DNA from: a virus
DNA: 29,086 nucleotides
Strand: one strand, 5' to 3'
IMG/VR virus record: IMGVR_UViG_3300022929_000138
Coordinates: 1 to 29,086 of that record
This document shows positions 1-29,086 of this stretch, piece after piece. The first letter of the stretch is position 1. The number at the start of each line of letters is the position of its first letter. Below the pieces are notes generated by a model. That model searched no databases. It worked only from the letters and a program-made list of their open reading frames with translations, and was not told the DNA's origin. The position numbers and the translations under genes were made by a program.

Positions 1-1
1 C

Positions 2-2176
2 GTTGCAACTGACGCAACGCTCACTGAGAGAGCCGGAGTAGCCGAGCGTGACACAGCAGCAGAACAAGCAGCGTTAGCACAAGAAGTAGGTTTTGATGTT
101 TCTACGAAGTCTATGGTAGATCCTGTGACAGGTGAGAAGATCCAAGTAGCTGCAACACCTGCGGCAGAAGCAGCACAACGTGAAGCTATCACAGATGATA
201 CGTTTACGCCGATGGAAGCTGCACAGATTACAGAAACTTTAGGTTATGAAGCAGTTCAGAATCGTCCAGTTAAAGGTGAAGCAGCTCAAGGTGCAGCAGT
301 TGAAATGCTTGCAGAAGTTGGTGATATGCCTCCTGCGATTGCAGAAGCTATTGTAGAAGACCCTGCAAAAGTAGAAGCTCAATTAGACAAGGAGCCTGTA
401 GAAGTTAGAGCTGCTATAGCTGCACTACCTACAGAAGCTTTAATGTCTTCGCAGATGGAAAACTTATTAGGTTCTTTAGAAGAAAATAAAGTTCCTGTAT
501 GGGCTAGACCAGCAGTAGATGCAACCAACGCAATGCTAGCTAAAAGAGGTTTGTCATCTTCTACCATTGGCCGTGATTCATTATTTAATGCTATTATTCA
601 GAGTGCATTACCTATTGCTGAAAATAATGCTAATGCTTTACAGAAGCGAGCAGCACAGAACTTAGACAACCAACAACAAGCTAATCTTACTACAGCTAAG
701 TTAGACATGGAACGCCGCATGAATAACTTAGCTAATCAACAGACAGCAGCATCTCAAACAGCTCAACTGTCTAATGATATGAAGAAACTTCAAAGTTCTT
801 TTAAACAAGAAGCTGTGATAACTACTGCACAACAAGAACAACAAGTACGTCTACAAAACTTAGAAAACCGTCAAAGAACTGCTGAACAGAATAACAGAAA
901 CCAGCAAGAAACAATGGCGTTGAATCTAGGCAATCAACAACAAATGGAACTCGCTAACCTTGAGATTGAAGCTCAAGTAAATAGCGAAAACATGAGTGCT
1001 GAGAATCAAAGACGTTTAGCAGAAATGAATGTAGCTGCGGAGTTTTTGTCTAAGAATGCTGAGTTGAAAAACTCTATGGACATTGCTAACATGAGCACTG
1101 AAGCTCAAATGAAATTAGCAAACCTACAAGCTCTTAACCAAGCAAGCTCAGATAACTTAACAGCTCAACAACAAACTGAGTTAGCTAACATGGAAGCTGA
1201 CTTAAAAACAAAACTAACACAAGCTGATATTGCATCTTCTATGGGTGTAGCACAGTTAAATGTAGACCAACAACGAGCTGTAGTTAATGCCCAAACGGTT
1301 GCTAATATTGATCTAGCTAAGTTTGACGCTAAACAACAAGCAGAGCTGGTTAATAGTAAGTTTGCTCAGACAATGACGTTAGAAAACTTTAATGCTGAAA
1401 ACACAGCTATCTTGCAGAACGCTACAAGCCAAGCCTCTATGGATTTAACAAACGCAGACAACCGAACTAAAGTATCGGTTACAAATGCTCAAAACTTTTT
1501 GCAAATGGATTTAGCTAATTTAGCTAATGAACAACAAGCATCAATTTTAAAGTCTCAACAAGAACAACAGATTCTTTTATCTGATACCGCAGCAGCAAAT
1601 GCTACAGCACAGTTTAACGCTGAAAGCACAATGCAAACAGATCAGTTCATGGCTACGTTAGGTGCTCAAATAGATCAGTATAACGCTACTTCTATTGATT
1701 CTATGTCTAAGTTTAATATAGAACAACAGAACAAAGTCAATGCAGAAAACGCAGGCAATCAATTAAAAGCTGATATGGCTAACGCTTCACTTGCTTCTGA
1801 GACAGAACAGTTTAACTTAAACATGGCAAATCAACGTGATCAATGGAATGCTTCTAACAGACAAACAATCCAACAAAGTGATCTAACATGGCGTAGAAAT
1901 GCAAACACTGCGGATACAGCTGCTATCAATGACGCAAATAGACAGAATGTACAGAACGCTTTTAACATGAGCTTACAACAACAAAATCAATTGTGGCTAG
2001 AACTTAAAGATGAGGCTACGTTTGCAAACAATAATTACGAAAACAACCAACAAAGAATAGTACAGCTTACAACTGCGGCTATGGCAGCGGACACAGCTTA
2101 TGCAGCAGCGGGAACAGCGCCTGCTCAAAGCTTGGCTGCAACTTTAGAAAGCATTGGTTTAATAGATACAGAATAA
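2..2176 (+). CDS. Hendecad-repeat coiled-coil virion protein (5' end outside window)
   Basis: The reading frame is open from base 2, so the gene starts before the window and the ATG at 113 need not be its start. The visible 724 residues are rich in Ala, Gln and Asn. The N-terminal 210 or so residues are acidic and Ala/Glu-rich. They are followed by about 42 consecutive 11-residue units (see the repeat entry) and a short Ala-rich tail ending IGLIDTE. No signal peptide or enzyme motif is visible. A strict 11-residue period is a known signature of right-handed or nearly straight coiled coils. The gene lies just upstream of the other internal-virion-type genes, so I infer a structural role, perhaps a rod or part of the DNA-ejection apparatus in the position of T7 gp14/gp15. 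The next gene follows after 17 bases with its own ribosome site. Function is inferred from context only. Confidence 0.8.
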   Translation, partial: VATDATLTERAGVAERDTAAEQAALAQEVGFDVSTKSMVDPVTGEKIQVAATPAAEAAQREAITDDTFTPMEAAQITETLGYEAVQNRPVKGEAAQGAAVEMLAEVGDMPPAIAEAIVEDPAKVEAQLDKEPVEVRAAIAALPTEALMSSQMENLLGSLEENKVPVWARPAVDATNAMLAKRGLSSSTIGRDSLFNAIIQSALPIAENNANALQKRAAQNLDNQQQANLTTAKLDMERRMNNLANQQTAASQTAQLSNDMKKLQSSFKQEAVITTAQQEQQVRLQNLENRQRTAEQNNRNQQETMALNLGNQQQMELANLEIEAQVNSENMSAENQRRLAEMNVAAEFLSKNAELKNSMDIANMSTEAQMKLANLQALNQASSDNLTAQQQTELANMEADLKTKLTQADIASSMGVAQLNVDQQRAVVNAQTVANIDLAKFDAKQQAELVNSKFAQTMTLENFNAENTAILQNATSQASMDLTNADNRTKVSVTNAQNFLQMDLANLANEQQASILKSQQEQQILLSDTAAANATAQFNAESTMQTDQFMATLGAQIDQYNATSIDSMSKFNIEQQNKVNAENAGNQLKADMANASLASETEQFNLNMANQRDQWNASNRQTIQQSDLTWRRNANTADTAAINDANRQNVQNAFNMSLQQQNQLWLELKDEATFANNNYENNQQRIVQLTTAAMAADTAYAAAGTAPAQSLAATLESIGLIDTE
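635..2020 (+). repeat. About 42 uninterrupted 33-base (11-residue) coding repeats
   Basis: From codon 635 the protein can be cut into 11-residue units without a single insertion or deletion down to about base 2020. Examples are NQQQMELANLE, TEAQMKLANLQ, AQQQTELANME, NFLQMDLANLA and AENTAILQNAT. Position 9 of the unit is Asn in roughly two thirds of the units. Positions 5, 7 and 10 are mostly Met, Leu, Ala, Val or Ile, and positions 1-4 are mostly Gln, Asn, Glu or Ala. The DNA is too diverged to look like a recent tandem repeat, so the period is held by selection on protein structure. Confidence 0.85.
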
Positions 2177-2193
2177 ATTAAAGAGGAAATATT

Positions 2194-3279
2194 ATGGGTA
2201 TTTTAGGGGTTATAAGTTCAGGCATTAATATCGCCAAGGATGTTGTTAAAGACGTTGGTAAAGCATTTTTAGACATTGGAAAAGACATCGCACAAGTAAC
2301 TTATGATACGGGTAAACTTTTTGGCGAGGTGGCCGTAACCGGCACGTTAGGGATGCTCAACGCACTCCCTGGAATTGGTGGTGCTCTTGCTGACGGGCTT
2401 GTAGCAGGTACAAGTGCTCTATTTGGGGAAGATAGTTTTATAACTCAAGGGGTTTCTTCATTGATGGAGTTTTCTAAAAATGTAGGTAACACAGCTGTAA
2501 ACACTTTTAGAACTATAACTACAGGTGTTGCTGATACAATTAATAACTTTTCTGGCACAGCAGCTAAAAAATTAGGGTTAGATGCTAAAGGAGCTTCTGA
2601 TAATTTCTTTGGCCCTAACTCTGCTTTTGATAAAAGCTTTGGGGACAAATCAAAATTTAAAAACCTAACTAAAACACAAGAAGATGTTAATGCTTTAACT
2701 AAAGCTTTTGATTCTGCGGCTAAAAGTGACCCTGCTTTAAATATAGATTTAACGCCTTTTGATGTAGATAACTTAGGCCCTTCTTCTATAGACTTGTCAA
2801 GCAATGTTGCTAAAGCAACGGCAGAGCCAATTAACTTAGAAAGCACGATAGGTTTAAGTAAAGAAACATTAGGTGAGGCTGTAGGGTTAGACGCAGCACC
2901 TAGCTTACTTCAAAGGGGCTTAGCAGGAGCTAAGAGATCTATTAAGCGTGGAGTCGGAGCAGCTAAAGATTTAGCAATAAAAGAAGTTACTGATGCGCCT
3001 GAAACTTTACTTACTGAATATGTTTCAGATAAAGTCAGAGGCAAGCTATATGGTGAACCAGAAGCTCCAGAAGTTCCAGACTACGGAAGCTCTTATGCGG
3101 GTTATGCTAGTGGTAATGTAGTGCAAGCTAATACTATCCAGTCTCGTTCTTCTACTTTAAGTGCAGATCAGTTTATGCGACCTTATCAACCTAGAAGCGG
3201 TAGCTGGGGTTATAATGCAACACAGTCAAATGTGTACGGTCAAAGAATGAGTCAACTTTATAAACCTCAAAACGTATAG
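2194..3279 (+). CDS. Virion-module protein, 361 aa, hydrophobic N-terminal half
   Basis: I do not recognise a named family. Residues 1-50 are amphipathic, with Lys/Asp/Ile/Val patterns. Residues about 48-80 are rich in Gly, Ala and Leu (for example GMLNALPGIGGALADGLVAG) and could contact a membrane. The middle is polar and Ser/Asp-rich. Residues about 235-270 are basic. The C-terminus is Tyr/Ser/Gln-rich and ends near YKPQNV. There is no signal peptide. An AGAGGAAA ribosome site precedes the ATG at 2194. The gene sits 17 bases after the coiled-coil gene and 14 bases before the next, all in one late operon. By position it could be an internal (ejection) virion protein. That is inference from neighbours. 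Confidence 0.7.
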   Translation: MGILGVISSGINIAKDVVKDVGKAFLDIGKDIAQVTYDTGKLFGEVAVTGTLGMLNALPGIGGALADGLVAGTSALFGEDSFITQGVSSLMEFSKNVGNTAVNTFRTITTGVADTINNFSGTAAKKLGLDAKGASDNFFGPNSAFDKSFGDKSKFKNLTKTQEDVNALTKAFDSAAKSDPALNIDLTPFDVDNLGPSSIDLSSNVAKATAEPINLESTIGLSKETLGEAVGLDAAPSLLQRGLAGAKRSIKRGVGAAKDLAIKEVTDAPETLLTEYVSDKVRGKLYGEPEAPEVPDYGSSYAGYASGNVVQANTIQSRSSTLSADQFMRPYQPRSGSWGYNATQSNVYGQRMSQLYKPQNV

Positions 3280-3293
3280 GTAGGTATTAAATA

Positions 3294-3914
3294 ATGTCTG
3301 ATATTGCAGAACAGTTAGAAAAAGAAGCAGCGTCTAGAAAGCGACCAGTTGCAGGATCTTCATTAACAAATGATCCAAAGAATCCTGCGCCTTTTGAACA
3401 AGCGCCTAAGTTTACAGATGTGCATGTAGCAGCTGAATTTGTTTGGGTTAAAATGATTCAGCCTGAAGCTTACATTGGTTTGATGCAGACTTTAGATCAA
3501 GGTGTACCTGTTATGACTATAACACAGGCACTACTTACTGAAGGCTTTCAAGGAGGATTATGGAACCCTGATTTAATGCTGATGCTTATTGAGCCTACTG
3601 CTTACATGCTCATTGCTTTAGCAGAAAGAGCAGACATTGAGGTAGTAATATACAAAGGACAGTTAGATGATAAAGATGATACTGAAGAAATTTTAGGTGT
3701 AAGTTTTGAAGAGCAACGAATTAGAGAAATGAAAGAATCTGCAAAGTCTGGAAATATTCCGCAGAACATTGTAACTCCTGCAATGCTTGAAGAGCTAGAA
3801 GATTTACCAGACAGAGAAAGTATTTTAGCAGCTCCTACACCTGAAGCTGAGGCAGCTCCTGAAGAAGCGCCAGCTCCAGAACAAGAAAGTTTAATGGCCC
3901 CTCCACAAGCTTAA
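3294..3914 (+). CDS. Conserved marine-phage virion-module protein, 206 aa
   Basis: Soluble protein with a polar N-terminus containing SLTNDPKNPAPFEQAPKF. A compact helical middle (residues about 45-125) contains NPDLMLMLIEPTAYMLIAL. The tail is acidic and rich in Pro, Ala and Glu (residues about 170-206). The combination of the 'LTNDP.NP.P.E..P.FT' opening and the 'WNPDL...LIEPTAYM' core is one I associate with a conserved marine-phage protein of unknown role found in structural modules. The name therefore rests on recall, not on a search. A short AGGTA ribosome site lies upstream of the ATG. The gene lies between two other probable internal virion proteins, so a minor structural or assembly role is likely. 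The low-complexity acidic tail suggests a flexible end. Confidence 0.7.
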   Translation: MSDIAEQLEKEAASRKRPVAGSSLTNDPKNPAPFEQAPKFTDVHVAAEFVWVKMIQPEAYIGLMQTLDQGVPVMTITQALLTEGFQGGLWNPDLMLMLIEPTAYMLIALAERADIEVVIYKGQLDDKDDTEEILGVSFEEQRIREMKESAKSGNIPQNIVTPAMLEELEDLPDRESILAAPTPEAEAAPEEAPAPEQESLMAPPQA

Positions 3915-3926
3915 AGGTAAAACATA

Positions 3927-5828
3927 ATGGAAAATAGAGAAGATATTACAAACTACGCTAGTTCTATGCTTGCTGGAAGTCGTAAAAGAAAAGACGATCA
4001 GTATAGAGCATTTAAAAATGATCGAGATCGAATGGCTTCAGAAGCACGTAAGCGTGAACGAAAGAATTTGCTTTACGGTTATGGTGCAAAAGCTCTGTTG
4101 TCTATTGGCAATACTATGGTTAGACAATCTACAGAAAATTTCTTAAACCAAGAAAAGTTATTGCAGAATAATATTAAGTTTAAATCTGCGGTAAACGGAG
4201 CTACTGATCGTAATAGCCAACGTCAAGAAGCTCTTTCTTACGAAGGCGGCGAAGCAGAATACTATCGGGCTAAAGCTGCGGCAGAGATTACAACTGCATT
4301 TAATAGAGCAATCCCCGACTCATATAGCGCAACTCAACGTGCTCAACTTCTTTACAACGAAAGCGTAGAGGCAGGTAAACAACTACAAAAACTTTATGCA
4401 GACTCTGCTGACCAAGACAGGCTATTAATAGAGCGTGTAGGTGAAGACGGAGCTGAGGCTTATAACAAAGCTTTAGTTGCTGGTAGAGGAACTGATATAG
4501 GCTCTACGCTTTATCGCAAGTTTAAAGGGTTGTTTAAGAAAGGTGGAGATCCTTTAGATAATAGTTTAAAAGAATCTGAAGAGCTTATGAACATTGCCGG
4601 AGGTGTTAAAGCCTATGGAGAGCTACGAAGAGAAGGCTTGTCTCCATTTAGATCTAAAGAGAAAGTAGCTGAGTGGACAGCAGCTGCTGGTGGAATGCCT
4701 TTGCAGATTGAAAGTTCTGAACTTGTAACTGTAAAAACTCTTGTAAAACCTAAGTTTGGAGAGCCTAAGACAGTAGAAAAAAGTGTTAGACAAATTAAAT
4801 ATAAAAATAATCCTGTTCCTAAATATATAGATTTAGAAACTCAAGACGAAATAACAGCTACTGATTTAACTTATACTCAATCAGCTGCTCTTGCTATTAA
4901 AAATAAACCCGAACAAATAGAACAAATTAAAGTTTCTACAGCTCAAGTTTTATCTCAAGAAGACCGAGATATTTTAGGTAAATATAATAGTTTACTTGTT
5001 GAAGATGCTACCGATGAAGATAGAGTTTTAAGTGTTGCTAATGACCAGTATGCAAAAATTTTTATAACTCAAGAGTCTTTAACAGGTATGGGACTAAAAC
5101 CCAAGCAATCTGAAGTATTGGCAGCTAAGATGCACGTAATCAATACTAAAACAATGATAGATACAAAGGGCTGGGGAACAACTACTAAGGGTGAAAATAA
5201 TCTCTTAACAGGTAAAGACGGTTATCATCCTATGGTAGCTTACATGGCTATTTTAGATATTAAAGAAAATAGTCCTACGTCTGTTAGCTTTAGTCCGGCA
5301 ATTAAAAAAGCTTTATTAGCTGATTATGCTAAAAATATTTCTCTTTATGATTCTAGACTAAGCACTGAAGCTACAAAAAATCTTCGTACTTTAATTGCAG
5401 AACGACCAGAAGCTGCACTGGCGCTTGAGAATATTCTTAAAGGATCTGAAGAACCACCTACAGTTCCAGAACCTGTTGTATCAACATCAACTACACCTGT
5501 AGCTACTCCTAAAACATATACTGAAGATGAAATTAATAAAGCTTTGAAGTATCACTTTAGAACAAACTCATCTAAACAGAAAGCTGCTTTGGCTGGAAAC
5601 CTTGACCAAAAAACACAGATCTTTAATGCTGTGGGTGGACAAAGTATTCTAGATTCAGATAGTAGAAAGCAAGCAAGGACTAATAAACTTGTTAAAGCTT
5701 TTAAATCTGCTAGTCAAAAACAAAAAGCAATTAACGGTTTAAGTGCTACAGATAAATTAGTATACGATTCATTGAAATCAAAAGCTGAAAAAGAAAAATT
5801 CTTAGCTGATAAAAGTGGAGCTCTTTAA
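3927..5828 (+). CDS. Probable internal virion protein, 633 aa
   Basis: Large soluble protein with a strongly basic N-terminus (residues about 17-46, many Arg/Lys), then mixed alpha-helical sequence rich in Ala, Lys and Glu. A Pro/Thr/Val linker (residues about 508-530, PPTVPEPVVSTSTTP) precedes a Lys-rich helical end. I see no catalytic motif, signal peptide or membrane segment. AAAGGT precedes the ATG at 3927. The stop codon TAA shares its last base with the ATG of the giant downstream gene (TAATG at 5826-5830), so the two are probably translationally coupled and made in related amounts. This resembles the T7 arrangement, where gp15 precedes gp16, and I infer an ejection or internal core role. 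No homology to gp15 can be claimed by eye. Confidence 0.65.
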   Translation: MENREDITNYASSMLAGSRKRKDDQYRAFKNDRDRMASEARKRERKNLLYGYGAKALLSIGNTMVRQSTENFLNQEKLLQNNIKFKSAVNGATDRNSQRQEALSYEGGEAEYYRAKAAAEITTAFNRAIPDSYSATQRAQLLYNESVEAGKQLQKLYADSADQDRLLIERVGEDGAEAYNKALVAGRGTDIGSTLYRKFKGLFKKGGDPLDNSLKESEELMNIAGGVKAYGELRREGLSPFRSKEKVAEWTAAAGGMPLQIESSELVTVKTLVKPKFGEPKTVEKSVRQIKYKNNPVPKYIDLETQDEITATDLTYTQSAALAIKNKPEQIEQIKVSTAQVLSQEDRDILGKYNSLLVEDATDEDRVLSVANDQYAKIFITQESLTGMGLKPKQSEVLAAKMHVINTKTMIDTKGWGTTTKGENNLLTGKDGYHPMVAYMAILDIKENSPTSVSFSPAIKKALLADYAKNISLYDSRLSTEATKNLRTLIAERPEAALALENILKGSEEPPTVPEPVVSTSTTPVATPKTYTEDEINKALKYHFRTNSSKQKAALAGNLDQKTQIFNAVGGQSILDSDSRKQARTNKLVKAFKSASQKQKAINGLSATDKLVYDSLKSKAEKEKFLADKSGAL

Positions 5829-8800
5829 TGTCAGATACCTTATTAAGTAGGATGGAACAAATACATTCTCGAATGAGTAACTTCGAGGACGTATCCGATG
5901 AAACTTTATTAAGTGATTCAGAAATAGATCAAATATCATCTTATGAGTTAAACAACATAGCTAACTTTGAAAACAATCCAGAGGTTGTTCAAGACTATGA
6001 TACTTTAACATCTTACTTGGGAGAGAATCAAGACTTCTTAACTAAGATGATGGACAGTGATCAAGGCCCCGCTGAAATGATGCGTGATGATTTTATGCGT
6101 ATTACTTCAGTGGCTGGTAAAGCTAGTGCATTAAAAGATGCTCCTGAAGAGGTTAAGGCTGCTTATAGAAACCTTAGAGAAAAGTGGGAAAGTGCAGAAG
6201 TAACTGGAACTGATGAAGTGCTTGACGCTGTTAAAGACTACGGCATGGATGTACTTGCAAACTTTGAAACTATTCCAACTGTATTATCTGTAATGTTTGG
6301 AGGTATTGGTGGTGCAGGTGCTAGTGCATCAGTACGCACTGGTGCTAAAGCGGGCTTATCTAAAGCCTTACAGAAAGCAGCAGCTAACCCAGTTAAAAGC
6401 ACAGCAGCTTATACAGGCGCTATTACAGGCGTTCAAGACTTAGCTATGCAAGACCTTGAGATTGAAATTGGTGAGCGTAAAGAAGGTATTAATTTAGGTC
6501 AGACAGCTGTAGCAGCAACTACAGGTGCAGTTATTGGTGGTGGCCTTGCATACGGCATGGGTAAAGTGGCAAGTAAATACGCATCAAAGCGTTTAGATAA
6601 AGATTTAAACGAAGTTCCGCAGCTTAGTGACAGTAAAGGTATAGAGCTATACAACGAAGGTATAGAAGGCGAGTGGATTCCTGCAAGTGGTGAAGCTGTT
6701 GTAACTGCTACTAACCGTTTGTTAGAAGGCCCTGAAGGTTCTGTGCTTGATCTTAAAGATGTCAACAAAGCAGCAGATGATTTTGTAGAAGAAGTTGGTG
6801 GTGGCGATGTAGCAAAGGAAGAGTTTAAAACTATTGTTACTGGCGCATTAAAATCAGGCGCAACAGGCGAAGTAATAAAAAGTAAAATAGCTTTTGGTAT
6901 TTGGAAAACTGCAACAGACTTAACTGGTAATGTGTTTGGTAAAAGTGCTGGTGTTCTTACTCCATACACTAAGTTTTCTAAAACAGCTAAAACACTTCAA
7001 TCACGTTTAAGTCACGAGTTTGCTGAAGGCTTTGGTAAAACAAAAGAAAGAATCGGCATGGATTTTTCTGAAGCAGCGGCAGCATTAACAGGTGGCTTCA
7101 ATCGCAAGTATAATGAAATCGTAGAGCCTTTAGCTTTAAACACCATTAAAGGTGATATATCTGATGAGGTTAATGATGCGTTAAATAAAGCTATTCGTGG
7201 CGACATGAGAGGTGCTCCTGCAAATATCCAGAAAGCAGCTACAGAAATACGAGGCTTGTTTAAAAACATTGGCGATCAACTGTACTCAGAAGGAATTATA
7301 GCAAATAAAATAGATAACTATATACCCCGCATGTGGAATCGTAAAGCTATTGAGTCGGATCAAGATTCTTTTGATAATTTACTTCTTTCTTCTGGCGAGG
7401 CTAAAGACTTAACAGAGGCACGAAGAATTTCTGACAGTATGTTGGATATTGAAAATCAATTAGACGGTGGTACAGGCGGACAGTTCTTTGCATCTAAACG
7501 TAAGTTTAAGTTTGAGAATGACGCAACATTTGTAAACTTTTTAAACACTGACTTAATGGATGTTACATTAGATTATAACTTCCAAGCTGGTAAAGCTCTA
7601 GCTAAGAAAAAAGTATTGTTAGCTACTAATGAGAAAGAGTTTATAAACAACTGGATTAATCCTATTGTAAAAGAAATGAAAGCCTCTGGCAAGACTCTTG
7701 ATAAAAAAGAACGAGAGCAGATTAGAGAGCTATACCGTTCTGCTACTGGCGAAAACATGGGGCGTTATGGATCTAAAATGCAAACGGCTGCTGATGGTTA
7801 CACCTTAGGAACACGTTTAGCATTACTTCCTCTTGCAACTATTGGTAGTTTAACAGAAGTATTTATTAATATTGGTAAGTCTGGAGTTTTAAATTCTGTA
7901 AAGGGCTTTAAAGAAGCTTCTGAACTTAGCTTTAAAAAGGCTACAGGTGATCTCCACAGTGAACTTAAAAACCGTCATGGCTTAACAGCCGCTGAAGCTT
8001 TCCGTGAAATGAAAAGCTTTGGTATTGCAATGGAACAGGCACAGGCTCAAATCGGAAACCGTTTAGCTGGAGAAGATCTTGCTTCTGAAACTATGCAGAA
8101 TGTAAGTAACAAATTCTTCCGTATGAACTTCCTAGACCAGTGGACAAAGTTTGTTCAGACTGCTTCGTTTGCTAGTGGTAAAAATCTTATTCGAGAAAAC
8201 TTAGACCTTATTGCAGCTCATGGTAATCAACCGCCCACTGCTAAGATAGAGACTCTTATAGGTGAATTAAACGAACTTAACATTGATTATAAAAAAGGTG
8301 TTGAGTGGGTAAACGGTGGAGCTAAAAACACAGACAAGTTTTATGATGAGATGCTTGGCGGTGCTGCACGATATACAAACTCTGTAATCTTACAGCCTTC
8401 TGCGATGTCAGGACTTAAACCTTTACTGCATTCAAACCCTAAGACTTCAATAGCTTTTCAGTTGTTGGGCTATCCCGCAGCTTTTACAAACACAGTTCTT
8501 AAAGGAGCTGCGAAGGCTGTAACTAAAGATACAAAAAGGAACGCACCAAGGCTTGCATTAGCAGGTTTACTTATGACTGAAACAGCTCGCATGACTAATT
8601 ACTTTAGAAGTGATGGTAAAAGCGAAAGAGATGTTACGCCTACGGAAGCTAGATTAAGTGCTATTAAGCGTTGGGGTGGTAACGGTTTACTTTTTGACAA
8701 CTTACAAAGAGCTTCAGATGCTGCAAAATATTCAGGCACAGTGTCTGGATACGCTACTGCACCCTTTGGCCCCATTGCTTCTGATGTTCTTGGTTTAGCT

Positions 8801-11800
8801 TATGGTAAGTATCACCAAGTTCTAGGTACAAAAGTTCCTTTCTTTGGAGCAGGTAGTACAATAGCAGGCCCTGAGAACATGCGTAAGTACCGAGACATGC
8901 TTCGTGAAAAAGATAAAGATCTAAAAGGTCTTATTCCAGAATTTGAATATGATATTCAGCGCCAGCAGTTTCTTAAAGGTGGTGAAGTAAAAGTACCTAA
9001 TGCGCCTGCTGAACCTGACGAGCGTATAAATAAATATACTGGATTGCCATACAACTATGAAGCCGGTTCTGCTTTTATGGATGAACTAGATCCTAAGAAA
9101 GTAGAGCGTCAAGGGTTTGCAATAGGTGGTGCTGTAGCTAAAAAGCTTTCTGGTTACATAGCAGAAACTATTAACGAGGCTACTGATGGTATTTTAGATC
9201 CTAAAGTAATAAACCAAGCCGCTAAAAAAATTGAAGATGAAACAGGTTTAACTGAAGCTAATAAAGTTCCAGCTTTTAATGAAACATATGATCCTGATTA
9301 TGCTGATTTTGGAGGCATTGATGATTTTGGAATAGATGAAGCAGGTGGCTTAGAAAATTTAGAAAGTTATATTTCTACAAGTATTAAAGCTGTTTTAAGA
9401 GAAAAGGATCAAAACATTAAACCTTACTCTGAGGAAACTTTAGCTATTCAAAAGTCTGATAAGTCTGAAACATATGGCGAAGACTTTCAGCGTTCACGAG
9501 GTTATACCGAAGAAGAGATAGATAACTTTGACTACCAAGCTGAGTTAGCTGAAACTGTAGACCCAACACAATCTATGTTTGCAGACATTCAAAAAACTCT
9601 TGGTGATATTAGAACTGAAACTGTTTCTTATATCAGTACTCTAGCTGATCCTGAAAAGCTAGAAGCTGTTAAACAGTTTGATAATGTTATAGACATCTTT
9701 GCTAGAAACGATAAGTTTGTTCCTGCTACTAATGTTACTACTGAAGGTAAAAAGAAAATCGTAGCTAACTACATAGCTAATAACTCGGACAATCCTGACT
9801 TAATCTCTTCTCTAAAAGCTATGCAGAAAGATGCACCTCAAAAAATGACAGGCCAAGATGCAGTAGATCTGCTTCCAGAAGATCAAAGACTTAAAAACCT
9901 TGACGACTTCTTAGGTTCTTCAAAGGAACAAGAGCCAATGTTTAGAGGCATCTCAGACTTTGGAGAGAAAGACTTTGAAGTAGCATTTGTTTCACCCCGT
10001 GAAATGGGTGTACATGTAGGTACTAGAGGTCAAGCTCAGTACATTATGGCTAAGTCTCTTAATGATAATAGAGCTATGAATGAGTTAGCGATTCCTTCAA
10101 CAGGACAAAACAAAGTTACAAATAAAGAGATGGATGAGTTCTTTAGTGATGAAGTAGTTCGTAGACAAGAAACCACAATGGAAGATGTTGACTTTGAGAA
10201 CATGACTCAAGAAGATTTAGACTACATGGGTTCAATGGACTTAGCGCCATCTAGTCGTATGCCTCCTGTAAGCATGACAAAAGGGTTTATCAATGTCAAG
10301 AATCCTTTGGAGTTTGATACTGATGCTTCAAACTGGACAGCAGAAAATCTACTTACTACTTCGTATGACCAGTTGTATGATGCAATTAGAAACGGATTAG
10401 GCAAGAAGATCCCTAAGAAGTTTGAAGATCGTTTAAATGCTTTAGCCGGAGAAGCTCTTGAGGTTCCTAAGATCCCTGAAATCTTTGACAGCTCTAAGCA
10501 GATACTCGATACAAGCTTTAGGCATGTTGCTTTGACTAAGAAGCTACAAGGTCTTTTAGAAGATATGGGCTTTGATTCTATTAAGTATCGAAACATGGTG
10601 GAGCCTTCTTTGGTAGGTGAAAAATCAAACTCTTCTTATATTCTATTCCGCCCTGAGCAGTATAAAAATGTAAACGCTAGTAAGTTTGATCAGCAAGACA
10701 AACGTATGATGTTTAATGAAGGCGGTCTTTTATACAATGTTAAAAAGGGGGAAACCCTAACTAAGATTGCTGCGGAAAACAATACAGATGTACAAACACT
10801 TGTAGCTTTAAATAAAATTAAAGATGCAGATAAGATAAGTGTAGATCAAGAAATAATGTTGCCGAAGAAGAAAGTAGCAAATATTGATAGAATGTTATGG
10901 GCTACTAAATATAACGCTGAAGATAAGCCACTTGAAGAACTTCTTTCAAAGTATGATGCTGCACAGAACATTGAAGTAACTGACACAGTAAAAAATGTAG
11001 CTAAATATGCTGCAAATAGTGGTGCGTTTTCTAATGAACTGATGGATATGGGTCTAACACCTGCTGAACTTGAGCAGGGACTAATTGACTATTCTAAGAT
11101 AGAAAGCTCTGGAGGTCATCTATCTAAGTCAAAACAAGTTAGCTCAGGAAAAGCACAAGGTTTATTCCAAGTTATTTATCCTTCAGCTAAAAGTGTTTTA
11201 AAGCAAGGACAGTTTGGCCCTAAGTCTGCGGCGGCTGCGGGTTATACATTAGATGAACTTAATAGCATGAGTAAAGAGGAGTTAAGAAGCAAGTTATTGA
11301 ATGATGATAAGCTTAATGCTTTGTTTGCTTCAGCTATTATAGTTCAAAAATTACAAACTCTTAAAAATAAAAAAGAACCTAGAGTTAAAAAGAATTTGGG
11401 AAGTCTTGTGTCTAAAGCAATTGCACCTAAAATGACTGAAGGGTTTTATAGTGCTTTAGAAAAGGCAGCATTAAACCTAAAACGTAAAGAAGGAACAGGT
11501 CAAGGATTTATTAATGATCTCAAGAAGGGTGAGAAGGTAACATCAGACGAGCTAGAATTTACAGGCGTTGCTGACAAACTTAAAGATGTTAAGAAAATTT
11601 CTAAAGAAGAAGTACAAGAACTTGTATCAAATTCTAAAATAGAATTAAATACAATTAAAGGGCAAGTAGATGGAGAGTTTGAAACTGAATACGATGAATA
11701 CACTTTATCTGGCAAGCCTAAAAATTATAAAGAAATTTTAATTAATATTCCAGAAAACACAAACAATGAAAAGTTAAATTCCGTGAAGTTTGAAAATACT

Positions 11801-12799
11801 CATTGGAACAATGCAGCAAGACAAGCTGATAAAGATCCAGAAAAAGTTATTGCACATTTAAGAGTGTCAGATGTTTTTAGTGGTAAAGATCCAAATAAAA
11901 AAGCTTTATTAATTGAAGAAGTTCAATCTGATTATCATCAGGCAGGAAGTAAAAGCGGTTATGAAAGCAGTAAAAGCGGTTATGAAGGCAATGCTGTTTC
12001 TTATACTGAAGAACAAGCAGAAGAAATATCAGGTGCGTATAGAGATTTAGCTTATAGTAAGTTTACAAAACGCTTTGCTAAAGACTATGACGATGCAGAA
12101 GACTTAATGGAAGAAGCTGATGACTTTGCCGAGGACACTAGAGAAGTAATAGAGGAGTTACTTACACTGGGTCTTACTAAAGAAAAAACTGGTGGTTTTG
12201 CTGAAAGGTTTTCAAACTATAAAATTAAAAATTTAGAGTTAGAAGAGGAACTAGCGTCATATACAAATATATATAATCCAAACTACGTTGATGATCCTGA
12301 CAAAGCTAATGCTGTTTATTTAAAAATGAAAGAACTAGAGAAAGATTTTATCGAAGAATTAAAAGATTCAGACCCTAGTGTAGAAAGCGCTTATAAGAAG
12401 TATCTTAATGACGATGTAGAAGAGGATACACCTGTTCCTGAAGCACCGTTTAAAAAGACTTGGCATAAGTTAAGCATAAACAAAGCTTTAATTGAAGCTG
12501 CTGAACAAGGGAAGGATGCCATTGCTTTGACTACAGGTGAGCAGCAAGCACGAAGATATTCATCTTCTGGACTAGGAGATCAAGAAGGTCTAGGTGAAAA
12601 ATATGATGGTGCATATCTTAAACACTTAAAAGCTTTTGGTAAAAAGTATAATGAAGAGGTTTCAATAGAAAACGTATCTCTTAGTGGTGTTGGTTCTAGG
12701 GAAGAGCCTGTATACTTCTTAAACCTTACACAAGAAATGAAAGACGATATACTAAAAGGTCTTCCGCAGTTTGCTGAAGGTGGTTTAGTAGAAGAATAA
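5828..12799 (+). CDS. Giant polyvalent virion protein: ART-like, LysM, transglycosylase-like and C-terminal polyvalent domains, 2323 aa
   Basis: Residues 1 to about 1045 are a long, mostly helical region with hydrophobic Gly/Ala stretches near 140-250 and 860-900. They probably correspond to the internal or ejection part. Residues about 1371-1620 look like an ADP-ribosyltransferase of the kind found in polyvalent proteins: FRG at 1372, GVHVGT at 1394-1399 followed by a helix with QAQYI, then INVKNPLEF near 1487 and SSYILFRPEQ near 1602. A LysM domain begins at 1636 (YNVKKGETLTKI) and should bind glycans such as peptidoglycan. Residues about 1755-1840 resemble a lytic transglycosylase: ESSGG with candidate catalytic Glu1759, then AQGLFQVIYPSA. 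Residues about 1950-2310 carry EEVQSDYHQ (2030-2038) and APFKKTWHKL...ALTTGEQQARRY, typical of C-terminal domains of phage/plasmid polyvalent proteins. F-x-x-G-G recurs at domain borders (1048, 1097, 1629, 2315). GGAG precedes the ATG at 5828. A gp16-like ejection protein carrying extra effector domains is the best reading. The domain calls are by motif only. Confidence 0.8.
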   Translation: MSDTLLSRMEQIHSRMSNFEDVSDETLLSDSEIDQISSYELNNIANFENNPEVVQDYDTLTSYLGENQDFLTKMMDSDQGPAEMMRDDFMRITSVAGKASALKDAPEEVKAAYRNLREKWESAEVTGTDEVLDAVKDYGMDVLANFETIPTVLSVMFGGIGGAGASASVRTGAKAGLSKALQKAAANPVKSTAAYTGAITGVQDLAMQDLEIEIGERKEGINLGQTAVAATTGAVIGGGLAYGMGKVASKYASKRLDKDLNEVPQLSDSKGIELYNEGIEGEWIPASGEAVVTATNRLLEGPEGSVLDLKDVNKAADDFVEEVGGGDVAKEEFKTIVTGALKSGATGEVIKSKIAFGIWKTATDLTGNVFGKSAGVLTPYTKFSKTAKTLQSRLSHEFAEGFGKTKERIGMDFSEAAAALTGGFNRKYNEIVEPLALNTIKGDISDEVNDALNKAIRGDMRGAPANIQKAATEIRGLFKNIGDQLYSEGIIANKIDNYIPRMWNRKAIESDQDSFDNLLLSSGEAKDLTEARRISDSMLDIENQLDGGTGGQFFASKRKFKFENDATFVNFLNTDLMDVTLDYNFQAGKALAKKKVLLATNEKEFINNWINPIVKEMKASGKTLDKKEREQIRELYRSATGENMGRYGSKMQTAADGYTLGTRLALLPLATIGSLTEVFINIGKSGVLNSVKGFKEASELSFKKATGDLHSELKNRHGLTAAEAFREMKSFGIAMEQAQAQIGNRLAGEDLASETMQNVSNKFFRMNFLDQWTKFVQTASFASGKNLIRENLDLIAAHGNQPPTAKIETLIGELNELNIDYKKGVEWVNGGAKNTDKFYDEMLGGAARYTNSVILQPSAMSGLKPLLHSNPKTSIAFQLLGYPAAFTNTVLKGAAKAVTKDTKRNAPRLALAGLLMTETARMTNYFRSDGKSERDVTPTEARLSAIKRWGGNGLLFDNLQRASDAAKYSGTVSGYATAPFGPIASDVLGLAYGKYHQVLGTKVPFFGAGSTIAGPENMRKYRDMLREKDKDLKGLIPEFEYDIQRQQFLKGGEVKVPNAPAEPDERINKYTGLPYNYEAGSAFMDELDPKKVERQGFAIGGAVAKKLSGYIAETINEATDGILDPKVINQAAKKIEDETGLTEANKVPAFNETYDPDYADFGGIDDFGIDEAGGLENLESYISTSIKAVLREKDQNIKPYSEETLAIQKSDKSETYGEDFQRSRGYTEEEIDNFDYQAELAETVDPTQSMFADIQKTLGDIRTETVSYISTLADPEKLEAVKQFDNVIDIFARNDKFVPATNVTTEGKKKIVANYIANNSDNPDLISSLKAMQKDAPQKMTGQDAVDLLPEDQRLKNLDDFLGSSKEQEPMFRGISDFGEKDFEVAFVSPREMGVHVGTRGQAQYIMAKSLNDNRAMNELAIPSTGQNKVTNKEMDEFFSDEVVRRQETTMEDVDFENMTQEDLDYMGSMDLAPSSRMPPVSMTKGFINVKNPLEFDTDASNWTAENLLTTSYDQLYDAIRNGLGKKIPKKFEDRLNALAGEALEVPKIPEIFDSSKQILDTSFRHVALTKKLQGLLEDMGFDSIKYRNMVEPSLVGEKSNSSYILFRPEQYKNVNASKFDQQDKRMMFNEGGLLYNVKKGETLTKIAAENNTDVQTLVALNKIKDADKISVDQEIMLPKKKVANIDRMLWATKYNAEDKPLEELLSKYDAAQNIEVTDTVKNVAKYAANSGAFSNELMDMGLTPAELEQGLIDYSKIESSGGHLSKSKQVSSGKAQGLFQVIYPSAKSVLKQGQFGPKSAAAAGYTLDELNSMSKEELRSKLLNDDKLNALFASAIIVQKLQTLKNKKEPRVKKNLGSLVSKAIAPKMTEGFYSALEKAALNLKRKEGTGQGFINDLKKGEKVTSDELEFTGVADKLKDVKKISKEEVQELVSNSKIELNTIKGQVDGEFETEYDEYTLSGKPKNYKEILINIPENTNNEKLNSVKFENTHWNNAARQADKDPEKVIAHLRVSDVFSGKDPNKKALLIEEVQSDYHQAGSKSGYESSKSGYEGNAVSYTEEQAEEISGAYRDLAYSKFTKRFAKDYDDAEDLMEEADDFAEDTREVIEELLTLGLTKEKTGGFAERFSNYKIKNLELEEELASYTNIYNPNYVDDPDKANAVYLKMKELEKDFIEELKDSDPSVESAYKKYLNDDVEEDTPVPEAPFKKTWHKLSINKALIEAAEQGKDAIALTTGEQQARRYSSSGLGDQEGLGEKYDGAYLKHLKAFGKKYNEEVSIENVSLSGVGSREEPVYFLNLTQEMKDDILKGLPQFAEGGLVEE
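11948..11986 (+). repeat. 18-base direct repeat, period 21, in the giant gene
   Basis: The 18-mer AGTAAAAGCGGTTATGAA occurs exactly twice, at 11948-11965 and 11969-11986, encoding SKSGYE twice in frame. It lies directly after the QSDYHQ motif. The exact match suggests a recent in-frame duplication or slippage event. Confidence 0.9.
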
Positions 12800-12856
12800 A
12801 CTGCAACACAACCGAAACAAATCACAGTAAGTATAATCAATCAGAGGTAACATATC

Positions 12857-13135
12857 ATGGCAACAGAATTAACACACTCAGCTCATTATAGACCAAACTT
12901 CCGCAAGGCTGGCGGTCAAGGCGTTATACAAGTTAAAAAAGGAGATGCTAATGTTTCTCTTTATGGTAGCTTAAACGGCACTGACTTTGTTCTTATTGAA
13001 ACTTTTACAGCAGACACAATTAAAGAGATTGTTCTTTTACCTTACTTTACGATTAGTGCGGCAAGTGATGGAACATTAGATACAAGTATAGGTACAAGCA
13101 AGTTTTATATTAGTGAAACTCGTTCTGCAACTTAG
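12857..13135 (+). CDS. Small beta-rich virion-module protein, 92 aa
   Basis: Not recognised as a named family. The sequence alternates polar and hydrophobic residues (VIQVKKGDANVSLYGSL, FVLIETFTADTIKEIVLLPY, YFTISAAS), which predicts a small beta-sandwich or beta-barrel. No signal peptide, cysteine or membrane segment is present. The gene is separated by 57 bases from the giant gene, which is the longest gap on the plus strand here, and has an AGAGGTAA ribosome site. It ends 8 bases before the beta-helix gene, with which it is surely cotranscribed. Its position before a probable spike suggests a connector, fibre-associated or decoration role. That is only inference. Confidence 0.7.
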   Translation: MATELTHSAHYRPNFRKAGGQGVIQVKKGDANVSLYGSLNGTDFVLIETFTADTIKEIVLLPYFTISAASDGTLDTSIGTSKFYISETRSAT

Positions 13136-13143
13136 GAGTTATT

Positions 13144-14847
13144 ATGACTGATTTTTATATAGCTAAAAATGGTACATCAGGAGGTACAGGAACTATCAGT
13201 GATCCTGTTCAAACTGTTGCTCAGGTATTAGCACTTAGTAATTTTATAAATCCAGCAACTCAACACACTATTATTTTTAGGGCTGGTACATATGATACTG
13301 AAATTGATACTGATAATACTACTCAGTACCAACTTAAATTAACTGGACTTGCTGAAGCTTGTAATCTTAAAGGGTACGAAGGAGAAACAGTAATTTTTAA
13401 ACCTGTAAATGACGTACAGTATTTATGTTCTTTAGTTTCTATAGCTAATAATACAGGAAATGAAATCACATTAACTATTGAAAATATTCAGTTTGAAAAT
13501 AATGGATCAAATGAGGTTGGAAATGCTTTTATAAGAATGGATTCTGCATCAAACGCAGCAACCAAAGTTAATACAAATGTAAAAAATTGTACGTTTACTC
13601 AGGATGACGGGGATGTAGATTTGCTTGTTGGTTGTACTTATTTCGGATCAGCGGCTATTCAAGGCAGTGATGTTACAATAAGCGATTGTACTTTTAATTT
13701 CCATTCTAGAAGATGTATACATATAAACACTTTAAAAGGGTTAGCTATTATTAAAAATAATACTATTAATGTAACAAGCCCTACACTTATGGCAGCTAAC
13801 GATGCGGATAAACTTTTGTTTATTGCAAAACCAAACAACTATGCTGTAGATTCTACAGTAAAACTAGAAGATAATAAATTTATATATAATCTATCATCTT
13901 TTAATACTGATGGTGATTTAATTCAACTAGATTATATAAATAATATAGTTGTATCAAATAATTCTTTTGAAATAAATCCTGCTGCGGGTGTAACTACTCA
14001 AGATGTAGGCCCTTTAAAAAATATTATAAAAATATTTAATAGTGCTACGGGCGTAGATCCTAGTCATGTTAATAGAGATTTAAAAACTTTAAATATTTCA
14101 AGTAATATAGCTATTAGAAATGATACTAGGGGTATGTTCGTTGAACTTTCAGGTACTGCCTCACTAGACACAGCTTCTTCTTTTTCAGGTAGCGTGTTAA
14201 ATGTTGATAGTAATGTTATTGTTGCTACTAACGACCTTATAAGAGAATCATCTATTGAAGGTAGCTTTATTAAAGTTACTAAATCTCCTATGGAAACTAT
14301 TAAAATTAAAAATAATTTTATTTCTGGTCTTCCTGACGGTATTATTTTAAAACGAGGCGGTGAAGGTTCTGTAACTGTAGAAAATAATGTATTCGATAAT
14401 ATGGGTAGAGATGGTGCAGGTTCTTATAGTGAAGCTAGAGCAATAGAATTTTTAAATGTAGGTACTTCTAGTAATCCTGTTCAGGTTAGAAAAAATATTT
14501 TTAACATTGGAGAATTACATACCTGTCTATTTCTTTCTGGCTCTAGCGATACTTCACACGTTAATGTAGAAGAAAATACTTTTATGTGTCCTGAGTTTCG
14601 ATCGACTTCTTCTAGTATTTTTGCTATGCACTATTCTTCAAGCGGCACAGAAAGTCAACATACTTTTAAAAATAATTATTATTTAAACACGGAAAATTTA
14701 AACGCAACTAGCATTGGAGTTGTAGGTGGTGTCAATAAAACTCTAGCACAATTAGAAGGTTTAGAAACTACGCTTCATACAAACAATCTAGTTAAAAGGA
14801 CTAAAGGTGGATTAATTAAAAAACCTATAAAACTTTTAGGTACTTAA
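13144..14847 (+). CDS. Parallel beta-helix protein, probable tail spike or fibre, 567 aa
   Basis: The N-terminus (FYIAKNGTSGGTGTISDPVQ...IIFRAGTYDTEI) is the usual opening of right-handed parallel beta-helix (pectin-lyase-like) proteins. Many rungs follow, with alternating I/V/L and repeated Asn-rich turns such as IKNNTINV, LEDNKFIYNL, VVSNNSFEI, VKNCTFTQ, IKNNFISGL, VENNVFDNM and VEENTFMC. The C-terminus is short and basic (VKRTKGGLIKKPIKLLGT). In phages such folds are typically tail spikes or fibres that bind and often cut surface polysaccharide. No specific catalytic residues can be assigned by eye, so enzyme activity is open. There is no N-terminal T7 gp17-like domain or chaperone-type C-terminal domain, so it may attach through another protein, perhaps the 92-aa neighbour. 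TAGGAG precedes the ATG by a short spacer. Confidence 0.75.
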   Translation: MTDFYIAKNGTSGGTGTISDPVQTVAQVLALSNFINPATQHTIIFRAGTYDTEIDTDNTTQYQLKLTGLAEACNLKGYEGETVIFKPVNDVQYLCSLVSIANNTGNEITLTIENIQFENNGSNEVGNAFIRMDSASNAATKVNTNVKNCTFTQDDGDVDLLVGCTYFGSAAIQGSDVTISDCTFNFHSRRCIHINTLKGLAIIKNNTINVTSPTLMAANDADKLLFIAKPNNYAVDSTVKLEDNKFIYNLSSFNTDGDLIQLDYINNIVVSNNSFEINPAAGVTTQDVGPLKNIIKIFNSATGVDPSHVNRDLKTLNISSNIAIRNDTRGMFVELSGTASLDTASSFSGSVLNVDSNVIVATNDLIRESSIEGSFIKVTKSPMETIKIKNNFISGLPDGIILKRGGEGSVTVENNVFDNMGRDGAGSYSEARAIEFLNVGTSSNPVQVRKNIFNIGELHTCLFLSGSSDTSHVNVEENTFMCPEFRSTSSSIFAMHYSSSGTESQHTFKNNYYLNTENLNATSIGVVGGVNKTLAQLEGLETTLHTNNLVKRTKGGLIKKPIKLLGT

Positions 14848-14857
14848 AGGAGACTTA

Positions 14858-15172
14858 ATGAACATACATGAACTACCAATGGTACGTTTAACTTGGCAGG
14901 ATGCACAGGATAGTGATGGGTGTTGGACTTCTATAGAAGATATTGTAGCACATGAGACAGCTACTTGTCAAGAGGTAGGTTGGTTAGTCCATCAAGATGA
15001 CAATAAATTAATTGTAATGCGTTCAAGGATTGTTGAAGGCGATGAACTCAAGGAGGGTGGTGCTCACATTGCAATACCTGCAAGTTGGGTAGTTAAAATA
15101 GAGGTACTACACACAGATGAAGAAGATAATGACAACGCTTTTAATTCTTATAAGTCCGTTCACGCAGGCTAG
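14858..15172 (+). CDS. Small conserved phage protein, 104 aa, function unknown
   Basis: Soluble acidic protein with the pattern MVRLTWQDAQDSDGCWTSIEDI...ATCQEVGWLVHQDDNKLIVMRS...IAIPASWVVKIEVL. This layout (W.DA..SDGW...., a C..VGWL step, then a strand pair and 'IP..WV..I') is one I know from short phage proteins of unknown role encoded near tail and lysis genes. It predicts a small alpha/beta fold. AAAGGAG lies 7 bases before the ATG. The 3' end overlaps the start of the next gene (15117) by 56 bases in another frame, and the C-terminal tail (EEDNDNAFNSYKSVHAG) is probably disordered. Confidence 0.7.
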   Translation: MNIHELPMVRLTWQDAQDSDGCWTSIEDIVAHETATCQEVGWLVHQDDNKLIVMRSRIVEGDELKEGGAHIAIPASWVVKIEVLHTDEEDNDNAFNSYKSVHAG

Positions 15173-15680
15173 TGAAGCAACCGTTGGAGACTTTGGAACT
15201 AATCAGCAAGCAGAAACAATTACAACAACTACAGAGACTACAGTAAACCAAGAAGGGATGCCAGTGACTACAGCAGTAGCTCCTTCTACACCAACGTACC
15301 AAACAGATACTTGTATTGTTACATCTGGTGCAGGAATGCAGACACTTCAAATAGGACTTAGTGCTTCAAGGATGAAGATAGATACCAACTGTGAGCGTTT
15401 AAAGTTATCACGCCAGTTATCATCATTAGGTTTAAAGGTAGCAGCAACAAGTATTATGTGCCAAGACCCACGAGTTTGGTGGGCTATGAGAAACGCACAA
15501 ACCCCATGTCCCATTAAAGGAAAAATAGGAGAAGAAGCCCTTGAATACTATAGCCAAAACCCTAAGTATGTCCCTGATCAGCCTATCGTTGTCAACTCCA
15601 CTAATTGCAAACGACAACGACTTCGATATGACAGGGCTACAAAGCGCCACAAGTACGATTACAAGTGTAATAACGAGTAA
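15117..15680 (+). CDS. Exported cysteine-containing phage protein, 187 aa, function unknown
   Basis: Residues 1-19 (MKKIMTTLLILISPFTQAS) form a Sec-type signal peptide with probable cleavage near TQA/SEA, so the product should reach the periplasm. A Thr-rich linker follows. The conserved core has TDTCIVTSGAGMQTLQIGLS, then NCERLKLSRQLSSLGLKVAA, CQDPRVWWAMRNAQTPCP and GKIGEEALEYY. I recognise this core (CERLKL...G.KVAA....CQD.RV..AM...GTPCP) as a conserved phage protein of unknown function, often encoded near lysis genes. Its cysteines may form disulfides. I chose the ATG at 15117, with AGAGGT 11 bases upstream. Codon 5 (15129) is an alternative start but loses the two lysines. The gene overlaps the previous one by 56 bases and the next by 140. 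Confidence 0.75.
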   Translation: MKKIMTTLLILISPFTQASEATVGDFGTNQQAETITTTTETTVNQEGMPVTTAVAPSTPTYQTDTCIVTSGAGMQTLQIGLSASRMKIDTNCERLKLSRQLSSLGLKVAATSIMCQDPRVWWAMRNAQTPCPIKGKIGEEALEYYSQNPKYVPDQPIVVNSTNCKRQRLRYDRATKRHKYDYKCNNE

Positions 15681-16332
15681 CATTCAAGAGTATATTCAAT
15701 GGACTCAAGAATCTATGCTAGACGGCAACACAATTATCTACAACAACGATGACGGAACTAGCTACGAGCTGACACCGGCACAGATGGATGTGTTTAACCA
15801 AGCGTATGCTGATGGATTAGTGAACAGCACTCCAGAGGCTTTGACAGCCGTCCTGCTTAACGATATGATTGACCTAGAGCAAGACACCTACGAGGGTGAG
15901 AAAGAGACTCTAATCGAAGCAGCAAGCGAGATAGCGGCAGTAACTAACATAGCTGAGATGCTCGTGGAAGGTGATCAACAAACTAAGATTAATGCTGAAG
16001 CCTACGCTACTGAGAATGACTTGAGAGCTATTAAAGAATCAAGCCGCCAGAAGTTTAACACAAGTATTGACGGCATGTTAGAAGCAAGTATGACAAAGAA
16101 TATGATTGAGGGCTATGCACAAGACTCGTTTGTTATTGATACAATAGCTTCGTCATTCATGGCTACAAATACAGTAATGGATTTTTTTACAAACACTGCT
16201 GTATCAATTGATAGTTTAAATGTACGACAACTTAATTTAGATTGGAACCAACATAATGTAGGCGTAGAAAGTGAAATGTATTTCCTCTACTCTGCTGAAG
16301 CCCAACAGACTTTGGAGATTATACCACGATGA
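15541..16332 (+). CDS. Exported protein, 263 aa, TTG start, function unknown
   Basis: The best start is TTG at 15541, with AGGAG 9 bases upstream and a good signal peptide (MNTIAKTLSMSLISLSLSTPLIA, probable cut before NDNDF). The ATG at 15568 is the alternative but loses the basic N-region. The mature part is acidic and mostly helical (residues about 95-165, Glu/Ala/Lys-rich). It lacks cysteines and any motif I know. The first 140 bases are also the last 140 bases of the 187-aa gene in another frame. Both reading frames carry plausible protein features there, so the overlap is probably real. It ends with an ATGA overlap with the next gene. Export and position next to lysis genes suggest a role in the periplasm at the end of infection. 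This is unproven. Confidence 0.65.
   Translation: MNTIAKTLSMSLISLSLSTPLIANDNDFDMTGLQSATSTITSVITSNIQEYIQWTQESMLDGNTIIYNNDDGTSYELTPAQMDVFNQAYADGLVNSTPEALTAVLLNDMIDLEQDTYEGEKETLIEAASEIAAVTNIAEMLVEGDQQTKINAEAYATENDLRAIKESSRQKFNTSIDGMLEASMTKNMIEGYAQDSFVIDTIASSFMATNTVMDFFTNTAVSIDSLNVRQLNLDWNQHNVGVESEMYFLYSAEAQQTLEIIPR
15841..15869 (+). promoter_or_regulatory. Sigma70-like promoter inside the 263-aa gene
   Basis: TTGACA at 15841-15846, a 17-base spacer, and TATGAT at 15864-15869. The -35 is a perfect match and the -10 is 5 of 6. It points toward the lysis cassette that begins at 16329, about 450 bases downstream, and could give that cassette separate timing. No extended -10 TGn is present. Confidence 0.5.
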
Positions 16333-16712
16333 AACCAGAACAAGTCGCACTATGGATAGGTATTGCTAGTTCAATCGGCGGTGCAGCAGTAGGATACGGA
16401 ACACTAACAGAAAAAGTAGCAGCCTTAGAAGCTTCTACAGATAGCACATTACTAGAGTCACGTTTAACTAAACTAGAAGTGAGGATTGAAGATAATGATA
16501 TATCACATATTGGCACTGAAATACAAGAGCTGCGTGGACAAATTGAAAACACAGCTGACAAAGTTTCAGGGATTGTTATCCCAAGCACAAGCGAAATTGA
16601 ATCAGACATTCGAGTCCTTGAAACAGAAGTTGAAGCAATTGAAGGACGACTTGAAAAGCTCGGTTCAAAAGTTGAGAAAATAACTAGCAAGAAATCTAAT
16701 CCTTTACTATAG
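16329..16712 (+). CDS. Membrane-anchored coiled-coil protein, possible inner-membrane spanin, 127 aa
   Basis: One N-terminal membrane segment (residues about 7-25, ALWIGIASSIGGAAVGYGTL) is followed by nearly continuous coiled coil with heptad-spaced Leu/Ile/Val (residues about 27-115) and a basic end (KKITSKKS-type). This is the architecture of an i-spanin (Rz-like), anchored in the inner membrane and spanning the periplasm. It is also seen in some holin-associated proteins, so the call is tentative. The gene starts in an ATGA overlap with the 263-aa gene and ends 9 bases before the holin-like gene. The candidate lipoprotein partner lies nested in that holin gene. Confidence 0.55.
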   Translation: MKPEQVALWIGIASSIGGAAVGYGTLTEKVAALEASTDSTLLESRLTKLEVRIEDNDISHIGTEIQELRGQIENTADKVSGIVIPSTSEIESDIRVLETEVEAIEGRLEKLGSKVEKITSKKSNPLL

Positions 16713-16721
16713 AGGTTTAAT

Positions 16722-17210
16722 ATGTTTGGATTAATTACAATGCTTCTATCAACCCTTGGCGCTACAGGCATGGGTTCGATGTTAAAGATCCTTGGTGGGG
16801 CTGTACAGGCTCGTAACGAAGCCAAGGAAGCAGAGGCTAAACGAGAACTAATTCGAGATATGCAAATGAAGAATGCTGATCTTGAGTTTCAAAAGGCTAT
16901 ATTTGGAGATGCAAGCGATGACCCAGAAGCAACTATATTTACCCGTACTACTCGTAGGATTATTGCTCTTATCGGGATGCTCAACTTTGCCACAATTTCA
17001 ATTCTCTGTACCATCTACCCAACAGTCGAGCTTGTTACCTTCATCCCACCAGAGCAAACAAAAGAAATCAGCATCCTGTGGGGACTCTATAAGATGCCAA
17101 TCGAACAAGGGATTACTACAGCCATCACTACTGGACATATATCTCTTGTCTCAATCACCACTCTGGGAGCTATAATAGGTTTCTATTTTACACCGGCAGG
17201 AAAGAGGTAA
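16722..17210 (+). CDS. Holin-like membrane protein, 162 aa
   Basis: An N-terminal hydrophobic helix (MFGLITMLLSTLGATGMGS...) is followed by a charged helix (residues about 28-60, Arg/Glu/Lys-rich). Two further membrane segments lie at about residues 76-104 (IIALIGMLNFATISILCTIY) and 135-158 (TTGHISLVSITTLGAIIGFY), and the end is basic (TPAGKR). The layout resembles the three-segment holins found in marine phages and gene transfer agents: charged cytoplasmic helix, 'TR.TRR.IALIGM', and a 'GFYFTPAG' end. A holin would permeabilise the inner membrane to time lysis. AGAGGTT precedes the ATG. No endolysin gene is recognisable next to it. A second gene is nested in its second half in the +1 frame. 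Confidence 0.7.
   Translation: MFGLITMLLSTLGATGMGSMLKILGGAVQARNEAKEAEAKRELIRDMQMKNADLEFQKAIFGDASDDPEATIFTRTTRRIIALIGMLNFATISILCTIYPTVELVTFIPPEQTKEISILWGLYKMPIEQGITTAITTGHISLVSITTLGAIIGFYFTPAGKR
16918..17175 (+). CDS. Candidate outer-membrane spanin lipoprotein nested in the holin gene, 85 aa
   Basis: This frame lies wholly inside the holin-like gene, in the +1 frame. It starts at ATG 16918 with GGAGA at 16905-16909, 8-9 bases upstream. The N-terminus MTQKQLYLPVLLVGLLLLSGC is a textbook lipoprotein signal: basic residue, hydrophobic core, lipobox LSGC with Cys21. The mature 65 residues start CSTLPQFQFSVPSTQ and are rich in Ser, Gln and Pro, like Rz1-type o-spanins. Such proteins pair with an i-spanin to fuse inner and outer membranes at lysis. 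Rz1 genes are commonly nested in or overlapping Rz. Nesting in a holin gene instead would be unusual. The main alternative is chance, because a frame opposite a membrane helix is often hydrophobic. The ribosome site and exact lipobox argue against chance. Confidence 0.5.
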   Translation: MTQKQLYLPVLLVGLLLLSGCSTLPQFQFSVPSTQQSSLLPSSHQSKQKKSASCGDSIRCQSNKGLLQPSLLDIYLLSQSPLWEL

Positions 17211-17213
17211 ACA

Positions 17214-17405
17214 ATGGCAGCAGCTAAGAAAAAAACTAAATCAAAAGTAAATGAGGCAGGTAACTACACTAAGCCTACTATGCGTAAAAGATTATTTAAT
17301 AAAATCAAGGCAGGAACTAAAGGTGGTAAAGCCGGACAATGGTCTGCTAGAAAGGCTCAGATGCTTGCTAAAGAATATAAAGCAGCAGGAGGAGGTTACA
17401 AGTAA
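17214..17405 (+). CDS. Small Lys-rich phage protein, 63 aa
   Basis: Very basic protein beginning AAAKKKTKSKVNEAGNYTKP and containing TMRKRLFNKIKAGTKGGKAG and WSARKAQMLAKEYKAAGGGY. I know similar short proteins ('NYTKP.MRK.L...IKAG.KGG.PGQWSARKAQ.LA..YK..GGGY') from many phages. Their function is unknown, and the charge suggests binding to nucleic acid or the virion interior. AAGAGGT lies 6 bases before the ATG, which starts 3 bases after the holin stop. Its stop TAA shares a base with the next ATG (TAATG at 17403-17407). Confidence 0.8.
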   Translation: MAAAKKKTKSKVNEAGNYTKPTMRKRLFNKIKAGTKGGKAGQWSARKAQMLAKEYKAAGGGYK

Positions 17406-17659
17406 TGCCAATGAAGAAGCCACAAAAGTCTTTGAAGAAATGGACTAAAGAAGAATGGGGTACTAAGTCTGGTAAGCCAAGCACTCAAGGCAAGAAGGCT
17501 ACAGGTGAAAGGTATTTACCTAAGAAGGCTAGACAGTCTCTAAGCTCTAAGGAGTATGCTGCAACGTCAGCTAAGAAACGTAAAGATACTAAAGCAGGTA
17601 AGCAGCACAGTAAGCAGCCTGCAAAGATTGCAAAGAAAACAGCGAGGCATAGAAAATAA
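17405..17659 (+). CDS. Small Lys-rich phage protein, DUF5872-like, 84 aa
   Basis: Basic protein with KKWTKEEWGTKSGKPSTQG near the N-terminus, GERYLPKKARQSLSSKEYAA in the middle and AKIAKKTARHRK at the end. The pattern 'W.KE.W.TKSGK.S..G....GERYLP..A...L...EY..T...KR.....GKQ...QP..IA.KTA..R' matches what I remember as DUF5872 proteins of phages. The number is from memory. It is joined to both neighbours by one-base stop/start overlaps (TAATG), and its ribosome site AGGAGG lies in the 3' end of the previous gene. Function is unknown; the three genes in a row probably work or are packaged together. Confidence 0.75.
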   Translation: MPMKKPQKSLKKWTKEEWGTKSGKPSTQGKKATGERYLPKKARQSLSSKEYAATSAKKRKDTKAGKQHSKQPAKIAKKTARHRK

Positions 17660-17946
17660 TGGCTAAAGAAAAAGATTCTAAGTTAAAAAATGCAGGTGTA
17701 TCAGGATATAATAAACCAAAGAAAACACCTAATCATCCAACCAAATCACATGTGGTTGTTGCAAAGGTGGGGGATAAGACCAAAACTATACGCTTTGGAC
17801 AACAAGGTGTAAAAGGTGCAGGTAAAAACCCGACATCTGCTAAGGATAAAGCCCGTAAGAAATCTTACTATGCAAGACATAATGCACAAGACTCTAACCC
17901 TAGCAAACTATCAGCTCGTTACTGGTCACACAAAGTTAAATGGTAG
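17659..17946 (+). CDS. Small basic phage protein, DUF6321-like, 95 aa
   Basis: Contains PKKTPNHPTKSHVVVAKVGD, TIRFGQQGVKGAGKN and ARKKSYYARHNAQ, with a C-terminal SARYWSHKVKW. The 'P.HP.KSHVV.A..G...K.IRFGQQGV.GA...P....A..KS..ARH' pattern is one I recall as DUF6321, a phage family of unknown function. It starts in a TAATG overlap with the previous gene and is the last gene of the plus-strand block. Its stop codon lies 11 bases inside the 3' end of the convergent minus-strand gene, so late and early transcripts run into each other here. Confidence 0.75.
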   Translation: MAKEKDSKLKNAGVSGYNKPKKTPNHPTKSHVVVAKVGDKTKTIRFGQQGVKGAGKNPTSAKDKARKKSYYARHNAQDSNPSKLSARYWSHKVKW

Positions 17947-18163
17947 GATGATTGAGGGCATCTAGCTCTTCTTCTAGTTGACGATGTAGGGGCTGTAGCT
18001 TTTCATTGCACAGCCTCAACAAAGTCCTCATCAATACCAAGTCATCACCTTTAAAAACCTTTGATAGATCCTTGTCGGGGATGCCGCTAAGTTCAGTAAC
18101 GACAACCCCTCCTCGGTCAAGAAGCAGTTTAAACGATATAAGATTCCCTTCTTCTTTTTTCAT
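17936..18163 (-). CDS. Small unknown protein at the end of the minus-strand block, 75 aa
   Basis: Not recognised. Starts MKKEEGNLISFKLLLDRGGV; the second half is helical and charged (LMRTLLRLCNEKLQPLHRQLEEELDAL). I chose the ATG at 18163, just after the reductase stop (18168-18170). A GTG at 18178 in the same frame would give 80 aa and overlap the reductase end. Neither start has a strong ribosome site, so translation may depend on coupling to the reductase. The last gene of the block, it overlaps the convergent plus-strand gene by 11 bases at its 3' end. Confidence 0.6.
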   Translation of the reverse strand: MKKEEGNLISFKLLLDRGGVVVTELSGIPDKDLSKVFKGDDLVLMRTLLRLCNEKLQPLHRQLEEELDALNHPTI

Positions 18164-18167
18164 AATA

Positions 18168-20078
18168 TCATATCTCACACTGTCCCGCTACACAAGCAAG
18201 CTCTTGCGTTCCTGTAGTTGTGTCCTCTGTTTCAAACTTACCCAGATCATCCCAGTTAATAGAGGTTGGCATCTTAGCTAAAGCTTCTTTGTACGCTTCA
18301 GGTGTAATAGCTGTGTAAGGTGCTTGTTGATACACATGATCTGTACGAGGCAGAAAACTAATCCCTGAACAACTATCTAGTCGATCCCATAACCATTGAC
18401 CTGCTGCAAGGAACTCTTCATCCGAGTAGTAGATGGTCACACTAGGTTTATGCTCACACCAATGGTTCTGATAGAGTTCCCACAAGTCTAACTGGGTCTG
18501 TACATTAAGTGAGTCAACGCTTGTAGATCCAGTAGGAGCTTTGATAGGGAAAGAGAACACATAGTTGTCATCGTTCATTACATCTTTTTCCCAAGGTACA
18601 CCAGCGTCTTTAAGGAACTCTGAGATAGGGTCTTTACCATCACTCCGAACTGTACGAATGTATTGATCAGAGAACCTTGCATGAATACCTGATGCACTAT
18701 CTACTAACTGCGATACAGTACCACTTGGTTTTACGGCGGTAATAGCCGTAGACTGATTGATACCTAAACTCTCTGCCCATTTCTTGTTAGTCTTTACAGC
18801 TACAGCTTTAAGACTTTCAAGTACATTAGGAAGGTCAGACATATTAGCATTATCAAACCACGCACCTGTTTTTTGTTTACCTGACATAACAGGATGATCC
18901 ATAATACCTGTCATACTTACGCCCAGTAAACATTCCTCTTCAGTGTTTTTTCTCCAGATGTTACGAACGTATCGGAAGTCAACCAAAGATGATTGTAATG
19001 TACCAAGAATTGTAGCAATCTCTACCTTACGTTTTAAATTTTCGTATGTATCGGTACTCCTGATAACGATTTCCGACAAATTACAAACCTGAGCTGACCG
19101 TAGGATAATCTCAGAGCAAGGGTTAGTACCAAAGTCATGCTCAATGTCTCTACGTCCATGACGAGCTGATTGCTTCTTAGCTGCCTTACGAGAGAAGATA
19201 CCACGCTCACCTGCCTTAGATTTGTATAGAGCTGTCCACTCTTCTAAGAAAGTTTCGAAGTCCGGTCTTTCATCGTAGACCGCTGAGTTATTAGCAAGAG
19301 CACGTTGCGTATCAGTCTCCCACCATTGACCAGACTTAGCATGACGCATACGGTCATCAGATAAGTTAGATAAACTAATAAGAGCAGACCTACGAACCCC
19401 GCCAACGACAACAATTTCAGCAATCTTACAAACAATATCATGGCATTCTATACTAGTAAGTTTGCGTCCAGCAGCGCCTTTAAAAGTAGATACAGTAAAA
19501 TGGAACAGAGCGACAAGAGGATCAGCTCCAGATGAACGGCCTCCAAAAGTTTTGAGTCTTTCACCTTTGCCACGAAGTTTCGAAACATCCCAACTAGGCA
19601 CTTGACCCGTGTACAAAAGACTAACCAACTCACGGAAAGCTTTAGCCCAACCAATTTTACTGTCGCTAACATGGATCGTAGTATCTGTTTCATGGAATTC
19701 CTCCGCTACCTCTGGTAGTTTATTTACTGATTGACGTTCAACTGAAAAGCCTACACCTGTACCGCACATAAGGACGTAAAGGATTTCATCGAACACTCTG
19801 ATATGATCTACTGCAATGTATGAGCAGTTGAACCCTGCCATGTTGTCACGATCTAGTGCTTCACCTGCTGTCATTAAGCAGCGCATGGATGGCATGACTT
19901 CTAAGTTATATATAGCATCATATAATATATCTGCTGTTTTATCATCTATCTGCCCACGATTAGCAAAGAAATTAACGTAGCGTTGCACTGTTTCTTCCCA
20001 AGTCTCACGTCTGTTATCATCTTCACGCCATCGGGCATAGCGTGACTTGTGTATGTACTGCTGATATGAATCCATCAT
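18168..20078 (-). CDS. nrdJ: Adenosylcobalamin-dependent (class II, monomeric) ribonucleotide reductase, 636 aa
   Basis: Reduces ribonucleotides, probably triphosphates as in the monomeric class II enzymes, to deoxyribonucleotides for phage DNA synthesis, using a B12-derived radical. The key cysteines are all visible: Cys85 in NCSY; Cys321 and Glu323 in NPCSEI with Cys332 in VCNLSEI; and the C-terminal redox pair Cys629/Cys634 in CVAGQC. The 11-residue gap between the two central cysteines and the CX4C tail match the Lactobacillus RTPR enzyme. KPSGTVSQLVDSASGIH is a conserved substrate-site loop. The protein is shorter than RTPR (about 739 aa). There is no small (beta) subunit gene nearby, as expected for class II. 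It overlaps the upstream 49-aa gene by 4 bases (ATGA) and needs host cobalamin. Confidence 0.95.
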   Translation of the reverse strand: MMDSYQQYIHKSRYARWREDDNRRETWEETVQRYVNFFANRGQIDDKTADILYDAIYNLEVMPSMRCLMTAGEALDRDNMAGFNCSYIAVDHIRVFDEILYVLMCGTGVGFSVERQSVNKLPEVAEEFHETDTTIHVSDSKIGWAKAFRELVSLLYTGQVPSWDVSKLRGKGERLKTFGGRSSGADPLVALFHFTVSTFKGAAGRKLTSIECHDIVCKIAEIVVVGGVRRSALISLSNLSDDRMRHAKSGQWWETDTQRALANNSAVYDERPDFETFLEEWTALYKSKAGERGIFSRKAAKKQSARHGRRDIEHDFGTNPCSEIILRSAQVCNLSEIVIRSTDTYENLKRKVEIATILGTLQSSLVDFRYVRNIWRKNTEEECLLGVSMTGIMDHPVMSGKQKTGAWFDNANMSDLPNVLESLKAVAVKTNKKWAESLGINQSTAITAVKPSGTVSQLVDSASGIHARFSDQYIRTVRSDGKDPISEFLKDAGVPWEKDVMNDDNYVFSFPIKAPTGSTSVDSLNVQTQLDLWELYQNHWCEHKPSVTIYYSDEEFLAAGQWLWDRLDSCSGISFLPRTDHVYQQAPYTAITPEAYKEALAKMPTSINWDDLGKFETEDTTTGTQELACVAGQCEI

Positions 20079-20224
20079 TCTAATATTTCTCTCTCTATTT
20101 GTGATTTAATGTTTTTGTTTTCCTTGCGTCTAACAGCCTTGAGCTTTGAAGACGTTTTAACTTTATTGAATTTTTTCTTACGATCAAACCGATCACGCCG
20201 TTGATCTTTTCGAGAGTCATCCAT
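20075..20224 (-). CDS. Small, highly basic protein, 49 aa
   Basis: Starts at ATG 20224 (MDDSRKDQRRDRFDRKKKF), one base after the stop of the DUF3310 gene (20226-20228). AAGGGGGT lies about 12 bases upstream. A TTG at 20263 in the same frame would extend it inside that gene but is less likely. The protein is mostly Lys, Arg and Asp/Glu and has no motif I know. It ends in an ATGA overlap with the reductase and may serve partly to couple reductase translation to the upstream genes. A short nucleic-acid-binding role is possible but unproven. Confidence 0.6.
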   Translation of the reverse strand: MDDSRKDQRRDRFDRKKKFNKVKTSSKLKAVRRKENKNIKSQIEREILE

Positions 20225-20225
20225 T

Positions 20226-20549
20226 TTACCAGTTGACCCCCTTTGTTTTTTCCATAAGCTCAACCATTTTGTTCAAGTACCAGATAGCTTTCCTAGAATC
20301 TTCAATGGGCTTACCTTTCTCCCACAGCCTAGAGCCAGTGTACTTTAGTACGTTGCCATGACAATAGTGGATTGCATCGTAGTCACCTAATACATCTACA
20401 ATATAATCTATTGTTTCGATAGCACCCTTGTTGTAATGAGGCGGGTTATCTACTGCTAAGTTAATAGCCTTCCTAGCATTGTCCCAGTCATTCGGACTTG
20501 CATAATCAATACTTGGCATATTGTCGGAATCAAAAGCTTTATTTTTCAT
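20226..20549 (-). CDS. DUF3310 family protein (so-called nucleotide kinase-like), 107 aa
   Basis: The family pattern is clear: VDNPPHYNKGAIETIDYI, then YCHGNVLKYTGSRLWEKGKP and EDSRKAIWYLNKMVEL. DUF3310 proteins are common in phages next to nucleotide metabolism genes. They are sometimes annotated as nucleotide kinases after T7 gp1.7, but the reaction is not settled for most members. I start it at ATG 20549 with GAGAGAGA about 8 bases upstream. The frame is open further upstream to 20720, but that part is the other strand-mate gene read in a wrong frame. The start overlaps the endonuclease I stop by 11 bases. With the reductase downstream it fits a dNTP supply cluster. Confidence 0.82.
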   Translation of the reverse strand: MKNKAFDSDNMPSIDYASPNDWDNARKAINLAVDNPPHYNKGAIETIDYIVDVLGDYDAIHYCHGNVLKYTGSRLWEKGKPIEDSRKAIWYLNKMVELMEKTKGVNW

Positions 20550-21024
20550 CGTCAAAAGTCTCTCTCTTTTTTGGGTTAATCCAGCTGTCTGGAATTGAAT
20601 CTTCACTATACCATCTGAAGTTGTTAGCGGTTGCCCACTCACCATGACTTCTTTTTGTACCATCCTTCCTGCGTTTAGCAGCAGGCATTGGAGCGTTAGG
20701 GTTGGCAAAAAGAAACACAAGCTCGGTGTCAGATGGTAGCACCTTACTTACCCATATGTATTTACTGTACTCTGCAAAGTCCCAGAACCTTCCTTTAGCT
20801 TCAAGCAAGATCTTCTTACCATCTATGTCTCGAATAAAGTCTGGCTCATATGTATGTTCAACCACATACGAAACTGTATCCACATGGAAGCTCCAATCCT
20901 CAAGGATGCCCTGATGCAGCTCACACTCCCAGTTGGAGTCGTAACCTTTAGGAACATCCTTTTCAGTTGGACGCTTAACTCTGGGCTTTCGATAGCCTCT
21001 TTTTATTTTGTTGAACTTATTCAA
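20539..21024 (-). CDS. T7-type endonuclease I (Holliday junction resolvase), 161 aa
   Basis: Resembles T7 gp3. The PD-(D/E)XK site is visible: Glu33 in SNWECELHQ, Asp62 in HTYEPDF, and Glu75/Lys77 in ILLEAKGRF. The C-terminal half has HGEWATANNFRW and DSIPDSWINPKK, matching the T7 ending 'G.....HGI.F.....IP.EWI..PKK'. The enzyme cuts branched DNA, resolving recombination and replication intermediates before packaging, and in T7 it also helps degrade host DNA. The start is TTG at 21024, overlapping the previous stop (TTGA), with AAGGA 8 bases upstream. There is no in-frame ATG before the catalytic Glu. The N-terminal 25 residues are basic. It is the second junction-cutting nuclease in this block. 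Confidence 0.9.
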   Translation of the reverse strand: MNKFNKIKRGYRKPRVKRPTEKDVPKGYDSNWECELHQGILEDWSFHVDTVSYVVEHTYEPDFIRDIDGKKILLEAKGRFWDFAEYSKYIWVSKVLPSDTELVFLFANPNAPMPAAKRRKDGTKRSHGEWATANNFRWYSEDSIPDSWINPKKRETFDDEK

Positions 21025-21191
21025 TGGATGCTTCCTTGCATTTCAGCTAGTGTTGAATCTAAATTTAATTTAAGATTAAGAAGATATTCTGTATCAAAGT
21101 CAGCTACTTTCTTATCTGGATTCTGAAGTAACCACAAACCTGCGGAGATTATTAAAGCTTCTAAAGTTATGTCTTCTTTATTAAACTCCAT
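21021..21191 (-). CDS. Small unknown protein, 56 aa
   Basis: MEFNKEDITLEALIISAGLW to the end DSTLAEMQGSIH; the sequence predicts two helices and is mildly acidic. The ATG at 21191 has an excellent ribosome site (GGAGG, 6 bases upstream) inside the 3' end of the previous gene, which it overlaps by 11 bases. Its stop overlaps the TTG start of endonuclease I. The tight spacing and strong ribosome site support a real gene despite its size. No homologue is recognised. It may simply couple translation or modulate the nuclease. Confidence 0.65.
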   Translation of the reverse strand: MEFNKEDITLEALIISAGLWLLQNPDKKVADFDTEYLLNLKLNLDSTLAEMQGSIH

Positions 21192-21456
21192 TGATGTCCT
21201 CCAAGTTTATAGCTGTTAAATCTTTGGATGGCTGAGACTTTAAAATCTTTTTGATTCTTTTGACCACCCACTTCAGACTATAAGACTGGAGCCTCATACA
21301 TCTTCGCAAATAAAAATGAGTTTGATTAGGCATACGTTGCTTATAATTATTTATATTTATTTTAGAAGCTTCTTCTTCGTTCACCAAACTCTTGAGCCAC
21401 TCAACGGTTATTGCTTTTGCTTGTGCTCTAATTCTTTTCTCTTGTTTACCACTCAT
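21181..21456 (-). CDS. Basic unknown protein, 91 aa
   Basis: Basic, helical: MSGKQEKRIRAQAKAITVEW at the start, LRRCMRLQSYSLKWVVKRIKKI in the middle in two stretches of Arg/Lys. No signal peptide or known motif. It begins in an ATGA overlap with the exonuclease gene and ends with an 11-base overlap with the next small gene. The 'RIRA.A.....WL.SL' start recalls short phage proteins encoded beside replication genes, but I cannot name a family. A role in DNA metabolism is inferred only from neighbours and charge. Confidence 0.65.
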   Translation of the reverse strand: MSGKQEKRIRAQAKAITVEWLKSLVNEEEASKININNYKQRMPNQTHFYLRRCMRLQSYSLKWVVKRIKKILKSQPSKDLTAINLEDINGV

Positions 21457-22310
21457 AAGTATTCTTCTACCTTTGGTTCTGCTACAACTTCGGTTAAGTA
21501 AGTAAGACCGCTTGAGTATTTGAAAGTCCGTAGACCTGCACCATCGTTAGCGTCCTTGTGACATTCGTATTTATATTTACACCAGTTACAACCTTTCGGA
21601 AGTTTCATGTTGCCTTTCTTTCCATCAGGTATAGGATCATAACATAGTTCAGGCGGAGTGTCAAGCTCTAATGCAGGGATAAGGTTATCTATCTTATTTG
21701 TAATGTTAAGCTTATCTTCTTGTCGTGGTTGATACATACACAACTCACCGCTTTCTTTGTTCATAACAAGGAAGCCACCGTCACTTGTACCCTCTGCGCT
21801 TTCGTAACCGGAGAGCTGTCCCAAGTAACCGAACGGATCATCTTGTGGTAAGCGTCCTTCTGAAAACTTCTTAAAGGCAAAGCGGGATGCAGTCTTAACA
21901 TCAACCACCTCCCCGTCAATCTTACAGTCCATGTGTCCGAGGATACCGTTGACATCAACTTCCTTCTGTTCGTCTGTTACTTCATGTCCTGCCATACGAA
22001 CAAGCATAAGGACAATCTCTTCTAATAGATGACCATACAAGAACTTAATCTGCGTTGGGCCATCAATAGACTTAGAAATATTCTCATCGTTCTTCTCGAA
22101 CCACAACTGTCGTTCAGGCTTACCAACATTAGACATACGAACAGTGAAGTCACGATTCCGTTTCTCTGGTATAGCCCAAGAGATAAGCGCCTTGCGAATG
22201 TTGCCTACAACTAAGTCAATGTCACCCTGAGTTACAGGAAGAGGTGTACCGTCTGAAAGTTTTTCTAAGTGTTCGTAGATATTAGGGATCACATCTTGTA
22301 GATCAGCCAT
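21453..22310 (-). CDS. Cas4/RecB-like PD-(D/E)XK exonuclease with Fe-S cysteines, 285 aa
   Basis: The nuclease core is visible in order: GHLLEE (Glu97/98), GILGHMDCKIDG (Asp128), VVDVKTAS (Asp137, Lys139) and YLGQLSGY (Gln165). Toward the C-terminus Cys223, Cys241, Cys244 and Cys250 (GCNWCKYKYECH) have the spacing of the Fe-S cluster of Cas4/AddB-type nucleases. Phage members of this family replace the T7 gp6 5'-3' exonuclease for recombination and host DNA breakdown, and I infer that role here. The ATG at 22310 shares its A with the endonuclease VII stop. The position between polymerase and endonuclease I fits a DNA processing cluster. A CRISPR role is unlikely because no cas genes or arrays are present. 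Confidence 0.85.
   Translation of the reverse strand: MADLQDVIPNIYEHLEKLSDGTPLPVTQGDIDLVVGNIRKALISWAIPEKRNRDFTVRMSNVGKPERQLWFEKNDENISKSIDGPTQIKFLYGHLLEEIVLMLVRMAGHEVTDEQKEVDVNGILGHMDCKIDGEVVDVKTASRFAFKKFSEGRLPQDDPFGYLGQLSGYESAEGTSDGGFLVMNKESGELCMYQPRQEDKLNITNKIDNLIPALELDTPPELCYDPIPDGKKGNMKLPKGCNWCKYKYECHKDANDGAGLRTFKYSSGLTYLTEVVAEPKVEEYL
21636..21664 (-). promoter_or_regulatory. Sigma70-like promoter inside the exonuclease gene
   Basis: On the minus strand TTGACA (21664-21659), a 17-base spacer, then TATGAT (21641-21636), preceded by TGT, an extended -10. It would transcribe the small genes, endonuclease I, DUF3310 and reductase downstream. Its sequence is also codons of the exonuclease. Confidence 0.6.
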
Positions 22311-22735
22311 TATTTTTCTCCGTTTAAGTAATCAATTGCGTTAGATAGTATAGAAGTATCATCATCGAATCCGCCTAATGCTCTGTTACATTTATGGCAT
22401 AACCACCCTCTGAACTCTCCTGTCTCATGGCAATGATCAAGTACCCATGATCCGTTCCTTGTATTGCCTGTACCCTTAACTTCTGCTGCGTTCTTGTTAC
22501 AAATGGGACAGTGGTAGCCTTCGGGTGGCATACCATGTTCTTCTCGTAAAGCTTTGCGCACCTTCTGCATTTCATTATTACAGCTACGACACTCAGCTCG
22601 TAAGTAGTTACCGCCTGATGCAAAGTTAAAAGCATCAAGTGGTAAAAACTTTTTACATTTACTACAACTCTTTCCGTCCTCACAACCAAGGTCGGAGTGT
22701 TCGTTTAACATTATATCAAACTCTTCCTGTTTCAT
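22310..22735 (-). CDS. Recombination endonuclease VII family nuclease, 141 aa
   Basis: The His-Me nuclease core is clear: WVLDHCHETGEFRGWLCHKC followed by N, with Asp100-His101 as the active pair and Asn117 after the CXXC. Cys76/Cys79 and Cys113/Cys116 should hold one zinc, as in T4 gp49. A second pair set, Cys24/Cys27 and Cys49/Cys52, forms an extra N-terminal zinc finger, common in phage relatives. The family cleaves branched DNA and mismatches, or acts as a homing-type HNH nuclease in some phages. The gene's fixed place in the operon, sharing one base with the polymerase stop (TGATG), argues for a resident resolvase and not a mobile endonuclease. Confidence 0.88.
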   Translation of the reverse strand: MKQEEFDIMLNEHSDLGCEDGKSCSKCKKFLPLDAFNFASGGNYLRAECRSCNNEMQKVRKALREEHGMPPEGYHCPICNKNAAEVKGTGNTRNGSWVLDHCHETGEFRGWLCHKCNRALGGFDDDTSILSNAIDYLNGEK

Positions 22736-24498
22736 CAGTGTGTCTCCGACCAGTTGTCACCAACATTATACTCACCATCAAGAGGACATGCAAGAGCTAA
22801 TGACTCTCCTGCTTCCATGATAGCTCGTACTCCTGCTTTACCTACAGCATCTGCATCATCTTCGTGGCATTCAATCTGCCATTCATCATGTACGTTTGCT
22901 ACAAACTTATATCTAAGCTTGGCTCTCTTGAGGCTGTCATCAAGGAACACTAGTGCTTGCTTCATAACTATAGCACCTGCACCCTGTAATAATGTATTCA
23001 ATGCAGCGTGTTCAGAACGTACAGTTAGCTTACGTCCGTCAAGCCCTTTGACATATCCTCCTTTTGCTTGTCGTTGTACGCTCGCCGTAAGAGACTTAAA
23101 TGATGGTAGATTATCGAAGAATGATTTTCTAAGTCTCTTGCCATGCTCTCTGCCTTTGTTAGCCACTGATCCAAGCTTCGCATCTCCAGCTCCGTATAAG
23201 AGTGCATAGATGAAAGTTTTAGCCTGATTTCTTGATTCAAGTCCAGCAAGTTTTTGATTAGCGGTGTGTATGTCTCCGTTGAGAATTTCATTTGTATATC
23301 CCTCGTCATTCATATAGTGTGCAAGCATTCGTAGTTCTAAGCCTGAAGCATCAATGCCCACCAGTTTATGTTTAGGTGGCACAGTCCAACAGCTACGACA
23401 CTCCTTACCGTAAGGACTATTAGAGCTAGGTATCTGTGCCATGTTAGGATGTGAGTGAGTCATACGTCCTGTTACTGCACCATTAGGATTGACATACCCA
23501 TGTACTCTACCTTCGTCAGACATTTCTTTCATCCAACTATTTACCTGAGCTAACCGCTTCTGAACCATAAGGTACTCAGCAATCAGTTGTGCTTCTGGTA
23601 TGTTCTTGATCTTAGATAGTGTACCCTCATCTACAATTGGCTGACCTGTTGGTGTGTGCTTCTTAGGCTTCCAACCAAACTGTATTAGATACTCACCTAT
23701 CTGTTTACGAGAGCCAAGGTTAAACTCTACACGAGTCTCACGTTTGATAGGGCTGTTAGGCTTTAGTGTTAGTGCGTTGAACTCTTCTTCAGTAAGTCTA
23801 ATACCTTTACCGTCCTGATCCTTTGCCAGTTTTGACAGCGCACCAGACTTAGTGAATTGAGCTTTCAAGATTTGAACTGTTACTTTAGGTTTAAATACTT
23901 CTTGTACTTGATAGATAATGTCAGCGAGCTTCTCTTCAAACTGTGCAATTAAAGTTGTTGCAAGTCGTTGGTCTATGACAAAACCATTTTCACGTTGCTC
24001 GTTTATAATCTTAGCGACACCATGCTCTAGTCGGACTGACTGAGCAGTGAATCCCTTTGACTCAAACTTGAGAGCGTTATAGACTTTAACATTAAGCTCA
24101 ACATCATTGACGCAATACTCCAACATCTCTGGTGTATATACATCCCAAGCACCTTCGCTCTGGCCGTAGTCACCCTTGTTAAACTTTAAGCGATAGCCCC
24201 ATGACTCTAAGCCATGACCACCTTCACGAGTTGGTTTAAACAAACGTGATAGTACCAAAGTGTCGACGGTCTTGATGTGACTTAGATCTATACCAGTTAC
24301 TTTCTTAATGGCAGGGATGTCATAGCCTATGATGTTATGACCGATAAGTTTCTCGGCGTTGTATAGAAATGAGATACCCTCAGCGATCTGAGTGTTGTCA
24401 AACTTGTGAACTTCTTTAGTATCTACATCTATTGCTACGATGCAGTGTAATACTGTCGGGTCAAGACCATCTGCTTCTATATCGAATACTAAGTTCAT
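22735..24498 (-). CDS. polA: Family A DNA polymerase with 3'-5' exonuclease, 587 aa
   Basis: The replicative polymerase, T7 gp5-like. Exonuclease motifs: FDIEADGL (Asp6, Glu8), LIGHNIIGYDI (Asp60) and YCVNDVEL (Asp132). Polymerase motif A is VGIDASGLELR (Asp383, Glu388), motif B is RNQAKTFIYALLYGAG (Arg423, Lys427, Tyr431, Tyr435) and motif C is VANVHDEW (Asp538, Glu539). Tyr431 occupies the position of E. coli Pol I Phe762. Tyr or Phe there has been linked to virulent phages, Leu to temperate ones. At 587 aa it is about 117 shorter than T7 gp5, so the thioredoxin-binding insertion is probably missing. The start overlaps the helicase stop (ATGA) with GGAGG 7 bases upstream. No DnaJ-like zinc insertion is present. 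Confidence 0.97.
   Translation of the reverse strand: MNLVFDIEADGLDPTVLHCIVAIDVDTKEVHKFDNTQIAEGISFLYNAEKLIGHNIIGYDIPAIKKVTGIDLSHIKTVDTLVLSRLFKPTREGGHGLESWGYRLKFNKGDYGQSEGAWDVYTPEMLEYCVNDVELNVKVYNALKFESKGFTAQSVRLEHGVAKIINEQRENGFVIDQRLATTLIAQFEEKLADIIYQVQEVFKPKVTVQILKAQFTKSGALSKLAKDQDGKGIRLTEEEFNALTLKPNSPIKRETRVEFNLGSRKQIGEYLIQFGWKPKKHTPTGQPIVDEGTLSKIKNIPEAQLIAEYLMVQKRLAQVNSWMKEMSDEGRVHGYVNPNGAVTGRMTHSHPNMAQIPSSNSPYGKECRSCWTVPPKHKLVGIDASGLELRMLAHYMNDEGYTNEILNGDIHTANQKLAGLESRNQAKTFIYALLYGAGDAKLGSVANKGREHGKRLRKSFFDNLPSFKSLTASVQRQAKGGYVKGLDGRKLTVRSEHAALNTLLQGAGAIVMKQALVFLDDSLKRAKLRYKFVANVHDEWQIECHEDDADAVGKAGVRAIMEAGESLALACPLDGEYNVGDNWSETH
22765..22793 (-). promoter_or_regulatory. Possible sigma70-like promoter at the end of the polymerase gene
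   Basis: Minus strand TTGCAT (22793-22788), 17-base spacer, TATAAT (22770-22765). The -10 is perfect but the -35 matches only in TTG. It would feed the endonuclease VII and exonuclease genes. A second TATAAT with an extended TGA lies at 22715-22710 without a -35. Confidence 0.35.
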
Positions 24499-26168
24499 AG
24501 TTCATCCTCCGCTGTGAATTCACTGGGGTCGTAATCATCTACCTCGTTAAGTCTACCAGATTGTGAGTCGTATTGCAAGCTAGTAGCTAGACCAACATTA
24601 CCTGTGTACCTAGACTTGAGTACACGAACTCTAGTAGTTGACGCTTCAATCTCGTCATCGGATTGTTGATTACGTTCCAAACCAATTACACAATCACTTA
24701 GCTGTGCAATAGATTGTGAACCTCTAAGGTGTGACAAACCAGTTTCGATACCGTTCTCGTGTCCTCTGTTACCATCAATACGTCTGAGGTGAGACACAAG
24801 AATCATACATACACCTGTCTCTTCTACGAGAGATCGTAGTCGGTGCATGATACTGTCAATAGCTTTGCGCTCGTCACCTTCTAAGGCTTGAAGCACAAGC
24901 ATATGCAGATGATCTACAACTACCCACTTACAATCTAAACCAACGATCAAGTAGCGTAGTTTACTGAAGATGTCATCTAAGTGATTGACACCAAGGTGGG
25001 CATGAATCCATACACGACCTTCGTTCTCTCCCATAAATACTTTACGGTAGTAACGCTCTAACTGCTCATCACCTATCTCATTCTTAACACTATCTAAGTG
25101 TAGCTTGGCGTTAGCTTCAACAGCCATGATACCCTCAGCAGTACGCATCCAGTTCTCTTCAAGAGCTACGATACCTACGTTGTCGTCAGTGTGATTGATA
25201 AGCCAATGCTCTAGCTCTCGTGTCACAGAGGACTTACCGAGTCCAGTACCACCTGTCAAAGTAATAAGCTCACCTGCTCTCATACCTTCTAGCTTCTCGT
25301 TAAGACCACGCCAAGGATAAGGGATAGATGGTAATGTTTCTGAACGTAAACGCTTATACTCATCAAGCTGATTGGATAGGTTCATAATACCTGAGGGTGT
25401 ATAGACCTTAGCATCCCAAAAGCAATTGACGAATGTCGAATGCTTACGAGCTTTGAGCATATCGTTAGGGTCTTTGTAGTCTTCAGGCAGTGTCATCAAC
25501 TTAGCTTTGTTAGGTGTGAGGAGCTTGGCAACTGCTCTTGCTCCTTCCTTACCTGCCTTGTCGTTGTCAAAGCATATGACTACAGTGTCAAAAGATTCTA
25601 AGAACTCTAAGCTATTCTTAACATCTCTAGCACCGCCTGCCGCACCAGATCTTATTGATACGACAGGCCACTTGCTACCTAGTAATTCATAAGCAGCCAT
25701 TGCATCACACTCGCCCTCAACGAGTGTAATAAATTTGCCGCCTGTTTTAAATAGCTGTTCTCCGAAGAGTCCAACTTCCTTGGGTGTTGAAGTCCACATA
25801 AACTCTTTGTTAGCTTTGCGGATCTTTGATGTAACCTCTTCACCTTTAATGAAGTATGGGTAAGCGTGGTCAACAATCTTACCGCCTTGCATCTTACTCT
25901 TTACGCCATACTTCTTGGCTGTGTCTAAGCTAATACCTCTGTCTGTTAGTGCATTAAAGTTTCGGGATGGTGCGAAACCATCGTGGCTATTGTTGTTCGG
26001 CGTGAAGTCGATAATGTTATCCTCTTTACAGTGGTGTACGTCCGATGTACTATAGTCCTTAAAAAATGTACTACAACTAAAACAGTATGCAGATCCATCA
26101 TCGTTTATAGAGACTGGATCGCTCCCGCCACAATCGTGACAGGGTTGGTTATGCTTAACGAATCCCAT
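24495..26168 (-). CDS. T7 gp4-like primase-helicase, 557 aa
   Basis: A full-length bifunctional enzyme. The N-terminal zinc-binding primase domain has Cys10/Cys13 and Cys29/Cys32 (QPCHDCGG and YCFSC), with the 15-residue gap seen in T7. The TOPRIM fold has LVEGECDA (Glu151) and CFDNDKAG (Asp201, Asp203). The RecA-like helicase domain has Walker A GGTGLGKS (306-313), a following catalytic segment VALEENW, Walker B VVVDHLHM (Asp419), motif H3 LVSHLRR (His460) and a candidate arginine finger near Arg520. The acidic tail (DYDPSEFTAEDEL) resembles the T7 gp4 tail that contacts the polymerase. It synthesises primers and unwinds the fork. AAGGAAAA precedes the ATG at 26168, and it overlaps the polymerase start by 4 bases. 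Confidence 0.97.
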   Translation of the reverse strand: MGFVKHNQPCHDCGGSDPVSINDDGSAYCFSCSTFFKDYSTSDVHHCKEDNIIDFTPNNNSHDGFAPSRNFNALTDRGISLDTAKKYGVKSKMQGGKIVDHAYPYFIKGEEVTSKIRKANKEFMWTSTPKEVGLFGEQLFKTGGKFITLVEGECDAMAAYELLGSKWPVVSIRSGAAGGARDVKNSLEFLESFDTVVICFDNDKAGKEGARAVAKLLTPNKAKLMTLPEDYKDPNDMLKARKHSTFVNCFWDAKVYTPSGIMNLSNQLDEYKRLRSETLPSIPYPWRGLNEKLEGMRAGELITLTGGTGLGKSSVTRELEHWLINHTDDNVGIVALEENWMRTAEGIMAVEANAKLHLDSVKNEIGDEQLERYYRKVFMGENEGRVWIHAHLGVNHLDDIFSKLRYLIVGLDCKWVVVDHLHMLVLQALEGDERKAIDSIMHRLRSLVEETGVCMILVSHLRRIDGNRGHENGIETGLSHLRGSQSIAQLSDCVIGLERNQQSDDEIEASTTRVRVLKSRYTGNVGLATSLQYDSQSGRLNEVDDYDPSEFTAEDEL

Positions 26169-26186
26169 GATATTTTCCTTGTGGGT

Positions 26187-26408
26187 TTAGGTTTCATCTT
26201 CTTCCGTATCTGTAACAATCGCATCATCCGTTAATGCGTCTTTAACTTTCTCGGTTAGTTGGATAGAAGAAGCTGTAAGAATATCAAGTTCCATAGTGGC
26301 TTCTTGAATCTTAGCTTGCACCCTACTTAATAGGACACAAGCTACTTGACCTTCTTGATCTAACTTATCAATGTCGTAGGTGACACCATCCATATTTAAA
26401 ACATTCAT
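26187..26408 (-). CDS. Small helical protein, DUF6447-like, 73 aa
   Basis: Begins MNVLNMDGVTYDIDKLDQEG and continues as one long helix (VACVLLSRVQAKIQEATMEL...), ending in an acidic tail. The opening 'I.GV.YD.D.L...' plus a single amphipathic helix recalls small phage proteins I remember as DUF6447, of unknown function. The ATG shares its A with the ssDNA-binding protein stop (TAATG), and its ribosome site GGAG is encoded by the last codons of that gene. It lies between ssDNA-binding protein and primase-helicase, so it may modulate one of these. That is inferred only from position. Confidence 0.65.
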   Translation of the reverse strand: MNVLNMDGVTYDIDKLDQEGQVACVLLSRVQAKIQEATMELDILTASSIQLTEKVKDALTDDAIVTDTEEDET

Positions 26409-26839
26409 TAAAATTCTCCTTCCATATCTGCGTCATCGAATGAATCAAACTCAGCACCATCTGGTGTGCCGACCTCGATTAAGTTTAGTACCTGCATAGC
26501 TTGGAAGTCCAAGCCCTTAAACAACTTACCTTTCCAGTTAGACTCCCATTCTTTGTACTGGACTTTAACACTTGAGCCATTACCAATCGCACAATCTAAC
26601 GGCTGTTTGTTTTTATCAACGAGCTTTGGAGCAGGGCGAACCATACCGTTAGGGCCATTGACCTTACGCTTAATAACAATAGCAGGGCCTTCGTCCATCT
26701 GCTTAATGGTGAAACCATCAGCTTGAAACTTCTCTGCTGTTGCATTATCTACAACTAGATTAACAGAATACACAGGCTCGAATGTAGTATTCGGAGTTGT
26801 TACACTTGCCCAGTATGCAGTACCTTCTAAAATTGCCAT
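26408..26839 (-). CDS. T7 gp2.5-like single-stranded DNA-binding protein, 143 aa
   Basis: Protects single-stranded DNA and coordinates polymerase and helicase. The sequence gives strands of an OB-fold: GTAYWASVTTPN near residue 6, PVYSVNLVVDNATAEKFQ, then SSVKVQYKEWESNWKGKLFKGL and AMQVLNLIEV. The tail is acidic and ends in an aromatic residue (FDSFDDADMEGEF, Phe143). An acidic tail with a terminal Phe is the hallmark of gp2.5, used to bind the other replication proteins. At 143 aa it is shorter than T7 gp2.5 (232 aa), as in many marine relatives. It is the first gene after a strong promoter (26882-26910) and has AGAGG 8 bases before the ATG, fitting high expression. Confidence 0.87.
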   Translation of the reverse strand: MAILEGTAYWASVTTPNTTFEPVYSVNLVVDNATAEKFQADGFTIKQMDEGPAIVIKRKVNGPNGMVRPAPKLVDKNKQPLDCAIGNGSSVKVQYKEWESNWKGKLFKGLDFQAMQVLNLIEVGTPDGAEFDSFDDADMEGEF

Positions 26840-26881
26840 GTTACTTTCCTCTTGTTTGAGTTGATGTTAAATTGGATGTGG

Positions 26882-26910
26882 AGTATATCATACTTCGGGT
26901 GTGATGTCAA
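26882..26910 (-). promoter_or_regulatory. Strong sigma70-like promoter for the replication genes
   Basis: Minus strand TTGACA (26910-26905), exactly 17 bases, then TATACT (26887-26882), preceded by TGA, so also an extended -10. It overlaps the stop codon of the lipoprotein gene and lies 43 bases upstream of the ssDNA-binding protein ATG. It should start transcription near 26875 and drive SSB, primase-helicase and polymerase. It is the best promoter match in the window. Confidence 0.8.
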
Positions 26911-27208
26911 GACTAACTTCCACACTTTCTTCGATTACTGGCGCAGTTTCCTCCACGACAACTGGCTCTGGTGCAACCTCTTCCACTGCGATAGATTCTA
27001 CCACAACAAGTTCTGGTGCAGGTGTTTCTACTTCAACTACAACAGGTTCTGGTGTGTTTAATACTACCAAGTTACCTGCCTTTGTAGTTACTTGTATTAC
27101 TTCTTCGATTGGTTTGTATGCAGGCTCTACAACAGTAGCCACTTCTTCTACTTCGTCAGTACCACAAGCTGCTAACGCCAATACAGGTAATAAAATTAAA
27201 TACTTCAT
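26888..27208 (-). CDS. Acidic Pro/Val/Glu-rich lipoprotein, 106 aa
   Basis: Residues 1-15 (MKYLILLPVLALAAC) are a lipoprotein signal with lipobox LAAC, so Cys15 should be lipidated and the mature protein (CGTDEVEEVATVVEPAYKPI...) anchored in a membrane facing the periplasm. The rest is low-complexity: repeated EPVVVE/APELVVVE/EVAPEPVVVEE blocks, strongly acidic, without cysteines or a fold I know. TGGAGAAA precedes the ATG. It is transcribed with MazG and ends inside the spacer of the SSB promoter. An early, surface-anchored extended protein could block superinfection or shield the envelope. It could also be an o-spanin-like protein, but it is far from the lysis genes. Function is unproven. 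Confidence 0.75.
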   Translation of the reverse strand: MKYLILLPVLALAACGTDEVEEVATVVEPAYKPIEEVIQVTTKAGNLVVLNTPEPVVVEVETPAPELVVVESIAVEEVAPEPVVVEETAPVIEESVEVSLDITPEV

Positions 27209-27226
27209 AAGTTTTCTCCAGTTAAG

Positions 27227-27565
27227 TTATCGGTTTCCGATTGAATCGGGATCAAAGTTATCTTCTTCTTTAACAAATATGCCATCGACCATTACACCTT
27301 TACGATCTTTGATGTCATTGAAAGCATGGTCAACGCAGTCTTTAATTGATATGTCATTACGCTCTGCTATATTAACCAACACTACAATGATGTCTCCGAT
27401 GTCGTCAATGGGACACGCACCTTTACATATACTATCTGATAGTTCTCCTACCTCCTGTATTAATTTTAACACTTGTTGTTTATCATCTGAACCTGCAATT
27501 AAGTTACGTTCAAAATGCCAATTAACAATGTTACCTATTGAATGTTCTAAACCTGTTTCAATCAT
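27227..27565 (-). CDS. mazG: MazG-like nucleotide pyrophosphohydrolase, 112 aa
   Basis: The metal-binding pattern of all-alpha NTP pyrophosphohydrolases is visible: KLIQEVGEL (Glu38, Glu41) and IDDIGDIIVVLVNIAERN (Asp55, Asp58), in one single domain. Such enzymes hydrolyse (d)NTPs to monophosphates. Phage versions are thought to clean or rebalance the nucleotide pool, and an effect on ppGpp has been proposed but is debated. I start it at ATG 27565, which overlaps the upstream stop (TAATG) and has GGGGAG 7 bases before it. The ATG at 27580 would add five residues but has no ribosome site. It lies just upstream of the lipoprotein and near the replication genes. Confidence 0.87.
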   Translation of the reverse strand: MIETGLEHSIGNIVNWHFERNLIAGSDDKQQVLKLIQEVGELSDSICKGACPIDDIGDIIVVLVNIAERNDISIKDCVDHAFNDIKDRKGVMVDGIFVKEEDNFDPDSIGNR

Positions 27566-27738
27566 TACCAAACTCCCCATTGATGTAGTATGTTAGCTGA
27601 GATAAAGAAGCAGGTCGTCACGTTTATTATAGCTATCAAAGTTCTTATTAGTGCAACGGTGTCTGCTTCTTTATCATTAGTTCCTGCTCTTTCGCCAAGG
27701 CTTAAAGCCCATAGCCTCCAAGCATTTTTAAGTTTCAT
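27565..27738 (-). CDS. Small membrane protein, 57 aa
   Basis: Starts MKLKNAWRLWALSLGERAGT, then a hydrophobic segment of about 20 residues (VALIRTLIAIINVTTCFFIS), ending ANILHQWGVW. One membrane helix, N-terminus basic and amphipathic. The ATG at 27738 overlaps the previous stop (ATGA) and the stop overlaps the MazG start (TAATG), so it is firmly embedded in the operon. Similar short 'W..WA..LGE...D.E.D.VA.IRT.I....L.TC.FI..N..H.W' membrane proteins are familiar from other phages, with no known role. Confidence 0.72.
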   Translation of the reverse strand: MKLKNAWRLWALSLGERAGTNDKEADTVALIRTLIAIINVTTCFFISANILHQWGVW

Positions 27739-28031
27739 TTATTAAGTTCCTCAAACTTATCGTCAGTTATATTGAACAATGCTTCTTTACCAGTAGCTAG
27801 GTTGTACATTAAAAGATATTCGTTACCGTCATCTTCAAACGGTTTAGCCATACCTCCATTGGCAGGTCGCCAGTTACTTCTACCATAATCTAAAGGGGAC
27901 ACCTCATCTACTGGTGGCTCATCTACCTTGGTCGCTGACTTAGAGCAGAAGATTCTATCATAGTTATCACCGTATGTCAAGGATGTTTTACGCTGTGTAC
28001 TACCTTTACCGCCATGAGTCTGACCCTTCAT
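27735..28031 (-). CDS. Unknown protein, 98 aa
   Basis: Starts MKGQTHGGKGSTQRKTSLTY, contains DYGRSNWRPANGGMAKPFED and ends with a YLLMYNLATGKEALFNI segment that looks like a small beta hairpin. The N-terminal 'KGQTHGGKGS..R' opening is a pattern I have seen in short phage proteins of unknown role. AAGGAG lies 7 bases before the ATG. Its 3' end overlaps the 57-aa membrane protein gene (ATGA). Part of its coding sequence doubles as a promoter (27952-27980). Confidence 0.65.
   Translation of the reverse strand: MKGQTHGGKGSTQRKTSLTYGDNYDRIFCSKSATKVDEPPVDEVSPLDYGRSNWRPANGGMAKPFEDDGNEYLLMYNLATGKEALFNITDDKFEELNK
27952..27980 (-). promoter_or_regulatory. Sigma70-like promoter inside the 98-aa gene
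   Basis: Minus strand TTGACA (27980-27975), 17 bases, TAGAAT (27957-27952), with TGA before the -10. The stretch ACTATGATAGAAT is very like the GTATGATATACT of the SSB promoter. It would feed the membrane protein, MazG and lipoprotein genes. Confidence 0.55.
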
Positions 28032-28032
28032 G

Positions 28033-28152
28033 TTACTTCTCCTTATCTAAAGATTCAATACTATCATATACTTTGTTATACAGTGAACGAATAACATCAC
28101 AGCCAAAGTAACCCAGTCCTGCACCCACTACAAAAATAATAAACTCATACAT
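28033..28152 (-). CDS. Very small membrane protein, 39 aa
   Basis: Starts with MYEFIIFVVGAGLGYFGCDV, one membrane helix at the extreme N-terminus followed by a charged helix ending SLDKEK. The ATG at 28152 has GAGGAGAG about 6-7 bases upstream and overlaps the stop of the alanine-rich gene by 8 bases, in the same way the alanine-rich genes overlap each other. The stop lies just before the 98-aa gene, whose ribosome site AAGGAG is encoded by its last codons. No family is recognised. Confidence 0.6.
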   Translation of the reverse strand: MYEFIIFVVGAGLGYFGCDVIRSLYNKVYDSIESLDKEK

Positions 28153-28387
28153 CTTTTCTCTCCTCTATTAGTTCTTCGTATATTTTAACACATTTAATAG
28201 CATGTTGAAGATAAACATCATCATCAGCAGCAGCCCAAGCAGCCCAAGCAGCGCCAGCAGCATAAGCATTAGCATCATAAGCAGAATGATAACCTTCAGC
28301 AGAACGGCTATTAGCTTTAAGTTCTTCTTTAGTCACACTGTCTGGATCGTCCAGCCACTTCTTTACCAATTCGATATGCTTATCCAT
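28145..28387 (-). CDS. Alanine-rich tandem-family protein, copy 4 in transcription order, 80 aa
   Basis: N-terminal box MDKHIELVKKWLDDPDSVTK, then EELKAN, a shortened alanine-rich centre (NAYAAGAAWAAWAAADDDVY) and a C-terminal helix VKIYEELIEERKDV. Ends match the other family members and the centre is the shortest. It contains an unusual insertion (SRSAEGYHSAYD). The ATG at 28387 overlaps the upstream copy by 8 bases; its ribosome site is within the upstream gene's last codons. Predicted to be almost wholly helical and soluble. Function unknown. Confidence 0.75.
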   Translation of the reverse strand: MDKHIELVKKWLDDPDSVTKEELKANSRSAEGYHSAYDANAYAAGAAWAAWAAADDDVYLQHAIKCVKIYEELIEERKDV

Positions 28388-28652
28388 TGCCTTTATCCTC
28401 TGTTAATTCGTCATACCTCTTAACGCAGTTGGCAGTATATTCAGTATAAGCAGCAGCATTAGCGGCATCAGCAGCGGCATAAGCAGAGGCATCATCAGCG
28501 GCATCGGCAGCAGCACAAGCAGCGGCATAAGCCCAAGCAGCAGCAGGAGCAGCAGTAGCATAAGCAGCATCGGCGTTAGCTCTCAGCTCCGCTGTTGTCA
28601 CACTGCTTGGATCTTCTAACCATTTTTTGACAAGCCCGATATGTTTATTCAT
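28380..28652 (-). CDS. Alanine-rich tandem-family protein, copy 3, 90 aa
   Basis: MNKHIGLVKKWLEDPSSVTT opens the protein, followed by AELRANADAAYATAAPAAAW and a long alanine-rich stretch with Asp, Tyr and Asn at intervals, then CVKRYDELTEDKGNG. Similar proteins with 'VK.WL.D.DSV..EEL..N' and 'VK.YEEL' ends around an alanine-rich helix occur in other marine phages as far as I recall, always without known function. The pattern A-A-A-D-A-A-N resembles alanine-rich single helices such as type I antifreeze proteins, but threonine spacing is absent, so ice binding is not implied. It overlaps both neighbours by 8 bases and carries the AGAGGATAAAGG ribosome site at its 3' end. Confidence 0.75.
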   Translation of the reverse strand: MNKHIGLVKKWLEDPSSVTTAELRANADAAYATAAPAAAWAYAAACAAADAADDASAYAAADAANAAAYTEYTANCVKRYDELTEDKGNG

Positions 28653-28941
28653 TGCCTTTATCCTCTAGTAGTTCTTCGTATCTCTTAACGTGCTTGGCAG
28701 CAGAGTTGACAGCAGCATTAGCAGCATCAGCATAATAAGCAACAGCAGCATAAGCATTAGCATCATAAGCAGCAGCAGCATTAGCAGAATCAGCAGAAGC
28801 AAAATAAGCAACAGCAGCAAAAGCAGCATCATCATCAGTCCAAGCAGCCCAAGCAGTATCGGCGTTAGCTTTCAATTCTTCTGTTGTCACACTGTCTGGA
28901 TCGTCTAACCATCTTTTGACAAGCTCGATATGTTTATTCAT
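28645..28941 (-). CDS. Alanine-rich tandem-family protein, copy 2, 98 aa
   Basis: The longest complete copy. N-terminal box MNKHIELVKRWLDDPDSVTT, then EELKANADTAWAAWTDDDA, an alanine-rich region of about 50 residues with Tyr, Asn, Asp and Phe at intervals, and the C-terminal box HVKRYEELLEDKGNE. Predicted helical throughout and soluble, with no signal peptide. The central codons are mostly GCT, GCC or GCA mixed with TAT, GAT and AAT, so on the plus strand the DNA reads as runs of AGC/GCA triplets prone to slippage. Overlaps both neighbours by 8 bases. Confidence 0.75.
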   Translation of the reverse strand: MNKHIELVKRWLDDPDSVTTEELKANADTAWAAWTDDDAAFAAVAYFASADSANAAAAYDANAYAAVAYYADAANAAVNSAAKHVKRYEELLEDKGNE

Positions 28942-29086
28942 TGCCTCTCTCCTCTAGTAGTTCTTCATATTTCTTAACGTATCCAGCGACAATATCACTG
29001 CCATTCCAATCAGGGTTGGTAGCATTAGAAGAAACATAAGCATAGTAAGCAGCATTATAAGCATTATAATAAGCGGCACAATTAGC
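28934..29086 (-). CDS. Alanine-rich tandem-family protein, copy 1, C-terminal part only
   Basis: The frame is open from the window end. The visible 50 residues are ANCAAYYNAYNAAYYAYVSS, then NATNPDWNGSDIVAG and the family's C-terminal box YVKKYEELLEERGNE. The Tyr-rich centre and the DWNGSD stretch differ from the other copies, but the last 15 residues and the 8-base overlap with the next gene are the same. The start lies outside the window, so more copies may follow. Confidence 0.7.
   Translation of the reverse strand, partial: ANCAAYYNAYNAAYYAYVSSNATNPDWNGSDIVAGYVKKYEELLEERGNE

Follow-up and report, generated by a model that had tools for sequence, protein, structure and literature searches.

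What are the tandem small genes at the end of this viral DNA, and by what route are such genes gained, lost and changed? The DNA analyzed (the window, 29,086 nt) is an entire IMG/VR record, and on its minus strand at 28145-29086 three complete genes, of 98, 90 and 80 aa, lie head to tail with a fourth that the record end truncates. Because the window is the whole record, the array runs off its end, and the left end of the array lies beyond it. The products of the window copies are alike in their first 26 residues and last dozen, with centers that vary in length and residues, and the N-terminal box (N-box) profile of the family matched the complete copies at 1e-17 or better. Successive copies overlap stop to start by 8 nt (ATGAATAA, ATGGATAA), and the GAGGAG/GAGGAT ribosome site of each next copy sits in the last codons of the preceding gene (Table 1). 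Both points described in the initial annotation, near-constant ends around alanine-rich centers and last codons that carry the next ribosome site and start, were confirmed, and copies c to e recur with identical DNA in an independent contig, L004. The array is neither a product of chance nor an artefact of the window. Coupled translation, also proposed in that annotation, is suggested by the sequence anatomy, i.e. the stop/start overlaps and the upstream ribosome sites.

Table 1. Features of the array, its right edge and the anchor gene in the window.
Feature	Coordinates	Strand	Remark
Copy b, C-terminal 50 aa only (gene runs past record end)	28934..29086	-	full 87-aa allele in L004
Copy c, 98 aa, complete	28645..28941	-	
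Copy d, 90 aa, complete	28380..28652	-	
Copy e, 80 aa, complete; last copy of the array	28145..28387	-	
Joint b/c, GAGGAGAGAGGCAATG: ribosome site in last codons of b and start of c	28939..28954	-	
Joint c/d, GAGGATAAAGGCAATG	28650..28665	-	
Joint d/e, GAGGATAAAGGCAATG	28385..28400	-	
Right-edge joint GAGGAGAGAAAAGATG; same place as the edge of the array-free site in L178 (GAGGAAAGAGAAAATG)	28150..28165	-	
Following gene (MYEFIIFVVGAG..., 39 aa), its start shared over 8 nt with the end of copy e	28033..28152	-	
Gp2.5-like ssDNA binding/annealing protein (SSB), anchor gene for comparing relatives	26408..26839	-	phrog_112 E 8.8e-10

The locus was extended past position 29086 with L004 and L024, which brought the count to five copies and one small unrelated gene. 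Outside copy b, 6 SNPs in 10.2 kb separate L004 from the window. To the left, L004 adds the complete fourth copy, then 62 aa of a different kind of gene (MSKK...), and finally the larger part of a fifth copy. L024 overlaps L004 and reaches the left end of the array, where the fifth copy starts with GTG. Within copy b, the 150 nt common to the window and L004 contain 4 SNPs and a 15-nt in-frame indel, a difference that may be an assembly mix because it is located at the end of the window contig. All comparisons were made between metagenomic contigs, with no isolate among them. The DNA polymerase of the window is 48% identical to those of HTVC103P/104P/115P and its SSB 50-53% identical to those of HTVC103P-type pelagiphages, and on these identities the window phage is a distant relative of that type. 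Its G+C content (~39%) fits uncultured group IV, a more distant group of marine phages with 31.9-44.4% G+C (PMC8528129).

Among SSB relatives fetched out of viral contigs, L178 was found to have flanks 93% identical to L024 on the left and to L004 and the window on the right, with no array between them. The 93% identity starts at the right-edge joint of the window (39-aa gene), and the matches on the two sides have 12 nt, GAGGAAAGAGAA, in common. Where the array is present (the filled form), its first copy begins with GTG after GAGGAGAGAGAAGA at the left edge, and at the right edge GAGGAGAGAAAAG precedes the ATG of the next gene; the 1.4-kb array thus separates a ribosome site from its start codon and has a ribosome-site copy on either side. 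No array copy was found in any of 53 SSB-gene relatives with at least 1.6 kb upstream (L178 counted in, L177, a duplicate of L004, left out), so that gain in the window lineage, rather than loss in L178, the one clean empty site, would be the likelier direction.

Other relatives differed in copy number or content. L179 has flanks 96.7% identical and a different last copy, and L022 and L023, ~90% identical over 8 kb next to the array, have two and three copies, respectively, which are ~71% alike. The same gene was also found in different surroundings: L150 and L169 have 298 bp in common at 98% identity (the gene and 66 nt before it) and otherwise differ, and L151 and L163 have in common little beyond the gene and its ribosome site, their surroundings being unrelated. 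Copy number, centers and even presence therefore change much faster than the flanks, as expected of the diversifying cassette envisaged in the initial annotation; single, invariant copies in related genomes would have spoken against that idea, and the relatives did not have them. A copy in L005 (1732-1959; ATEVAYLGYVADAAT) matches the first copy of the L004 array at 94% identity over 107 nt, with another array position and a different second half, which suggests shuffling within copies.

The start of the next gene overlapped the gene end in 60 of 65 copies. For first copies, where the upstream genes lie outside the family, the 16 nt before the start were more similar to the 3' joint of that very gene than to the 3' joints of other loci (0.55 vs 0.42; 0 of 5000 shuffles). 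At alanine-rich-gene loci the pattern AAGGAG-N8-ATGA was counted 47 times, with the spacer CAAGGCGA in 14 of these, and a reversed control pattern was absent in 12 records. A fixed spacer is not required of a ribosome site, so convergence is less likely than common descent or exchange of the joint. Conservation of the joint is due in part to selection for translation, the joint being a ribosome site too; the identical 8-nt spacers argue against that alone.

An exact 19-nt joint, AAAGGAGCAAGGCGAATGA, occurred in 30 stretches of viral contigs. In L153 this joint or a close variant stands at six boundaries in a row between genes that, the alanine-rich ones excepted, are unrelated, and the products end in KEQGE or similar. 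Proteins around these joints and their close variants fell into 38 clusters, with upstream tails that were mostly KEQGE; dozens of unrelated genes end in this tail because they are joined by one 19-nt junction. The junction was seen in L153 (963-2431, minus strand), L157, L171, L262, L268 and L259-L279, often with no alanine-rich family nearby, and the joint is followed in L153 and L171 by a gene weakly matching NinB/Orf (E 0.0007 for L153), a gene of the lambda nin region. The joint common to many genes was seen in phages other than that of the window, whose own joint, GAGGAGAGARAAGATG, was found only at the array and its edge and not at boundaries between the other genes of this phage. Two irregular forms were also observed. 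In L157 (2598-2825) the first 12 codons of an alanine-rich gene are fused to another small gene, the usual form of which ends FFKLQPLKEQGE in L153; in L266 (minus strand, about 1094-1140) a joint is followed by a 9-residue stub, MNKHIKLVI*, apparently a decayed copy.

The extent of the family was assessed from its N-box. Degenerate patterns of this box gave 22 viral loci with one pattern and 44 with another, and a profile of the box, a search recommended at the outset, gave 88 copies in 55 loci (1-5 per array); some of these loci are parts of one contig, and about 50 viral contigs are represented. The family is spread over many phage types, and the recognized neighbors of its arrays are replication and nucleotide genes (T7-type RNA polymerase, primase-helicase, dUTPase, SSB). 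Scans of 61 members gave no convincing Pfam, NCBIfam, PHROGs or PADLOC family match and no PDB profile match, the best weak matches being phrog_38757 (6.7e-6, 6 members) and Pfam PF12445 (0.0019, 1 member); a defense-system library gave no meaningful match to the family. A few members match PHROG 38757, 18326 or 21347 (unknown function) weakly, partly over the N-box; the proteins of these PHROGs are longer (170-203 aa), and most members of the array family have no match to them. Searches by tblastn with different ends against 50,697 phage records, in which low-complexity masking hides the centers, returned no relative of the array proteins, HTVC103P-type pelagiphages included. In a genome collection of 84,980 bacterial and archaeal species a long N-box pattern had no match, and a shorter one matched 114 stretches, with no family member among the 80 listed. 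The literature, searched mostly outside subscription journals, held nothing on such alanine-rich phage arrays or joint cassettes. The arrays represent an unnamed, widespread family of alanine-rich phage proteins. In L012 (13341-14024) and L014 (1568-2254) an alanine-rich unit is fused to a phage domain (W[ND]GEGLPPVG..., phrog_7798/3483) that occurs with other N-termini in Salmonella and Pseudomonas phages.

Both ends of the protein are conserved as protein. Within arrays, pS and pN were 0.52 and 0.13 for the N-terminal box and 0.52 and 0.17 for the C-terminal box, and between loci they were 0.80 and 0.22 for the N-box; the ends are therefore kept by purifying selection, and the C-terminal box is doubly constrained because its codons contain the ribosome site of the next gene. 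Lack of such constraint had been named as a result that would undo the diversifying-array idea, which survives. The accompanying proposal that conserved ends drive recombination between copies is retained in altered form: the boxes are held by selection and not mainly by copy-to-copy conversion, and the array appears to enter and leave at the ribosome-site/start joint formed with the last codons rather than at the boxes as a whole.

The centers have the character of triplet-repeat DNA. Of 1378 alanine codons in the centers of 65 copies 88.5% were GCT, vs 39.7% in long ORFs of the same loci, and tyrosine, aspartate and asparagine codons likewise mostly ended in T (TAT, 90 vs 52; GAT, 92 vs 59). 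In the window, GCT made up 72/84 vs 335/623 (p 7e-9). Array alanine codons are nearly all GCT regardless of the codon usage of the phage (95/95 in L153, 62/62 in L147). When synonymous codons were shuffled with the protein held fixed, exact DNA repeats exceeded expectation (p<0.05) in 10 of 65 copies (3 expected), window copy c among them. Near-identical pairs differed by in-frame indels: one CTG triplet in L012/L014, and a 42-nt deletion with 4 aligned mismatches in L163/L151. The distance from box to box ranged from 34 to 112 residues, with no clear period of 3, 7 or 11 in center length. As had been proposed for these triplet-rich centers, slippage, or else unequal exchange within the center, is the simplest reading of the monopoly of codons of the NNT form and of the in-frame indels; the NNT bias could instead reflect codon selection.

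Taken at a probability of about 0.6, the preferred reading is that these genes are accessory cassettes which recombination at ribosome-site/start joints adds, removes and reshuffles, and that their centers change by triplet slippage and allele replacement. A cassette would be one small gene whose last codons contain a ribosome-binding site and run into the start codon of the gene behind it, whichever that is; nearly the same joint can therefore flank a cassette on both sides. Recombination from joint to joint would add, remove or exchange one or many cassettes with reading frames intact and a working start signal, probably by annealing of short homologies during replication. Presence and absence with edges at the joint is directly visible in the comparison of L178 with the filled form; the recombination route, its enzymes and its direction are inferred. 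The window encodes a Cas4-like exonuclease and an endonuclease VII besides its gp2.5-like annealing protein, which agree with an annealing route and prove nothing. Meanwhile the center, an imperfect GCT/GAT/TAT/AAT triplet repeat, lengthens or shortens in frame, presumably by slippage, and both protein ends are kept by selection. A wider version, tentative and at somewhat less than even odds, is a general cassette system of marine phages. Its recombination joint would be the ribosome-site/start overlap itself; small genes of any kind with a joint-coding tail at their end (e.g. KEQGE) could be inserted, lost or shuffled inside the operon with translation kept, and the alanine-rich genes would be a common, self-diversifying cargo.

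The arrays might also have grown by ordinary tandem duplication and divergence, with joints that are merely good ribosome sites and have no part in gain, loss or mobility. Copies of one array do resemble each other, the N-box DNA of neighboring copies is nearly identical in L008 and L166, and overlapping stop and start codons with an upstream ribosome site are common in phages. This account appears improbable in view of the array-free site with both edges at a joint, the same copy within unrelated flanks, and the identity between unrelated genes of spacers (CAAGGCGA) as well as ribosome sites. There is likewise a small chance that the cassette is selfish, a gene that persists since its joints permit insertion into operons, with no benefit to the phage: many unrelated phage types have the gene and nearly all relatives of the window phage are without it, and the L266 stub and the N-box fused to another gene in L157 resemble remnants. 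Against this stand the purifying selection on the N-terminal box and the lack of any family match suggesting a nuclease, integrase or transposase.

It is a separate matter whether the centers do anything. Neutral triplet slippage alone may grow them; function would then reside in the two ends, and neither the length nor the composition of a center would matter to it. The NNT codon monopoly, the in-frame indels and the wide range of box distances with no clear period all accord with this. It is nevertheless considered unlikely, since alanine residues show a weak preference for spacings of 3, 4 and 7, a pattern of amphipathic helices, and a 72-aa copy was predicted as a compact bundle of four helices (pLDDT 81.6, pTM 0.69; fair confidence) in which the center is helical. 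The center thus seems at least constrained to stay helical. A long coiled rod is not favored by the compact model of the 72-aa copy. For the 98-aa window copy the model was poor (pLDDT 63.8), and its structural matches carry no meaning. Foldseek against PDB and BFVD (best E 6.5 and 2.4) and VIA (best Z 8.1 and 5.1, to designed bundles, which is generic for helical models) returned no natural fold of note, an absence that proves nothing. With a median pI of 4.7 for the family, the product is predicted to be probably a small acidic helical-bundle protein. Its role may be to bind or block a host or rival factor in early infection, several variants being carried at once; this is a guess, and a doubtful one, drawn from the gene being accessory, variable, multi-copy and located beside replication and nucleotide genes. 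Mimicry of the N-terminal segment of host 2-oxoglutarate dehydrogenase E1, with an action on central metabolism, was considered because Pfam PF16078, whose DPxSV motif we take to resemble the array proteins, matched 6 of 61 members weakly (best E 0.057, below the curated cut-off). It is highly improbable: the match is far too weak for family assignment, no PDB profile matched, and DPxSV is probably a frequent turn between helices.

Exchange at gene boundaries is an old idea. In lambdoid phages, short conserved gene-boundary sequences have been proposed as sites of module exchange by homology (Clark et al. 2001; Susskind and Botstein 1978; both as cited in PMC3029335). The edges of the present array and cassettes also lie at gene boundaries marked by a short conserved sequence, and such a sequence borders exchanged modules both at the array-free site and at the 19-nt joint with its 38 clusters. 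Here, in contrast, one joint of 18-19 nt repeats at successive boundaries between unrelated genes, the same sequence encodes the tail KEQGE and provides the ribosome site/start, and comparison with an array-free relative places presence and absence at such a joint. Integron gene cassettes similarly form arrays of one-gene units gained or lost singly or together, whereas the joint here is a ribosome-site/start sequence of 12-20 nt and homologous annealing is the likely route. The changes seen differ from those of a diversity-generating retroelement in being in-frame repeats and allele differences, and no reverse transcriptase or template repeat was noticed by eye in the ORF list of the window. 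What would be new, as far as these sequences indicate, is that one coding tail combines ribosome site, start overlap and probable recombination joint, and that it carries self-diversifying genes. The join is visible, short, repeated and coding, and its edges are exposed by an array-free relative; therefore the old boundary-sequence idea becomes directly testable. The array points to a simple means by which phages could acquire, exchange and drop small genes with translation unbroken, and it offers a rule for spotting exchangeable accessory genes in uncultured phages, namely unrelated small proteins with a common C-terminal tail.

Another possibly slippage-prone gene lies elsewhere in the window (26888-27208, minus strand) and encodes a small putative lipoprotein with PVVVE/EPVVVE-type repeats.
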